Below, in pieces: positions 1 through 64,000 of a stretch of DNA of 64,000 nucleotides. Positions within the stretch are counted from its first letter, which is position 1. Each line of letters opens with the position of its first letter. Source of the DNA: Acidisarcina polymorpha (lineage in GTDB: Bacteria; Acidobacteriota; Terriglobia; Terriglobales; Acidobacteriaceae); the NCBI RefSeq assembly GCF_003330725.1, contig NZ_CP030840.1:2480001-2544000 (forward strand), given 5' to 3'. Under the pieces are notes generated by a model, which made no database searches, was not told where the DNA came from, and saw only the letters and a program-made list of their open reading frames with translations. The position numbers and the translations under genes were made by a program.

Positions 1-785
1 AAGCCGATGACAGCTCCGAAGCCGTCGACGCCCTCATCGAAGCAGGTGAGGAAGAGGGCATTATCGAGAAGGGCGACCGTGATCTGGTTCGTTCCGCTGT
101 GGAGTTCGGCGACAAAGTAGTGAGCGAAGTGATGACCCCGCGGCCGCAGCTCTTTGCTGTCCCGGATACGTTGACCATTGAAGAGTTTCTTCAGGAGCTG
201 AACCAGCACCCTTACTCGCGAGTCCCGGTCTATCACGAAACCATCGACCAGGTCACCGGCATCGCATTTTCGCACGACCTGCTCCAGATCCCTGACACGG
301 TCGCCGGCACCCGCACTGTCGCCAGCATTCAACGCCCGGCCGCCTTCGTTCCCGAGACCAAGAAGGTCAACGAGCTTCTCCGCGAAATGCAGCGGGCTAA
401 ACAGCACATGCGCATCGTCATCGACGAATACGGCAGCGTCGCCGGCGTCGTCACCATCGAAGACCTGCTCGAGGAGCTCGTTGGCAACATCACCGACGAG
501 CACGAAGAAGATGCGGAGAAAGATGAACCGGTCCATGAGCAGGACGGTTCCTGGACGGTTCCCGGAAGCCTCAATGTCGAACGTCTCGAAGAACTCTTCG
601 GAGAAACCTGGCAGATGCCCGAGGATTACGAAGCGACCACGGTGGCCGGCCTGGTCAGCGAGACCGCAGGCCGCATCCCCTCTGCGGGCGAGGTCGTCGA
701 AGACGACCATCTACGGTTTGAGGTGCTAGCCTCTACCGACCGGCGGATCGAACGAGTGCGGGTATCGCGGCGTACTGTAGGATGA
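1..785 (+). CDS. CorC/HlyC-family CBS-domain protein (5' partial)
   Basis: The reading frame is already open at base 3, so the gene starts upstream of the window; an internal ATG at 99 is not the real start. What is visible is the cytoplasmic half of a HlyC/CorC (CNNM-type) protein: the acidic segment before the domain, the VMTPRP motif that opens the CBS pair, two CBS repeats (the second holding the IVIDEYGSVAGVVTIEDLLE block), and a C-terminal CorC/HlyC transporter-associated domain (from about base 540 to the end). The membrane DUF21 part would lie upstream. Family members are linked to Mg/Co efflux or membrane-associated metal handling. The gene sits directly before era, as in the common ybeY-corC-era order, with 78 bp between them. 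The family call is secure; the substrate is not. Confidence 0.9.
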   Translation, partial: ADDSSEAVDALIEAGEEEGIIEKGDRDLVRSAVEFGDKVVSEVMTPRPQLFAVPDTLTIEEFLQELNQHPYSRVPVYHETIDQVTGIAFSHDLLQIPDTVAGTRTVASIQRPAAFVPETKKVNELLREMQRAKQHMRIVIDEYGSVAGVVTIEDLLEELVGNITDEHEEDAEKDEPVHEQDGSWTVPGSLNVERLEELFGETWQMPEDYEATTVAGLVSETAGRIPSAGEVVEDDHLRFEVLASTDRRIERVRVSRRTVG

Positions 786-863
786 GCCTCCGGCAGAAGC
801 GACTTTCGCCGAAATGCTCTAATACTGTAGGCGTATCTCCCAAACGCCAAAGAGGCGCTTGCT

Positions 864-1976
864 TTGAAATCCGGATTTGTATCTATCCTCGGCCGTCCGA
901 ACGCCGGCAAATCGACGCTGCTCAACGCCCTCATTGGCGAAAAAGTGGCCATTGTCACCCCCAAGGCGCAGACCACGCGCACCCGCATCCACGGCATCTA
1001 CGACGTACCAGCGAAGAAGGGTAAGCACCAGGCGGCGCAAATCGTCTTTGTCGACACCCCTGGAGTTCATACTCCCGGCACACTTCTCGACAAGCGCATG
1101 ATGCAGGAGGTCTACGATGCGCTCGAGACCCGCGACATTGTCGTGCTCATCGTCGATGCCACCCGCAACTACAATCTCGCTGCGCCCGGAGAGAAGCCTG
1201 CCGAGACTGAAAATGAAGCCAACAAAAGCCAGTTCACCAAGTCGCAAAAGGAGCGCGAAGAAGACGAGTTCGTCTTTCGGCTCGTGCGCAAGCTTGACTG
1301 CCCTGTCTTTCTGCTGATCAATAAGATCGATCTTATCAACGCCGAGAAGCTCGCCCCGCTCATCGCGCAGCTAAGTGCTCAGCATCGCTTCACCGAAGTG
1401 ATCCCAATCTCGGCGACCAAGAAAAAGGGACTCGACATCCTGGTCGAGAAGCTCATTGAGCACCTGCCGGTAGGCGAGCGTTACTTCCCGAAAGATCAAT
1501 TTACGGATCAGCCGGAGCGCTTTATGGTCGCTGAGTTGATCCGGGAAAAAATCCTCTTAGAGACCGGGGAAGAAGTCCCTTACGCCTCGGCTGTCGTTGT
1601 GGAGAGGTTCGAAGAACCACCGCCGCCGCCCAAGAACCCAAAGCCGTTGAAAGCGGGTCAGCTCCCACCCAAGCTGCCCGTAACCAGGATCGCCGCCGCC
1701 ATCTATTGTGAACGCGAAGGGCAGAAGGCCATCCTCATCGGCAAAGGGGGGATCAAGCTGAAAGCCATCGGCACGGCCGCCCGCAAGGAGATCGAGTCCC
1801 TCTTGGGAACCAGGGTCTTTCTCGAGCTCTTTGTCGTTGTTCAGGAAAACTGGCGTGAGTCAAAAGGTTTTCTCGCCACCCTTGACTGGCGCAACCAGTT
1901 AGAGGAACTCGCCAAGCAGGACGATGAAGCCAGTCCGCCGAAGCTGCTGAAGTCCGAGGTCTCCGGCAGCGAGTAG
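864..1976 (+). CDS. era: GTPase Era, ribosome-associated
   Basis: GTPase that binds 16S rRNA and helps mature the 30S subunit. G1 is GRPNAGKS (residues 10-17), G2 the TTRTR region near 38-41, G3 DTPG (64-67), G4 NKID (153-156), G5 SATK (183-186). A type 2 KH domain follows at about 275-340, with the GKGG loop at 293-296. The start is TTG, chosen because the P-loop follows at the usual distance. At 370 residues it is longer than the usual ~300: one charged insert lies at about 105-133 before the helix leading to G4, and a proline-rich insert (EEPPPPPKNPK and following) at about 250-272 joins the G and KH domains. All catalytic motifs are intact, so it is expected to be functional. It follows the CorC-like gene and may be cotranscribed with it. 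Confidence 0.96.
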   Translation: MKSGFVSILGRPNAGKSTLLNALIGEKVAIVTPKAQTTRTRIHGIYDVPAKKGKHQAAQIVFVDTPGVHTPGTLLDKRMMQEVYDALETRDIVVLIVDATRNYNLAAPGEKPAETENEANKSQFTKSQKEREEDEFVFRLVRKLDCPVFLLINKIDLINAEKLAPLIAQLSAQHRFTEVIPISATKKKGLDILVEKLIEHLPVGERYFPKDQFTDQPERFMVAELIREKILLETGEEVPYASAVVVERFEEPPPPPKNPKPLKAGQLPPKLPVTRIAAAIYCEREGQKAILIGKGGIKLKAIGTAARKEIESLLGTRVFLELFVVVQENWRESKGFLATLDWRNQLEELAKQDDEASPPKLLKSEVSGSE

Positions 1977-2010
1977 GTCTCCACTCCCGACTGCTTGCCG
2001 GCGTGGTATT

Positions 2011-3849
2011 GTGACAAGCATGTTTCCCATGCGGCAAGTATTTCTGGCGACATTCTTTCTCACCCTCGTCACCCACTCCTGCTTTGCCGCGGGCTCTAAT
2101 TCGGATGCCTTTTCCTGTTCTCTCTCTGCCAACGAGACCTTTCTCGAACAAGCCGACCGCTTCATGCTTGCCACTCTTCGCTACGTGCCGGTAGAGGCGA
2201 CTCAGGCCGGCTATCACGGAGACGCGAAGGCTCCTCTCGATACCTTGCTTGACGACCAGAGTCCCGAGACGATCGCCGCCCAGCGCACCCTTTTCCTTAC
2301 CGGCAAGAGCTGTTTCGCGGCCGTTAAAACGAGCTCTCCCGAAGATGCCGCCGATCTCGCGCTGCTTCGGGACAGTATCGACTCCAGCCTTTTTGAACTT
2401 GACACGTTGCAGACCTACCGTTTCCGGCCACAGGACTACATCGAGATGATCGGCTCTGGCCTCTTCTTTCCTCTGACTTCAAACCGTGGCACTGAAGCCG
2501 ATCGGCTCACCTCCGTTGTTGCCCGCATGGAGCAGATTCCGCGCGTGCTCGAAGAAGGGCGGCAGAACGTTCGGCAAGCCGATCCTCTGTACATCGACAC
2601 CGCCGTGCAGGAAAGCCCGGGAGACATCTCGGTCATCACCCAGATCGGCAGCATGATCCCGGCAGGCTCTCCGCTTCGCTCTCGATATGAGGCGGCCTCG
2701 CAATCCGCCCAGGCGGCGCTCTCGAGCTACAGCGTTTGGCTCAAAGAGGATCTCGCCCGCAGACCGCACACTGTGACTTGGCGGAATGGTTCATCCAAGT
2801 ACGCCAAGATCTTCGCATTTGCGCTCGGGCCAGGGACCCACGAGAGCCCGGACTCCGTTCTCGCGTCCGCTGAAGCAGATTTGAGCCGAGTCCGCGCCCA
2901 GATGTACACCGTGGCGCTTCCGCTGCATGAACAGTGGTTCCCGGACCATCACACCCACGCCGATCTTGCCGGTGATGCACTTCAAAATAAGGTGATTGGC
3001 GAGGTCATCGACCGCATCAATGACGACCATGTCGAGCCCGGCCAGCTGCTCGATAAAGTGAAGAGTCAAGCGGCCGGTATCCGGGCATTCATTCAGCAGA
3101 AAGACCTCCTGACCCTAAGCGACCGGGGCAACATGAAGATCGTTGCCACCCCTGAATTTCTACGCGAAGAGTTTTCCGTCGCCGGCTTCCACTCCGCTCC
3201 CGTACTCGACCCGACTGCCGAGGCCGAATACTGGGTGACGCCTCTCGACCCAAAACTACCCAAAGAGCAGGCCGAATCGAAGCTGCGCGAGTACAACAAC
3301 TGGATGCTCCAATATTTGACGATGCACGAAGCTCTGCCCGGCCACTATACGCAGTTCGAACACGCGAACAGCTTGCAGCCATCTTCCCGCCGCGTGCTGC
3401 GCGCCCTTCTTGGCAGCGGTTCCTATGAAGAAGGGTGGGGAGAATACGGAGTCAAGGAGATGGAAGACGCCGGATACGCGAATCACGACCCGCGCTTCGT
3501 GCTCATGGTCGACAAAATCCGCCTGCGCGTGATCGCCAATGCCATCCTCGACATCCGCATGCAGAGCCGTGACATGACCGACAGTGAAGCCCTTGACCTT
3601 ATGCAGAACAAGGCATTCCAGACTCCCGCCGAAGCGAATGGAAAACTGCGCCGGGCCAAGCTGACTGCCGGCCAACTCATCACCTACTACGTCGGATACC
3701 ATCAGTGGATCGAACTTCGGAATCGGATTCAACAACAAGAGGGCAGCGCCTTCAGCCTGAAGAGATTCAACGACGCTGCGCTCGATGAGGGTCCGCTCCC
3801 AATTCCGATCCTCGAACCGTTACTAACGGCCAGGCTTGTCTCGCACTAG
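2011..3849 (+). CDS. DUF885-family secreted protein, putative metallohydrolase
   Basis: A 612-residue protein if the GTG at 2011 is used. ATGs at 2020 and 2029 are also possible, and the last gives a cleaner signal peptide (MRQVFLATFFLTLVTHSCFA). It is probably exported. The body matches DUF885: the conserved MHEALPGHY motif near residue 438 supplies two candidate histidine metal ligands and a glutamate, and EEGWGEYG about 35 residues later resembles the second-helix ligand region of gluzincin-like peptidases. A conserved IRLRVIANAILDIRMQ segment follows. DUF885 proteins are widespread in acidobacteria and are treated as M1/M32-like peptidases or carboxylesterase-like hydrolases without a settled substrate. 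It stands alone between era and an amidase on the same strand. Confidence 0.85.
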   Translation: MTSMFPMRQVFLATFFLTLVTHSCFAAGSNSDAFSCSLSANETFLEQADRFMLATLRYVPVEATQAGYHGDAKAPLDTLLDDQSPETIAAQRTLFLTGKSCFAAVKTSSPEDAADLALLRDSIDSSLFELDTLQTYRFRPQDYIEMIGSGLFFPLTSNRGTEADRLTSVVARMEQIPRVLEEGRQNVRQADPLYIDTAVQESPGDISVITQIGSMIPAGSPLRSRYEAASQSAQAALSSYSVWLKEDLARRPHTVTWRNGSSKYAKIFAFALGPGTHESPDSVLASAEADLSRVRAQMYTVALPLHEQWFPDHHTHADLAGDALQNKVIGEVIDRINDDHVEPGQLLDKVKSQAAGIRAFIQQKDLLTLSDRGNMKIVATPEFLREEFSVAGFHSAPVLDPTAEAEYWVTPLDPKLPKEQAESKLREYNNWMLQYLTMHEALPGHYTQFEHANSLQPSSRRVLRALLGSGSYEEGWGEYGVKEMEDAGYANHDPRFVLMVDKIRLRVIANAILDIRMQSRDMTDSEALDLMQNKAFQTPAEANGKLRRAKLTAGQLITYYVGYHQWIELRNRIQQQEGSAFSLKRFNDAALDEGPLPIPILEPLLTARLVSH

Positions 3850-3884
3850 CTTACCTTTCCGCGTTTTATCACGTCAGGACGAAT

Positions 3885-5717
3885 ATGCCCACATCCCGCA
3901 GAGAGTTCCTTGCCCAAAGTTCCTTTGGGGTATTAGCCGCTGCCGCCAGCCCGCTCGCCGCTCAGCAACCCGACCATCCTTCCAGTTCGCCAGCACCTGC
4001 GACTCCGTCCACGGCTTCTCCCGCTGGGCAGCCACCGGCCTTTGGAACCGCGCCCGCAGTCGGGCCGCCGGTTACCCCGGCTACCTTTGCCGAAGCTGAA
4101 AAGCTCGTCCAGTTCGAGATGAGCAGCAACGATCGGGCCTTGGCTGCAAGCAATTGGCGCATGCAGATGGCGCCCCTCTACGAACTTCGAGTGGGCCCGC
4201 GCAAACTCGCGCTTGAACCCACCCTGGCTCCCGCAACCTTATGGAATCCTTTATTGCCGGGAATCCAGAAGCTGCCCTCCGCGAACGAATTCGTTCGCTC
4301 CACCAATAGCAGCGATCCGCTGCCCGCTGCCGAGGAGCAGATCGCCTTCGCTCCCGTCACCCATCTCTCGCGTTGGATCGAAGCCCGCCAGCTCACCTCG
4401 GAGCGGCTCACGAACATCTACCTGTCCCGTCTCGAGCGCTTCAATCCCAGACTGCGCTGCGTCATCACTCTGACTCGCGAACATGCTCTCGAGCAGGCAC
4501 GGCGGGCCGACTCCGAAATCGCTGCCGGTCACTACCGCGGGCCGTTACACGGCATCCCCTGGGGCGCCAAAGATCTCCTCGACACTGCCGGCATTCCCAC
4601 TACCTACGGAGCGGAACCATACCGCGACCGCGTCCCCAGAACCGACGCGGCCGTAGTCCAACGCCTCAACGAGGCTGGAGCGGTCCTGGTTGCCAAGCTG
4701 AGCCTCGGGGCGTTGGCGCTCAACGACATCTGGTTCGGCGGCCAGACGATGAATCCATGGCTGCTCGAAGAGGGCTCGTCCGGCTCTAGCGCGGGACCCG
4801 GCTCCGCCACTGCTGCCGGACTGGTGGGATTCGCGATTGGCAGCGAAACCGGGGGCAGTATTGTCAGCCCCTCGATGCGCTGCGGGGTCACCGGCTTGCG
4901 ACCGACGTTTGGTCGCGTAGCTCGCACCGGCGCGATGACGCTTTGCTGGTCTCTCGACAAACTTGGGCCGATGACTCGCTGCGTTGAAGACACCATGCTC
5001 ATCCTCAATGCCATCTCCGGGCCCGACACCGGGGACCTCGGCAGCGTTCCCAGTCAACTCGCTTTTCATGCTGGAGCCGACGTTGCGGGCCTTCGTATCG
5101 GCTATTTTCCGGCCTGGATGAAGGAAGCTCCGGCAACCGAAGTGGACCGCACCGCGCTTGAAACGGTGCGGCGCTTGGGCATGGTTCCGGTTGAAGTCTC
5201 CTTGCCCGACTGGCCCTATGATTCGTTGGACCTGATTCTATTCGCCGAAGCCGCCGCCGCTTTCGAAGAGCTCACCTTGAGCCATCAGGTCGATCAGCTG
5301 AAGTCTCAGGTTCCTGATGCGTGGCCGAACATCTTTCGGCAATCCAGATTTTTGTCGGCCGTCGATTTTGTCCAGTCCGACCGCCTCCGCAGAAAGGTCG
5401 CCATTGAAATGGAACGGATCTTTTCTAGTGTGGATTTGCTCCTGGTGCCGTCGCTGCGGGATGAAATGCTGGTCATCAGCAACTTCACCGGTCACCCCTC
5501 GCTGACCTTCCGCGCCGGCTTCGTCGAAATCTCGGAGGCGCGCAGCGACTGGGCGCCTGATCCGAACCATCCTCTACCAAAGTTTTCCCCGCCTCGCCGC
5601 GTGCCATACGGCGTCACTCTCATCGGCCGGCTCTTTGATGAGGGAACCATCGCCCAGGCAGGAATGGCGCTGGAAAAAGCCTTCAAGGTCGCCCGCGAGA
5701 ATCCGCCCGGCTTTTAG
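3885..5717 (+). CDS. Amidase (amidase-signature family), Tat-exported
   Basis: 610 residues. The N-terminus has a twin-arginine motif (SRREFL) and a hydrophobic stretch ending in an alanine-rich site, so export by Tat is likely. A proline-rich linker (residues ~28-65) precedes the enzyme. The amidase signature is clear: WGAKDLL gives the catalytic lysine, and the Gly/Ser-rich block GSSGSSAGPGSATAAGLVGF followed by IGSETGGSIVSPS gives the cis-Ser/Ser of the Ser-Ser-Lys triad. The closest well-known relatives hydrolyse carboxamides or act like GatA; export argues against a tRNA amidotransferase role. The start is ATG at 3885, 35 bp after the preceding stop. The substrate cannot be told from sequence. 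Confidence 0.9.
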   Translation: MPTSRREFLAQSSFGVLAAAASPLAAQQPDHPSSSPAPATPSTASPAGQPPAFGTAPAVGPPVTPATFAEAEKLVQFEMSSNDRALAASNWRMQMAPLYELRVGPRKLALEPTLAPATLWNPLLPGIQKLPSANEFVRSTNSSDPLPAAEEQIAFAPVTHLSRWIEARQLTSERLTNIYLSRLERFNPRLRCVITLTREHALEQARRADSEIAAGHYRGPLHGIPWGAKDLLDTAGIPTTYGAEPYRDRVPRTDAAVVQRLNEAGAVLVAKLSLGALALNDIWFGGQTMNPWLLEEGSSGSSAGPGSATAAGLVGFAIGSETGGSIVSPSMRCGVTGLRPTFGRVARTGAMTLCWSLDKLGPMTRCVEDTMLILNAISGPDTGDLGSVPSQLAFHAGADVAGLRIGYFPAWMKEAPATEVDRTALETVRRLGMVPVEVSLPDWPYDSLDLILFAEAAAAFEELTLSHQVDQLKSQVPDAWPNIFRQSRFLSAVDFVQSDRLRRKVAIEMERIFSSVDLLLVPSLRDEMLVISNFTGHPSLTFRAGFVEISEARSDWAPDPNHPLPKFSPPRRVPYGVTLIGRLFDEGTIAQAGMALEKAFKVARENPPGF

Positions 5718-5782
5718 CAAGACCCTATTTTGGAATGCGGGGGGACTGAGCATCGACGCGTTGCTATTTCTTTTGTCGCTCA

Positions 5783-5813
5783 CCGGGAACGTCTCCTGGC
5801 GGAGTGTTCCCGG
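5783..5813. terminator. GC-rich stem-loop between convergent genes
   Basis: CCGGGAAC (5783-5790) pairs with GTTCCCGG (5806-5813). An inner CTCC/GGAG stem (5793-5796 with 5801-5804) closes a TGGC loop. It lies between the 3' ends of the amidase and the phosphodiesterase. There is no U-tract on either strand, so it may stabilise 3' ends rather than act as a classical intrinsic terminator. Confidence 0.5.
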
Positions 5814-5850
5814 CAAACAACATAGAGCAGTACAGAGTCGCGACAGTTAG

Positions 5851-7554
5851 TTAGAAGAGTGGAGGAAGTCCAGGCAGGGCCTGGGTATGCTCGACTCGAA
5901 CCGCGGCCAAAGCGTTTGGATCAAGTCCAAGCGCACTTAGGATCGTGGGCGCAACCTGCGAGGTGGTGACTTCGGAGAAGATGGTGTTGCCCTTGAAGGC
6001 GGGGTTCGAGACCAGCAGAATGACGTTGGTATCGTCGTGGTTGAATCCGCCATGCTCAGACAGTTTCTTAGTGCTGCCGGAATACGTCACGCCCACATTC
6101 GGCGTCACGATAATGTCCGGAGTCCGGGGATCGACGGTCGGCCGGTTGAAGTTCAAGGCCAAGCTCGGTCCATAGTAGATCTGACCCAGAGCGACGCCGG
6201 TGGGGCCAGCGTTGTCTTCGAGAATCTTGACGGCCGCGTCGGTGTCGGCGGAATCCTTCAACCAGAGCAGCGAAACGTCATCTTCCGTTGGGCCGATGCC
6301 GGTGGGGTTGTTGGTCGACTCGGAGTTGGGAATAAAGCCCGCGTTCGAAAGTAAGGTCGCCGGTGAAGTACCCACATTCAGCTGGGGGATATAACGGCTG
6401 GGATCGATGGGCGACTGACCGTGTTTGGCGGTAATGACGATCAAGGTCGAGTCATAGAGCCCCTTGGCCTTCAATTCGTTGATCCATTCTCCGATCGAAG
6501 CGTCCACGAACTTGATTTCGCTCAGCAGCGCTGGACTGGGAGTTCCGATCGCATCCAGATACCCGCCGGTAACACCGTTGCTCTTCTCAACGAGCTTCTG
6601 GCCAACGCTGACCGCCTGGAAGTTCATGCCGAAGATGGTGGGTACCTGGGTCGTGGCGGTGCCAAGGTGAGACTTGCCATCGATTTCATTGAGGATCGCT
6701 TTGACCTTCAAGGTGTCGTAGCACTGAATGTTCTGGAAGCTGTTGGTCCAGGCAGTTGTATCAGAGCCGGGATCGGGAACAGTTACACAGGAAAGCCCCG
6801 TCGGGGTCACAACGCCAGGAAGCGGCACAACGTTCGAATTAATTTCCGGAGCGTAAAAGTCGTCGAGGGTTCCCGGACCATTACCGGCAGACACTGCGGA
6901 GTAAGCAGGGTGCTTATCGGACCACGCGGCGTACCCGCCAGCCTGGTGAATAACACTAAAAATGGTGTTGGTGCGAACAAACTTCCAGGGAAAGACCGGG
7001 GCGCAACCGTTGGCTGGGTCGCGGACCAGTTTGGCGGGATCGATCGAGGCGATTCCGCCGTCGGTCAGTGACGCCCCCGGCGCTCCACCGTTGAGTTTTG
7101 TCTGATCGATGTCGATGCCTTCTTCATATTCGGTGGTGGTGCCGGTCGGAGTTCCACCAGGAGTGCATGGACCCGCGGCTAGACCATTTCCGGTCGTCTT
7201 GGCAGGAGCGTCGAGCGAACGATCGTACGCGACGTCATAGTAGACACCGGCATAGCGCGAGGTCCCGCCGGTGACGATGCTGATCAAGCCTGGAAACGAA
7301 TCCGATGGCTTGGAAGTTGAGGCGGCTGCGTAATTGATTGCCGTGCTGTTGAGGCCGGCCAGCGCCGGGCAATAGGACTTGCCATCATTCACCGTGCTGA
7401 TGCCGCGAATGCAATTGTAGTAATCGACTGCGTGCATGCCGTCAACGCTGACCAAGAGAACGCGTTTCACAGGTCCTGTACCAGGAGCTTGTGCAAAAGC
7501 GCCGCTGGTCGAGCAGGCGGCTACTAGGGAAAGGACTGCCAGAGACTTCTTCAT
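5851..7554 (-). CDS. Secreted type I phosphodiesterase/nucleotide pyrophosphatase (alkaline phosphatase superfamily)
   Basis: 567 residues with a clear signal peptide (hydrophobic stretch then GAFAQA). The mature protein opens with VLLVSVDGMHAVDYYNC, which holds the first metal-binding aspartate of the PF01663 fold. The segment SKPSDSFPGLISIVTGG aligns with the nucleophile loop; the nucleophile is Ser or Thr in this family. The metal sites continue with ITAKHGQSPI and EHGGFNHDD, which provide the His and Asp ligands expected of two-metal enzymes. The start is well supported by GGAGG five bases before the ATG (minus strand, 7554). It acts in the periplasm or outside the cell on phosphodiesters or phosphomonoesters. 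It is divergent from the ABC-F gene, with 173 bp between. Confidence 0.88.
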   Translation of the reverse strand: MKKSLAVLSLVAACSTSGAFAQAPGTGPVKRVLLVSVDGMHAVDYYNCIRGISTVNDGKSYCPALAGLNSTAINYAAASTSKPSDSFPGLISIVTGGTSRYAGVYYDVAYDRSLDAPAKTTGNGLAAGPCTPGGTPTGTTTEYEEGIDIDQTKLNGGAPGASLTDGGIASIDPAKLVRDPANGCAPVFPWKFVRTNTIFSVIHQAGGYAAWSDKHPAYSAVSAGNGPGTLDDFYAPEINSNVVPLPGVVTPTGLSCVTVPDPGSDTTAWTNSFQNIQCYDTLKVKAILNEIDGKSHLGTATTQVPTIFGMNFQAVSVGQKLVEKSNGVTGGYLDAIGTPSPALLSEIKFVDASIGEWINELKAKGLYDSTLIVITAKHGQSPIDPSRYIPQLNVGTSPATLLSNAGFIPNSESTNNPTGIGPTEDDVSLLWLKDSADTDAAVKILEDNAGPTGVALGQIYYGPSLALNFNRPTVDPRTPDIIVTPNVGVTYSGSTKKLSEHGGFNHDDTNVILLVSNPAFKGNTIFSEVTTSQVAPTILSALGLDPNALAAVRVEHTQALPGLPPLF

Positions 7555-7715
7555 ATTTACCTCCGGACATAAGAGTTACTGAGCGCTTCTGGTCGATACA
7601 TCGCTGCGAGGTTAATATCTCTTGAATGGAAATTGACAAAGAAAGCCTAGCGAAATTCAGTGTGGCTTAAGCATGCAGTCTGCAAAGTCCTGGAATGCTC
7701 GACGACGCTCTCCGC

Positions 7716-7721
7716 TAAAAT
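7716..7721 (+). promoter_or_regulatory. -10 element giving a possibly leaderless ABC-F transcript
   Basis: TAAAAT lies 6 bases before the ATG at 7728. There is no usable Shine-Dalgarno spacing: GAGGG abuts the ATG. If used, transcription would begin at or next to the start codon. No convincing -35 hexamer is visible. Confidence 0.35.
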
Positions 7722-7727
7722 AGAGGG

Positions 7728-9692
7728 ATGCTGCAACTTTCTGGCGCCGGCAAGCGCTTTGGCACCAAATTGCTTTTTGAGAACGTCAACTGGCTGATCA
7801 CGCCGGATGAGCGGACCGCTCTGGTCGGCGCGAACGGCACCGGCAAATCGACGTTGATGAAGATCCTTGCCGGAAACGATTCTCACGAGGGCGGCCTCGA
7901 TTACGGGGTCATGCATGTCACCAAGGGGATGTCGATCGGCTACCTGCCGCAGGACGGCCTTTCACTCTCCGGCCGCACCGTTTTTGAGGAATGCCTCTCG
8001 GTCTTCGATGAACTCCGGGCGATGGAGACCGAGCTTGAGGGTCTCTATGCCGCGCTCGCCGAGCTCGATCCCGAGAGTGCCGAATACCAGACCGCGGCCG
8101 ACCGCTTCTCGGAGATCGATTCCCGCTTCAGCGCCAACGATGGCTATGCTCTCGACGTCAAAGTCGGCACCGTGCTCAGCGGTCTTGGCTTCAGCAAAGA
8201 AGACTGGCAGCGGCGCACGGAGGAGTTCTCCGGCGGCTGGCAGATGCGCATCGCTCTAGCAAAACTTCTTCTGCAAAAGCCCGATCTACTGCTGCTCGAC
8301 GAGCCGACCAACCATCTCGACCTCGAGACTCGTAACTGGTTAGAGGACTATCTTCGGACTTATCCGAAAGGCTTCATCCTGATCTCGCACGATCGCTATT
8401 TTCTCGATGTTACCGTCAACAAAATTATCGAGATCTGGAACAAGAACATCCACGTTTATCACGGGAACTACGAGAAATACCTGACGCAGAAGGCCGAGCG
8501 GCGGGCGCAGCTGGAGAATGCTTATAAGAACCAGCGCGATCAAATCGAACACCTGGAGGCCTTCATCAGCCGGTTCCGCTATCAGGCGACCAAGGCCAAG
8601 CAGGTGCAGAGCCGGATCAAGGAACTGGAGAAGATCGAGCGCATCGAGATCCCTGAAGATGAGCCGGTGATCCACTTCACCTTTCCTCAGCCGCCGCCTT
8701 CAGGCCGCACCGTCGTAGAGGTAAACCATCTTTCGAAGGATTACGGTCCCAAGCAGGTGCTCAAGGACGTGAGCTTCACCATCGACCGCGGCGATCGGAT
8801 CGCTTTGGTCGGGGCGAATGGCGCGGGTAAGTCCACGTTGATTCGCATGCTCTCGGCGCAGGAAGGCCCGACCAGCGGCTCAATCAAGCTCGGACACAAC
8901 GTGCTCGCAGAATATTTTGCACAGGACCAATACAAGGTGCTCAACCCGGAAGCGCGCATGCTCGACGACATCAGCGGCACCGCGCCGAAGATCGCGCAGA
9001 CCGAGTTGCGCAGCCTGCTGGGGTGTTTTCTGTTCTCAGGCGACGATGCTTTCAAGAAGCTGGGAGTGCTTTCCGGCGGCGAGCGCAACCGTTATGCTTT
9101 GGCGCGGATTTTAGTCAGTCCGGCCAACTTTCTGCTGCTCGATGAGCCTACAAATCACCTCGATTTGCGTGCAAAAGATGTCCTTTTAGAGGCGGTTAGC
9201 TCGTTTACTGGAACGGTTATTTTCGTCTCCCACGACCGCTATTTCATCGATCGGGTCGCGACCCGGGTCTTTGAAGTCGAGGGCGGCCACGTGCATGTCT
9301 ACCCCGGCAACTATGAGGACTACCTCTACCGTAAGGAAAATGGGCAGGCGATGAGCGGAGCTTTGCCATCGTCGAATGGATTCAAGCCGCCCGCCGCCGT
9401 GATCGCACCCCCGCCAGTGCCGGAGCCGGTGAAAGAAGCGAAAGACGTCAAACGCGTGAATCCGATCAAGCTGAAACAGATGCAAGACCGCTTCTGGTTT
9501 CTGGAAGAGGAGATCCCGCGCCTGGAAAGCTCCATTTCCACGACCGAAACAGCGCTGGGCAGCTTCACCACTTCGGAAGAGACGCACCGGTTGAGCCGCG
9601 AACTTGAAGCGCTGCGAGCCCAACACGCCGCTCTGAGCAGTGAGTGGGAAGAGTTGATGGTGCAATTGGAAGAGCAGTCAGCTGTCCTGTGA
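7728..9692 (+). CDS. ABC-F family ATP-binding protein (ribosome-associated type)
   Basis: 654 residues and no membrane segments: a soluble protein with two fused ABC ATPase domains. Domain 1 has Walker A GANGTGKST, signature FSGGWQMR and Walker B LLLLDEPTNHLDLE. Domain 2 has GANGAGKST, LSGGERNR and FLLLDEPTNHLDLR. The inter-domain linker (about residues 250-330) is long, charged and helical, as in the P-site tRNA-interacting motif of ABC-F proteins. A C-terminal coiled-coil extension (about 575-654) resembles the Uup/YheS type. Such proteins act on the ribosome in translation control or antibiotic protection; which subfamily this is cannot be fixed here. It is cotranscribed with the FkbM methyltransferase, whose start overlaps the stop. 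Confidence 0.92.
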   Translation: MLQLSGAGKRFGTKLLFENVNWLITPDERTALVGANGTGKSTLMKILAGNDSHEGGLDYGVMHVTKGMSIGYLPQDGLSLSGRTVFEECLSVFDELRAMETELEGLYAALAELDPESAEYQTAADRFSEIDSRFSANDGYALDVKVGTVLSGLGFSKEDWQRRTEEFSGGWQMRIALAKLLLQKPDLLLLDEPTNHLDLETRNWLEDYLRTYPKGFILISHDRYFLDVTVNKIIEIWNKNIHVYHGNYEKYLTQKAERRAQLENAYKNQRDQIEHLEAFISRFRYQATKAKQVQSRIKELEKIERIEIPEDEPVIHFTFPQPPPSGRTVVEVNHLSKDYGPKQVLKDVSFTIDRGDRIALVGANGAGKSTLIRMLSAQEGPTSGSIKLGHNVLAEYFAQDQYKVLNPEARMLDDISGTAPKIAQTELRSLLGCFLFSGDDAFKKLGVLSGGERNRYALARILVSPANFLLLDEPTNHLDLRAKDVLLEAVSSFTGTVIFVSHDRYFIDRVATRVFEVEGGHVHVYPGNYEDYLYRKENGQAMSGALPSSNGFKPPAAVIAPPPVPEPVKEAKDVKRVNPIKLKQMQDRFWFLEEEIPRLESSISTTETALGSFTTSEETHRLSRELEALRAQHAALSSEWEELMVQLEEQSAVL

Positions 9693-10576
9693 GCCTGCCC
9701 GGTCTGCTGCGGCATATTCTGGATCACCCGATGAACCGGGGCCGCAGTCTGGGAGCAATAAGCGATTTTCTTTCCTGGCAGGTCCGAAGCCGCCTGGTTG
9801 CAGGTCTCCGAGTCATTCCTTTCGTGAATGACTCGGTGTTGATGGTGCGGCGTGGCATGCATGGCGCCACACTGAACATCTATTGCGGACTGGCGGATTT
9901 CAGCGAGATGAGCTTTCTGCTGCATCTGCTCCGCCCTGAAGATCTTTTTGTGGATGTGGGCGCGAACGTCGGCAGCTACACCGTGTTAGCGTCGGCCGCA
10001 ATCGGCGCCCGATCGATTGCCTTTGAACCCAACCCCGAAACTCTGCCAGGGTTGGCTGCCAATATCGAGGCGAATGGGATCGGAGATCGGGTTGAGATCC
10101 ACCAGGCGGGAGTGGGGGCCAAGTCTGGAGTTCTGCGCTTTGCCGCAAATGGTACCCAAACCCGCATCGCCCCGAATGGCGGGGCCTCTGAGTCCATCTT
10201 CCAATCGCCGGTAACGACATTAAACGAGACCCTCGCGGCATCCACTCCCGCGCTGATCAAAATCGACGTTGAAGGCTTTGAGAGCGATGTCCTCGCCGGC
10301 GCTGGCAGTGTGCTTGGTCGTCCTGCGCTACTCGCGCTGATCATCGAGAACAACGAGGACTGTGTGGCTTTCGGCTTCGCGTCCGACCAGGCACACAAGA
10401 CCCTGGTCTCGTATGGATTTGTGGCTGCTTCCTATTCACCGTTGGAGCGAAAGCTGATGCTGGTCGAGGATTGCGATCCGCGTCCCCAGAATTCGATCTA
10501 CGTGCGGAGCCGATCCGAAGTCGAGTCGCGACTGCGCTCCGCTCCAGCTTTTCGCGTGAGAGAAACCCTGATTTAG
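9689..10576 (+). CDS. FkbM-family SAM-dependent methyltransferase
   Basis: A 295-residue methyltransferase of the FkbM type. The SAM-binding motif is LFVDVGANVGSYTVLAS, with the acidic end of strand 2 in AFEPNP. The FkbM-typical LIKIDVEGFESDVLAGA motif follows in the second half. I chose GTG at 9689, which overlaps the TGA of the upstream ABC-F gene in GTGA and suggests translational coupling. The frame stays open to 9644, which would make a 49-bp overlap, and ATG 9731 is another option. FkbM enzymes O-methylate sugars, lipids or natural products; the acceptor is unknown here. The link to the ABC-F gene is by operon only. Confidence 0.88.
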   Translation: MSLPGLLRHILDHPMNRGRSLGAISDFLSWQVRSRLVAGLRVIPFVNDSVLMVRRGMHGATLNIYCGLADFSEMSFLLHLLRPEDLFVDVGANVGSYTVLASAAIGARSIAFEPNPETLPGLAANIEANGIGDRVEIHQAGVGAKSGVLRFAANGTQTRIAPNGGASESIFQSPVTTLNETLAASTPALIKIDVEGFESDVLAGAGSVLGRPALLALIIENNEDCVAFGFASDQAHKTLVSYGFVAASYSPLERKLMLVEDCDPRPQNSIYVRSRSEVESRLRSAPAFRVRETLI

Positions 10577-10615
10577 CGGCAGCGGTTCTAAGTCACTATG
10601 GGCAACTGTGGTGCG

Positions 10616-10637
10616 CGAGCGCAGGGTCATGCGCTCG
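10616..10637. terminator. Stem-loop between convergent genes
   Basis: CGAGCGC (10616-10622) pairs perfectly with GCGCTCG (10631-10637) around an 8-base loop. It lies between the 3' ends of the FkbM and TonB-like genes. No U-tract is present. Confidence 0.4.
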
Positions 10638-10662
10638 AAGGATCTTCCGTGAATCCACCGGG

Positions 10663-11274
10663 CTAGGCCGGTCCATAGTGAAAATGAAGTTCCTGGATCG
10701 AGGCTACCGGAATGCCATCCTTGGTGGCTGGCCGAAACTTCCAACCTCGTACGGTGTCCGCTACCATGCCTTCCACACCATATCCAAGTGATTGAAGAAT
10801 CTGCAGATCGGCAACTTTCCCGGTTGGATCGATGGTGATATCGATGACCACATCGCCTTGGGCGCCGCGGGGAAGGCGCGAGAGATCCGGTTTCGGACTT
10901 GGAGAGTAAGTGGTAAGAGCGATCTGGATGTCTTCGTTCCCGAGAGCGTCGTTGGCTTCGGTGCCGGACTTGCCGGTACTAGCAGAGGTGGCTTCGTTCG
11001 TCAGCACGGGCGCCGGTGCTGTTGCAGGCAGCGTCAATTTAGGTTTCGCGGGGCGAACCGGAGCTGACTTCCGTTTGGGTGCGGGTGGCGATGAAGCGGT
11101 TCCGCCGGGCAGGTAGGATAGTTCGATCCGAGTACCGTGAGAGGTGCCGGGCAGCGAAGCTCGATAACGCACGGCTCCAGTCGGCCTTAGAAGAAGAGCG
11201 AGTAAGAGGCCATGAACGACCACTGACAAGATGATCCGTCGCTGCACTGGAGTTCGAATCGGAAGTTCAAACAT
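10663..11274 (-). CDS. TonB-like energy transducer
   Basis: 203 residues with the standard TonB layout: a short cytoplasmic N-terminus, one membrane helix (IILSVVVHGLLLALLL, about residues 14-30), a Pro/Ala/Lys-rich periplasmic spacer (about 60-110), and a C-terminal TonB domain. The last 75 residues carry GDVVIDITIDPTGKVADLQI and a VRGWKFRPATKDGIPV stretch, which match the TonB C-terminal fold. It would transmit proton-motive energy from ExbB/ExbD to outer-membrane receptors such as the Oar-like proteins in this window. No exbBD lies nearby. The start is the ATG at 11274 with AGGA about 9 bases upstream. Confidence 0.85.
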   Translation of the reverse strand: MFELPIRTPVQRRIILSVVVHGLLLALLLRPTGAVRYRASLPGTSHGTRIELSYLPGGTASSPPAPKRKSAPVRPAKPKLTLPATAPAPVLTNEATSASTGKSGTEANDALGNEDIQIALTTYSPSPKPDLSRLPRGAQGDVVIDITIDPTGKVADLQILQSLGYGVEGMVADTVRGWKFRPATKDGIPVASIQELHFHYGPA

Positions 11275-11576
11275 GCTTGAAGGTCCTTAACTCGTGGCTC
11301 AGAGCTGTTACTTAGACTCAGAGTTTCCTTTTCGGGCGTCAAGCCCTAAGAGGAAAGCGCGTATTTCGAGTGTCCATATGGTCTCAGAGTGAATGGTCTC
11401 AGAGTGAAAACCATCTCTAAAAGCAGTATTCTTGTTACTTGCAGTACTTACTTGCCGATACCTGGATGAGGTGTAGGATGACTCGGAGCGGCCGAGAAGA
11501 CCCCTAAGCTCCACAGCTCGGGCAACCTCTCGTAAACAAACTACATCTATACCCCTGAATACAATAGGACATCACT
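11275..11576. other. Intergenic region between divergent genes
   Basis: 302 bp separate the TonB-like gene (minus) and the response regulator (plus). It must hold both promoters, but I see no convincing pair of hexamers. The only structure noted is the 15-bp direct repeat at 11378-11407. Confidence 0.6.
11378..11407. repeat. 15-bp tandem direct repeat, two copies
   Basis: ATGGTCTCAGAGTGA occurs at 11378-11392 and again without a gap at 11393-11407. It could be a regulator site duplicated in tandem or a simple replication duplication. Confidence 0.7.
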
Positions 11577-11987
11577 TTGACAGTTCCCATCTGCAAGACT
11601 GAACGAACTCCTGTGAACATCCTGCTCGTTGATGATGACGCCATTCAGGCATCGACGCGGCAGGCAATTCTCGAGCGCGCCGGCTTGTCAGTGGACGTAG
11701 CGACAAATGGCCGCGACGCCCTCTCGTTCGTTCAGTCGCCGGATGGATATTCCGTAAGCTTAGTTATTACCGACCATCTGATGCCGGTGATGAATGGTCC
11801 GGAATTCGTTCGATCGCTGCGCGAGAGTGGATACAAATTCCCGGTCGTAGTACTAAGCGGTTATGCGGATGCCGAGGAATCATACGACTCGCTCGAGGTT
11901 GTCTTCCGCGTCAAACCTTTTCCTCCAGATCAGTTGATCGCGCTGGCGCAGTATCTGGTCGGCAACTCGGAGCGTCGCACCGCCTAA
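11577..11987 (+). CDS. Single-domain response regulator (CheY-like receiver)
   Basis: 136 residues that form one receiver domain and nothing else. The acidic cluster is in ILLVDDDA, the phospho-acceptor aspartate in VITDHLMPVMNG, the conserved Ser/Thr position in VVLSGYAD, and the lysine in RVKPFPPD. The start is taken as TTG 11577 because AGGA lies at 11566-11569, 7 bases upstream; GTG 11613, directly before NILLVDDD, is the alternative. With no output domain it must act by protein contact or phosphotransfer. No histidine kinase is adjacent. The DinB-like gene follows on the same strand. Confidence 0.88.
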   Translation: MTVPICKTERTPVNILLVDDDAIQASTRQAILERAGLSVDVATNGRDALSFVQSPDGYSVSLVITDHLMPVMNGPEFVRSLRESGYKFPVVVLSGYADAEESYDSLEVVFRVKPFPPDQLIALAQYLVGNSERRTA

Positions 11988-12018
11988 GGTGTGGTAGATT
12001 GCCGAGGAGGGAACTTCT

Positions 12019-12507
12019 TTGGACGTCTCTCCTTCTACTTTTGGACCTGAGGATGACGGGCTCGTTCGGGCCTTTGACATTCATTCCCGAATCACCATCT
12101 ACCTTATTGAAAATCTCGACCCCGCCGCCTGGAGGGCCGAGCCGCCAGGTGGTAAGGGCCGTAACATTGCCGCGTTGGCGGCCCACATTCACACCGTTCA
12201 CGGGATGTGGCTGAAGGCATCCGGCAGCACTGAGTTACCCATTCCGCTTAACAAGATCACCGTCATGCCTGATGAAGCGATCGCCGGATTGAGGGCGACG
12301 TCCGCGGCTTTAAGTAAACTGATTGCGACCTCTCTCAAATCGGGAAACCGGGTCAAGAACTTCAAGCCCGATACCGCGGCTTTCGTCGGATATCTGATCG
12401 CGCACGACTCTCATCACCGCGGACAGATGGCCACCCTCGCCCGTCAGGTGGGGTTCCCACTTTCGAGGAAGGTCAATTTTGGATTGTGGGAGTGGGGCGT
12501 GCGCTGA
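12019..12507 (+). CDS. DinB-like family protein
   Basis: 162 residues of the DinB four-helix-bundle superfamily. The three-histidine metal site is suggested by AALAAHIHTVHGMWL (about residues 50-64) and HDSHHRGQM near residue 135. Such proteins are often thiol-dependent metalloenzymes; here no catalytic role can be named. The start is the TTG at 12019, decided by a perfect GAGGAGG (12004-12010) 8 bases upstream. It follows the response regulator by 31 bp and may share its transcript. The name DinB here is a fold family, not the translesion polymerase. Confidence 0.8.
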   Translation: MDVSPSTFGPEDDGLVRAFDIHSRITIYLIENLDPAAWRAEPPGGKGRNIAALAAHIHTVHGMWLKASGSTELPIPLNKITVMPDEAIAGLRATSAALSKLIATSLKSGNRVKNFKPDTAAFVGYLIAHDSHHRGQMATLARQVGFPLSRKVNFGLWEWGVR

Positions 12508-12532
12508 AATCGCCTCGCTGTCATAGCTCCGG

Positions 12533-12560
12533 TTGCAAGTCCATAAATTGACAATATAAC
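12533..12560 (+). promoter_or_regulatory. Candidate sigma-70 promoter for the ccm operon
   Basis: TTGCAA (12533-12538) and TATAAC (12555-12560) are separated by 16 bp and lie 52 bp before the ccmF ATG. The surrounding stretch is unusually AT-rich for this window. Confidence 0.4.
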
Positions 12561-12612
12561 TTGCTACATTGCGGCAACAGGCATCGCTCTGCGAAGATAG
12601 TGAGAGAATCCT

Positions 12613-14661
12613 ATGCCGGAATTAGGTAGCTTCGCCCTTTTGCTTGCCCTCGTCTTGAGCGGCTATACGCTTGTGGCTGGAGCTATTGCTCTCCGCCAGC
12701 TCTCCACCGGGCGCGGCGGAAGGATCTCACCGGAGCGTCTCGCGGAGACTGCCCGGCGGGCTGGCATCGCGAGTTTCCTCGCGGTCTCGGTAGCGGCGTT
12801 CGCGTTGCTGTGGGCGGCGTTCACCAATGATTTTTCGGTCGCCTACATCCTTCACCACACCAATCGCGCGCTTCCGGGCCCCTACAAATTTGCCGCGCTT
12901 TGGTCGGGACAAGAGGGTTCGCTTCTACTCTGGGCATGGCTGCTGGCCACCTACGGATTGGTGCTACGGCTGCGGCATAAGGTGGACGTGCGACTGACCG
13001 CTTTCGCTTCGACCATCCTCGCGGGCATTCAGCTTTTCTTCCTTTTGCTACTGAATTTTGCCGCGACGCCGTTTTCGCTGGTCTCGGGAACCATTCCTCC
13101 TGATGGCTTCGGTCTCAATCCGCTGCTTCAGTATCCCGAGATGGTGATTCATCCGCCGATGCTCTATCTCGGCTATGTGGGCTTCAGCGTGCCGTTTGCT
13201 TTTGCCCTCGGCGCGTTGATGATGCGCTACCCGGGCGAGAAGTGGATCCACATTACGCGGCGATGGACGATGGTGACCTGGCTTTTCCTGACCTGCGGCA
13301 TCGTGCTCGGTATGCACTGGGCTTATGCAGTCTTAGGCTGGGGCGGCTACTGGGGCTGGGACCCGGTCGAGAACGCCTCGCTGATGCCGTGGCTCACTGG
13401 CACCGCTTTTCTGCATTCGGTGATGATGCAGGAGAAGCGCGGCATGATGAAGTCGTGGAATGTCTGGCTGATCTTCTCGACGTTTCTACTGACGGTGCTG
13501 GGAACGCTGCTGACGCGGTCGGGACTGGTCAGCAGCGTTCACGCTTTTGCCGAATCGAACATCGGGACGTGGTTTTGGATCTTCATGGTGGTGGTGCTGG
13601 CGGTCTGTATCTTTACGTTCGTCCTCAACCGCGACCATCTGAAGACGGAGCACAAACTCGAAGCGCTGGTCTCGCGCGAATCGAGCTTCTTGTTCAATAA
13701 CCTGGTGTTGCTGGCCGCCTGTTTCACGATCCTGTGGGGAACGCTCTTCCCGGTGCTGTCGGAGTATGTGCAGGGCAATAAAGTCACGATGGGTGCCCCC
13801 TGGTATAACCGGGTTGCGGTGCCGATCGGCCTCTTTTTGCTGTTCCTCACCGGCGTAGGCCCGGTGCTTGCCTGGCGTAGCACTTCGTTCAAGAGCATTC
13901 GCAAAAACTTCCTATTGCCGAGCGCCGCTGGTCTCGTCACGGCGGTGGTGCTGATGCTGGTTGGGGTTCGTCCGTGGCAGGACGAAGGCATGTTCTACTC
14001 GTTGGTCTGCTATTCGCTGGGCGCCTTGGTGATCACTGCGATCTCTTCGGAGTTTCTGCGGGGCGCGGCGGTGATCCAGCGTCATACCGGCCAGAACCTC
14101 TTTGCTTCGATGCTGCAACTCACTCGACGCAACTCGCGCCGGTATGGCGGCTACATCGTGCATCTTGGCATCGTGGTGATGTTTATCGGCTTTGCTGGGC
14201 AAGCCTTCAACCAGAGCGTCGAGAAAGAACTCGGCGTAGGAGAAGCGCTGAACATCGGGCCGTATCGCCTTGTTTCGCAGAGCTTTACCCAGGATTCCAA
14301 TCCGAACTTCGACACGGAATATTCGCTGCTGGATGTCTACCGGAAGGGCAACAAAGTGACGCAGCTCGCGCCCGAGAGACGGTTCTACCAGGCCAGCCAA
14401 ACCACGCAGACGATGGTGGCGAATCATTCGACGTTGGCGTGGGACCTCTATGTTGTCTATGAAGGAAAGAATCCGGATAGCGGGCTGCCGATCATCAAGG
14501 TCTTCTTGAATCCGTTGGTCGCCTGGATTTGGATTGGCGTGTTTATCGTCATTGTCGGCACCGTTGCTGCGTTGACGCCCAACCTGCAGACGGCATTGGC
14601 AACGGCGCGGGTGAAGGCTGTCATTCCCCGGGATGCGGCAGTGGCAGGGAGTGGCGATTGA
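12613..14661 (+). CDS. ccmF: Cytochrome c-type biogenesis protein CcmF (haem lyase subunit)
   Basis: 682-residue polytopic membrane protein that, with CcmH, attaches haem to apocytochrome c on the periplasmic side. The haem-handling WWD signature is plain: LGWGGYWGWDPVENASLMPW at about residues 242-261. It is followed by LTGTAFLHSVMMQEKRGMMKSWN, typical of CcmF, and by LGTLLTRSGLVSSVHAF, which holds a conserved periplasmic-loop histidine. Conserved histidines outside the WWD region (for example in EMVIHPPMLYLGYVG) match the family. The length fits CcmF (~650) rather than CcmC. It heads an operon: its TGA overlaps the next ATG by one base. CcmA-E are not in the window. Confidence 0.95.
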   Translation: MPELGSFALLLALVLSGYTLVAGAIALRQLSTGRGGRISPERLAETARRAGIASFLAVSVAAFALLWAAFTNDFSVAYILHHTNRALPGPYKFAALWSGQEGSLLLWAWLLATYGLVLRLRHKVDVRLTAFASTILAGIQLFFLLLLNFAATPFSLVSGTIPPDGFGLNPLLQYPEMVIHPPMLYLGYVGFSVPFAFALGALMMRYPGEKWIHITRRWTMVTWLFLTCGIVLGMHWAYAVLGWGGYWGWDPVENASLMPWLTGTAFLHSVMMQEKRGMMKSWNVWLIFSTFLLTVLGTLLTRSGLVSSVHAFAESNIGTWFWIFMVVVLAVCIFTFVLNRDHLKTEHKLEALVSRESSFLFNNLVLLAACFTILWGTLFPVLSEYVQGNKVTMGAPWYNRVAVPIGLFLLFLTGVGPVLAWRSTSFKSIRKNFLLPSAAGLVTAVVLMLVGVRPWQDEGMFYSLVCYSLGALVITAISSEFLRGAAVIQRHTGQNLFASMLQLTRRNSRRYGGYIVHLGIVVMFIGFAGQAFNQSVEKELGVGEALNIGPYRLVSQSFTQDSNPNFDTEYSLLDVYRKGNKVTQLAPERRFYQASQTTQTMVANHSTLAWDLYVVYEGKNPDSGLPIIKVFLNPLVAWIWIGVFIVIVGTVAALTPNLQTALATARVKAVIPRDAAVAGSGD

Positions 14662-15152
14662 TGTTTCGTTCTAGAGCGGTTTCGAGAAAAAATGGATTTA
14701 CGCGGATCGCCCAACTATCGGTCCTGGCGATTATAGTGGCTCTGACCACAGCGGCGGCGGATCCCACTGCGCGCTTCGACAAGCTCGGTCATCAATTAAT
14801 GTGCAGTTGTGGTTGCAACCAGATTCTGCTGGAATGCAATCACGTGGGCTGCCCACTTTCCGACGGTATGCGGCACGAACTGATGGCCGGCGTGGACAAG
14901 GGCGACAACGATAGCCTGATTTTTCAGTCCTTCGTGCAAAAGTATGGGCCGACGGTGCTCGCCGCGCCTGGCGGGACCGGCTTCAATATCGTGGCGTGGA
15001 TCATGCCGTTTGCAGTTTTATTATTGGGCATTGGCGGTACGGCGATGTTGATTCGTCGCTGGAGGCTGCGGAGCGTCCCCATGCCGTTGCCGTCGACGGT
15101 ATCCCGGTTCGGGGACATCCGGGAACGCATCCGCCGCGAGACGGAAATATAG
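14661..15152 (+). CDS. ccmH: CcmH-like thiol-disulfide component of cytochrome c maturation
   Basis: 163 residues starting at the ATG that overlaps the ccmF stop (TGATG). An N-terminal signal anchor is followed by the CcmH/NrfF domain with the redox motif in LMCSCGCNQILLECNHVGC. A second hydrophobic helix (IVAWIMPFAVLLLGIGGTAM) anchors the C-terminus. The classical motif is LRCxxCQNQ; here the cysteine block is CSCGC plus two more cysteines shortly after, so the redox pair is not obvious. The role would be to reduce apocytochrome CxxCH thiols for ligation by CcmF. The frame is open upstream to 14529 inside ccmF, but that extension is not used. Confidence 0.88.
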   Translation: MFRSRAVSRKNGFTRIAQLSVLAIIVALTTAAADPTARFDKLGHQLMCSCGCNQILLECNHVGCPLSDGMRHELMAGVDKGDNDSLIFQSFVQKYGPTVLAAPGGTGFNIVAWIMPFAVLLLGIGGTAMLIRRWRLRSVPMPLPSTVSRFGDIRERIRRETEI

Positions 15153-15173
15153 GCCACTCTGCCGACATCGATG

Positions 15174-15182
15174 TGGCATAAT
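15174..15182 (+). promoter_or_regulatory. Extended -10 element before the antitoxin gene
   Basis: TGGCATAAT fits an extended -10 (TGn plus CATAAT) and lies 6 bases before the antitoxin ATG at 15189. The CATCGATG palindrome (15166-15173) and the inverted repeat GCCAC (15153-15157)/GTGGC (15173-15177) sit on top of it, as expected for autorepression by the antitoxin. Confidence 0.4.
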
Positions 15183-15188
15183 GGCCCT

Positions 15189-15599
15189 ATGGCCACTTTA
15201 ACGGAAGGCGGCGCGCCTCGAATCGATGCCCCACCTCGGATCGATTTGGATGCGCTTGAAGCTGGGCTGCCCCTGACTACGATCAATGACTTCCTGGAGG
15301 GTTCCGGTCTCCAGTTCAAAGACATCTATGATGTCGTGATCCCAGCCCGCACGCTTAAGCATCGCAGGGCCCGGCAGGAGCCGCTCAATCTTGACGAGTC
15401 TGACAAGTTTGCCCGGCTGGTTCGCGTTTATCAGGTGACTTTGAGGGTGTTTGGGGATAAGGACAAGGCGCTTCACTGGCTGAATCGGCCGAAGCACCGC
15501 TTTGATGAGCGGACGCCAATCCAGATGCTGCGCACGGAAGTCGGCGGACGCCTGGTGGAAGAGATGCTGATCCAGATAGACGAAGGTATGTTTGCCTGA
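15189..15599 (+). CDS. Antitoxin with Xre/MbcA/ParS toxin-binding domain (DUF2384)
   Basis: 136 residues from the ATG at 15189; a GTG at 15171 is in frame but lies over a palindrome. The N-terminal half is a small helical region of the kind that carries the Xre-like DNA-binding part in this family. The C-terminal half is the DUF2384 toxin-binding domain: LVRVYQVTLRVFGDKDKALH, then WLNRP, TPIQMLRTEVGGRLVEEML and a final IDEGMFA, which is very typical. It neutralises the RES toxin encoded immediately downstream and probably represses its own promoter. The 3' end overlaps the toxin gene by 8 bp. The pair sits between ccmH and a ccmI-like gene, which is an unusual place for it. Confidence 0.9.
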   Translation: MATLTEGGAPRIDAPPRIDLDALEAGLPLTTINDFLEGSGLQFKDIYDVVIPARTLKHRRARQEPLNLDESDKFARLVRVYQVTLRVFGDKDKALHWLNRPKHRFDERTPIQMLRTEVGGRLVEEMLIQIDEGMFA

Positions 15600-16071
15600 A
15601 GGGATCGATCTTCGCGAATTATGGAGGGTTAGCAATTACCATTCGCTAGCTGGTCTAGGTGGCAGACTTGCCGGCGGCCGCTGGCATACTGCCGGCCATT
15701 CGATTGTCTACCTTGCAGAATCGGCAGCCGGGGCGCTGCTTGAAGTGCTGGTTCATCTCGACCTCGAAGACGCCGAACTGCCAACTTCGTACAATCTCAT
15801 GAGAGTGGTGGTCGCTGGAGATATCGAGATAGAACAGTTGCAAAGTCCAGCGGATTCTTCCTGGAGACACAACTGGAAGACGACTCAGTGGATCGGGGAT
15901 GAATGGCTCAGATCGGCTCGAACTGCGCTCGCGGAGGTCCCGTCTGCAATCATGCCCAAGACCAGGAATTACCTCTTGAATCCAGAACATCCTGAAGCGG
16001 AGCGAACCCAAATAGCCGAGGTCATCCCGGCCGATTTCGACCTTCGCCTCATCAGAAAGGCCCGACCATGA
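15592..16071 (+). CDS. RES-domain toxin (NAD-degrading)
   Basis: 159 residues. The RES family is named after conserved Arg, Glu and Ser, all present: Arg30 in GGRWH, Glu51 in LLEVLVHL and Ser118 in VPSAIMP. Tyr40 (IVYLAE) and the NYLLNPEHP motif near the end are also typical. Characterised RES toxins (such as MbcT and the Pseudomonas Res protein) destroy NAD+ and stall growth. The start is TTG 15592, overlapping the antitoxin gene by 8 bp, since the domain begins almost at once (ELWRVSNYH). Its TGA overlaps the ATG of the next gene in ATGA, so toxin and the ccmI-like gene appear translationally coupled. Confidence 0.92.
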   Translation: MPEGIDLRELWRVSNYHSLAGLGGRLAGGRWHTAGHSIVYLAESAAGALLEVLVHLDLEDAELPTSYNLMRVVVAGDIEIEQLQSPADSSWRHNWKTTQWIGDEWLRSARTALAEVPSAIMPKTRNYLLNPEHPEAERTQIAEVIPADFDLRLIRKARP

Positions 16072-16340
16072 TCATCGTAGCCTGCGGAATCCTTCTCATT
16101 GCCGTCTTCACCTATGTTTTTTGGCCGGAGCGGAACAGTGCGCAGCAGCCGCAGAAGACGCGGCTGGAGTTCCTCGGCGAACGGAAGCAAGTCGTCTACG
16201 ATAATCTTCGCGACTTGAATTTCGAATATCGAGCCGGGAAGTATCCCGAAGAAGACTATGCTGCCCAGCGCGCCTCGCTTGAGAATGAGGCGGCTGAAGT
16301 GATCGCCGAGATCGATTTGCTGGAAGCGCAGCCGCGCTGA
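16068..16340 (+). CDS. CcmI-like N-terminal membrane stub
   Basis: 90 residues: one N-terminal membrane helix (about residues 1-19, ending in FWPER) then a charged, helical, probably coiled-coil region (DNLRDLNFEYRAGKYPEEDY followed by a further helix). The pattern of a helix followed by LxxLxxEYxAGKxxxxxYxxxR resembles the N-terminal part of CcmI, without its periplasmic TPR domain. In the Ccm system CcmI chaperones apocytochrome to CcmF/H; a stub like this could hold part of the complex together. It is within the ccm operon, its ATG overlapping the toxin stop (ATGA). The assignment rests on the layout and neighbours more than on residues. Confidence 0.7.
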   Translation: MIIVACGILLIAVFTYVFWPERNSAQQPQKTRLEFLGERKQVVYDNLRDLNFEYRAGKYPEEDYAAQRASLENEAAEVIAEIDLLEAQPR

Positions 16341-16384
16341 AGGGGCACGTCTCCGGAAACAAATTAGAATCGCTGCTAGCGATC

Positions 16385-17767
16385 ATGAACCCACACTTCC
16401 GCGTACGCCGCCTTGTCAGTCTTCTCCTACTCCTCACCCCTTTCCCTGCGTTGGCCGCCTCGATCACCGGGACGGTCACCAACAAGACGGTCAACAAGCC
16501 AGCGAGCGGCGATAAGGTCGTGCTGATCCAGCTCGCGGGCGGGATGAAGGAATCGAACACCACGACCACCGACGCCCATGGTGCGTTCACACTGGAGCTT
16601 CCCGATGCGGGTCCCCATTTGATCCGGGTCGACCACGAGAAGGCGGGATACTTCCATATCGCGCCGCCCGGTACGCAATCCGTGGATGTCGACGTGTACG
16701 ACGTTGCCGAGAAGGTGCAGGGGGTGACGACCGAGGCGAACGTGATGCGGCTCGAGGCCGATCAGCAGGGGCTGCACGTCATTGAGAATTATTTCGTCAA
16801 GAATGCTTCTACGCCGCCTCGCACTCAGCTGAGCACTCACGCTTACGAGATCTACCTGCCGGATGGCGCTCAGTTGGAGGGTTCAGCGGCGATGGCGCCG
16901 GGTGGCATGCCGGTTTCTTCTTCTCCAGTGCCGCTCGGCGATAAGGGCCACTATGCCTTTGTCTTTCCGATTCGACCAGGCGAGACCCGTTTTCAGGTGA
17001 GCTATAAGCTTCCGTATACGGGCAGCTATAAGTTCGAGCAGCGGGTTGCGATCCCGGCTGAGAATTTCGCAGTGCTGATGCCGAAGAGCATGAAGTTCAC
17101 GCCGTCAACGGCGACGCCCTTTCAACCAGTCAATGATGATGTGAACGCGCAGACGTTTCTGGCGAAGAATGTTGCTCCGTCGCAGCCGCTGGAGTTTACT
17201 GTCTCGGGATTGGGGGCGATGCCGCGAGAGGCGCAGGGACAGCCGACCGAGGGACAGGGTGGCCCCGCGGCCGGGGCTCCTGCGCAAGCTGGAGGCGCCG
17301 AGCAGCCGGCCTCCCCGGAAGCAGGCAGCGCGGCGGCGGCGAGCGATACGCGGCCTGGAGGCGGTCTGGGAAATCCCATCGACACTCCCGATCCGCTGAC
17401 GAAATACCGGTGGTGGATCCTCGGCAGCTTGTCGCTGGTGCTTGCCGCGGCTGCGGCTTTCTTTCTGAGGAGCCAGCCAGCGGCTGTCGCTGTGGCTGCA
17501 AGTTCCGGGTCAACGGCTTCGCCGTTCATGCCAGCGCCGGCAGGAGACTTCGCCAATGCCAGCAGCCCGGCGCCGGTATCTCCAATGCATCCCGCAGCAG
17601 CTACGCCGCGGGCGGCGCTACTCTCGGTGCTGAAAGAAGAACTCTTCGCGCTCGAGACGGAGCGCCTGGAGGGCACGCTGACGGATCCGGAATACACCGA
17701 GCTGAAGGGGGCATTCGAGACGGTGTTGCGGCGAGCGCTGGCGCGGGAGACTTCCACCTCCGCTTAG
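16385..17767 (+). CDS. Membrane-anchored protein with carboxypeptidase-regulatory-like domain
   Basis: 460 residues. A signal peptide (LVSLLLLLTPFPALAA) leads into a beta-sandwich of the carboxypeptidase regulatory type (SITGTVTNKT to about residue 100). A second beta-rich region (about 100-265) follows, then a Pro/Ala/Gly-rich low-complexity linker (about 275-330), one membrane helix (WWILGSLSLVLAAAAAFFL, near 343) and a cytoplasmic tail. The tail ends in a helical segment (LLSVLKEELFALETERLEGT) whose LEGTLTDPEYTELKGAFE part resembles the short CcmI-like helix of the previous gene. It follows that gene by 44 bp and is probably the last gene of the ccm operon. The function is unknown; a role in presenting cytochromes or haem outside the membrane is only a guess. 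Confidence 0.75.
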   Translation: MNPHFRVRRLVSLLLLLTPFPALAASITGTVTNKTVNKPASGDKVVLIQLAGGMKESNTTTTDAHGAFTLELPDAGPHLIRVDHEKAGYFHIAPPGTQSVDVDVYDVAEKVQGVTTEANVMRLEADQQGLHVIENYFVKNASTPPRTQLSTHAYEIYLPDGAQLEGSAAMAPGGMPVSSSPVPLGDKGHYAFVFPIRPGETRFQVSYKLPYTGSYKFEQRVAIPAENFAVLMPKSMKFTPSTATPFQPVNDDVNAQTFLAKNVAPSQPLEFTVSGLGAMPREAQGQPTEGQGGPAAGAPAQAGGAEQPASPEAGSAAAASDTRPGGGLGNPIDTPDPLTKYRWWILGSLSLVLAAAAAFFLRSQPAAVAVAASSGSTASPFMPAPAGDFANASSPAPVSPMHPAAATPRAALLSVLKEELFALETERLEGTLTDPEYTELKGAFETVLRRALARETSTSA

Positions 17768-17805
17768 GAGAAGCAGGGTGCGTGAGATCCTAGGCAGCCA
17801 GACGC

Positions 17806-17841
17806 AAAAAAGGATGGCCCAAGTGGAGGCCGTCCTTTTTT
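17806..17841. terminator. Bidirectional intrinsic terminator
   Basis: GGATGGCC (17812-17819) pairs with GGCCGTCC (17828-17835), with one G-T pair. The stem is flanked by six A on the left and six T on the right, so each strand reads as stem-loop plus U-tract. It separates the ccm operon (plus) from the receptor gene (minus). Confidence 0.85.
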
Positions 17842-17862
17842 GGTATGGGTTGGAAAAACCGG

Positions 17863-20800
17863 TTAGAAGGTCGCCTTCAGTCCGAATTCAAGTTGGCGTG
17901 GAGCGCCGAGAGCGAAGACTCCAGTACCGAGACCGAGACGAAATGGCTCCTGGCTAGCTGCGGTGGTGTTGTTTGCCGAACCTGGCTGGCCATTGAGCAC
18001 GCCATCCTCCCGAACCGACCCCAGAGGACCGGGAGCATCGAAGTTGGCGGCATTCAGGACGTTGAAGGCATGGACGCTCGGCTGAATGCTGAGTCCTTCG
18101 CCGACCTTGAAGCTATAGCCGACGCCGACGTCCCATACACGAAGGATGTCATTGCCTAGCTGGTTCGCGGGCGCTAAGGGAAGAGACTGGGCGACCGCAC
18201 CCAGGCTGGTCAGATTGGCAGCGGAGATGCCAACGTTTGCGTTGACCAGGGCATTACCCGCCGGGGTCAGCTTTCCTGAATAAGCATTGTTGTAGTTGGT
18301 GATGAGATTGTTGATGTTGTGTGGTGTGACTCCACGCATGAACGACCCGATATTGCTTCCTGGCACCACATCCCCAACGGTACCGTCACCGTCCAGATCG
18401 CTGATGAAGATGTCACCGGCACCCTGGGTTGGTAGCGAAAGAGTCAGCGGCAAAGAGGAGTACAGATGGGCGATGGTATCGATACGCAGCCCCTTCCAAA
18501 CTTCGGCGTCAAGTCCGATCGAAAACTGCTGATGGCGGTCGAGCGAATTGGGTCCGTAGTATTTGTTGGGATTGTTGTAGCTCAATGCGTTGGCGCCGAA
18601 ATCCTGATCGCCGCCAGAGGCACTAAGACCGGTGCCGACCATGGCGTTCGAGCCGGTTCCGTTAAAGTGGCTGTAGGTGTAAGAAGCAGTCAGGTTAGCG
18701 CTGATGACTCCGGGAACGGGGTGGTGGGCCTGCCCGTTGACAGTGACCGCAAGGGCGTTATAAGAAGAGCGTCCGCTGGGTGTAAGGAAGCTCATCTGGC
18801 CATAGGTCGTGTTCTTACCCGCGAACGCAAAGTTGGCGGCGGGCGCTCCTCCGTTCGATGTGCTGATGGAGTCGAGCCCGTTGGCCGCAAAGTCGCCGAG
18901 GACCGCTCCGCCAACAGGCGTGGTCGCCGTTGCGGGATGGAGGCCAGGGCAAGCGAGGATGGCAGAGGATGCGTCGGCGGCCCCACAGGCGGCGACGGTC
19001 GTCGCAACCGCTGCTGCTGCGGCAGTTGGGTTGAAGTTGCTGACGTCGCCAGCGTGGTTCTCGTCGATTCCTAGCAGGAAGTTTTGAGCAGTATTGCGAA
19101 GATAGTCGACGCTGACTACGACGTTCTTGACGATTTCCTGCTGCACCCCAATGTTCATCTGATAGGAGCGTGGCGTGCGGTATTGCGGCAGGAAGAGTTG
19201 ATCTCCGTTGACCGCCGGGCCGACGGCCAGCGCGCTGTTAATGTAGTTGCCATTGGCCTGGGGACCGGCAGCCGTGACTGCGGCCTGATAGGCCTTTTCT
19301 AGGTCGCCGAGCTGCTGGGAGTAGAGGCCGATAGGAGAACCGCAGATAGAGCTTAGAGGCACACCATCGATAGAGGTGATCGTGCCGCCACCGGGAAGAG
19401 GGACGGTCGTATTCGGGCACAGCGTGGCCAGGCCGAAGAACAGTCCCTGGCTCAGGCGCACCGGCCGATCAAAGAGAACGTTGTTCCATACATTGTTCTC
19501 GTAGTAGATGCCGGCTCCGGCCCGGACAATCGTCTTGCCTTTTCCAGTAGCATCCCAGGAAATACCAGCTTGCGGGCCAAAGTTCTGGTTCGGCTGTCTC
19601 ACTTTGTTTCCCAGGCCGGGAGCGATCGCGTCCAGAGAGGGGATGGCAGGAAGGTCGCTATCGTTGCGCCCAGTATCGCGGATATAGCGAAGTCCATAAT
19701 TTACATTGAGGCGGGGCGTAAGCTTCCACTGGTCTCCGACATAAGCAGTAAAGCGCCAGTCTTCCTGGCCGCCTCCGGGGTATCCAAAGAGAGACTTCTC
19801 CGTGTTATAGCCCTGTCCGTTGCCTAGATAGACGCCCACGGTGGCCGCCGGACTGGGATTAACGATGTAGTTGGCGGGGTTAGCCGCGCCGCCGGCGAAG
19901 GGGCTATTCGTCGGATCGTAGCTGGAGTAATCGAGCGGGACATACGGCTGAATTCCGTAGAAGGAAGCAAATCCGCCGCCAAGCAAGTGATTGATCCCAG
20001 CTCCGTAGCGGAGGGTATGGCGGCCCTTGGTCCAAGTACCGTCATAGCGGAACTGTTTGTTTGACTGAGCGGTTGCTTGTGGGGCCAGGTAATTCGCCCC
20101 AGAAGAGAATGCCCCAATCTGCAGGCTTACGCCGGGCGTTGTGTTGAAAAGAGGATTCTCGGTGACTGTGGTTGCATCGGTGATGTGGTTGAAGAACTTA
20201 AAATAGCCAACCCGGAAGCTGTGGCTGAAATTGCCAGTGACAAAGTCCACCCCGCCGCCGACATTCGGGGTGTTGTTCTCGTTCAAGTAAGGGGAGTAGT
20301 TGTTCCCACCGCCGAAGCCGCCGACATCCTTATTGTTGTGATAAGCACCGCGTACGAAAGCATGCGCTCCGTAGGGAAGGTTGAAGTCGGTGCGCCCCAA
20401 GAGCTCCATCTCAGAGTATGGAGCGGTGTAAGACCCGGAAAGCTGCGGAAAAGGTGTTCCGCTCAGATTAACTGGAGCATCGAGGTGCTGGATGAAGCGC
20501 TCCGCCGACATAAAATAGAAGGCCTTGTCGGGAACGAATGCACCGCCGAAGCCGCCGCCTACGTTGTTCCGCTGCAGGTAATTGTCTTGGCCACCGGGAA
20601 AGTTCGCCCCGCCGGCACGTTTGTCGCGGAAGTTGTAAAAGCCGTCACCGTGGATCCGGTTCGAGCCGGAGCGGCTGATGACGTTCACCGATCCGGACGA
20701 GGTGATGGAGGTCGAGATGTCGAGGTTTGATTGCGCGACCTCAAATTCCTGGATGGCGTCTTCGGAGATGTTCTGGGTGGTCGTGCCGACGTTTTCGTCG

Positions 20801-21456
20801 GAGATGTCTAGTCCATCCAGCAGGATGCGAGCGGTGCGTCCGAAGCGGCCACCGAACGAGATCGACGAGAATCCATTCTTGGTCGGGTCGAAGTTGGTGC
20901 CGTCTTGAATCTGCACACCTGGCTGCAGTTGCGCGAGATCGAGAAAGTTGCGGCCGTTCACGGGCAAATTAGCAATCTGTTCCCGGCTAAGGACACCGGC
21001 AATCTGGGTCTGCGTCGTATCGACGGAGACTTCATCCGCTTCCACTTCAATCTGGGTTGTGGAGCTGCCTACGCCGAGCTTGAGATCTCCATTGGAGACG
21101 ACACCGATTTGGACGGTGACCACCTCATCGGAGCCGGCAAAGCCGGGCGCGTCCACTTGGATCTTATACTGGCCCGGCGCCAACGATCCGGCGGAGTAGT
21201 ATCCGCTGCCGGAGGTGGTGAACACCTTTTGCAATCCAGTTGAAGGCTCGGAGATAGTGACCTTTGCACTTGGAACCGCGGCGCCTGAAGGGTCTGTGAC
21301 AGTGCCCTGGATGGTGCCTGCCGCGTTGCTGGCTTGCGCAAAGAGGGAAGACGGGGAAACCCCTGCAACGACAAGTGCACAGAAGAGAAGAGCCGTCTGT
21401 GCTACTCGGTCAGAGAACCGGAGGGAAGAAGTGACAGGCTTGAACATATCCAACAC
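17863..21456 (-). CDS. Oar-like TonB-dependent outer-membrane receptor with N-terminal carboxypeptidase-regulatory domain
   Basis: 1197 residues. A signal peptide ends near SSLFAQ. It is followed by a carboxypeptidase-regulatory beta-sandwich (GTIQGTVTDPSGAAVPSAKV to about residue 130), then a TonB plug (LSREQIANLPVNGRNFLDLA through ISRSGSNRIHGDGF) and a long beta-barrel that ends in an aromatic C-terminus (LEFGLKATF), as outer-membrane proteins do. This is the Oar-like receptor class abundant in acidobacteria; members are expected to bind large substrates such as glycans or peptides. The start is probably GTG 21456, with ATG 21447 as an alternative. It is the first of three such genes here. 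No SusD partner is visible nearby. Confidence 0.92.
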   Translation of the reverse strand: MLDMFKPVTSSLRFSDRVAQTALLFCALVVAGVSPSSLFAQASNAAGTIQGTVTDPSGAAVPSAKVTISEPSTGLQKVFTTSGSGYYSAGSLAPGQYKIQVDAPGFAGSDEVVTVQIGVVSNGDLKLGVGSSTTQIEVEADEVSVDTTQTQIAGVLSREQIANLPVNGRNFLDLAQLQPGVQIQDGTNFDPTKNGFSSISFGGRFGRTARILLDGLDISDENVGTTTQNISEDAIQEFEVAQSNLDISTSITSSGSVNVISRSGSNRIHGDGFYNFRDKRAGGANFPGGQDNYLQRNNVGGGFGGAFVPDKAFYFMSAERFIQHLDAPVNLSGTPFPQLSGSYTAPYSEMELLGRTDFNLPYGAHAFVRGAYHNNKDVGGFGGGNNYSPYLNENNTPNVGGGVDFVTGNFSHSFRVGYFKFFNHITDATTVTENPLFNTTPGVSLQIGAFSSGANYLAPQATAQSNKQFRYDGTWTKGRHTLRYGAGINHLLGGGFASFYGIQPYVPLDYSSYDPTNSPFAGGAANPANYIVNPSPAATVGVYLGNGQGYNTEKSLFGYPGGGQEDWRFTAYVGDQWKLTPRLNVNYGLRYIRDTGRNDSDLPAIPSLDAIAPGLGNKVRQPNQNFGPQAGISWDATGKGKTIVRAGAGIYYENNVWNNVLFDRPVRLSQGLFFGLATLCPNTTVPLPGGGTITSIDGVPLSSICGSPIGLYSQQLGDLEKAYQAAVTAAGPQANGNYINSALAVGPAVNGDQLFLPQYRTPRSYQMNIGVQQEIVKNVVVSVDYLRNTAQNFLLGIDENHAGDVSNFNPTAAAAAVATTVAACGAADASSAILACPGLHPATATTPVGGAVLGDFAANGLDSISTSNGGAPAANFAFAGKNTTYGQMSFLTPSGRSSYNALAVTVNGQAHHPVPGVISANLTASYTYSHFNGTGSNAMVGTGLSASGGDQDFGANALSYNNPNKYYGPNSLDRHQQFSIGLDAEVWKGLRIDTIAHLYSSLPLTLSLPTQGAGDIFISDLDGDGTVGDVVPGSNIGSFMRGVTPHNINNLITNYNNAYSGKLTPAGNALVNANVGISAANLTSLGAVAQSLPLAPANQLGNDILRVWDVGVGYSFKVGEGLSIQPSVHAFNVLNAANFDAPGPLGSVREDGVLNGQPGSANNTTAASQEPFRLGLGTGVFALGAPRQLEFGLKATF

Positions 21457-21674
21457 TTAGCAATCAGCATGCCGTTTACTATGTGAATAACGGGTCAGCA
21501 GGATTTATTTGATAACTGACACACTTACTTCTTTATTCAAGTTTTGGGGAACTTTTACATTCATACGAGAAAGCGCATAGGATTTAGCCTTTTTCTATGA
21601 TTTCCCATAGCGCTTTACTGGGCTTCCGCGTCTGATGGCACCGCTTCGCTTATGATCGAGAAGAGGCGCATTCG

Positions 21675-22052
21675 ATGGCTCGTATCACGATCTTGTTCGG
21701 CATTGTTCTGGTTCTGCTTGGAGGCTTCGGCTATGTGGCGACCGGCAGCCACTTTCCTACGGCCCTGATCCCCTCTTATGTGGGCATCGTGTTGGCTCTA
21801 CTTGGCTTCTTCGCCTATACCCCGGACACCAAGCGGCGCATGTTATTCATGCATATTGCCGTAACCATCGGCCTGCTGGGGTTTCTAGGCACGGTGAAAG
21901 GCGGCATCATTGATTATGTAGCGATGCTGAACGGGCGCCAGTTTCCGCATCCCGCGGCAGTTGAAGAGAAGGCAGCCATGTCGGTGCTGCTGCTGGTATT
22001 TGTGGTGCTCTGTGTGCGCTCGTTCGTGGCGGCGCGGCGTGCTCGGGCGTAA
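21675..22052 (+). CDS. Small integral membrane protein, function unknown
   Basis: 125 residues with four predicted membrane helices: about 4-22, 33-49, 58-78 and 99-117. The C-terminus is short and basic (SFVAARRARA). I do not recognise a family. The helices are hydrophobic and regularly spaced, and the frame uses the same GC-rich codons as its neighbours, so it looks like a real gene. It is transcribed in the same direction as the ABC exporter that begins 66 bp downstream, and may share its transcript. The stretch before it (21457-21674) must carry divergent promoters with the receptor gene. Confidence 0.75.
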   Translation: MARITILFGIVLVLLGGFGYVATGSHFPTALIPSYVGIVLALLGFFAYTPDTKRRMLFMHIAVTIGLLGFLGTVKGGIIDYVAMLNGRQFPHPAAVEEKAAMSVLLLVFVVLCVRSFVAARRARA

Positions 22053-22118
22053 TCGTATAAGCGTCCCTCAACGTGCCCTCTGACGCTCTGCCAAAATTGA
22101 AACGCATACAATCGAGAC

Positions 22119-23993
22119 ATGCGCCCTGCTTCAATGATGTCCATGCGCGCCGAGCGGTCCCCTAGCGGTAAAGCGATGACGGCCGCTGCGGGGAGCGGAG
22201 AGAAGAAGAAGGCCGACCTGCGCAAGGTAATGCCTGAGGTCTGGAAGCTGATCCGGCCGCGGCGCTGGCTGTTGCTCGGCGGGTTGATGTTGATGGCGAT
22301 CAACCGTGTTGCGGGGCTGGTTCTGCCGCTTTCGACAAAATATTTTTTTGACAATGTGCTTCATGCAAATGGGAGCAGACTGCCGCTGTTCGTGACCGCG
22401 GTATTTACGGCGACGGCGATCCAGGCGATCACTTCTTTTTCGCTGACGCAGCTGCTCTCAAAGGCGGCTCAGCGGCTGATCGCCGATATGCGCAAACAGG
22501 TGCAAGAACATATCGGGCGGCTCTCGGTCAGCTTTTATGACGCCAACCGCAGCGGGATGCTGGTGTCGCGCATCATGACTGACGTAGAAGGCGTCCGGAA
22601 TCTGATTGGAACCGGACTGGTCGAGTTCGTCGGCGGGATGCTCACTGCGGCGATGGCCTTCGGCTTCCTGCTCTATGCGAGCCGGAAGATGACGTTGATT
22701 GTTTTCGCGGTCGTGCTCCTTTTCGTTTTCGTGCTGCAGAAGGCCTTCAAGACCATTCGCCCGATCTTCCGGGAACGGGCCAAGATCAATGCTGAGGTGA
22801 CGGGCCGACTGACAGAATCGCTCGGCGGCATTCGCGTGATCAAGGGCTACCACGCCGAACAACGCGAAGCGTCGGTCTTCGCCGGCGGGGTGCAAAGGCT
22901 GCTCGAAAATGTGATGCGCACGTTAACGGCGACGAGCTTGCTTTCCTTTGCCGCGACTTCAGTCATGGGTGTGGTGGGCGGCATCGTGATGCTGCTCGGC
23001 GGCCATGCGGTTTTGAATCATCAACTGACTCCGGGAGGATATCTGCAATACACCATGCTGCTGGCCTTCATGGTGGCGCCGGTCTTCCAGGTCGTGAATG
23101 TTGGCACCCAACTGACCGAGGCCTTAGCCGGCCTGGATCGGACAGTGGAGATCCTTTCGGAGAAGGATGAATTTGCCGATCCGAATCGCACCGTGACGCT
23201 CGGAGAGATTCGCGGCGATATTCGTTTTGACGATGTGCGCTTCTCGTACGAGCCTGACAAGCCGGTGCTGCATGGAGTTTCTTTCCACTCGCGGCCGGGA
23301 ACGGTGACTGCTTTAGTCGGGTCTTCCGGGTCGGGCAAGTCGACGATCATCTCGCTGGTATGCGCCTTCCATGTGCCGGACTCGGGCCAGGTCCTAGTTG
23401 ATGGTATCGATCTCTCGACCGTGCGGCTAGATAGCTATCGCGGCCAACTGGGCGTGGTGTTGCAGGACTCGTTCTTATTCGATGGGACGATTCGGGAAAA
23501 TGTTTTGTTTTCGCATCCGGAGGCGACGGAAGAGCAATTTTTGAATGCCTGCCGCACCGCGCGGGTGGATGAGTTCGCCGAGCGCTTTCCGGAGGCCTAC
23601 GACACGATTGTGGGCGAGCGTGGCGTGAAGCTCTCTGGCGGCCAGCGGCAGAGATTGTCGATTGCGCGCGCGATTCTTGCGGATCCGCGCATCCTGATCC
23701 TGGACGAGGCGACTTCGTCGCTCGACTCGGAGTCGGAGGCAATGATCCAGGATGGATTGAGCTACTTGATGCAGGGGCGGACGACGTTTGTGATCGCGCA
23801 CCGGTTGTCGACGATTCGCCGCGCCGACCAGATCCTGGTGGTTGAAGGGGGCGAAATCATTGAGCGCGGCACGCATGAGACGCTCTATGCGCTAGGCGGC
23901 CGCTACTACGATCTCTATACACGGCAGCATGGACTGGAGATGAATCTCTTCCTGGCGCCTGGCGAGGGCGATCCGGTTCCGCAGGAAAAGTAG
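22119..23993 (+). CDS. ABC exporter half-transporter (MsbA/multidrug type)
   Basis: 624 residues with the exporter order: a basic N-terminal extension (about 1-45), a six-helix type I transmembrane domain (about 50-350) and an ATPase domain (about 375-610). Walker A is GSSGSGKST, the Q-loop is VVLQDSFLFDGTI, the signature LSGGQRQRLSIARAI, Walker B ILILDEATSSLDSES and the switch histidine VIAHRLS. It should work as a homodimer exporting a lipid or hydrophobic compound from the inner membrane; the exact substrate is not indicated. The ATG at 22119 has only a weak ribosome-binding site. A strong intrinsic terminator follows the gene. Confidence 0.93.
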   Translation: MRPASMMSMRAERSPSGKAMTAAAGSGEKKKADLRKVMPEVWKLIRPRRWLLLGGLMLMAINRVAGLVLPLSTKYFFDNVLHANGSRLPLFVTAVFTATAIQAITSFSLTQLLSKAAQRLIADMRKQVQEHIGRLSVSFYDANRSGMLVSRIMTDVEGVRNLIGTGLVEFVGGMLTAAMAFGFLLYASRKMTLIVFAVVLLFVFVLQKAFKTIRPIFRERAKINAEVTGRLTESLGGIRVIKGYHAEQREASVFAGGVQRLLENVMRTLTATSLLSFAATSVMGVVGGIVMLLGGHAVLNHQLTPGGYLQYTMLLAFMVAPVFQVVNVGTQLTEALAGLDRTVEILSEKDEFADPNRTVTLGEIRGDIRFDDVRFSYEPDKPVLHGVSFHSRPGTVTALVGSSGSGKSTIISLVCAFHVPDSGQVLVDGIDLSTVRLDSYRGQLGVVLQDSFLFDGTIRENVLFSHPEATEEQFLNACRTARVDEFAERFPEAYDTIVGERGVKLSGGQRQRLSIARAILADPRILILDEATSSLDSESEAMIQDGLSYLMQGRTTFVIAHRLSTIRRADQILVVEGGEIIERGTHETLYALGGRYYDLYTRQHGLEMNLFLAPGEGDPVPQEK

Positions 23994-24032
23994 GACTTTC
24001 CGGAAGCGAATTCAGGGCACATTTTTGGTGAG

Positions 24033-24058
24033 AAAAGCGCACCTTTTGTGCGCTTTTT
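24033..24058 (+). terminator. Intrinsic terminator after the ABC exporter
   Basis: AAAAGCGCAC (24033-24042) pairs with GTGCGCTTTT (24048-24057) around a 5-base loop. The T-run gives a U-tract in the plus direction. Confidence 0.85.
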
Positions 24059-24278
24059 GTCGTGCTGGAGAGGGTCTCTGTAGCCCTTGGGTAGGAGTCG
24101 ACCTATGCCTATAAGGTTTGAAGCCAGCCCGATCCTGACTTGAACCATTTGCGGAAGTCCGAAGGACGGATGGGAGCTGGGTGAATCGAAGAGTCGAAGC
24201 AGTTGAGCTCGCCAAGCTTATGAGTTTGGTTCGTGAAAGAATGTTATTAGGTGGTTCTGGAAATGGAGGGCCCCTACG

Positions 24279-25148
24279 ATGAATACCTTCAAGACTGCTT
24301 TGCTGCTGACGACGTTGACCATTGGTCTGATGTTGATTGGCGCGTACTTTGGCGGGCGGAATGGCGTGGTGATTGCCTTTCTGGTGGCCGCGGTTACTAA
24401 CTTCGTCAGTTATTTCTATTCCGACAAGATGGCGCTGGCCATGTATCGAGCGGTTCCGGTTACCCGCGAGGAGCTGCCGCGGGTGTACCAGGTGGTGGAG
24501 CGGATGGCGGGCCGGATGAACATTCCGCTGCCGCGCATTTATGTAATCCCGGACGATTCACCGAATGCGTTTGCGACCGGCCGCAACCCGAACCATGCCG
24601 CGGTGGCGGTGACGCGGGGCATTCTGAACCTGTTGAACGATGAGGAGTTGGAGGGTGTGCTGGCCCATGAGCTGGGCCACGTGAAGAACCGGGACATCCT
24701 GACGAGCTCGATTGCCGCGACTCTGGCGGGCGCGATCACGATGCTGGCGAGCTTCGCGCGCTGGGGCATGATCTTTGGCGGCATGGGTGGCGGCGACCGG
24801 CGGGAACGGGGCGGCGGCGGTATTGGCGCGCTCTTCATGATTATCCTGGCTCCGATTGCGGCGACGCTGATCCAGCTGGCGATCTCGCGTTCCCGCGAAT
24901 ATGAAGCGGATGCGACGGGCGCGCATATTACCGGCAATCCTTATGCGCTGGCGAGCGCGCTCGAGAAGCTGGATGCTTATTCGAAGCGGCTGCCGCTGCA
25001 GGCTTCGGCGTCGACGGCGCACTTGTTCATTGTGGCTCCGCTGATTACTTCCGGGGGGATTGCGAGCTTGTTTGCGACCCACCCGCCGATCAAGGACCGG
25101 ATCGCGCGGCTGCTGGGGCGACCGAGCATGACGGGGACGATCGGCTAA
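24279..25148 (+). CDS. htpX: Zinc metalloprotease HtpX
   Basis: 289 residues, M48B family. Two N-terminal membrane helices (about 6-25 and 30-48) are followed by the catalytic HELGHVKNRD motif (HEXXH at about 130-134). Two further hydrophobic segments (about 144-160 and 185-205) lead to the third zinc-ligand region REYEADATG (about 208). A Gly/Arg-rich loop (MGGGDRRERGGGG) lies between the helices. The typical C-terminal FATHPPIKDRI motif is present. It degrades damaged membrane proteins at the cytoplasmic membrane. The downstream DUF4149 gene starts two bases after its stop, so the two are an operon. Confidence 0.95.
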   Translation: MNTFKTALLLTTLTIGLMLIGAYFGGRNGVVIAFLVAAVTNFVSYFYSDKMALAMYRAVPVTREELPRVYQVVERMAGRMNIPLPRIYVIPDDSPNAFATGRNPNHAAVAVTRGILNLLNDEELEGVLAHELGHVKNRDILTSSIAATLAGAITMLASFARWGMIFGGMGGGDRRERGGGGIGALFMIILAPIAATLIQLAISRSREYEADATGAHITGNPYALASALEKLDAYSKRLPLQASASTAHLFIVAPLITSGGIASLFATHPPIKDRIARLLGRPSMTGTIG

Positions 25149-25150
25149 GC

Positions 25151-25654
25151 ATGAAGACCCTGATACGCACGATGATTTCGCTGGCGATCGTCTTCTGGCT
25201 CGGCGGGCTGCTGTTTTTCCCGGTGGTGGCGGCGGTGACGTTTTCGCACTTGAGCGATACGCATGCGGCGGGTTCGATCGTCGGCGCTTGCTTGCGGATC
25301 CTGCATCAGGAGGGTCTCTTCGCCGGCATTCTGCTGGCGGTGTTGTTCATTGCAGCGACCCTGATGGGGGTGTATCCGCGGCAGGTGCTGCGGGGACCGA
25401 TGTTGATGGTGGTGGCGATGCTGCTGCTGACGGCGGTCTCGCAGTTCGGCATTATCCCGCGCATGGAGACTTACCGGATGGCGGCGGGCGGGGTAATCGA
25501 TGCGGCGGCGGCTTCCGATCCGAACCGGATTGGCTTCAATCGTCTGCATAGCTTATCGACTTATGTGGAAGAGGGTGTGATGGTGGCGGGGCTGCTGCTG
25601 GTGATTCTGCTGGCGCGGGCGGAGGGGAAAGAGTTCCGGTATTCGGGACGTTAG
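25151..25654 (+). CDS. DUF4149-type membrane protein
   Basis: 167 residues with four membrane helices (about 6-28, 54-73, 82-102 and 138-158). The first helix and the loop after it (FWLGGLLFFPVVAAVTF) and the IIPRMETYR segment following helix 3 match the DUF4149 pattern. The function is not known. It is coupled to htpX, with only two bases between stop and start, so a role linked to membrane quality control is possible but unproved. Confidence 0.8.
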   Translation: MKTLIRTMISLAIVFWLGGLLFFPVVAAVTFSHLSDTHAAGSIVGACLRILHQEGLFAGILLAVLFIAATLMGVYPRQVLRGPMLMVVAMLLLTAVSQFGIIPRMETYRMAAGGVIDAAAASDPNRIGFNRLHSLSTYVEEGVMVAGLLLVILLARAEGKEFRYSGR

Positions 25655-25744
25655 AGGACGAATCTAGATCTATGTTCTAGTTCGACCCTGACGTGGAGTT
25701 GTTACCCGAGATTTGTGGTCCAACAGTTGTGACCCCACTCAAGC

Positions 25745-26010
25745 ATGCTTCCGCAGCTCGCCGAATCTGAAGCGTGGCTGAGAGTAGCGAGCGGTGGCGA
25801 AAGCTTCGGCGGACAGCCAAAGAAAACGCAGCTGGTGAAACAGGTCTTGCGCTGGTCCCAGGCAGGACTGGCCGGCGACCCTCAAACACATTCCCTTCAT
25901 AAGGGCGGAGTCCCTTCGAAACGTGGGCCCCCTTCAGGCGGCAGCGCCCCTTCAATACGACCCGCAGCTTGTTCAAACGCTTGCCTTCCTCAGTTGGCCT
26001 CTCCTTCATC
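25745..26010. repeat. Candidate non-coding dispersed repeat element
   Basis: This stretch between two convergent genes is full of small palindromes, such as CCCTTCATAAGGG at 25893-25905, and of repeated CCCTTC words (25893-25955). Overlapping ORFs on both strands fill it, but neither resembles a protein: the composition is basic and low in hydrophobic structure. From memory, similar translated fragments recur in acidobacterial genomes, which points to a multicopy non-coding repeat. That memory is not evidence; copies elsewhere in the genome need to be shown. Confidence 0.35.
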
Positions 26011-26019
26011 AGAGGGTCT

Positions 26020-26547
26020 TTAGAGGGTTTGAGCTTGTTTCGCGGCTTCGTGGTGTTTGGTGTATAGGGGTATGCCGAAGACCAGGCCGGTGACGATGGC
26101 GGTCGAGACGAGATCGTTGCGGTAGAAGGGCAGGGCGGCGGTATAGCAGGTCATCAGTCCATTCGCGGTATGCGGATACATCCCTCTCTGGCTGACCCAG
26201 ACGGCGTAGTTGCTGATCAGGAAGAAGGAGGTTGGGGCGATCGCAGTTGCGGCGGCGATCCTGGCGACGGAGGTCTTGCTGCTGAGCAGGATGGCTCCTA
26301 GAACGATGACGGCGGCGTACCAGGCCCAGGTGAGCAGGTAATCCTGTGCTCTGAAGGGAAAGTTGTAGACGTGCGCGGTGAGGTAGTAGTCGGAGAGCGC
26401 GAGCAGACCGACGGGAACGATTCCCTGCCAGTGCGGACGGCGTGCACCGAAATACAGCAGCGACCCACCCACGGCGGTGAAGGGCAGCCAGGCATGCGGT
26501 ACAGCGTGGGCGAGGACCCCGAGAAGCGTTAGGAGATAAGCGAACAT
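26020..26547 (-). CDS. DUF6580-type small membrane protein
   Basis: 175 residues with five or six membrane helices. The conserved layout begins with a helix containing PHAWLPFTAVGGSLLYFGAR, then LLALSDYYLTAHVY, and ends with a segment containing SNYAVWVSQRGMYPHTANGL and a CYTAALPFYRNDL motif. This fits the DUF6580 family of putative transport proteins, which resembles ECF-type S components in size and helix count. The TTTGAGG ribosome site lies 5 bases before the ATG at 26547. The substrate is unknown. The next gene on this strand starts beyond 215 bp of intergenic DNA. Confidence 0.8.
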   Translation of the reverse strand: MFAYLLTLLGVLAHAVPHAWLPFTAVGGSLLYFGARRPHWQGIVPVGLLALSDYYLTAHVYNFPFRAQDYLLTWAWYAAVIVLGAILLSSKTSVARIAAATAIAPTSFFLISNYAVWVSQRGMYPHTANGLMTCYTAALPFYRNDLVSTAIVTGLVFGIPLYTKHHEAAKQAQTL

Positions 26548-26762
26548 TTCAGCCTCAAATCCTCAAATCAAATCCTGGTGGACCCGTATTTTTCATGCTC
26601 GAGAGAGCGAGGGTCAAATTTATTGTTTCATATCGCCATCATTGTTGTGGGAGAGTTTGATGCCGGGCTTGTGGTGGCTGAAAGGTTGAGGTCGCTTGGG
26701 CTTGCACGGATGACGGGTTCGTTTGGAGGTGCTTGTGGGTTTCGCGGCGGGGGATTGTGGGC

Positions 26763-27899
26763 TTATTTCTGTTCCCGTCCGCTGAGAACCATGGCCTCGA
26801 CCTCCCGGTTGGGCCCGATGTAGACGGATCCTGAGAGCGGAGGGGCGCTGGCGTTGCGGAGCGGTAAGGTTGTCGAGGAGAAACGCAGATCGCGGAACTC
26901 GACGGTGTGCCAGTCGAGCGGAATCGGCAGCGGCAGGTTAGGGATTGTTTCGGCACCGGGGGCGGGCTGGCTGCCCAGGTCGGTGACCAGCGGCCAGCTT
27001 GACCAATCCAGGTAGGCCCGGCCGAGCCAGGAGCGTTTCGCGGTCAACGTGGCAAGGGTGACGGGCGGCTTGTAGAAGACCTGGCCAGAGTCGGTGTCGA
27101 CGCTGTCGGCGCGAGTGTCGATGGCGGCGGTCTGGTAGAAGTCGGCGGTTTCGGCGAGCCCCTGCCAGTGAAAGGGATTGAGGGGGTTGGGTTCGGCGGC
27201 AACTCGAAGGGTGGGTTCGACGAGGGTGTTGGCGCGGAGCAGGTTGAGGGCGCGCTGGTGCTCGGCGTTGCGGACGGTGTAGAGGACCGCAATGAAGGCA
27301 AGGGCAGCAATGGCCCAGCCGCGTCCGCGAAAAGGCTGGCGCTGGGCGCCGATCTCACGATCGGCGAGGCCAAAGATCGAGGGCATGAGCAGCGCGGCGA
27401 TGAGCGCGATCCACATCAGCGGCTCATAGATGAAGACGATGTCCCAGGAGTACCAGCGCGGGTTGAAGGGGAAGAACGGGCGGAGTCCGTAGTTGTTGGT
27501 GAAGTCGAGCAGCAGGTGGCTCAAGGCCGCTATCAGCGAGAAGAGCCAGAGGAGGAACCAGTTGGGCTCTGGTCCACTCGATCTGGAAGAGGGCTTGTTG
27601 GGGGCACCCTGACTGCTCCGAGTTGCGGCGGAGCCATGAGACTCTCGCGATTCGCGGAGATGGTGCCAGGCGTAGACGACTCCGGTGACGGCGAGGGCGA
27701 CGAAGGGTGCGCCGAGGAAGGTGTGGGTGATGCCGCGGTGATGTTCAAAAGCGGCGACGGGACCGGCGAATCCCCAGAGCACATCGAGGTCGGGGGCTTC
27801 CGCGGCGAGGGTCATGGCGAGGGTCGCGTAGGCGGTGCGGCGGTTGAAGCCGGCGCGGGCGAGGCAGGCTCCGGTAAGGAAGTGAGTTACGGGTTCCAT
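26763..27899 (-). CDS. Membrane-bound metal-dependent hydrolase (DUF457/YdjM type)
   Basis: 378 residues from the ATG at 27899, which has AGGA five bases upstream. The frame runs on to 28061 but that extension is low-complexity and lacks a ribosome site. The N-terminus MEPVTHFLTGACLARAGF with EAPDLDVLWG and EHHRGITHTFLG gives the Asp/His pattern of the YdjM-like family. Several membrane helices follow, including one just after SHLLLDFTNNYG. The last third (about residues 230-378) is a soluble extension without a recognised domain. Family members are called hydrolases from motif likeness only; no substrate is known. Confidence 0.85.
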   Translation of the reverse strand: MEPVTHFLTGACLARAGFNRRTAYATLAMTLAAEAPDLDVLWGFAGPVAAFEHHRGITHTFLGAPFVALAVTGVVYAWHHLRESRESHGSAATRSSQGAPNKPSSRSSGPEPNWFLLWLFSLIAALSHLLLDFTNNYGLRPFFPFNPRWYSWDIVFIYEPLMWIALIAALLMPSIFGLADREIGAQRQPFRGRGWAIAALAFIAVLYTVRNAEHQRALNLLRANTLVEPTLRVAAEPNPLNPFHWQGLAETADFYQTAAIDTRADSVDTDSGQVFYKPPVTLATLTAKRSWLGRAYLDWSSWPLVTDLGSQPAPGAETIPNLPLPIPLDWHTVEFRDLRFSSTTLPLRNASAPPLSGSVYIGPNREVEAMVLSGREQK

Positions 27900-28154
27900 G
27901 ACGATCCTGTTCGGAGAGTAAAGCAAAAGCGGGGTTCCCGCGAGGTTGCGTTCGGCCGCGGTGTAGGACTGAGGCCGGGACTCAGGCGGGGACTGAGTCT
28001 CGCGGTATTGTGTGGCTCGAGTGGACGCCTCTGAGTATAGCTCTTGGATTTGTGTCAACAATTTACGGGGGACGCGGCAGGATGCGGCTAACCTGATACC
28101 GGCTTCGGCGGGGTTGCCGCCGCTGGCGCAGTTGAGGGTGGTGCGGAGAGGCGA

Positions 28155-29696
28155 ATGTCGCGAAAGACGATCTCTTTATGGTTGGCGTGGTGTCTGGCCG
28201 GTACGGCCATGGTGGCGAGTGCGCAGTCACAGGGGGCGGGTGCCTCGCAGGGCGGCGGGAGAGGCAATCCGAGTATCGACGTCCAGGGTATCGACGTCCA
28301 GGCGCTGCGCGAGGAGATGCGGGCGATGGAGAGCCAGATGGAGCTTCTTCAAAACAACCTCAACCGCATGCGGGCGAAATTGGACGCGGTAGGAGCGGCG
28401 GCTTCGCTTCGTTCGGGCGGGGCAGTTCCTGGACCGGGAGTTTCTGGTGTGGCGGCCTCGGGAGCGGCGGCGGCGGCAGACTCGCAAACAGCGTTGGCAC
28501 AGCCTCCGCCACCGGCGCCGAAGGAGAAGCGGCAGATGCCGGCGCCTCGGGAGATGATCTCGCAGGAGCTGAGCGCTGCTCCGCGAATCGACAATGCTCC
28601 TTATGGAACGGAGTCTGGCGAGATCATGATTCCCGGTACGGAGATTGGGGTGCGGCTGGGCGGATTTGCGCGGGTGGATATGATCCGTGATCTAAAGCCG
28701 GCGGGCTTTGCGACCGGGTTTATTCCTTCGACGATCCCGATTGGCCCGACGCTGGCTGGAGACGATACGCGGCTGGACATCAACCAGTCGCGCATCAGCA
28801 TGGACATCCGGAGGCCGACCAGGTTTGGAACGCTGCGGGTCTTCTATGCCAATGACTTCTTTGGCGGGACGACCAGCGATCCGATCTATCATCTTCGCGA
28901 CTTGTATGGCCAGGTGGCGAATGTGCTGGCGGGTTATACGGATTCCACGTTTCTCGATGTGGATGCGACGCCTGAGACCTTGGACAATCAGGGGCCAAAC
29001 GGCAACACGACCGGTTCGGCGGCGCAGGTGCGCTACACGCACCCGTTCGGGCGCGGGCATAGCCTGGCGATCGGCGCGGAGGGAGCGGTGGTGGACGTGG
29101 ATGCGAGTCCAGACGACGCTCAGTTCACCTCGCAGATCCCGGACATCGCGCTGCGCTACCGTTATGAGGCGGAGAAGGGGCACTTCCAGTTTTCCAGCAT
29201 CTTTCGCGATATTCAGGGGAATGTGGGTGGGTTGATCCATCCCCATGTTTTTGGATGGGGAGTGACGGCGGCGGGGACGCGGACGATGTTTTCGCGAGAT
29301 ACGGCTTTGTTCCAGTTCACCTATGGGAGCGGGATCGGCCACTACTTGTCGGACCTGGTTGGCGAGGGTTCTGACGTGACGATCGACGGCGACGGCGAGC
29401 TGGTGACACTGCCGGCGCTGGGCGGGTTCGGGGGCTACCAGCACAGTTGGAATGCGCGGTCTCGTTCAACGCTGACTTATGGCTATACGAAGATCGACAA
29501 CACCTCGGCACAGGATGCGACGGCCTTTCACAGCAGCCACTATGCGGCGCTCAACTATATCTGGAATCTGGATAAGACGATCTCGTTCGGGGGAGAATTT
29601 CTCTATGGGCGGCATACCCAGTTCGACCGCACGGCGGCGGACGCGACTCGGCTGCAGTTGAGTATTCAGTACGATTTGTTTCCTTCGGAGCGGTGA
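28155..29696 (+). CDS. DcaP-like outer-membrane porin
   Basis: 513 residues. A signal peptide (LAWCLAGTAMVASAQ) is followed by a periplasmic coiled coil (LREEMRAMESQMELLQNNL at about 45-63), an Ala/Pro linker (about 75-125), then a beta-barrel. The barrel begins with the DcaP-type strands GTEIGVRLGGFARVDMIRD and DINQSRISMDIRRPT. DcaP proteins are trimeric porins for negatively charged molecules such as dicarboxylates. The GGAGAGG ribosome site lies 4 bases before the ATG. A short duplication near the N-terminus gives IDVQGIDVQ. It is not clearly cotranscribed with the ligase that follows 154 bp later. Confidence 0.87.
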   Translation: MSRKTISLWLAWCLAGTAMVASAQSQGAGASQGGGRGNPSIDVQGIDVQALREEMRAMESQMELLQNNLNRMRAKLDAVGAAASLRSGGAVPGPGVSGVAASGAAAAADSQTALAQPPPPAPKEKRQMPAPREMISQELSAAPRIDNAPYGTESGEIMIPGTEIGVRLGGFARVDMIRDLKPAGFATGFIPSTIPIGPTLAGDDTRLDINQSRISMDIRRPTRFGTLRVFYANDFFGGTTSDPIYHLRDLYGQVANVLAGYTDSTFLDVDATPETLDNQGPNGNTTGSAAQVRYTHPFGRGHSLAIGAEGAVVDVDASPDDAQFTSQIPDIALRYRYEAEKGHFQFSSIFRDIQGNVGGLIHPHVFGWGVTAAGTRTMFSRDTALFQFTYGSGIGHYLSDLVGEGSDVTIDGDGELVTLPALGGFGGYQHSWNARSRSTLTYGYTKIDNTSAQDATAFHSSHYAALNYIWNLDKTISFGGEFLYGRHTQFDRTAADATRLQLSIQYDLFPSER

Positions 29697-29823
29697 TGGG
29701 GTGCAGGCATACCAAAACACTGTGATCCGGTGATTTGAATTTGGCTCACGTTAGGGTGCCAGGCTAGCTTCGCGGGCTTCGGTTTGCGAAACCAGGTTAC
29801 CCGCTGTTGTGGCTCCGGATTGA

Positions 29824-32151
<2,328 letters not shown>

Positions 32152-32214
32152 CGCTCAAGGCCAGGGTAGAGTTGCATTTCCCAGACCTGAGAGAGAGCCA
32201 CAGATCCGAGAGTA

Positions 32215-32239
32215 CCCAGGTTAGCTTCGCGAACCTGGG
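32215..32239. terminator. Stem-loop between convergent ligA and VWA genes
   Basis: CCCAGGTT (32215-32222) pairs perfectly with AACCTGGG (32232-32239) around a 9-base loop. There is no U-tract. A similar run, with AGGCTAGCTTCGCGGGCT and ACCAGGTTACCC, lies at 29761-29802, so this may be a small dispersed palindrome. Confidence 0.45.
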
Positions 32240-32256
32240 ACACCCAGCTGAATATC

Positions 32257-33333
32257 TTAGCGCTTTGGCGCGAAGTAGCCTTTGCTGACCCGGACGGTGT
32301 AGCGGCGTTGGTTGCAGTAGAGGTAGATGGGGCGGAAGGAGCCGTCGGGTTTGAAGTCGGCGGGGCGATAGGCGAGGGCGTACTGGCTGCGGAGTTCGTC
32401 GCCGATGTCGTGGAAGCCGTTGCTGATGTCTTCGAGGCGCTTGGGAAAGAAGGTGATACCGCCGGTCGAGTCGGTGATCTTCTGGAGGACATCGTCGCCG
32501 CGTTCGCGGCTGGGGCTGGTGTTGGTACTGATGGCGTAGACGATGGTTTCGGCGCGCTGGCACATCTTGATGGCTTCGTCGAGATAGACGCGGCTCTGAT
32601 TATCATTGCCGTCGGAGACGAGGACGAGGGCCTTGCGGGTGGGTTCCTGGCCGCGGGCGCTGTCGGCGAGCTTGTCGCGGCAGGCGGTATAGACGGCGTC
32701 ATAGAGCGCGGTGCCGCCGCCGGGGCGGAGGGCGTTGATGCCGGTTTCGAGCAGATCGAGGTTGTTGGTCCAATCCTGCTTGAGATCGGGCGTGACGTCG
32801 AAGCCCATGATGAAAGCTTTGTCGCTGCGCGGCTTGATGGTCTGGAGGATGAACTCGGTCGCGGCCTGCTGTTCAAACTGGAAGCGCTGGCGAATCGAGG
32901 TGCTGGCGTCAATGAGCAGGCCGACGCGGAGAGGCAGGTTGGTCTGCTGTTGGAAGCTGAAGACCTGGGCGGGGGCTTTCTGATCGTCGAGCAGGGCGAA
33001 GTCGTTGAGTTGCAGGTCCTTGATGAAGTGACCCTTGGAGTCGGTCACGGTAAAGATCAGATAGACCTCATTGACGTTGATCGGAATGGTGTATTGCGGG
33101 CTGTTGGGATTTCCAGTGTCCTGGCCGGGGGGTGCGGGAGCCGTTTGCGGCGCGGGCGGGTTCGGCGGAGTGGCCGCTGGGGGTGGTGTCTGGGGATTCG
33201 ACGGCTGGGGATTCGCCGGAGTGGAGGACGATGGCGCGGCGGGACTGGCGGTCTGACTGGAGGCGGCGAGAGCCGTCGCGCCGAGCAAGGCTAACGTGAG
33301 GGCGCAGGCGAGCTTCCGATTGTGCTTCATCAT
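32257..33333 (-). CDS. Secreted VWA-domain protein
   Basis: 358 residues from the ATG at 33333 (MM at the start; the second ATG at 33330 is equally possible). Upstream extension of the frame runs through the tRNA gene and is not coding. A signal peptide (LACALTLALLGATALAASSQ) is followed by a long Pro/Ala/Ser linker (about 25-70), then a short beta region (VNEVYLIFTVTDSKGHFIKD) and a von Willebrand A domain. Its MIDAS motif is LLIDASTSIRQ (D-x-S-x-S), with the conserved TALYDAVY and LVLVSDGNDNQS segments. Proteins of this design are common in acidobacteria, secreted and without an assigned partner. Confidence 0.88.
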   Translation of the reverse strand: MMKHNRKLACALTLALLGATALAASSQTASPAAPSSSTPANPQPSNPQTPPPAATPPNPPAPQTAPAPPGQDTGNPNSPQYTIPINVNEVYLIFTVTDSKGHFIKDLQLNDFALLDDQKAPAQVFSFQQQTNLPLRVGLLIDASTSIRQRFQFEQQAATEFILQTIKPRSDKAFIMGFDVTPDLKQDWTNNLDLLETGINALRPGGGTALYDAVYTACRDKLADSARGQEPTRKALVLVSDGNDNQSRVYLDEAIKMCQRAETIVYAISTNTSPSRERGDDVLQKITDSTGGITFFPKRLEDISNGFHDIGDELRSQYALAYRPADFKPDGSFRPIYLYCNQRRYTVRVSKGYFAPKR

Positions 33334-33408
33334 GGGTGGAGTCAGTTTACAGCGGGAAGGGTGAGTCGTGCTGAGAGTGGTCATGCTTCGATGGCGGGGT
33401 TGATTCGA

Positions 33409-33485
33409 TGGTCGGGACGACTGGATTCGAACCAGCGACCTCACCCACCCCAAGGGTGCGCTCTACCAGGCTGAGCCACGTCCCG
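33409..33485 (-). tRNA. tRNA-Pro(GGG)
   Basis: Read on the minus strand the 77-nt gene folds fully. The acceptor stem CGGGACG pairs with CGTCCCG. The D stem is GCTC/GAGC. The anticodon stem CACCC/GGGTG holds the 7-base loop TTGGGGT, giving anticodon GGG for proline codon CCC. The T arm contains GGTTCGAATCC. The discriminator base is A, and the 3' CCA is encoded (33409-33411 on the plus strand read TGG). Confidence 0.96.
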
Positions 33486-33819
33486 ACGGCTTTACAGCTT
33501 GGTGCAAGCTTGGGCGGCGAGCCCAGACCTCCACCACGTTCGGACAGATTCAAGTGTACATGAGGGATGGGGAGAGTTGGGTTGATGGACGGTTCGATGA
33601 AGTTTTTCTAAGCAAGCCGCCGGGTCTTTGGCACGTCTCTTGCGACTCGATCAGAGAGCGGATTTCCTCAGAGAGTCATTTGAGCAGCCTCTAAAGAATC
33701 ATAGCCAGAACCGCAGCCGGATGTGCCGCCGGCTCCGAGCCCTGGCTGGAGTGAGATTCTGGCTGCCCAGCAAAGGAGCACGATCTCCGAAAATGGCGGC
33801 GAGATGTGATGCCGCGACC
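33486..33819. other. Intergenic region between yggX-like gene and tRNA-Pro
   Basis: 334 bp with no supported gene. The tRNA promoter should lie near its left end. The only marked structure is the nested inverted repeat at 33703-33764. Confidence 0.6.
33703..33764. repeat. Nested inverted repeat downstream of the YggX-like gene
   Basis: An outer stem AGCCAGAA (33703-33710)/TTCTGGCT (33757-33764) encloses an inner stem AGCCGG (33715-33720)/CCGGCT (33729-33734). It could form a branched hairpin in the transcript after the yggX-like gene. No U-tract is present. Confidence 0.5.
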
Positions 33820-34086
33820 TCAATGGCCGGAGGGTGGAACGTATTCTTTGGGCAGGGCGGCGCCGTCGCCGAAGAAGTAGCTTTGCATTTGTTCGACGAG
33901 AAATTCCTGCGACTCGCGTGTCCAGGGTTGGAGCCGGTACTCATTGAGCAGCATCTTCTGGTGCTCGACCCATTCACCCCAGGCTCGTTTGGAGACGTTG
34001 TTATAGATTTTGTGGCCAAAATCGCTGTCGAAAGGTGGCTCGTCGAGGCCTTCGAGTTCCTGTTTGTACTTCGCGCAGTAGACCAT
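33820..34086 (-). CDS. Fe(2+)-trafficking protein (YggX family)
   Basis: 88 residues, the usual size for YggX (~90). The start is ATG 34086, with AAGG upstream and YggX-like residues beginning at once (MVYCAKYKQELEGLDEPPF). The conserved cysteine near the N-terminus is present, as are GHKIYNNVSKRAWGEWVEHQ and MLLNEYRL, which match the helices of YggX. The protein is thought to protect iron-sulfur clusters and handle labile iron. It is a single gene between an SDR and tRNA-Pro. A longer reading from 34194 adds 36 residues that no homologue would have. Confidence 0.9.
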   Translation of the reverse strand: MVYCAKYKQELEGLDEPPFDSDFGHKIYNNVSKRAWGEWVEHQKMLLNEYRLQPWTRESQEFLVEQMQSYFFGDGAALPKEYVPPSGH

Positions 34087-34190
34087 GTGTGCCTTGCGGT
34101 GGGGAATTCTCCTGTCATTGGCTATTGTAACGGGAGATGGGGGCGAGTCGTGCTTAGGCGAGCCAAGGGGGAGGTCCGTGTTTTCGGGAA

Positions 34191-34253
34191 CCAAGCTTCT
34201 GAGACCGAGCCTTCTTGAGGCCTAGCTTCTAAGAGAACCGAGCTTCTAGAGGA
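34191..34253. repeat. Degenerate 15-17-bp direct repeats, four copies
   Basis: Units close to ACCGAGCTTCTAGAGA recur back to back at about 34191-34204, 34205-34220, 34221-34236 and 34237-34253, with small variations. They lie in the intergenic region upstream of the yggX-like gene. Their role is unknown. Confidence 0.6.
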
Positions 34254-34311
34254 TGCAGGCTTGCGCGCAAGTACAGATGGAGTCATGTGCGGGAAGTGAG
34301 TGCCATTGAGT

Positions 34312-34344
34312 TCGGCAGGCTCTCCTGAGGAAAAGACCTGCCGA
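34312..34344. terminator. Stem-loop downstream of the SDR gene
   Basis: TCGGCAGG (34312-34319) pairs perfectly with CCTGCCGA (34337-34344) around a 17-base loop. It lies about 40 bp after the stop of the SDR gene on the minus strand. There is no U-tract. Confidence 0.4.
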
Positions 34345-34382
34345 GTTTAGTTCAATCGATCACAGTGACCGATACTTCTGGC

Positions 34383-35132
34383 TTAGCGGACGCCGCCTGA
34401 AGCGAGCAGGGTCTCGCCGGTGAGCCATCCCGAGTCGGACGAGGCGAGGAAGACGGCGATCGGAGTGATGTCGCCGGGCAGGCCGGTGCGGCCGAGCGGG
34501 GTTTGCGCTACTAACTGGGCCTCAAATTCACCGCCGACGGTACCGGCAGTATGCGTTCCTTCGGTCTCAACCAGACCGGGATTCAAGCCGTTGACGCGGA
34601 TCTTTCGCGGCCCCAGCTCCTTCGAGAGCACATGAGTCACCGAGTCGACCGCGCCCTTGGTGGCGGTGTAGACGGTGGTCGAGGGCGGATTCAACGTGGT
34701 GATGGTCGAGCCGATGTTGATGACGCTTCCGCCTTCGGGGCTGAAGTGCTTGACGGCTTCCTGCGTGGTGAGGATCAGACCGAGGACGTTAAGGTTGAAG
34801 TGCGAGTGGAAGTCGGCCTCGGTGATCTCTTCGAGCGCGGCGAACTTGTAGATGCCCGCATTATTCACGAGGATATCGAGCTTACCGTAAGCCCGCTTGG
34901 TCTCGGCGAAGAGGCGCTGAATGTCGGCGGTCTTGGAGACGTCTCCCTGCACGGCGATCGCTTTGCCGCCCTTGGCGATAATCTCTGCAACGACCTTGTC
35001 CGCGCCTTCTTTACTTGACGCGTAATTGACGACAACGGCGGCGCCTTCCGCGGCGAGGCCCTTAGCAATATCGGCTCCGATGCCCTTCGAAGCTCCGGTG
35101 ACGACTGCGACTTTATTGGTTAGCTTGCTCAT
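34383..35132 (-). CDS. SDR-family oxidoreductase (FabG-like)
   Basis: 249 residues from ATG 35132, which has GGAG seven bases upstream; the frame is open to 35168. The nucleotide-binding motif is TGASKGIG (residues 13-20), the structural motif NNAG, and the catalytic residues lie in INIGSTITTLNPPSTTVY and the following TATK (Ser, Tyr and Lys). A classical SDR of about 250 residues such as this reduces 3-oxo or carbonyl groups with NADPH, or oxidises sugars. The substrate cannot be assigned. It stands alone on its strand, with long intergenic stretches on both sides. Confidence 0.88.
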   Translation of the reverse strand: MSKLTNKVAVVTGASKGIGADIAKGLAAEGAAVVVNYASSKEGADKVVAEIIAKGGKAIAVQGDVSKTADIQRLFAETKRAYGKLDILVNNAGIYKFAALEEITEADFHSHFNLNVLGLILTTQEAVKHFSPEGGSVINIGSTITTLNPPSTTVYTATKGAVDSVTHVLSKELGPRKIRVNGLNPGLVETEGTHTAGTVGGEFEAQLVAQTPLGRTGLPGDITPIAVFLASSDSGWLTGETLLASGGVR

Positions 35133-35681
35133 TGTCTTCTCCAGTTCAAACCTTTGGTTGTTAAACAATTTGATAACCGTCTAATTGATGAGCCTGAGAG
35201 GAGGAAAGGTTCAGGAATGTTAGCGGGCTCTGCATCTGGCGTGTTTCTCTGAGAGCTGGCGCGCGGGTTCCTGCCCGACAGTCCAGACCCCGACTGGGTC
35301 AGTGCCTGCTCCGGAAAGTGTAGCTGATCACCAGCGGGGACAAGGGGATTGAATATGGCGGCGTCAAGCGCTTCGCTGGGGCCGAAGCCGTGCTAAGGTT
35401 CTCTCGTTGGCTGCTACGTGTTTGAAGGGGGCAGAATGGGCTTCCCCGGTGTCAGCTCGCCACAAAATAGCCAAACTTGCCGAGACTCTTTCGATAGGCA
35501 TAGGGAGCGATACGCATGTCGTCAAGGCCAGATGCTTTGATGGCGGAGTGTCCATAGAGATTCAAGCGATTCCAGAGTATTTTCTTTTCAGTTTGCGAAT
35601 TCCGCAATAAAGGGAGAGCGTAAGCGACGCGCAAGATTTTCACACGGGAAGTTTGGTTTTGCGACCAAATAGGACGGCACC
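35133..35681. other. 549-bp intergenic region, no supported gene
   Basis: Short ORFs overlap here on both strands (35407-35610 plus; 35452-35643 and 35364-35555 minus). None has a ribosome site, a recognisable motif or a clear coding signature. One of them might be a remnant. A small palindrome, GACCCCGACTGGGTC, lies around 35286-35300. Confidence 0.5.
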
Positions 35682-36068
35682 ATGGCTGCGCACAGAGAGC
35701 TTGCTGAGGCTTATCTTCGGAGCCGGAACAGCGAAGCAGGAAACTTCGATGATTTCTGGGCCTTTGAGGAAGTTAGCGAAATCGTCCGGCGTGACCCCGA
35801 AGTGGGATGGGAGGTGATCACTATTCTGCTGGAGATGGCCACGACAGATGAGGTCCTTGCCCACGTCGCCGCAGGGACTCTAGAGGACTTGCTGACAAAA
35901 CATGGGCTAGTAGTGATTGACAGGATTGAATCCCTCGCTCGTCGCGATCAGCGCGTACAACTCGCTGTGAGCGGCGCATGGATCAATTCATCCGATGAGA
36001 TTTGGCCTCGATGGAATTCAATGATGGAAGAGTTTGGTTTCCGCAGCGGCAGACGCGCTGCTTTGTAA
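35682..36068 (+). CDS. DUF6869 domain protein
   Basis: 128 residues and all-helical in appearance, with no signal or membrane segment. The layout FWAFEEVSEIVRRDPEVGWE, VITILLEMA, then AHVAAGTLEDLLTKHGLVVI and RIESLARRDQRVQLAVSGAW matches the DUF6869 pattern of small cytoplasmic proteins of unknown function. The codon use is less GC-rich than that of its neighbours, and it is flanked by long non-coding stretches, so it may be a fairly recent arrival. The start is ATG 35682. Confidence 0.72.
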   Translation: MAAHRELAEAYLRSRNSEAGNFDDFWAFEEVSEIVRRDPEVGWEVITILLEMATTDEVLAHVAAGTLEDLLTKHGLVVIDRIESLARRDQRVQLAVSGAWINSSDEIWPRWNSMMEEFGFRSGRRAAL

Positions 36069-36175
36069 TGTGAATGGGTTAGTCAGCGTAGTTATACCCT
36101 ATCTAATGTAAGTCTCGGGAGTGGGCGGTAATCCAGGTCTTTTCGACAATACTGTTCCACCCTCATCAACTTGTG

Positions 36176-37879
36176 TTATGGATTTTCTAACTTCAGCTGA
36201 GGATGCTCTGGGATACATTGTTGCTGGCCGGTTTGAATGGCGTTGAGCTTTCTCCTTGCCCCCGGAGCGTCCGGGCTGTATTGCAAGACTGTGGTCCATA
36301 CACTTATCGCGCGGCTTTTCTCCCCCAGCAGGCATTCGATGGTAGCTAGATTTTGCCCCAGGGCGAGTACGTCTTGATTGCGCTCGAATGCCGGGCGCCA
36401 TAGAGATGCGGCCGCGGCAAGGTCGCCGGACTTGGCCAGCAGAGTACCGAGGTTGGTGGTTGAAGGGAGTGAATCGGGGTCTTGCTTCAAGACATGCCGG
36501 TAGAGGCTCGTGGCGCGGCTGCTGTCGCCGTCCGATTCGGCAAGAATGGCAAGCGCCTGCAGAACGGCGGGATCGTCGGGCGACGCCTGGGCGGCCGCGG
36601 TAAGCAGCGCCAGGGCGCGCTTCTTCTCTGCCGGATTTCCGTTTACGGTGAGATCGTAGTAGGCGAGGGCAACGTTACGGGGGCTTGTGCCGGCGGGCAG
36701 GATTGGCACGAGTTCTCTGGGACGATCGTCAAAAGAGCTGAGTAAGTTGTCTTGACCAGGCTGGCGGCGGATGCGGTGATCCGTCCAGGCGACATGGGCG
36801 ATGTTCTGGGCGCTGGTTTTGGGCATGTGGCAGCTGGTGCAGTCCCGCCGATCGGGGAAGTGGGTGCTCGCATATCTGGCCGCCGTATGACAGGTCAGAC
36901 ACTTTGCGCGGTAGTAATCAACGCGCTCGGCTGGAGCCGGTGAGCGATGGGGGTCATGGCAGTTCATACAAGACATGGCCGAGCCACTGGCCTGTTTGCA
37001 TTTGCTGGAGGTGAATTGCTCGATCTCGCTGACGCCGCGCTCGGTCGTATTCTCCCGCTCGTATGCGAAGTAGGAGATGTAATCGGCGATGTCCTGGCCT
37101 GGCTGGTAGTCGAGAGCCGAGCGGCCGCGGTGCTGGACGTTGGTCGCGCCCTCCAGATGACAAGCGATGCAGATGGAATCGCGCTTTTCTGCTTCGAGCT
37201 TGATGGGGTTGACGACGGCAGCTACTCCACTGGTCGCCACGTGTCGGGTGCTATCGCCGTGGCAGCTTTCGCAAGTGATGCCGGTGTGGAGGAAGGGCAA
37301 ACCTCGATAGCGATTTTCAGTACCGGGGTCGACGGGTTGAGCCGCGCTCATGTGGCAGCGCAGGCAGCCAGAGTCGACGGGGAGGGCGTCGGGAAGACGG
37401 GTGACTCTCTCGAGGCCAGGCTTCATGGCATAACTGTCGGTAGCCGGGTAGTAGGCGACCGGGGACTCCAGCAGATACTGATTCTTTGAGTAGAGATAGG
37501 TAATCCCCAGATGACCCGACCCGAGAAAGTATTCGAGTTGCTCGCGGCCATTGAGGCCATCGCTGCCGGGTTTTCGATAGCTTAGCCAGGCGGAGTGTCC
37601 GTCGCTTGAGACCTGGTACTCGACCGCGGAAGGTGAGTGCAGGAAGACACCGGGGATGAGGCGTTCGCCGGCCAAACCGCTGGCGTTGGCCATGGGCGTC
37701 GTAAGGTAGCTGCGAAAGATCGACTGATGACATCTGCCGCAGGCGGCGTCCGCCTCACGCACCGGCGTGGCGCTCTGGCTGGCTGCTTGCGCGCCCGGCA
37801 GGAGGGCCCGAAAGAGCAAGGGCAGGAGACAGATTGCGAGCCGGCATTGGTCCACGGAGACGCCCTGCATGAGCAACAA
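36176..37879 (-). CDS. Seven-haem cytochrome c with C-terminal TPRs
   Basis: 567 residues. The start is TTG 37879, because AAGGAG lies six bases upstream; an ATG closer to that site is out of frame. A signal peptide is followed by seven CxxCH haem-binding motifs: CGRCH, CLRCH, CESCH, CIACH, CMNCH, CLTCH and CTSCH (between about residues 47 and 355). The last 180 residues form TPR-like helical repeats (AALAESDGDSSRATSLYRHV and similar). Haems would be attached by the Ccm system and the protein should be periplasmic or extracellular. The mix of cytochrome c554-like haem packing with TPRs points to an electron-transfer protein that docks partners. No oxidase or reductase gene lies next to it. 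Confidence 0.9.
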   Translation of the reverse strand: MLLMQGVSVDQCRLAICLLPLLFRALLPGAQAASQSATPVREADAACGRCHQSIFRSYLTTPMANASGLAGERLIPGVFLHSPSAVEYQVSSDGHSAWLSYRKPGSDGLNGREQLEYFLGSGHLGITYLYSKNQYLLESPVAYYPATDSYAMKPGLERVTRLPDALPVDSGCLRCHMSAAQPVDPGTENRYRGLPFLHTGITCESCHGDSTRHVATSGVAAVVNPIKLEAEKRDSICIACHLEGATNVQHRGRSALDYQPGQDIADYISYFAYERENTTERGVSEIEQFTSSKCKQASGSAMSCMNCHDPHRSPAPAERVDYYRAKCLTCHTAARYASTHFPDRRDCTSCHMPKTSAQNIAHVAWTDHRIRRQPGQDNLLSSFDDRPRELVPILPAGTSPRNVALAYYDLTVNGNPAEKKRALALLTAAAQASPDDPAVLQALAILAESDGDSSRATSLYRHVLKQDPDSLPSTTNLGTLLAKSGDLAAAASLWRPAFERNQDVLALGQNLATIECLLGEKSRAISVWTTVLQYSPDAPGARRKLNAIQTGQQQCIPEHPQLKLENP

Positions 37880-38000
37880 TCATAGCTCCTTATAGAATCG
37901 TGGTGCGGCGCGCAGTCTAGTCGGAGGATGGGGTCCCGTTCTTTGGATGGCGTTTTATGGCGCGAGGTGGAATCGTTTCCATTTTGGCAGGCCGCTCATC

Positions 38001-38006
38001 TATAAT
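38001..38006 (+). promoter_or_regulatory. -10 element upstream of the alpha-mannosidase gene
   Basis: A perfect TATAAT, 67 bp before the proposed GTG start at 38074. The leader it would give carries the TAGGAG ribosome site. The -35 region is not clear. Confidence 0.35.
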
Positions 38007-38073
38007 CCGTCCGAAACCCGTTCCACCAGAAAAAGCTTTGCAGCACGCCGTAGCTTTCCATAGGAGATTAACA

Positions 38074-41000
38074 GTGAACTCTCGACGCAGGCGCTTCCTG
38101 CCCATGACCGGCTTTTCCAAGCTCTCCGCTATGGCCATCGTAGCCGTGGCCATGCTGTCCGTACTTCCCTGCTTTGCACAGTCGCCGGAGGAAGTTGCCA
38201 AGCTCACCCAGGCTTTGCCCGCGAACACGAGGACGGTGGTCGACCGGTTGGACGAACTCAACGAGCTGCCTCTGGCGAGTTGGCGCTTTCATTCGGGGGA
38301 TGTCCCGCATGGCGAGGCGACGACGCTCGATGATTCCAGCTGGCAGCTAGTGGAGCCGAAGAGCAACGCGGCCAAAGATGCGGCATGGTATCGCAAGGAA
38401 GTCGAGGTGCCGAAGACGCTCCACGGCTACGACCTGACAGGAACGCGGATCTGGTTTCAGTTCCATGCCTATGCCAACGGGCCGATGCCGCAGATCATCT
38501 ACTTCAACGGGCGGCGGGTTGCGATGGGCGACGATCTTGAACCGATTGTGCTCTTCGACGACGCGAAGCCCGGGGACAAGATCCTGATTGCGGTGAAGCT
38601 GCTGCAGACGGTCGACGATAAGCGTTTCGGAGGAGCGGATGCCCGGATCGACTTTGCTGCCAGCCGGCCCAATCCTGAAGATCTGCGTAAGGAATTCTTG
38701 TCAGCCGCGGTGCTGCTGCCTTCGCTGGCGCCGGGGTCTTCGACGCAGATCGATACGCTGACGAAAGCGATGGAGAGCGTCGATCTGAAATCGCTTGCTG
38801 CTGCGGACCAGAAGACGTTCGATGCGTCGCTGGTGAGCGCACAGAGTCAGATGGAGACGCTTCGCCCGCTCCTGCAGCAGACGACGCTGCATTTGACGGG
38901 TAACTCCCACATCGACGCCGCGTGGCTGTGGCCGTGGACGGAGACGGTCGATGCGGTCAAGCGCACGTTCGGTACAGCGGCGCAGTTGATGAACGAATAT
39001 CCGAGCTATACCTACACGCAGTCCGCCGCGCAGTACAACCAGTGGATGGCAGACAAGTATCCTGCCTTGAACGACCAGATCAAACAGCGGCTCGCGGAGG
39101 GGCGTTGGGAAATTGTGGGCGGCATGTGGATCGAGCCAGACCTGAACATGCCGGATGGCGAGTCTCTAGTTCGCCAACTGCTGGTGGGACAAGCGACCTT
39201 CAAGAAGCTTTATGGAGTTACTACGCGCATCGGATGGAATCCAGATTCGTTCGGCTATAACTGGCAGTTACCGCAGATCTACAAACGGTCGGGATTGGAT
39301 TATTTCGTCACTCAGAAGATGACCTGGAACGATACCAACCAGCTACCTTTCAAGCTGTTCTGGTGGGAGTCGCCGGATGGCAGCAAGGTGCTGACTTACT
39401 TTCCGCATGACTACGCTAACAACAATCTCAATCCTGTGAGGCTGTCGGCAGATCTGGCGACGGCGCGGGAACGCTCCCCGGGCATGACCGAAATGATGGA
39501 CCTCTACGGCATCGGCGATCATGGCGGAGGCCCGACTCGCTCGGTGTTAGACGAAGGACTGCATTGGATGGAGCCCGGCAAGGTCGTGCCTAAGATGGAG
39601 TTCGGCACGGCGCAGCCATTTTTCTCGAAGGTGGAGAAGCAGATCAACCCCGACTCGCCGACCTGGAATTATGTCTCGATCGCCAAGGGAGATACCAAGC
39701 TACCTGCACCGGCGGCAGGACAAATGTCGATTCCTACCTGGAAGGACGAGCTTTATTTTGAATATCACCGTGGCGTGATGACCACCCAGGCCGACCACAA
39801 ACGCAACATGCGGGAGAGCGAAGAGTGGCTGCTGAATGCGGAGAAATATTCTTCGCTGGCGTGGCTTGACGGACGTCCTTATCCGGCGGCTGAATTGACA
39901 GATGCGTGGAAGCAAGTGCTCTTCAACCAGTTCCACGACTTAGCTGCGGGATCCGGTATCGGTATCATCTACAAGGAAGCGCAACGCGACTATGATCGTG
40001 TGCGCTGGACGGCCAATGAGACCTCTCACGGAGCCCTCGAGACCCTCGAGGCCAAGGTGGATACGCGGACGAAGGCGGGTGTTCCGGTATTTGTCTTCAA
40101 CTCATTAGCGTGGGAGCGATCGGGCGAGGTCGCGGTCGACGTGGAACTGCCTTCAAGTGCCGAGTCGCTTTCGGTGCTGGATAACCATGGCAAGGTGTTG
40201 CCCTCCAAAGTCATCTCGCACGAGCCTGGGACGAATCGCTATCACGTAATGGTCCAGGCAGGGATGGTCCCGTCGATCGGTTATAAGGTGCTGCAAGTAG
40301 TGCCTGGAACGCGCTCGTTCGACAGCGACCTGAAGGCGAACGGCACGACCATCGAGAACTCCGCGCTACGGGTGACGGTGGATCCGCAGACAGGCTGCAT
40401 TACATCCATCTTCGACAAGAAAGCTAACTTCGAGACGCTTGCGGCCGGCGCTTGCGGCAACGAGTTACAAGCCTTCAAGGACACTCCGAAGGACTATGAC
40501 GCCTGGAACATCGATCCAGGAACACTCGATCAGCCGCCGACACTGATCCATGCTGTCGATTCGGTGAAGGTGGTGGAGAGCGGCCCGATGCGCGCTTCGA
40601 TCCAAGTAGCGCGGACCTGGCAGAGTTCGAAGTTCGTTCAGGAGATTTCTCTAGACGCCGGAGGTGATGAGGTCAAGGTCACAAACGACATCGACTGGCA
40701 CGAGACGCACGTTCTGTTGAAGGCGGCGTTCCCAGTGGCGGCGACCAGCGACAACGCGACTTATGAGATACCTTATGGAACGATCAGCCGCCCGACGACT
40801 CGTAACAACAGCTGGGAGAAGGCGAAGTTCGAAGTGCCGGCGCTTCGCTGGGGGGACCTGGGGAATGCGCAGCAGGGGCTAAGTCTGATCAATGAAAGCA
40901 AGTACGGCTATGACGCGGTGGGGAATGTTCTACGGCTCTCGCTGTTGCGTTCGCCGGTCTGGCCGGATCCGGATGCGGACCGCGAGCATCACCACTTCGT

Positions 41001-41418
41001 GTACGCTCTCTATCCGCATAGCGGCGATTGGAAGCAGGCGTTCACGGAGCGGCGCGGTTATGAGCTGAACTATAAGCTGACTGCGATTCAAGTGCCCACG
41101 CACAGCGGCCAAATGCCGGCGGAGCATTCTTTCTTCGGCGTGCATGGCGACAATGTGGTGCTCACGGCAATCAAGAAGACCGAGGACGGTAATGGGCTGC
41201 TCTTCCGGTTCTTTGAGTGGGCCGGCAAGGACGGGCAGGTTACGCTTCATGTGCCTGATGGCGCGACGAGCGCCACGGTCACGAACCTGATGGAGACACC
41301 GGAGGGATCTCCGCTGACAGTAAGTGGCGGTGATGTGACGGTGCCAGTGACTCCTTACCAGATACAGACTGTGCGGGTCGACTATCCTGCGCAGCAGTCA
41401 GCAGGAAGCGGCCAGTAG
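38074..41418 (+). CDS. Alpha-mannosidase, glycoside hydrolase family 38
   Basis: 1114 residues. The start is GTG 38074, chosen because AGGAG lies 7 bases upstream; the frame is open to 37957 but has no ribosome site there. The N-terminus SRRRRFLPMTGFSKL plus a hydrophobic stretch ending in CFAQ looks like a Tat-type signal peptide. The GH38 catalytic domain starts with the metal-binding HIDAAWLWPWTET (about residue 280). It carries the nucleophile aspartate in NPDSFGY (about 391) and HDY, GDHGGGPT and other family motifs. The C-terminal half is the beta-sandwich region. It removes alpha-mannose from glycans outside the cytoplasm. It is adjacent to the TPR/receptor/LacI block, consistent with glycan use. 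Confidence 0.93.
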   Translation: MNSRRRRFLPMTGFSKLSAMAIVAVAMLSVLPCFAQSPEEVAKLTQALPANTRTVVDRLDELNELPLASWRFHSGDVPHGEATTLDDSSWQLVEPKSNAAKDAAWYRKEVEVPKTLHGYDLTGTRIWFQFHAYANGPMPQIIYFNGRRVAMGDDLEPIVLFDDAKPGDKILIAVKLLQTVDDKRFGGADARIDFAASRPNPEDLRKEFLSAAVLLPSLAPGSSTQIDTLTKAMESVDLKSLAAADQKTFDASLVSAQSQMETLRPLLQQTTLHLTGNSHIDAAWLWPWTETVDAVKRTFGTAAQLMNEYPSYTYTQSAAQYNQWMADKYPALNDQIKQRLAEGRWEIVGGMWIEPDLNMPDGESLVRQLLVGQATFKKLYGVTTRIGWNPDSFGYNWQLPQIYKRSGLDYFVTQKMTWNDTNQLPFKLFWWESPDGSKVLTYFPHDYANNNLNPVRLSADLATARERSPGMTEMMDLYGIGDHGGGPTRSVLDEGLHWMEPGKVVPKMEFGTAQPFFSKVEKQINPDSPTWNYVSIAKGDTKLPAPAAGQMSIPTWKDELYFEYHRGVMTTQADHKRNMRESEEWLLNAEKYSSLAWLDGRPYPAAELTDAWKQVLFNQFHDLAAGSGIGIIYKEAQRDYDRVRWTANETSHGALETLEAKVDTRTKAGVPVFVFNSLAWERSGEVAVDVELPSSAESLSVLDNHGKVLPSKVISHEPGTNRYHVMVQAGMVPSIGYKVLQVVPGTRSFDSDLKANGTTIENSALRVTVDPQTGCITSIFDKKANFETLAAGACGNELQAFKDTPKDYDAWNIDPGTLDQPPTLIHAVDSVKVVESGPMRASIQVARTWQSSKFVQEISLDAGGDEVKVTNDIDWHETHVLLKAAFPVAATSDNATYEIPYGTISRPTTRNNSWEKAKFEVPALRWGDLGNAQQGLSLINESKYGYDAVGNVLRLSLLRSPVWPDPDADREHHHFVYALYPHSGDWKQAFTERRGYELNYKLTAIQVPTHSGQMPAEHSFFGVHGDNVVLTAIKKTEDGNGLLFRFFEWAGKDGQVTLHVPDGATSATVTNLMETPEGSPLTVSGGDVTVPVTPYQIQTVRVDYPAQQSAGSGQ

Positions 41419-41439
41419 CTGGCAAGTAGAAGCGTCGAG

Positions 41440-41477
41440 CGCGGCAGGTCATCCATTAGCCTTTGGGACCTGTCGCG
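41440..41477. terminator. Long stem-loop between convergent genes
   Basis: CGCGGCAGGTC (41440-41450) pairs with GACCTGTCGCG (41467-41477) with one G-T pair, an 11-bp stem with a 16-base loop. It lies between the mannosidase and the TPR gene. No U-tract. Confidence 0.45.
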
Positions 41478-41549
41478 GGCGTCGAAGTCCGTTCGCCTCA
41501 TTTGCAACACAAATTGCGTCTTCACGCTATAGTGACTGTTTTGTCTGCC

Positions 41550-42755
41550 TTAATGCGCGGCGTTCTTGATGTTAATCACATCGCTTGCTTGCGCGGCGGT
41601 TGCTTCACTGGCCTCGCGCTGCAGCTTTCCGTAGGTCTCTATTTCTTCGCGGGCCTCTGAAGACTTGCCAAGGGCTTTGTACGCTTTGGAGAGAAGGTAG
41701 TGGATCGACGGCTCGTTCGGGCTATCCTTCTCGGCGAGGAGCAGATCATCTATGGACTTTTCGGGCTGCCCGAGCTTGATCAGCGCACTTGCGCGATCGA
41801 CTCGGGCCTGCATCAGGCTGCCGCAGAGCTCGACCGCCTTGTTTAAGTGAGGTAGAGCCTGATCGGCCGGCTGGTTCGCCGAGAGAATGGTATTTCCCAA
41901 CTTCCACTGCGTTGTGCAGTTCTCCGGATCATTTTGTAACTCGGCTTCAAACTCGGTCCGGGCGGAATCCCACTTACCCTCCAGCCAGAAAGCATTGCCG
42001 AGATGATAGTGTGTGCCTGGTTGGCTGGGAGCTGCTTGAACTGCCTTGTTATACTCTGCCAACGCGCCGTCGTAGTTCCGCATGCTCTCGTCTATCTCGC
42101 CGGCAACCTCATGAGCAGTTACGGAGTTAGGATCGATGGCATTGATCTTTCCCAGCGAATCTTCCGAGAGCTGAAGATAGGTCTTGCCGAGGAGATACCA
42201 GGCCTGCTGGTCGTGTGGATTACGGGCGAGATAAGTGCGTAGCCGCCCGGTGGCCTCTTCCTTTTGGCCGGTGGCGATCAGCAGACGGGCGAGCGCCATC
42301 TCTGCATTATCGTCGGCGGGGTTAGCGGCGAGCGCTTTTTCGAGTGCGGCTTTCGCTTCGTCATTCTTGCCAAGATGGAATTCGCTGATTCCGAGCATTG
42401 CTTGCGCGGTGTTCATAGCCGGATCGACGGCCAATCCTTTCTCGAGGACTTCGGCCGCCTGGGCGTAGTTATGCTGGTTGAAATACAGCATGCCGAGATT
42501 GTTGTAGGCCGGGGCCAGATGGGGAGCGAGCTTTAGCATTTTCTGATAGTGCGCGATCGCTGTCTGGATGTCTCCGCTTTTCTGCGCGGCTTTGGCTTCC
42601 GCGTAGAGTTGTTGCACTTCGGGCGTGACTTCGTCGCTCGGATCCTGAGCTGCTGCTTTCTTGCACAAGAACGCGGGTGTAGCGGTGATCAAGACGAGCG
42701 CCAGGGAGGCGCGCATCGAGCGAGAGCCGAAGCTGGAGATGCGGAAGGGACTCAT
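41550..42755 (-). CDS. Secreted TPR protein
   Basis: 401 residues from ATG 42755, with GAGGTGG just upstream. The frame extends to 43118 but that part is antisense to the receptor gene. A signal peptide (LALVLITATPAFLCKKAAAQ) is followed by about nine TPR units, beginning with VQQLYAEAKAAQKSGDIQTA and HLAPAYNNLGMLYF and ending near the C-terminus. The repeats form a peptide-binding scaffold in the periplasm. It lies 106 bp downstream of the frameshifted receptor on the same strand, so it may belong to that receptor's operon and act as an accessory protein. Confidence 0.85.
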   Translation of the reverse strand: MSPFRISSFGSRSMRASLALVLITATPAFLCKKAAAQDPSDEVTPEVQQLYAEAKAAQKSGDIQTAIAHYQKMLKLAPHLAPAYNNLGMLYFNQHNYAQAAEVLEKGLAVDPAMNTAQAMLGISEFHLGKNDEAKAALEKALAANPADDNAEMALARLLIATGQKEEATGRLRTYLARNPHDQQAWYLLGKTYLQLSEDSLGKINAIDPNSVTAHEVAGEIDESMRNYDGALAEYNKAVQAAPSQPGTHYHLGNAFWLEGKWDSARTEFEAELQNDPENCTTQWKLGNTILSANQPADQALPHLNKAVELCGSLMQARVDRASALIKLGQPEKSIDDLLLAEKDSPNEPSIHYLLSKAYKALGKSSEAREEIETYGKLQREASEATAAQASDVINIKNAAH

Positions 42756-42861
42756 GACCACCTCATTATAGGATTGCTGTTGCGGGTCTCGCTGCAGAAG
42801 AAAATGCGGGCCGCTATTGCAGCCCGCATCATGACTTCCAGTGTTGCAAGGAGAGAAGAGG

Positions 42862-45447
42862 TCAAAACTCCAATCGGAAGCTGACCTCGCCTTGTCGGTT
42901 GTTGGGAGTGTTTTGCGCGCCCTGGGTGATGACCTGACCGAAGGTGCTATCGCTCTTGTTGGGGTCCGGAGTTTCGAACTGGGTGCGGTTGAAGAGATTG
43001 AAATAATCCACCTGAAGAATACCTTGGAAGCGATCTCCGAAGTAGAAGTGCTTCCGGACGTTTCCGTTTTCGTTGTAGAAAGCGGGCCCGCGAAGCTCGG
43101 GGTAGTTCCGCTTTGCATCGCCCAGGACGTACTGTGACGGAGTCAACGCAAAGCCGGCGGGGTTGAATATCTGCGCCACGCCGATTTTGCCTACGAAGTA
43201 GTCACGGGCGCGTTTATAGGAAGCGGTGCTGAGTTTGACCGATGGAACGCGATCGGGACGATTGAAACCATTTGGGAAGGGCGTACCGTTTTCGCCGATC
43301 CTACCGTTGTTGCAATCGCACAAAGGCTCCCCGGCCTCGTAGTCGAGGATCCAGCTGACCTGCCATCCGCCGAGCAGTTGTCCGGTCACCCCATGATTGT
43401 TGAAATATTTCTTCCCCGGGCCGATGGGGAGTTCATAGGTGCCACTGGCCTTGAAGGTATTTGGCTCATCGGCGCCGGAGATCGACCATTCGGGCCTTTG
43501 GTTATAGCGGTTGATACCGCCCGAGGTGAAGCTGGAAAAGCCGCTGCTGGTGTTGTCCATCAGGCGGGACAAGGTGTAGCCAGTCAGGAAAGAGAGGCCG
43601 TTGGTGAAGCGCTTCTCCGCCTGGACCTGGAGGGCTTGATAGTAAGTGGTTCCGGAGCCTTCGAAGTTGTTGAAGATGTAGGAATATTGGGGGAAGGGTC
43701 CGAGCGCCTGGCCGACGGTTGCCGAGCCGCCAAAGTCATTGACGAAGGTCGGGTAGGGCAGGCTGAAGCCGGCCGCCTGGGCCGAGCCGTCAGCGTAGCT
43801 CAAACCAAGCTGGGAGCCGAGAGCGAGATACTTGGGATCGAGCTGTCCGGGCTTATTCAACTGGCTAGGGAGATGGATGACACGATTGCCAACCCAGGCG
43901 GCGGTGATGAACATGTCGTAGGGCAGGCGACGCTGGACATTGACATTCCATTGCTGGCTGTAGGGCGCGAAGCCATCATTCTTGCTGAAGGCGTCGATCT
44001 GAGTGCCGAGGCCGAGACTTGGGCTGAAGGGGGTAGCGGGAGGATTGATGAGCTGGGTAGTATCCCAACTGCCGAAGGACGATTGATTGGTGCCGGTGGT
44101 CGCGCGGGTGAAGGAGCCGGTCAGCAGGTTGCCGTAGTTGACGGCGACCTTGCTGGTCCCGTATTCGTAGGCGCCACCGTTGAGGAAGGCCACGCTGAAC
44201 CCAGCCTGTAGGACGGTTTTGTCGTTGAGCTGGTAGGCAAAGCCGAGCCTCGGCCCGAAGTGCCCCCAATGGATATCGGCGCGAGTATAGCCGGCGCAGC
44301 CGGTGCAGTGACCAAACTTGGTAGCCGCGCCGGGAATACCACCGGCCGCCGCGTTGGGCACGCTGGGGTCGACGAAGACGATGAGGTTGTTATTTTCAGT
44401 GAAGGGCACCTGAATGTCCCAACGCAGGCCGACGTTGACGGTGAGTTTAGGAGTCAGCTTGATGTCGTCCTGGATGTAGGGAGAGTAATCGAGATTACGC
44501 AGGCGCAGTTCCTGCGAGTTACTGCGGTTCACGGAATCGGGGAGGCCGAGCAGGAAGCTGGCAAAGGAGCTTCCATAGGTGCCGAAGTTAGGATCATTGG
44601 GATTGGGGGTTGAGGTGGTGTGCTGGCTGAACTGGAAGCGGCCGCCGGCGGTTTGCTCTTCATTGTCATCCTGGTAGGAGCGGCGGAACTCGTGGCCGAT
44701 ATTGAAGGTATTCCGGCCATGGGTCCACAAGTAGTTATTCACGATAGCAATGCCGAGCTTGCGATTGACGGATCCGAGCCACGCGCCATCGGTACCCCAG
44801 TTGGTGGGCGCGTGTTGCCCGTCGAAGGTGATGTTGGCAGGAATGGTGCCCTGCTGGACGGCGGCGAAGCTGAACTTGGTTTGGTTGAACTGGTTGTTGA
44901 TTTCGCCCAGCCAGCCGAAGCCGGCGGTCATGACCAGATTCGGGGTGATGCTGTTGTCATAGGTGAGCATGAAGCCACTGCCCAAGGAGGGTTCGAATTT
45001 CATGGCGTTCAAAGGATCCGGGGCGATGACGAAATCCCGCGTCGGGGTGCCGTCGAAGCTGTAATTGCTGTAGCTGTTGCGCCACTGGCTGTAATGCACC
45101 CCCTGCTTGGCGTTCAGTCGCTGGTCAATGGTGAAGCCCCACACATGTTGGATGTGCGGATTAATGAAGGGGGCAAAGCTCTTGTTGCTGTCATGGCCGC
45201 CTACGCCACTGCCGGGGCGGTCGGGATCGGGGATAAACGGCAGGAGGACGCTTGAATTCGCACTGATGCGTCCCGGCGGAATGACGTTCAACTTGCCGTT
45301 ATATTGAAACTGCTGACCGGTGGTCGGATCGTAAATGGGAATGAGGGCTCCGGTGGATCCGTCGACAAAGTCGCTAAAGTCACCGGTCTTTTCTGCCGCG
45401 GTAGGGACGGTGTTGGGCGCGACGCTTTCGCTGGTTGCTTGTACCAT
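42862..45447 (-). pseudogene. Oar-like TonB-dependent receptor, 3' part of a frameshifted gene
   Basis: 861 residues in this frame: the end of the plug and the complete beta-barrel. It begins in mid-domain (the apparent ATG 45447 is internal) with VPTAAEKTGDFSDFVDG, a segment found in the plug-barrel junction of Oar-like receptors. It ends in an outer-membrane-type C-terminus (GEVSFRLEF). The upstream 5' part is in a different frame and overlaps it. Joined, the two make about 1190 residues, the normal size for the family. The junction is a one-base loss at about 45425-45450, either a real mutation or a sequencing error. If real, the receptor is not made. Confidence 0.82.
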
Positions 45448-46418
45448 TCCTGGCTGTAGTGAAAGAAGGTGCGGTCGCGGCCGTTGTAAAGTTTGGGTAT
45501 CCAGACCGGGCCACCAACGGTAAAGCCGTAGTTGTTTTCGTGATCGGTAGGTGGCTGCCCGGTACCGCCCCAGGATTTTCCATTGAAGAAGCCTACGGAG
45601 TCGAAGAAGCTGTTGCGGTTGATTTCGAAGAGGTCGCCGTGATAGCGATTGGTCCCGGAGGCCATCTGGTAGGTGAGCGCGCCTTGACCGAGTCCGAACT
45701 GAGCGGAGAAGGTGGAGCGTTCGACGCGGAACTCCTGAACCATTTCGTAAGGCGGATTGAAGTTGGTGGTGTAGCCTTCGGTCTCGGGCTGGGGGGCGGG
45801 AATGCCGTTGTAGACGATCTCCTGTTCGAAGTCGACGCCGCCTCCGATGCGGTGCGAGAAGGTGCTGCCGGTAATGCCGGGGGCGAGAAACTGCAATGCA
45901 TCGATTTGCCGGCCGCGGCCTGAGACTTCGTTGGGGAGGGCGGCGACGACGGTCGGCTCGATGGTGGAACCGAGTTGTGGCTGGGTAGTATTCAGCGCGA
46001 TGGCGTTGGAGGTAACTTCGACGGTTTCGGAGGTAGCGCCGGCGGAGAGGCTGATATCGATGGTGGCGGTGGTGCTGACCTCGACCCGGACGGAGTTCTG
46101 TACCTGCTTCTTGAAACCGTTGGCCTCGACGGCGATGGAGTAGACGCCCGGGGTCAGGCCGGTCACGGCATACGTGCCGGCACTGCTGCTGGTGGTTTGA
46201 ATCTTTTGGCCGGTGCCGGTGTTGGTGATGGTGACGGTGGCTCCGGCAAGGATCGCGCCGCTTGAATCGGTGATCGTGCCGGTTATACCGGCATTGGCTT
46301 GCGCGTAGAGGCGGGGAGCGGAGAGGGCGAGCAGAAGCAGAACTCCGGCGGAACAGGTCAGGACGAATTTCTGTAGGATTTTCGGCAAATTTCGAGCGAA
46401 ACGGTGTATTCCAAGCAT
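45288..46418 (-). pseudogene. Oar-like TonB-dependent receptor, 5' part of a frameshifted gene
   Basis: The start is ATG 46418, with GGGAGGAG eight bases upstream; the TTG at 46436 lies before that ribosome site. It codes for a signal peptide (LLLLALSAPRLYAQ), a carboxypeptidase-regulatory domain (GITGTITDSSGAILAGATVT onward) and the first part of a TonB plug (RQIDALQFLAPGITG ... EMVQEFRVERSTF). From about 45440 to 45288 the frame is still open but encodes unrelated sequence, because the true reading continues in the -1 frame. The regulatory region upstream carries two LacI-type palindromes, so transcription is probably still regulated. Confidence 0.82.
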
Positions 46419-46511
46419 CACGTTATCTCCTCCCAAGTTGCAAACTGCTAGGTGTCTGGCCGGCTGCAGCGACGAGCGCCACGTGCCGGACCGAGGTTGG
46501 TTAAAGCCGAT

Positions 46512-46527
46512 GTGGTATCGATTCCAC
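46512..46527. promoter_or_regulatory. Candidate LacI-family operator 1
   Basis: GTGGTATCGATTCCAC is a 16-bp palindrome with one mismatched pair and a central ATCGAT. Even-length palindromes centred on CG are typical for LacI-family regulators, and a LacI gene starts 480 bp away. Confidence 0.5.
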
Positions 46528-46660
46528 TTTTTGGTAATTCGGCTTGCTTGATGACTTCGTTCGACCGCAAAAAACCAGATTGACTAACGGTTGCGAGATA
46601 ACTTTTGAATGTCCCCAGCCGGGGGCGAGGAAATAGCTGATGCGTCAAAACAGATCAGCA

Positions 46661-46674
46661 TGGTATCGTTTCCA
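46661..46674. promoter_or_regulatory. Candidate LacI-family operator 2
   Basis: TGGTATCGTTTCCA differs from the core of operator 1 at one base of 14. The two centres are about 148 bp apart, a spacing that would allow DNA looping by a tetrameric regulator. Confidence 0.45.
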
Positions 46675-47007
46675 ACTATGACTGGAATTATGACCAGGAA
46701 CACGCGTTTTGATTGTCCTTGCGACGATAAAACTGAATTCGCACGGATGTCAAGAGTACTTTTCGCAAGCTTAACCTGAGCAGAAAGAGAGTTCCCTTCA
46801 TGCCAACCAAAAATTGACCATGCAGGCTTTGTACGACAGGAAAGGCCGACCGTCTCAAGGCGCTTGGCATTTCCATTCACTATACTTCTACTCTTATGCA
46901 ATTTTTACGTCGCGCTTCGAGATTGCCTGGAATGGCCGTCAGGAAGAACTTCCCGGCCACTCACTCGTCGATGTACACCTAGAGGAGAACTTTCCTCGCA
47001 ATTAAGA

Positions 47008-48135
47008 ATGAAAAGACCTCCTTCAATGAAACGCGAGCGGCACCCTACCCTGTTCGATGTCGCCCGCCACGCCGGCGTGGGTACAACGACGGTCTCGAGA
47101 GTGATCAATGGCGGCTCGCGGGTCAGCCCCAAGACGCTGGAACAGGTGCGGAGGGCGATCGACGAGCTGGGCTTCGTTCCCAACCTGGCGGCGCGGGTGC
47201 TTAAGGGGGAGCAGAGCAAAACCATCGGCTTGATCGTGCCGAGTATCGCGGATTCGTTCTTTGCCAGTTGTGCCGAGGCGATCCAAAAAGTGGCACGCAG
47301 CTTTGGGTCTCTGGTGGTGGTTACGGTCACTCATAACGATCCAGCTTTGGAGATGGAGAATATCCAGACGCTCTTTCGAAGGGCGGATGGGTTGCTTATC
47401 GCTCCGTCAGACTCGAACAATCCGAAGTTGATCGGGCGGTTGACGAGGCTTTCAATACCGGTGGTATGTTTCGACCGGCCGCTTCACGACGAGCGTATTC
47501 CTGCAGTCTTGACGGATAATTATCATTCCGCAAAAACTGCTACCCGGCACCTGCTGCAGCACGGGTACAAGCGTATCTTGTGCCTGGGGGGCGAAGCGGC
47601 GTTTCATACCATGGAGGAACGAGTACGCGGCTATGAAGCGGCGATGCGCGATGCGAATCGACCCACAACCATCGATATCTCTGCTCATGATCCGAGTTCG
47701 GAGGAGATCGCGGCGATGCTGGCGCGGCATCTCACCGGCAAGGCCCCTCCACGCGCGGTTTTTTGCCTGAAGAACGCGACTACGATTCATACCTATGACG
47801 CCTTACAACGATTCGGGATGCATATTCCGCAGCAAGTGGCGCTGGTTGGCTATGACGACTTTCTGCTTGCAGCGACGCTGCGGCCGTCGATTACGGTGAT
47901 TCAACAGCCGGTAGAGGAGATAGGCCGGAAAGCGGCGAAACTTCTGTTTGAGAGGCTAGCTGCGAAAGCAGATCATTCTTCCTTGCTGCGCGCGGAGAGC
48001 CACGCAAAGAATGTCCGGCTGAAGAGCCGGCTCATCGTTCGGGCGTCGTGCGGGTGTCGGGAGTTCAACGTGGACGGGCTGCCGGTTTCGCAGAAGCTGC
48101 AAGGCGGGGCATTGGCCGCGACGACGGAGATGTAG
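47008..48135 (+). CDS. LacI-family transcriptional regulator
   Basis: 375 residues from ATG 47008 (ATG 47026 is also possible); the longer frame from 46864 has no ribosome site and is hydrophobic nonsense. The N-terminal helix-turn-helix is TLFDVARHAGVGTTTVSRVI with the hinge-helix segment FVPNLAARVLKGEQSKTIGL. A periplasmic-binding-protein-like effector domain follows (about 70-345). The effector is likely a sugar or sugar derivative. The gene is divergent from the frameshifted receptor, and two palindromes lie between them, so the receptor and the regulator itself are the likely targets. The SDR gene follows on the same strand. Confidence 0.93.
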   Translation: MKRPPSMKRERHPTLFDVARHAGVGTTTVSRVINGGSRVSPKTLEQVRRAIDELGFVPNLAARVLKGEQSKTIGLIVPSIADSFFASCAEAIQKVARSFGSLVVVTVTHNDPALEMENIQTLFRRADGLLIAPSDSNNPKLIGRLTRLSIPVVCFDRPLHDERIPAVLTDNYHSAKTATRHLLQHGYKRILCLGGEAAFHTMEERVRGYEAAMRDANRPTTIDISAHDPSSEEIAAMLARHLTGKAPPRAVFCLKNATTIHTYDALQRFGMHIPQQVALVGYDDFLLAATLRPSITVIQQPVEEIGRKAAKLLFERLAAKADHSSLLRAESHAKNVRLKSRLIVRASCGCREFNVDGLPVSQKLQGGALAATTEM

Positions 48136-48189
48136 TCCACACGGTGGGACAATCCCGCTGGAGCGCCTACCGCAATGAGAGGAAATACT

Positions 48190-48957
48190 ATGCCTGATGC
48201 AGAGAAGAGTAATCCAGGAAAACGAACGGCACTCGTGACCGGCGCCTCGCGTGGATTGGGCGCGGCAATTGCGACGGAACTTGCCGCAAAGGGAATGCAG
48301 GTAGCGGTCAACTATTTTCAGAGTCGAGCGGCCGCCGAGGACCTCTGCCAGAGGATTCGCGCATCGGGTGGAAGCGCCGAGGCATTCGGCGCGGATGTGC
48401 GCGATGAGGAGGAGGTAGCAACCCTGGTCGCGGCGACTCGCGCCCACTTTGGAGAAATCGATTGCCTGGTGCTCAACGCGACCGGGCCCCAGCCGATGCT
48501 TCCGATCGAACAGCAGACGTGGCAAATCTATCTCGATCAGCTTGAGTTTTTTGTGAAGTCGCCGCTGCTGCTGGTGCAACAGGTGCTACCACAGATGAAG
48601 AAGAGAGGCTTCGGGAGAATCATACAAATCGGGAGCGAGGTCGTGGAGCTCGGCAATCCGAACTTCGCGAACTATGTCGCGGCCAAAGGAGCGCAGCTGG
48701 GGCAGACGCGGTCATGGGCCCGAGAATTGGCGCCGTTTGGGATCACGGTGAACCTGGTGGCTCCCGGCTGGATTCCGACGGAGCGGCACGTCGATTCGAG
48801 CCAGCAAGAAATGGATCAATACATAGCCGGCGTCCCGATGCGGCGCATGGGAACCGCGGAGGATGTGGGCAGGATGGTCGCCTATCTCGCGAGCGACGAA
48901 GCAAATTTTCTTACTGGACAGAAGTTTGCCGTAAACGGCGGCAACACGCTGTTGTGA
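48190..48957 (+). CDS. SDR-family oxidoreductase
   Basis: 255 residues from ATG 48190, which has GAGAGGAA six bases upstream; ATG 48175 lies before it. The cofactor motif is TGASRGLG, and the structural NNAG is replaced by NATG. The catalytic residues lie in IIQIGSEVVELGNPNFANYV and AAKG, giving Ser, Tyr and Lys. An acceptor cannot be named. It starts 54 bp after the LacI gene, so it is probably under LacI control and may act on the compound taken up by the adjacent receptor. Confidence 0.87.
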   Translation: MPDAEKSNPGKRTALVTGASRGLGAAIATELAAKGMQVAVNYFQSRAAAEDLCQRIRASGGSAEAFGADVRDEEEVATLVAATRAHFGEIDCLVLNATGPQPMLPIEQQTWQIYLDQLEFFVKSPLLLVQQVLPQMKKRGFGRIIQIGSEVVELGNPNFANYVAAKGAQLGQTRSWARELAPFGITVNLVAPGWIPTERHVDSSQQEMDQYIAGVPMRRMGTAEDVGRMVAYLASDEANFLTGQKFAVNGGNTLL

Positions 48958-49004
48958 TGCTCTTCCGAATCTGACGGCTTATTCGACTTAGATAAGACGG
49001 CCGT

Positions 49005-49033
49005 CCTGCAGCTCAGATAAAGCTGTCGGCAGG
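49005..49033. terminator. Weak stem-loop between convergent genes
   Basis: CCTGC (49005-49009)/GCAGG (49029-49033) and AGCT (49010-49013)/AGCT (49021-49024) form a bulged hairpin between the SDR and the third receptor gene. No U-tract. Confidence 0.3.
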
Positions 49034-49046
49034 AAAGACGATTTCC

Positions 49047-52000
49047 CTAGAAATTAAATTTTGCCGCAAGTTGCATGAGGCGAGGCGCGGCGGCATTGAC
49101 GATGTGGCCGAAGTTGGGATCTTGGACTTGCGCATCCACAGCTGTTGGACCGTAGAACTGCGCATGGTTGAAGACGTTGAATGCTTCCGCACGAAATTCG
49201 AGATATTTGGATTCGGTCAGGTGCACACTTTTTTTGAGCGCCATGTCGTAGTTGTCGATGCCGGGTCCGTGGAAGACGCGGCGTCTGGCATTGCCGAGCT
49301 GACCGAGGTTTTCAACCGGAAACAATGCGACGTTGAAAGCGGACCTGCCATTGCGGCCGTTGGTGTTGATTCGAAGCGGTCCTGGTAACTGCTGCGGGGT
49401 GTCGAGCAGGTAGTTGTTGACTCCGTTGCCAAGGGTGCCGAGGAGAGAGTTATCGGAGTTGTCGGTTAACGTGACCGGAAAGCCGGTTGCGAAACGGGTA
49501 GTTCCGGAGAGGCTCCACTCGGAGGTCAGGCGGTTCGAGCTGCGAAAGATGCTTTCAATAGGAAGGGCAAGGGTATAGCTGCCGACGAAGGTGTGCCGTT
49601 GGTCCCACGCGGAGATCGCCCGGCTTTGGCGCGGATCGATTGGATTCAGCTGCTCGCCGATGTTGGAGCCTTGATCGATCGACTTGGCGAAGGTGTAACT
49701 GAGTAGCAATTGCGAGCCGCCGCGGCGATAGCGCAAGGTGGATTCGAGGGCATTGAAGTTCGAGTTGGCGATCGAGCTGTCCGAGGTATTTTCGCCATAG
49801 TTTTCGCCATCGCCGACGCGTGCTCCATTGTTTTGGCCGGAGCGGGTGCCGTAGACGGGCTGGCCGGTTGCGCCGGTATAAGTGGTGTCTTCGCCAAAGG
49901 GGCCGCAGCCTGGAAGGCTGAGACATAAGGATGGATTGCCGAGGTTGACGGAAGAGACAGCGAGGATGTGGTGCCCCTGATTACCGACATAGCTCACTGT
50001 CAACACCGTCGTTGGAGTGATTTGCCGCTGCACTGACAACATGTAGTTGTTGATGTAAGGCGCCCGATTCCGGTAGTAGAAAAATGGGTCCGCCGACAAC
50101 GGGGCGAAGTTGGCCCAGTCGATGGAGGTGTCCGGACGGGACCTCGACACGCTATGCGGAGGAAAGGGAAATGGGAATCGCTGCCCATTATTGACGCCGC
50201 TGGCAGCGGTAATGAAGGGTGTGGCCAGCAGCGGAGGCCCGGGACTGAGGTAGTTATATCCAAAGGGCGGCACGGCGTACATGATGCCGGCAAGCAGCCC
50301 AGGAAACTGGGTATAAAACTTGCCATAACTTGCGCGAATGCTGCTCTTGCCCTGGCCGCCAAAGATCCTGCTCCATAGCCCCTGGTCGAAGCGGGGCGAG
50401 TAGGCAAAGCCAACTCTGGGGGCAAAGTTTTTATAACTTGCGGGCGCGAGGGTTTTCGGGATTCCAGGATCACCGGCGACCAACAGTCCGGGAAGCGCTC
50501 CAGGATAAAGTGTGGATTGCGCCCCGGGAATCCAGGTCTGCAGCTGGTTGTACTTCTCCGAGAAGGGAATGATCAGGTCCCAGCGGATGCCGGCATTGAT
50601 GGTGAGGTCACTTCGAGGGCGCCAACTGTCTTGCGCATAGGCGCCCAGGTAATGGTTGCGCAGGTAGAAGGGCTGACCAGATGACTGGGTGTAGTTGCTA
50701 GGAACACCTATAAGCAGATCGGCGTAGGGATTTCCGGTTTCGGTCCCGTTGATATTGAAAGTACCGTTGAAGGTGGCATTCGGATGCTCATTTATCTGAT
50801 CAAGGTGGAACTGCATGCCGGTTTTCAACGTGTGCGCGCCGATGACTCGGGATAGTCCATCGCTTAAATAGAAGGTATTGTTCACCTGGGTTTCATTGGT
50901 GATCGGAACGCCCATGACGAAGGCCGGAAAGGTAATGTTTTCGATGCCCTCGAACTGCGGCGCCTGCACGTAGATGCCAGGGGTGCCCGCGCCGGTGGTA
51001 AATCCCTGCGACGCGAGACTGACGCCGACACCTCCTTTCGGTTGGCCGATGATATTGGCATTGCGGAGATAGCCAAGGTGAAACTCGTTGACGGTGTTTG
51101 ATCCGATGACCTTGGTGTCGCCGAGCGAGAGCAATTGTGCGCGTCCGATGAACAGCGCGTCGAATCCCGGGATGCTGGCCCCGGCGACGGAGCCTGGATA
51201 GGGATTATCGAGGTTGTAGTCGTCGATGAAGTAATAGGCGGAGATTTCACCCAGCCTGCTGCTCTTGTCGAGGCGAACCGAACCCTTGTCGTCACGAACC
51301 GTTTGCGCAAAAGCAGAACTCGAATACTGGCTGGCGCTGGTGTTGGGAGAAGGAATGTATTGCAACAGATTCTGTCCGGGCGCCGACCAGGCTGACTTGG
51401 GAACCACTCCGTTGGGAAAAACATTGGAGTACGGTTCTCCCGAGGTGACGGCGTAACCTAACTTCTGGGTGAGGATGGAGGCGAGATAGGGGCCGCTGAC
51501 TGATCCGGTGAGGTTGTCGAATACCCCGGTGCGTTCGGCGACGGTGGGTACGGAGATGTTTCCGGTAGAAACGCCCTGGCTGGTGCGAGTGCCCTGATAG
51601 TCGCCGAAGAAGAAAAAGCCGTTGCCGCTTAATTGACTGCTGACGGGTCCGCCCAGGGTGCCACCGAACTGATTCTGCTTAAACGCCGACCGAGTTGGGT
51701 CAAAGTATCCGCGGGCGTCGAGGTTCGTATTGCGAAGGAACTCGAAGGCGTTCCCATGAAATGCGTTCGAACCCTGGCGGCTGACGACGGTGACCATGCC
51801 GCCGTTGTAGTTCCCGTATTCGGGATCGAAGTTGTTAGTGAGAACGCGGAACTCCTCGATCGAATCGAGGTTCGGGATGATTGAGGCGCCGCCATTCATG
51901 TGTTCCTGAACATCGATGCCGTTCACGATGAATCCGTTAGAGGATTCGCGCTGGCCGTTGATGGAGAGGTTGCCGGGATTCAGATCGCCTGACGGATCGA

Positions 52001-52571
52001 GGGCACCAGTGACACCGGCCATGATGACAGAGTTCGGCAATAAGGTGGAGATTGGCGAGACTCCGGGCTGAATCGCGAGCAGATCGGTATAACTTCTCCC
52101 ATTGAGCGGGAGCGAGGTCAATTGCGCGCTGGAGACGACCTCGCCGAGATGGGTGGCGATGGTTTCGACGGCGACACTCGAGGCGCCGGTCACGACGACA
52201 TCGTCCGATCGCTCGCCGAGCGTAAGCGATGCGTCTATGCGAAGAGCGGAGTCGGTGTCGACCGCCAGATCCATCCTCTGCTGGATGGTGAATCCTTTCG
52301 CGGAAATGGCGAGATCGTAGTGCCCAACCGGAAGGTTTGGGAAGGCAAAAGTCCCCTGACGATCGGTGACTGCATGATGGGTTGTCCGTTGAGCGTTGTT
52401 GACGAGGGTGAGGGCGGCACCTGGAATGACTGCGCCGCTGGGATCGGTGACGGTGCCGGAGATGCTGCCACCGGTCGCTGCCTGCAACTGCAGGGTCATG
52501 AGAAGAATGAAAACGAGGATTGTCGGAGTCAGGTAGGTCGTACGTAGGCAATGCGACTTCGAGGCGGACAT
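49047..52571 (-). CDS. Oar-like TonB-dependent outer-membrane receptor with carboxypeptidase-regulatory domain
   Basis: 1174 residues and intact. A signal peptide (LVFILLMTLQLQA) leads into the regulatory beta-sandwich (GSISGTVTDPSGAVIPGAAL). The plug follows (LTSLPLNGRSYTDLLAIQPG, then NGIDVQEHMNGG and VVSRQGSNAFHGNAF), and then the beta-barrel, ending in an aromatic phenylalanine (QLAAKFNF). It is about as long as the other two receptors, but the plug and barrel segments differ, so it is not a recent copy. It probably takes up a large nutrient with the help of TonB. No SusD-like or hydrolase gene is directly next to it on the same strand. Confidence 0.92.
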   Translation of the reverse strand: MSASKSHCLRTTYLTPTILVFILLMTLQLQAATGGSISGTVTDPSGAVIPGAALTLVNNAQRTTHHAVTDRQGTFAFPNLPVGHYDLAISAKGFTIQQRMDLAVDTDSALRIDASLTLGERSDDVVVTGASSVAVETIATHLGEVVSSAQLTSLPLNGRSYTDLLAIQPGVSPISTLLPNSVIMAGVTGALDPSGDLNPGNLSINGQRESSNGFIVNGIDVQEHMNGGASIIPNLDSIEEFRVLTNNFDPEYGNYNGGMVTVVSRQGSNAFHGNAFEFLRNTNLDARGYFDPTRSAFKQNQFGGTLGGPVSSQLSGNGFFFFGDYQGTRTSQGVSTGNISVPTVAERTGVFDNLTGSVSGPYLASILTQKLGYAVTSGEPYSNVFPNGVVPKSAWSAPGQNLLQYIPSPNTSASQYSSSAFAQTVRDDKGSVRLDKSSRLGEISAYYFIDDYNLDNPYPGSVAGASIPGFDALFIGRAQLLSLGDTKVIGSNTVNEFHLGYLRNANIIGQPKGGVGVSLASQGFTTGAGTPGIYVQAPQFEGIENITFPAFVMGVPITNETQVNNTFYLSDGLSRVIGAHTLKTGMQFHLDQINEHPNATFNGTFNINGTETGNPYADLLIGVPSNYTQSSGQPFYLRNHYLGAYAQDSWRPRSDLTINAGIRWDLIIPFSEKYNQLQTWIPGAQSTLYPGALPGLLVAGDPGIPKTLAPASYKNFAPRVGFAYSPRFDQGLWSRIFGGQGKSSIRASYGKFYTQFPGLLAGIMYAVPPFGYNYLSPGPPLLATPFITAASGVNNGQRFPFPFPPHSVSRSRPDTSIDWANFAPLSADPFFYYRNRAPYINNYMLSVQRQITPTTVLTVSYVGNQGHHILAVSSVNLGNPSLCLSLPGCGPFGEDTTYTGATGQPVYGTRSGQNNGARVGDGENYGENTSDSSIANSNFNALESTLRYRRGGSQLLLSYTFAKSIDQGSNIGEQLNPIDPRQSRAISAWDQRHTFVGSYTLALPIESIFRSSNRLTSEWSLSGTTRFATGFPVTLTDNSDNSLLGTLGNGVNNYLLDTPQQLPGPLRINTNGRNGRSAFNVALFPVENLGQLGNARRRVFHGPGIDNYDMALKKSVHLTESKYLEFRAEAFNVFNHAQFYGPTAVDAQVQDPNFGHIVNAAAPRLMQLAAKFNF

Positions 52572-52991
52572 CGTTTTTCTCAGACCGAATAAAGCCGTTG
52601 GTCCGCGCGAAGGCTGTTATTGCACAGACTCTTTAACAAGCCAGCCTTTTAGAGCGAGGGTGACGGCGTTTATGAATATCGTGTGACGGCGGGTCGAGAA
52701 CTTCTTCTCTAATTCAGACGCCAGGCAAGGAGAATTTTGCCTCGCCATCCATATGCTACTCCATCCATTCCCAACCTATGCTCCGAGTACGCGGTAGCTT
52801 GCTCGAGCAGATTGCGCCGGACGGGAAAAGTTAAATGTTATTTCTTGCTTCCAAGGCAATCCGAAGGATAAGGTACTCCGTACTCAGGGAAACGAACGGT
52901 AAGCTCCTGAACCCCAAGACAATTCATTCATTCACATCCTGTGCAGGCTCTTCCCGTTCCCGAACGCACGATGAAGTTATGGGAGAGTCGT
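52572..52991. other. 420-bp divergent regulatory region
   Basis: The region lies between the third receptor (minus) and the DUF4331 gene (plus). A small hairpin, AGGCAA (52723-52728)/TTGCCT (52737-52742), is the only clear structure. No convincing promoter hexamers were found. Confidence 0.5.
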
Positions 52992-54617
52992 ATGTCGAAA
53001 GTAAGATCCTTCGCCGGACTCGCTTTGAGTCTGCTTATCGCTGTGCCGCCCGGAGCCTTGGCATCAAGCCATCGGGAAGCACCTATTACTGCACTGGACC
53101 ACGCCGCTGACATTACCGATTTTTATGCCTTTGTCAGCTACGATCATCCGGACCGCGTCACCTTCGTCCTGAATGTGGATCCGTTTCTGCAGCCGAGCAA
53201 TGGACCCAACTACTTCCCCTTCGACCCCTCGATCGTTTACCAGATCAAAATCGACAACAATCATGACGCCGTGCCGGACGTCACTTTTCAGTTCCGGTTC
53301 CAGACCACGATCCGTGATCCTCAGCTCTTTACCGGCTTTGCCGGTGCGGGAGCCGGCATCGATGCGCCCGCAAATTCGCCTGCGCCGGTCCCGCCGGGTA
53401 CTCCGATTATTCCTCCTGCGATCACTTCGCTCACGGGGCCGGGATCTGCCGGCTTGAGTCTGGAACAGACATTCGCCGTCAACATGCTTAAGGGCGATCA
53501 CAACATTGCGTTGAAGAACAAGACGGGCAGTCCGCTGATCGCGGTCCCCAGCAACGTAGGCCCGCGCACCATGCCGGACTATGACGCCCTGGCGGCACAG
53601 GGGATTTATAACCTCCAAGGGACGGATGCTTCCGATATCAAGGTCTTCGCGGGCACCGTGGCCGATCCGTTCTTTATCGACCTGGGCGCGGCCTTTGACA
53701 GCTTCAACTTCCGCGCGGCTGCGGGCGGGGGTGTTCTTACCAAGTTGCAGGATGCCAACGACCAACTCAACACCGCCCCTAATTCGGTCGCTGGCTTCAA
53801 CGTCAACACCATCGTCATCGAGGTGCCCATTTGCCTGCTGACGAGCGATGGAGCCCAACATAAGTCCACGGATCCGAAGGCGGTCATCGGGGCATGGGCA
53901 ACCACCTCCAGGTCAGAGATGACGATTCGACCGCCCCACACACCGGCCGAAAATTCAGGCCGCCTTGCCCAGGTTCAGCGCCTTGGTAATCCACTGATCA
54001 ACGAATTGATTATCGGAACTGGCAGCAAGGATTACTGGAGCATGTCGCACCCGCTGGACGATAGTCAATTCGCGGCCTTCGACCTCGATCCGCTGCTTGC
54101 CAGGGTCTTCAATGCGGTGTTTGGCATCAATATACCGGCTCCCCCCAGAACCGATCTTCTCCCGCTGGTCACTTACGCGGCCCCGATAGCTCCCCCGGAC
54201 ACTCCCGCCGGGCCGATCGCCGACCTGTTGCGGCTCAACACTGGTGTGGCACCGACGCCCTTGGTAAGTCGCAGGCGCCTGGGTCTGCTCGACGGGGATG
54301 CTGCCGGATTCCCGAATGGGCGGCGGCTCACCGATGATGTCGTCGACATTGCCGCGAGAGTGGTCGCGGGCGGCGTGCTGAGCCCGGGATTCAATGTCGC
54401 GCCGAACAACCTGCTCGGCGATGGCGTGAACGCGCCAGACGTCCCGCCACAGGAGACGTTTCCCTATGTGCACTATGCGTATAGCGGACGCGACAGCCGT
54501 CACATCAGTCCGGGCGATCCTACTGGCTGCGGCGATCAGCCGCCGTCGTCCAGCTCGCAGAACTCGGATGCTCCGCCTGCCAACCAGGGCGGTCCCGCGC
54601 CCTGCCCTGTGAACTAG
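52992..54617 (+). CDS. DUF4331 secreted protein
   Basis: 541 residues from ATG 52992, with GGGAGAG five bases upstream; other in-frame ATGs at 52941 and 52971 come before that site. A signal peptide (GLALSLLIAVPPGALA) is followed by the DUF4331 hallmark ASSHREAPITALDHAADITD and FYAF, then a long beta-rich domain (SYDHPDRVTFVLNVDPF and more). The family is widespread in Proteobacteria and Acidobacteria, secreted, and uncharacterised. It begins a group of three genes on this strand with the TPR protein and the nickel permease. A 10-bp-stem hairpin separates it from the next gene. Confidence 0.9.
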   Translation: MSKVRSFAGLALSLLIAVPPGALASSHREAPITALDHAADITDFYAFVSYDHPDRVTFVLNVDPFLQPSNGPNYFPFDPSIVYQIKIDNNHDAVPDVTFQFRFQTTIRDPQLFTGFAGAGAGIDAPANSPAPVPPGTPIIPPAITSLTGPGSAGLSLEQTFAVNMLKGDHNIALKNKTGSPLIAVPSNVGPRTMPDYDALAAQGIYNLQGTDASDIKVFAGTVADPFFIDLGAAFDSFNFRAAAGGGVLTKLQDANDQLNTAPNSVAGFNVNTIVIEVPICLLTSDGAQHKSTDPKAVIGAWATTSRSEMTIRPPHTPAENSGRLAQVQRLGNPLINELIIGTGSKDYWSMSHPLDDSQFAAFDLDPLLARVFNAVFGINIPAPPRTDLLPLVTYAAPIAPPDTPAGPIADLLRLNTGVAPTPLVSRRRLGLLDGDAAGFPNGRRLTDDVVDIAARVVAGGVLSPGFNVAPNNLLGDGVNAPDVPPQETFPYVHYAYSGRDSRHISPGDPTGCGDQPPSSSSQNSDAPPANQGGPAPCPVN

Positions 54618-54642
54618 AACAAGGTTGTCGCGATGGACTGCT

Positions 54643-54677
54643 GACCTCTGCGTGGAGTGTCTCTCTGCGCAGAGGTC
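54643..54677. terminator. Stem-loop after the DUF4331 gene
   Basis: GACCTCTGCG (54643-54652) pairs perfectly with CGCAGAGGTC (54668-54677) around a 15-base loop. With no U-tract, it may be a partial terminator or a stabiliser between the two cotranscribed genes. Confidence 0.45.
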
Positions 54678-54700
54678 GAAATCTCACACGGCGGTACAGC

Positions 54701-54740
54701 GGTTTCTTAGTACAAGGGTTTCTTAGTACAAGGGTTTCTT
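54701..54740 (+). repeat. 16-bp tandem repeat ending at the start codon
   Basis: GGTTTCTTAGTACAAG occurs at 54701-54716 and 54717-54732, then the first half (GGTTTCTT) at 54733-54740 runs into the ATG at 54741. The unit junction makes AAGGG, so each copy carries a ribosome-binding-site-like word; the one at 54730-54734 is six bases from the ATG. Confidence 0.9.
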
Positions 54741-57440
54741 ATGAGATTGCGATATACATCGCTTCTGATTGGTGTTGCCCTCGCATGCGCGTCAGGATTC
54801 GCCGAGCAAAAGGAAGGCACTCCGGCGCAGCAGAGCATTGCGGCGGCGCAGCAGCAGATCAAGCTCGATCCGAAGAAGGTGCAGGCTTTCAACGAACTGG
54901 CGCTGGGGCTGCTGCGAAGAAGTCGCGAGACTGCGGATGCCAAGTATCTAAAGGATGCCGAAGCCGCTCTCGCCCAAGGTTTGCAACTGGCGCCCGGGGA
55001 CTTCCAGATGCAGCGGACGGAGGTGGCGCTGATGCTGGGGCGTCATGATTTTGCTCAGGCGAAGGAACGCGCACTCATTCTTCACCACCGCACGCCGGAC
55101 GATGTAGCCACCTATGGAGATATCGCTGAAGCGGACATAGCGCTAGGCAACTATCCGGATGCGGAGACGAATGCGCAGTGGATGATGAATCTGCGGCCCA
55201 ACAATATTCCGGCGCTGATTGCTGGAGCGGAACTGCGGGTGCTGTATGGAGATCCTGCAGGCGCCATCGATTTCCTGAACCGGGCATCGTCGGAGACCTC
55301 GCCGGCCGAGGTCGAGGAGCTCGCTTGGATTGCGAACCGCGTTGCGTCGATCCAGGTCGAATCAGGACAAGTCGACGCGGCCGAGCAGACGCTCGAACAG
55401 GCGGAGCGGATCTTTCCCGGATATGTCTCCACAATGGAGAACCTGGCTGCGGTTCGGATGGCGCAGAATCGCGCTAACGATGCGGTTGAACTCTTGACGA
55501 AGGCCGCCGAGGTCGATAGCGATCCGCACGTGATTTATCGATTGGCGGTGGCGGAGCAGAAGGCGGGGCTGTCTGATGAAGCCCAGGCAAAAGAAGCGCA
55601 GGCGAGCTTTGTGGAATTCGAGAAGATGACGAGCGAGCCGGGAAAAGCGACGCATGAGGCGAGGCTTGATCTTGTTCTGATGGAAGCGGGATTGCCGGCG
55701 AAGGCTCCGGATGCATTGAAGCTCGCGCAGGCGGAGATGGCGGAGCGCCAGGACGTGTGGACGCTCGATGCCTATGCGTGGGCGCTGTTTGCCAACGCGC
55801 AATATCAGGCAGCGGAGGCTGCAGAGCAGAAGGCAATGGCCATTGGAATTCGAAGCGCACAGATCTTCGATCATGCCGGCCATATCGCGCAGAGGCTGAA
55901 CCACAGCGAGGATGCTGCCAGGTACTTCAAACTTTCAATACAATCCAATCCCATGTCGGATTATGCTTCCGATGCTCTTAAGTCAGCAGGAACGACGGTG
56001 CTGGCTTATGCCCCGGAGCAAAGATCGGTTCAGACTGCAAGTGGTTCGCCGTTAGAGCCGGAATCACCCGATGTCTTGCCGCGTCCGACGATTGCTTCGA
56101 AGGAACAGGCTGCGCGGCCGGGCGAAGTGGCAACGGTGGCCGCATCTCTGGTGTTTGCTCCAGTTCCGGAGGCGCTGCTTACACCACACCCTACCGGCAC
56201 CGACCGGCTCATCCAGAGCGCTCAAGCTACTGCGCTGCGGAATCCCAATGACGCCAAGGCGTACTCGGGACTGGGAGCTGCGTACTTTCAGCGTGCCCGT
56301 GAGACTGGCGACGTCAACGATTATCAGCTGGCCGAACAAGCGCTTACCAAATCGCTCGACCTGGTTTCAGCTGACTTTTCGGCAGATGCCGCGCTGGGCA
56401 CGATGGCCTCGGTATGCATGGGAGAGCATCGCTTCAATGATGCACTTAGCTATGCGCAGCGAGGACTGTCGCTGGGAACGGGTGACGTCTCCTCGTTCGC
56501 CATTGTAGGGGACGCTTATGCGGACATGGGCGAGTACGACAAGGCCGCGCTTGCCTATAGTCGACTGACGCCGCGCGACATGACTCTGGAGCCGCGCGCC
56601 GCCTATGCGCGGGACAGCCGGCTCGCCTATTTGAAGCTCATTGCGGGTGACACGCCGGGAGCCATTCTGTTGATGAAAACCGCGGTCGCGGAGGGAGTAG
56701 AGGCCCAGCTTCCGAGTGAGAATCTTGCCTGGTTGTATTACGAACTGGGAGAGTTTTCTACGCTGAGCGGCGACACCGCCTCCGCGAATAGCGCCTACAT
56801 GGCCGCGATCACGATTCATCCCGGAGATTATCGCGCGCTGGCGGGTTTAGCAAAGCTCAGAGCGAACCACGGCCGATCCGCCGAAGCGATTGGGCTTTAT
56901 CAGAGAGCGATCGCCGTCGTCCCGATGCCAATCTTCATTGCCGAACTCGGAGACCTCTACGCACAAACAGGCAATGAGTCCGAAGCCAGAAAGCAGTATG
57001 CACTGGTTGAGTACATCGGGTTGCTTGGGCACATCAATCAAGTGCTCCATAATCGCGACCTCGCGCTTTTCTATGCGGACCACGATGTGAAACTCTCCGA
57101 GGCGCTCGAGCTCGCGCAGAAAGAGCTTGAAGTCCGGCACGACATCTATACCTACGACGCCCTCGCGTGGGCGCTCTGCAAGAACGGCAGGCTGACCGAG
57201 GCTGCGGACGCGAGCGCGAAGGCGTTGCGACTCGGAACCCAGGATCCGCTTCTGCTCTTCCATTCCGGAATGATTGCCGCACGTCTCGGTCAAGTAGAGA
57301 AGGCCCGCGCTGATCTCGAGCAATCGCTGCACATTAATCCCCACTTCGGCCTGATCGATTCGACAGTTGCCCAGCAACAACTCAATAGGCTGGGAATTCA
57401 ATCTGCTTCGAAGGAAGGTTCTGGCCAATATGCTCGCTAA
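54741..57440 (+). CDS. Secreted TPR protein with internal duplication
   Basis: 899 residues. A signal peptide (LLIGVALACASGFA) is followed by TPR helices throughout. The protein is two related halves: LLRRSRETADAKYL and QRARETGDVNDYQ, and RQDVWTLDAYAWALF and RHDIYTYDALAWALC, fall 458-463 residues apart. The half-length unit is therefore about 460 residues, joined by a Pro/Ala-rich linker (about residues 420-485). The ribosome site is supplied by the 16-bp repeat. The nickel permease gene overlaps its 3' end by 11 bp, so the two are translationally linked. It may organise the DUF4331 and permease proteins; its partner is unknown. Confidence 0.87.
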   Translation: MRLRYTSLLIGVALACASGFAEQKEGTPAQQSIAAAQQQIKLDPKKVQAFNELALGLLRRSRETADAKYLKDAEAALAQGLQLAPGDFQMQRTEVALMLGRHDFAQAKERALILHHRTPDDVATYGDIAEADIALGNYPDAETNAQWMMNLRPNNIPALIAGAELRVLYGDPAGAIDFLNRASSETSPAEVEELAWIANRVASIQVESGQVDAAEQTLEQAERIFPGYVSTMENLAAVRMAQNRANDAVELLTKAAEVDSDPHVIYRLAVAEQKAGLSDEAQAKEAQASFVEFEKMTSEPGKATHEARLDLVLMEAGLPAKAPDALKLAQAEMAERQDVWTLDAYAWALFANAQYQAAEAAEQKAMAIGIRSAQIFDHAGHIAQRLNHSEDAARYFKLSIQSNPMSDYASDALKSAGTTVLAYAPEQRSVQTASGSPLEPESPDVLPRPTIASKEQAARPGEVATVAASLVFAPVPEALLTPHPTGTDRLIQSAQATALRNPNDAKAYSGLGAAYFQRARETGDVNDYQLAEQALTKSLDLVSADFSADAALGTMASVCMGEHRFNDALSYAQRGLSLGTGDVSSFAIVGDAYADMGEYDKAALAYSRLTPRDMTLEPRAAYARDSRLAYLKLIAGDTPGAILLMKTAVAEGVEAQLPSENLAWLYYELGEFSTLSGDTASANSAYMAAITIHPGDYRALAGLAKLRANHGRSAEAIGLYQRAIAVVPMPIFIAELGDLYAQTGNESEARKQYALVEYIGLLGHINQVLHNRDLALFYADHDVKLSEALELAQKELEVRHDIYTYDALAWALCKNGRLTEAADASAKALRLGTQDPLLLFHSGMIAARLGQVEKARADLEQSLHINPHFGLIDSTVAQQQLNRLGIQSASKEGSGQYAR

Positions 57441-59910
57441 ACGACTCGATCAGCTCTGGCCGTTGCTGCTGGTGATGGTTCTTGCGCTCCCGGCCTGGGC
57501 CCATCCGATGGGCAACTTCAGCGTGAATCACTATTCGAAGATTGACTTGCAGAGTGACCGAGTGGTGGTGCGATATTTCATCGATCTTGCGGAGATTCCC
57601 ACCTATCAGGAGCTGCAGCAGGGCAATATCGCAACGACTGCGCTCAAGCCGGGCTCCGCGTCAGGCATGAGCTACGTTGCGGCGCGCGGCACTGAGCTGG
57701 GACGGGGTCTGGTTCTCGAGATCGATGGTCAACAAACTTCACTGCGAATGATTTCGAGCGCTGTCATCTTTCCTCCCGGCGCCGGCGGGCTTCCGACCAT
57801 GAAGATGGGTTTCGTTTATGAAGCGGCGATTCCATCGGGCATTGACCGTCAGCGGGTCAACCTGCACTATGCCGATCACAACTATCCGGGACACACGGGA
57901 TGGAAAGAAATCGTGGCGCTTGCTTCGGCTGGTTCTTTGCTTCAAAGTTCGGCTTCGGCTACGGACCGCAGCGGGGAACTGAGCAACTATCCAACGGATC
58001 TGCTGACCAGTCCACCGCAGGATCTGGATGCTTCGGTTGTTGCCGCGCTCCCCATAACAACTGGAACGGTCACCAAGACAGAGGCTCATCGGGCATCTCC
58101 ATTGGCTTTGAAGGATCCTCCAGCGGCTTTGAAGGATTTGCCAACGGTCTTGAAGAACGGGGGCGCAATCGTTGCTCGCCGGGTTCGCCCCGGGAAGATG
58201 GAACAGAGTGCTCCTGCGCTCGCGTCTACCCCAGCTCGACCGATTGGCGCAGCGCAGGGGGCTTTGCAGGCCACGACTCCAGCTTCGGTTCCGGTGCATC
58301 TCGAGGCCAACCGGCAGCAGACTCCGCGCAGCAGATTTACTGAGTTGATCACGGCCCAGCATCTTAGCGCCTGGTTCCTCTTCACGGCGGCATGGATTGC
58401 TGTCGGACTTGGAGGATTACATGCACTTGAGCCCGGCCATGGGAAGACCATTGTGGCTGCCTACCTGGTAGGTTCGAAAGGCACTGCGCGGCATGCCTTC
58501 CTGCTGGGGCTGATCGTGACTGTGTCTCATACTGCCGGTGTTTTTGCGCTGGGAGCGATCACGCTATACGCTTCCCGATACATTCTGCCCGAGCAACTTT
58601 ACCCCTGGCTTGGCGCTTTCTCGGGAATCACGATTATGGGGCTGGGTTGCTACATGCTGCTGCGGCGTTTGAGCGGCGCGGTCACGGAGCACTCTCATGC
58701 CCCGGGCGCGCCCTCAGCCCATTGGACTCTTTGGAGGCCCAGACCGGTGGGGCAAGAGCCTGACGCCACGCCGAGCGCCGGCAACCCTCAGCCGGTGAGC
58801 ATGACTCAACTTTTCACGTTAGGAATTACTGGCGGAGTGATTCCCTGTCCGGCCGCCCTTATTGTGCTGTTGAGCGCAGTTGCGCTGCATCGCGTGGGGT
58901 TGGGTTTCTTCCTGATTGTGGCCTTCAGTCTGGGGTTGGCCGCAGTGCTTATCGGCTTCGGCATGTTGATGGTCTTCGCACGCCGCTTCATGACTCACCT
59001 GCGGATCGACGGGCCGCTCACTCAGCGCTGGCTTCCGGCGGCATCGTCGGGGTTCATTACGATCCTCGGCATCATCCTGACTGTTCAGGCATTTTCGTCG
59101 ATGCACTTGCATCTGCCTATGGTTTCCGGTGCGAGGCTGGGACCGGTGCTGCTGGTCTCCGGGCTGGGCCTGGTCCTAGGAATGCGGCACTCGACCGACG
59201 CTGATCATGTGGTCGCTATTTCAACCATCGTCAGCAAGCAGCGGAGTATTCGCAATGCCGCCTTCATCGGGTCAGTGTGGGGGCTGGGTCACACGCTGAC
59301 GATCTTTGTCGTCGGCTCGCTCATCATTCTCTTCGGTGTCGCGATCCCGCCGAGGTTAGGCTTGTCGATGGAGTTCAGCGTAGCCCTCATGCTGATTCTG
59401 CTGGGCGTTCTCAACCTTACTGGTGTCATGCAAAGGATCACCACTTACTTCACGCCAAGCGGCGCAACCAACTTGAATACAGCCGAGGCTGGGACGACCG
59501 GTCGACAAGAGACGAACGCGGTACGAAGCAATCGGACACGAAGCATCTACGACAGTTCGGTAGGCCGTTTCGGTTGGTATCAGTGCATTCGCCCGTTGGC
59601 GATTGGGTTGGTGCATGGGCTCGCGGGGTCCGCAGCGGTGGCTTTGCTGGTCTTGTCCACGATTCACGACCCGGTTTGGGCGACCGTTTATCTGCTCATC
59701 TTCGGTGCTGGAACCATGATTGGGATGATGTGCATGACGGCCGCAATTGCTTTGCCTCTCGCCTACGCGGGAGATCGATCTGCCATGTTCAGCCGCTATC
59801 TCGGGGTGACCTCCGGCGTGGTCAGCCTTTGCTTCGGATCATTTCTGGCGTATCAACTGGGTTTCCTGGGCGGACTGTTTACCGGTCACCCACAGTGGAC
59901 TCCCCGGTAG
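57430..59910 (+). CDS. Fusion of NicO/RcnA-type and HoxN/NixA-type nickel/cobalt permeases
   Basis: 826 residues from ATG 57430, which overlaps the TPR gene by 11 bp. A signal peptide is followed by a periplasmic beta-rich domain (HPMGNFSVNHYSKIDLQSDR onward, to about 220), a low-complexity linker with three 7-residue repeats, then a NicO/RcnA-type membrane domain. That domain has the histidine motif HALEPGHGK at 331-339 and GGVIPCPAALIVLL. A second membrane domain follows with GMRHSTDADH at 584-593, the signature of the HoxN/HupN/NixA family. Both families carry Ni2+ or Co2+; RcnA-like proteins export and HoxN-like proteins import. One chain with both is unusual. The direction and the metal are not known. 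Confidence 0.85.
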   Translation: MLAKRLDQLWPLLLVMVLALPAWAHPMGNFSVNHYSKIDLQSDRVVVRYFIDLAEIPTYQELQQGNIATTALKPGSASGMSYVAARGTELGRGLVLEIDGQQTSLRMISSAVIFPPGAGGLPTMKMGFVYEAAIPSGIDRQRVNLHYADHNYPGHTGWKEIVALASAGSLLQSSASATDRSGELSNYPTDLLTSPPQDLDASVVAALPITTGTVTKTEAHRASPLALKDPPAALKDLPTVLKNGGAIVARRVRPGKMEQSAPALASTPARPIGAAQGALQATTPASVPVHLEANRQQTPRSRFTELITAQHLSAWFLFTAAWIAVGLGGLHALEPGHGKTIVAAYLVGSKGTARHAFLLGLIVTVSHTAGVFALGAITLYASRYILPEQLYPWLGAFSGITIMGLGCYMLLRRLSGAVTEHSHAPGAPSAHWTLWRPRPVGQEPDATPSAGNPQPVSMTQLFTLGITGGVIPCPAALIVLLSAVALHRVGLGFFLIVAFSLGLAAVLIGFGMLMVFARRFMTHLRIDGPLTQRWLPAASSGFITILGIILTVQAFSSMHLHLPMVSGARLGPVLLVSGLGLVLGMRHSTDADHVVAISTIVSKQRSIRNAAFIGSVWGLGHTLTIFVVGSLIILFGVAIPPRLGLSMEFSVALMLILLGVLNLTGVMQRITTYFTPSGATNLNTAEAGTTGRQETNAVRSNRTRSIYDSSVGRFGWYQCIRPLAIGLVHGLAGSAAVALLVLSTIHDPVWATVYLLIFGAGTMIGMMCMTAAIALPLAYAGDRSAMFSRYLGVTSGVVSLCFGSFLAYQLGFLGGLFTGHPQWTPR
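58099..58161 (+). repeat. Three 21-bp in-frame repeats in the permease linker
   Basis: The units encode PLALKDP, PAALKDL and PTVLKNG back to back. They lie in the linker between the periplasmic domain and the first membrane domain. Confidence 0.75.
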
Positions 59911-59972
59911 ATTCGCCGAGTTCGGTTCGGACGGATAGCGGAGAACTGCAACGCGACCGGAGGCTTGCCTGG

Positions 59973-61028
59973 TCACAGAATCGGAGGGCGTCCGGAGACG
60001 GCGGCTGTGAGCAGCGCGAGACGGATGGCGCCGATGAGCTGGGCGTCGACTCCAAGGACGCTGTGGAGCAGGCGCGGGGGTGTTCGCATATTCAGCGTGG
60101 CAAGGGCTGCCCGGGTGGCGTCAATTAGCGCGGGATGCATGCCGACACTGCCGCCAAGCACAAACAGGGGGCAGTTCAAGACGAGGGCGATGTTATAGAT
60201 TGCCCGCGAGAGCGCGACGGCGGTTTGTTGAAGAAGGGCCTGGGCTGGGGGATCGCCGTCCAATGCGCGGTCAAATATCTGGGTGGCGGTCAGATCGTCG
60301 GCGGGCGCATTTGATTCGGGGCGAAAGTGATTCTGCCATTGGGCGCGGATGCCCTCACCGCCGCTCATGCTTTCGAGCGCTCCGGGCTCGCCACGTTTGG
60401 CGGAAACGTCGGGCACGCCAGAGATGAGCATATAGCCGATCTCGCCGGCAGCCCAGCTAGCTCCCCGAAAGAGCTGCCCATTGAGCATGATGCCGGCGCC
60501 GATTCCGGTACCAATCGCGAGGAAGACGAAATCACCAGCGTCTTTTGCAGCGCCTGCCCAACTCTCGCCAAGCGCTGCGAGATTGACGTCATTATCGACG
60601 ACGGCGGGGATGTCGAAGGCTTCCTCAAGCATTGCGCGGAGGGGAACGTCGCGCCAACCCATGAGATAGGAGGTGGCAATGACAATGCCCGCCTCAACGT
60701 CGGTGATGCCGGGCGCACCGGCGGCAATGGCCCTCAGGCTTTGGTTGGCTGCGGGATGTTGCGCGAGGAGGTGCTCCACGCCCTGCTTGATGAGCTGGAC
60801 CACGACCTCAGCATCGCGGAGACCGGCGGTGGAGCAGGCCCATCGCGCCTCGATGGCGCCATTTCCATCGGCAAGAGCGAGGCGCAGGTTTGTCCCACCA
60901 ATATCGACGCCAACTACGTAGCAGGGATCGTCCGTCGCGACGGAGCCGCGGTGGGTTGTGTCGAGACTGCGGATACGATCATGCGTCATTTGCAGGAGTG
61001 CCTCTTCATTAAAGATTCTTCGCGTCAC
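59973..61028 (-). CDS. ROK-family sugar kinase
   Basis: 351 residues from GTG 61028, with GGAG about six bases upstream. The phosphate-binding motif is VVGVDIGGTNLRLALAD, and the second glycine-rich loop is FLAIGTGIGAGIMLNGQLF. The catalytic aspartate lies in VVDNDVNLAALGE. The family's usual zinc-binding motif (CxCGxxGC) is missing: the equivalent position reads SAKRGEPGALESMSGGEG. Enzymes of this kind phosphorylate glucose, N-acetylglucosamine or similar sugars. It is the last of three genes in a row (isomerase, transporter, kinase), with 19 bp to the MFS gene, so an amino-sugar or hexose substrate is likely. Confidence 0.9.
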   Translation of the reverse strand: MTRRIFNEEALLQMTHDRIRSLDTTHRGSVATDDPCYVVGVDIGGTNLRLALADGNGAIEARWACSTAGLRDAEVVVQLIKQGVEHLLAQHPAANQSLRAIAAGAPGITDVEAGIVIATSYLMGWRDVPLRAMLEEAFDIPAVVDNDVNLAALGESWAGAAKDAGDFVFLAIGTGIGAGIMLNGQLFRGASWAAGEIGYMLISGVPDVSAKRGEPGALESMSGGEGIRAQWQNHFRPESNAPADDLTATQIFDRALDGDPPAQALLQQTAVALSRAIYNIALVLNCPLFVLGGSVGMHPALIDATRAALATLNMRTPPRLLHSVLGVDAQLIGAIRLALLTAAVSGRPPIL

Positions 61029-61047
61029 ATCCGCTCCCCCGACGGGC

Positions 61048-62424
61048 TCAGGACGCGACTGCAGTGGTGGTCGAACTAATGCTTTCCAGGGCGCGTCCCT
61101 TGGTCTCCGGGACGATGAAGCGGACGAACAAGAGAGTGAGGATACAGAAGATGCCGTAGATGATGAACGTAACGGAATTGCCGGCTGCCTTGATGAGCGA
61201 GAGAAAGGTCAAGGAAACCAGGAAATTGGATGCGCCGGAGCCCAGGGTCGCCGCGGCAACGCCGCGACCGCGCAGTTGCAGGGGAAATACCTCGGAGACG
61301 AGGATCCATGCGATGGGTCCCATGCTGAAGGCGAAGCAAGTGATGTAAACCATCAGGCAGACAGTGGCGACGGCGCCGGGCGCTGCCGAGAAGGCCGACG
61401 GATTATGGAAGGAATAGGAGAGCAGGAAGAGGGAAGCGGTCATTCCGCTTACGCCGGCGTAGAGCAGGGGCTTGCGTCCGACTTTATCGACGAGCACCAA
61501 GGCGATGATGGTGGCGAGAACGTTAATAATGGCGACCAGGAGTGTGGCGAAGATTGCATTTTTGTCGGAGGTAATTCCGGCCAGCGAAAATATCTGGGGT
61601 CCATAGTAGATGATTGTGTTGATGCCGGTGACCTGCTGAAGGACGGTGAATCCTACGGCGATCAGGAGCGACCCGCGAACGGCAGGACTCCAGAGGGCGC
61701 TCCAGCGCTTTTCGACTTTGGTGTTGAGGGCGGTGCGGATGTCTTCGACTAACACTTGAGCGCCCGCCTCATCGGTGTAGGAGAGCAGGATGGCTTGTGC
61801 CTCGGTGGCCCGGTTCTGGGAGAAGAGCCAACGCGGGCTCTCGGGTAGAGCAAGAAGGAGGACGACAAACAGCAATGCCGGCACGGCGCCAATGCCGAAC
61901 ATGAGCCTCCAGGCATGATGGGAGGAGAGCAGATAACCGGCGAGGTCGGCGAAGGCGATGCCGAGCGTGAGAGCAAACTGGTAGAGGCCGATGAGGGTGC
62001 CTCGGGACCTGGGTGGCGCCAGTTCGGAGACGTATACGGGAGCGGTCACGGAGGTGAACCCGATGGCCAGGCCTAAGAGGGCGCGAGCACAGATCAGCGT
62101 AGCGGGATTTTGGGACGCGGGAGCGAGCAGGGAGCCGACGAGGAAGATGGCTCCTCCCCAAAGCAGCGTGGAGCGTCTGCCGATGCGATCCGCGATGCTA
62201 CCGCCGACGAGCGCGCCGATCATGGCCCCGACGAGAACGATGCTGACGACCCACTCCTCCATGCGGGTGGAAAGCGAGAAGGTCTCTCGCACGTAGATCA
62301 GCGCGGCCGCGATGATGCCCATGTCGAAGCCGTAGAGGATGCCGCCGAGACCTGCGATCAAGGACACTTTCCAAATGAAGCGGCGATGCCGCGATGTGTG
62401 TGAGATGGTCGCTGTGTCGGTCAT
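61048..62424 (-). CDS. MFS sugar-porter family transporter
   Basis: 458 residues, 12 predicted membrane helices. The sugar-porter signatures are present: GGSIADRIGRRSTLL between helices 2 and 3, PESPRWLF after helix 6, DKVGRKPLL between 8 and 9, and PETKGRALE at the end. The N-terminus GGILYGFDMGIIAAAL is the usual helix 1. It would take up a hexose or related sugar with protons. AGGAG lies nine bases before the ATG at 62424. The gene is 36 bp from the isomerase upstream and 19 bp from the kinase downstream, so the three are one operon. Confidence 0.93.
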   Translation of the reverse strand: MTDTATISHTSRHRRFIWKVSLIAGLGGILYGFDMGIIAAALIYVRETFSLSTRMEEWVVSIVLVGAMIGALVGGSIADRIGRRSTLLWGGAIFLVGSLLAPASQNPATLICARALLGLAIGFTSVTAPVYVSELAPPRSRGTLIGLYQFALTLGIAFADLAGYLLSSHHAWRLMFGIGAVPALLFVVLLLALPESPRWLFSQNRATEAQAILLSYTDEAGAQVLVEDIRTALNTKVEKRWSALWSPAVRGSLLIAVGFTVLQQVTGINTIIYYGPQIFSLAGITSDKNAIFATLLVAIINVLATIIALVLVDKVGRKPLLYAGVSGMTASLFLLSYSFHNPSAFSAAPGAVATVCLMVYITCFAFSMGPIAWILVSEVFPLQLRGRGVAAATLGSGASNFLVSLTFLSLIKAAGNSVTFIIYGIFCILTLLFVRFIVPETKGRALESISSTTTAVAS

Positions 62425-62460
62425 TCCGTGGTGCTCCTTGCGCCCGCTGCCGGAGGTCGT

Positions 62461-63609
62461 TTACTGCTCCATCACACCATATTGAAAGCGGGGCGGGAGA
62501 CGGCATCCATTTCTTTCCACCATGCCAAGGGTGAGTGCCTGCGGCACCAGAAGCGACGTAATGCTTTCCCAGGGTTCGGGCACGGCTTCGATGCGAACCG
62601 GGAACAACTGGCCGGTAGCCTTGCGGTCGTCGTTCGAGACGAGAATTACTTTTCCGCCGCGGCGATTGCACTCTTCGGCGAGCTTGATCCCAAGTTCCGC
62701 GACCCGGCCGATGGCGAAGATAATGGCGACGTGCGACTCATCGACATCGAGGTTGGGACCGTGTTTGAAGCCGGCGCCGGTATGCGCGGCTGCCCGGTGC
62801 CCGGTCATTTCGCGGATACAGAGAGCGCTCATGATCGCGCTGCCGTAGGCGGCGCCGCGGCCGATGATCTCGGTGTTCGCCGCGCCTCGACAGAAGGCTT
62901 CGAGCTCGGCACGCCGGGCGAAGATCGGATCAAGGCTAGCGGCAAAGATGTCTGCTGCGCGATCGGCATCCTGCTGCCAGGGAAGATCGAGGATTTCGGA
63001 GGCGAGAATGATGGCGGCGGCAGCGGCGTTGGTGTAGGTCTTGGTGGCATTGCCATACTCGGGGCCGGCGAGGATCGGCAGTTTATAGCGGGCAAGGTTC
63101 CAGCAGGTACTGACGGGATTGTTGCAGATCAGGCCAATGGCCCGTTCGCCGGCTTTCTCGAAGAGCGCGACCAGTTCGGCGCTTTCGCCGGAGGTGGTAA
63201 GCAGCACGGACAACGCGGAATCGTCCCACACCGAACGCCCGTAGTGCAGCCACTCGCCCGCATCGAGCGAAACCGAGAGTCGATTGTGAGTCTGGAGAAG
63301 GACGGATCCGGAGAAGGACGAACAGAAGGAGGCGCCCATGCCGATGAAGAAGATGGGACCGTCCTTTTTTGCCAGCTCACGGAAGCTCTGGAGTTGCGCG
63401 CGAATGGCGGGATCGCTGCGGTACGCCTGGATGAGGTCGCGCAGACGCCGGGGCTGCTCGCGGCACTCGTATTCGAGTATCTGTATACCATTCGCGGCCA
63501 GGAGCTCTCCGGGGGGTTCGACGCCGTTGATCCACCTGGGCGATTGGCGATGGGCTAGGCTCGCGTGGCCTGGGGATGTGCCAGGGCTTTGCTGATCGAC
63601 TTCCTGCAT
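62461..63609 (-). CDS. SIS-domain aminosugar isomerase/deaminase (GlmS/AgaS-like)
   Basis: 382 residues with two SIS domains. The first shows PIFFIGMGASFCSSFSGSVL and VLLTTSGESAELVAL, the second IIGRGAAYGSAIMSALCIRE and GHRAAAHTGAGFKHGP. The pair resembles the isomerase half of GlmS and the deaminases that convert glucosamine-6-phosphate to fructose-6-phosphate, without the glutaminase domain. With the sugar porter and ROK kinase it makes a short catabolic route: uptake, phosphorylation, deamination or isomerisation. GGA lies six bases before the ATG at 63609. The exact amino sugar is not fixed by sequence. Confidence 0.88.
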   Translation of the reverse strand: MQEVDQQSPGTSPGHASLAHRQSPRWINGVEPPGELLAANGIQILEYECREQPRRLRDLIQAYRSDPAIRAQLQSFRELAKKDGPIFFIGMGASFCSSFSGSVLLQTHNRLSVSLDAGEWLHYGRSVWDDSALSVLLTTSGESAELVALFEKAGERAIGLICNNPVSTCWNLARYKLPILAGPEYGNATKTYTNAAAAAIILASEILDLPWQQDADRAADIFAASLDPIFARRAELEAFCRGAANTEIIGRGAAYGSAIMSALCIREMTGHRAAAHTGAGFKHGPNLDVDESHVAIIFAIGRVAELGIKLAEECNRRGGKVILVSNDDRKATGQLFPVRIEAVPEPWESITSLLVPQALTLGMVERNGCRLPPRFQYGVMEQ

Positions 63610-63890
63610 TCGATTCCTTACTTGAGATCAAGAGTGTGCTTTGTCCAGGGCGGCGGCGGAAGGAGGCGAGCAGGCAAACGATTCACATACACCGGAGAGC
63701 GCACATGGCAAAGCTTAAAAATCATACTTCGTAACGATAACTTAGTATCTATGGTCTGAGTGAGGAAAGCAAGGATTGGTTTATGGCGCGGCGGCCGGTA
63801 TGGGGCGGATGACTCCCGCAGTTTCCGGATGACGGCACTGTCTCGCTGGCATATATTGATCTCTGGGATCCATACCGTTCCCTAGCCCGA

Positions 63891-64000
63891 GTGAAGAAGA
63901 AATCGATCCCAATCGGCAGGCCGTCGGTCCTGCGATACGCGAACGCGCATGGCATTCTGAAGCTTTTGCGCGAATGCGGTTCCTGCTCGCGGGCCGACCT
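63891..64000 (+). CDS. ROK-family transcriptional repressor (3' partial)
   Basis: The reading frame runs off the window. From GTG 63891 the first 36 residues are visible: RPSVLRYANAHGILKLLREC followed by GSCSRADL. This is the start of the winged-helix DNA-binding domain of NagC/XylR-type ROK repressors (the usual pattern is R-x-x-L-x-x-L-R-x-x-G-x-x-S-R-A-D/E-L). It is divergent from the amino-sugar operon and probably controls it from the 281-bp gap between them. The frame is open upstream to 63813, but no other good start or ribosome site is visible. Confidence 0.68.
   Translation, partial: MKKKSIPIGRPSVLRYANAHGILKLLRECGSCSRAD

Follow-up and report, generated by a model that had tools for sequence, protein, structure and literature searches.

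A conserved DUF4331-TPR-permease gene set in Acidisarcina polymorpha that probably serves uptake of a trace metal captured outside the cell membrane

Among the closest described counterparts of the locus considered here are the anglerases, metal-binding domains reported in 2025 on HupE/UreJ-2 permeases, themselves described as nickel importers; Ang-1, which is proposed to feed its permease, has affinities of 74 nM for Cu and 220 nM for Ni, Cu being the metal bound most tightly by Ang-1 and Ang-2 alike (PMC12537917). DUF4198, a nickel-binding protein of the same study, is secreted, has a metal-binding N-terminus with His at position 1, and is found near Ni genes and TonB receptors (PMC12537917). 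Two other groups of transporter bear on the case: NiCoT (HoxN/NixA, TIGR00802) and UreH proteins, with their H-X4-D-H and GH motifs, and RcnA/NicO proteins (PF03824, PRK10019), with a HALEPGHGK-type motif, about six transmembrane helices (TM) and a His-containing loop. Exporters occur among NicO relatives, RcnA being one.

The window, a 64,000-nucleotide stretch of A. polymorpha DNA, contains three forward-strand genes with points of resemblance to these systems. The row begins with a DUF4331 gene (52992..54617; ATG at 52992, stop at 54617, GGGAGAG ribosome-binding site upstream) encoding a 541-residue protein that matches the PF14224 profile over positions 1-419 of 421 (384.2 bits against a gathering cut-off of 27, E 1.3e-114) and is predicted to be secreted. 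It is followed by a gene for an 899-residue protein, matched by many Pfam TPR models and probably exported, judging by eye from its signal-like N-terminus (54741..57440), and by one for an 826-residue permease (57430..59910) whose start overlaps the TPR stop region by 11 bp (57430..57440), so that the arrangement proposed in an earlier note is borne out by the open reading frame coordinates. Upstream, on the reverse strand, lies a divergent gene for an Oar-type TonB-dependent outer-membrane protein (49047..52571; PF25183, E 1.6e-167), a tentative candidate for an outer-membrane partner. The combination of these known kinds of parts, and the placing of DUF4331 in it, appear undescribed in the literature searched, no paper of which names DUF4331. 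The gene set is probably an undescribed system.

The permease is a single open frame from its ATG, in which HALEPGHGK (residues 331-339; 58420-58446, + strand) and GMRHSTDADH (residues 584-593; 59179-59208, +) stand in separate halves of about six TM each, neither a stop nor a frameshift intervening. The first half (residues 300-560; 58327..59109, +) is placed by a PF03824 stretch and the helices of its AlphaFold2 (AF2) model, and shares with RcnA/NicO transporters the motif and the His-containing loop; the second, HoxN/UreH-like (residues 567-826; 59128..59907, +), is recognized by a weak NicO stretch and by 55% identity to a standalone transporter that follows hypABCDE in the same genome. 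NicO matches the whole permease in three stretches (E 1.2e-14, 54.8 bits against a gathering cut-off of 27.7). As names for the halves, RcnA-type and HoxN/NixA-type are resemblances only, because neither half reaches its NCBIfam curated cut-off (105.7 bits against 195 for RcnA-like PRK10019/NF007454; 19.1 against 333 for HoxN/HupN/NixA TIGR00802). The C-terminal half does share the GH motif and the H-X4-D-H motif of NiCoT, as RHSTDADH, and H587, D592 and H593 do not vary among three fused relatives, but it has about six TM rather than eight and lacks LGxDTATE; it may be nearer UreH than NiCoT. Unlike RcnA/NicO proteins, the first half is fused to a second permease and to a large periplasmic domain.

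Fused relatives are 50-71% identical to the window permease. In four relatives of the same order the halves are separate genes lying side by side, so the chain is the union of two neighbours, and split genes occur also in Dadabacteria and Pyrinomonadaceae. Across loci the permease slot is filled by NicO, by NicO plus HoxN-like, or by HupE/UreJ-2 (PF13795; loci L154, L157 and L165), the last having no match in the window permease. Since the genes are split in relatives and replaced by HupE/UreJ-2 elsewhere, the fusion is a derived detail and not the essence of the system.

The periplasmic domain expected of the permease was found at residues 25-216 (57502..58077, +), and we call it His1. Cleavage is predicted, by the AxA rule only, between A24 and H25, which would leave HPMGNFSVNHY as mature N-terminus; His25 is invariant in 27 aligned homologues. 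The AF2 model, with pLDDT mostly 80-94 in residues 31-180, shows an Ig-like beta-sandwich in which, as in Ang-1, helices separate strands 2 and 3, and its closest solved fold is indeed Ang-1 (9GCE; VIA-align Z 9.0, 145 residues aligned, at a large rmsd of 6.2 Å). The window permease thus has, like Ang-1-HupE/UreJ-2 (PMC12537917; 9GCE), a predicted post-signal N-terminal His and a beta-sandwich periplasmic domain tethered to a Ni-type permease; it differs in being NicO plus HoxN/UreH-like instead of PF13795 and in being accompanied by DUF4331 and TPR proteins.

A comparable N-terminus is predicted for the DUF4331 protein. Its signal peptide (residues 1-24) ends in an AxA context, GALA followed by SSHREAP, so that the codons of S25-S26-H27 (53064..53072, +) would encode a mature Ser-Ser-His start. 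Among 72 secreted DUF4331 homologues, the AxA-like site lies exactly two residues before the His in 67, other registers being found in 0-10. Signal cleavage is therefore likely to leave an X-X-His start, a putative ATCUN copper/nickel motif. ATCUN sites favour Cu, and the related Ang-1 prefers it; both observations count against Ni/Co as the metals taken up. DUF4331 resembles DUF4198 in being secreted with a putative metal-binding N-terminus and in its place near Ni genes and TonB receptors, but belongs to another family, and its His is at predicted position 3 and not 1 (PMC12537917). Its AF2 model is poor (mean pLDDT 47.6), with a beta-sandwich core only, and the best VIA-align match (7uwu, Z 7.8) points to no clear family; nor did either of the two locus proteins queried have a convincing sequence relative among solved structures.

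The DUF4331-TPR-permease unit is real and conserved, neither a chance row nor private to this genome. The same order is found in Acidobacteriota, Dadabacteria, Chloroflexota, Actinomycetota and Pseudomonadota. Of 249 genomes surveyed in the order 51 carry DUF4331, which several other phyla also have; Granulicella aggregans and Edaphobacter aggregans are among the bacteria with related gene sets. The fear that the three genes might be separated in most relatives was not realized: in 12 of the 16 resolvable genomes of the order DUF4331 is linked to a fused or split permease. Within A. polymorpha itself two of the three NicO-family proteins are encoded at most two genes from a DUF4331 gene, for which a simple random-placement estimate gives a probability of about 1e-5; this proximity, together with recurrence of the trio across phyla, takes the locus beyond chance. 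Samples anchored on DUF4331 show a Ni-type permease at most two genes away in 5/20 phylum-sample loci, where about 0.07 of the 20 would be expected by chance, and in 4/8 plasmid loci, and an adjoining TPR gene in 16/20 and 6/8, respectively. The interpretation in the earlier note is partly supported; the weight of the fusion and the origin of the TPR protein are among the points to be revised.

The TPR protein had been taken as duplicated. It does consist of two TPR halves, but recent internal duplication is ruled out by the tree, in which they fall in separate clades (support 100/100): the N-terminal half (54741..56027, +) is the counterpart of the TPR gene adjacent to DUF4331 in relatives and the C-terminal half (56028..57440, +) of the one adjacent to the permease, the boundary being approximate. 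On this phylogeny the protein unites two TPR lineages that are old and distinct from each other, and it ties the DUF4331 side and the permease side together.

Near many of these loci there is also a gene for a TonB-dependent receptor of the outer membrane. Counterparts 72-76% identical to the Oar-type protein lie beside loci L102, L114 and L104, at the last of which the TonB-dependent gene is 22 bp downstream of the permease; and such receptors occur at most 7 kb from DUF4331 in about 20 loci, about 5% being expected within two genes. TonB-dependent receptors are importers.

We consider it on the whole likely that these parts make up a system of the cell envelope, with a late transition metal, most plausibly Ni or Co and possibly Cu, captured by DUF4331 and the His1 domain and moved, probably inward, by the double permease. 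Secreted DUF4331, through its predicted X-X-His start, would chelate metal in the periplasm or outside the cell, in many loci with a TonB-dependent receptor beside it; the exported TPR protein may serve as a scaffold docking DUF4331 onto the permease; and the His1 domain, taking metal as proposed for anglerases, would feed it to the two six-TM halves. The earlier note's idea that secreted proteins capture metal for the fused permease gains support from the anglerase-like domain and the X-X-His start. The analysis establishes the order of the genes, their conservation, the fusions, the predicted termini and the similarity of fold; the binding of metal, its hand-over, the scaffold role, the metal itself and the inward direction are what we infer. 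Import is favoured by the position of the C-half paralogue after hypABCDE and by TonB-dependent receptors near DUF4331. Against the favoured reading count the exporters among NicO relatives, the negative results on Ni enzymes, riboswitches and NikR-like operators given below, and the many genomes in which DUF4331-TPR has no permease nearby. In a bolder form, which we find rather unlikely, DUF4331 would be a secreted protein metallophore whose X-X-His site loads Ni, Co or Cu in the periplasm or outside the cell; a dedicated TonB-dependent receptor and the TPR scaffold would bring it to the membrane, where the His1 domain of the permease would strip the metal for import.

The opposite direction, export or detoxification of excess Ni/Co with the NicO half acting as RcnA does and DUF4331 and TPR buffering periplasmic metal, seems to us unlikely. 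It draws on the resemblance of the NicO half to the E. coli efflux family (PRK10019, its best, though below cut-off), on the loop with His residues that follows helix 3, EHSHAPGAPSAHW, and on the want of any link to Ni enzymes: permease presence was associated neither with [NiFe]-hydrogenase (7/18 carriers, 86/231 others) nor with urease (0/18 and 8/231), the enzymes being counted by eye from listings as PF00374 with best E <=1e-35 and PF00449 above 180 bits. Against export stand the receptors beside DUF4331, the hydrogenase-maturation cluster that houses the C-half's closest in-genome paralogue, and the HupE/UreJ-2 nickel importers (PMC12537917) that fill the same slot elsewhere. A general hyp linkage of standalone HoxN-like proteins was considered and rejected, hyp genes being seen in short flanks of the own genome, G095 and G253 only. 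No cobalamin or NiCo riboswitch reached the gathering threshold in the window or in 26 relatives' loci, no NikR-type palindrome or operator was found upstream, and consensus scans for promoters and terminators gave nothing above chance.

That the substrate is copper, captured as Cu(II) by the X-X-His and His1 sites and delivered to the cell, would suit the leanings of ATCUN sites and of Ang-1 and Ang-2 noted above; but all three permease types of the module come from families known for Ni/Co and no copper genes were noted adjoining the loci, and we hold this distinctly improbable. Least probable is mere co-location, with DUF4331-TPR working by itself at the surface and the permease simply a common neighbour: 15/20 phylum-sample loci have DUF4331-TPR with no permease nearby, and the two are unlinked in G013, G233, G246 and G120, but the DUF4331-linked and permease-linked TPR lineages are joined in one chain, and independent loci pair DUF4331 with different permeases, quite apart from the odds in the own genome.

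If uptake is as we favour, the anglerase idea would come to cover another class of permease and acquire partner proteins, and the NicO+HoxN and TPR+TPR joins are natural evidence of parts working together. DUF4331 is widespread, and its conserved neighbourhood and predicted X-X-His terminus give it a testable function; should the metallophore reading be true, it would mean an entirely new route of uptake, shared by at least five phyla, and a function for a large DUF family.

The three genes lie where the earlier note had placed them, a DUF4331 gene (52992-54617; Pfam DUF4331, E 1.3e-114), a TPR gene (54741-57440; Pfam TPR repeats) and a permease gene (57430-59910; Pfam NicO), and the sequence bears out the 11-bp overlap of the last two. 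Both transporter motifs are within one open frame of the permease, as claimed, but neither half reaches the NCBIfam cut-offs for the RcnA-like and HoxN/NixA-like families, and the family names given to them therefore denote resemblance only. A short near-palindromic element, CCGTTCCCGAACG, about 40 bases 5' of the DUF4331 start codon (52940-52992), is seen again at a similar place in loci L102, L063 and, roughly, L081; it may act as an operator or as a leader element. Facing the permease (59973-63609, minus strand) are consecutive genes for a ROK-family sugar kinase, a sugar porter and an SIS-like protein (called by eye), which probably form an operon for use of a sugar or amino sugar.

A protein search of 249 genomes of the order Terriglobales, followed by reading of the loci, found the fused permease in 14, and its NicO and HoxN-like halves as adjoining separate genes in four (G171, G233, G246, G078). 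Contigs allow a verdict on linkage in 16 genomes: in 12 (A. polymorpha itself, G167, G073, G189, G205, G006, G244, G161, G126, G137, G074, G171) no more than about 7 kb separates DUF4331 from the permease, fused or split, and in G013, G233, G246 and G120 the two are unlinked; G078 and G214, whose loci stop at contig edges, are outside this count. The order is DUF4331-TPR-permease in most, and TPR-permease-DUF4331-TPR in G006 and G205. In a subgroup of DUF4331 loci (L067:12217-12981, L069:11666-12451, L074:5461-6300) a protein of 250-280 aa, without Pfam match in the two tested (L069 and L074), is encoded 5' of DUF4331 and is possibly a further member of the system.

In the wider survey loci were retrieved with the permease or with DUF4331, and their flanking genes were read. 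Loci L102-L137, retrieved via the permease, are informative on DUF4331 presence only, and 21 of these 36 have it in the flank; L138-L157 and L158-L165, retrieved via DUF4331, are informative on the permease (5/20 and 4/8) and TPR (16/20 and 6/8). DUF4331, TPR and NicO occur together in Candidatus Dadabacteria (L115), Pyrinomonadaceae (L129), Bryobacteraceae (L127), a Chloroflexota bacterium (L121) and Nonomuraea (L137), with NicO and HoxN-like as separate genes in L115 and L129. Plasmid records add a Streptomyces locus (L164) with DUF4331, TPR and a 'nickel transporter', and three loci that combine DUF4331 with a TPR-like protein and HupE/UreJ, from Lichenicola (L165), Comamonadaceae (L159) and Paraburkholderia (L163). 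In other classes of the phylum HupE/UreJ-2 is present at four DUF4331 loci (L154-L157) and a fused NicO-HoxN chain at one (L149).

The TPR protein is itself a fusion. In the TPR tree the N-halves of the long proteins cluster with DUF4331-adjoining TPR genes and the C-halves with permease-adjoining ones (support 100/100 for each), and both genes are still separate, between DUF4331 and NicO, in G171 (L076) and Edaphobacter aggregans (L116); the long chain thus unites the DUF4331 side and the permease side, paralleling the permease fusion, whose chain unites two transporters.

The A. polymorpha genome encodes three DUF4331 proteins and three of the NicO family. Its second set (L030), DUF4331, TPR and a 355-aa NiCoT, shows the DUF4331-transporter association again, here with a transporter of classical type. 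Beside this set (L030:4059-9593) are genes for an AraC-type regulator and an alpha/beta hydrolase, an arrangement matched in L095; in L098 the hydrolase and AraC genes are present with no NiCoT between them. The third relative of the permease, which shares 55% identity with the HoxN/UreH-like half, lies 3' of hypA, hypB, hypC, hypD and hypE, names that come from reading translations and were matched among loci.

Where signal cleavage is likely, the sequence of the permease and of its relatives is A followed by HPMGNFSVNHY, with His25, Pro26, Gly28, Asn29, Ser31 and Tyr35 invariant in 27 sequences; the module's HupE/UreJ proteins likewise begin with His after a likely signal peptide. Among 72 unique secreted DUF4331 sequences an AxA-like site stands exactly two residues ahead of a conserved His in 67, and in any other register in at most 10; the residues preceding the His vary (SS, AS, AN, SD, AD), the His being constant. 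An X-X-His start whose amine is free constitutes the ATCUN motif, which may be in use at the predicted DUF4331 N-terminus; variants reading MSHHLDSP do not fit the pattern. The DUF4331 proteins of L115 (4400-6118) and L121 (9720-11453) finish with a hydrophobic stretch and a basic tail (PEP-CTERM/rhombosortase-like, by eye), and those of Acidobacteriaceae with a conserved Cys pair (GC...CPV); some lineages may thus anchor the protein at the surface.

For the permease, AF2 gives a model of fair quality (mean pLDDT 71.6; residues 31-180 mostly 80-94) that shows a beta-sandwich domain followed by about 6 and 6 membrane helices. The Ang-1 domain of HupE/UreJ-2 permeases (PDB 9GCE) ranked third in Foldseek (probability 1.00) and first in VIA-align (Z 9.0, 145 residues, rmsd 6.2). 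Ang-1 is reported to bind Cu and Ni, carries three helices between its strands 2 and 3, and is proposed to feed its permease; the paper that describes it makes no mention of NicO, HoxN or ATCUN (PMC12537917). For DUF4331 the model is of low quality (mean pLDDT 47.6), and fold matching pointed to no clear family.

About 20 loci have TonB-dependent receptor-like proteins, of three recurring types, no further than 7 kb from DUF4331. The window's Oar-type neighbour (49047-52571, minus strand) shares 72-76% identity with neighbours in L102, L114 and L104, the L104 relative lying 22 bp downstream of the permease. By a rough count some 84 large A. polymorpha proteins carry PF13620, a domain of such receptors, so that about 5% would fall within two genes by chance; the enrichment thus suggests an outer-membrane partner but does not prove one. 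In L082, L083, L085 and L086 DUF4331 and TPR are followed directly by a TonB-dependent receptor, without a permease nearby; the receptors of L083 and L086 share about 74% identity with the L082 one.

Metal and direction of transport we infer from this company. Nickel or cobalt is indicated by the permeases, every type of which is from a Ni/Co family, and by the one paralogue located among hyp genes; copper is a possible substrate instead. No association of the system with hydrogenase or urease was found, which counts against simple supply of Ni enzymes. The receptor neighbours, and HupE/UreJ-2 in the same place, speak for import. The trio, ordinary-looking at first sight, is a conserved and probably metal-handling envelope system made of known kinds of parts, apparently undescribed in the open-licence papers searched, and the window holds a derived form of it with two gene fusions.
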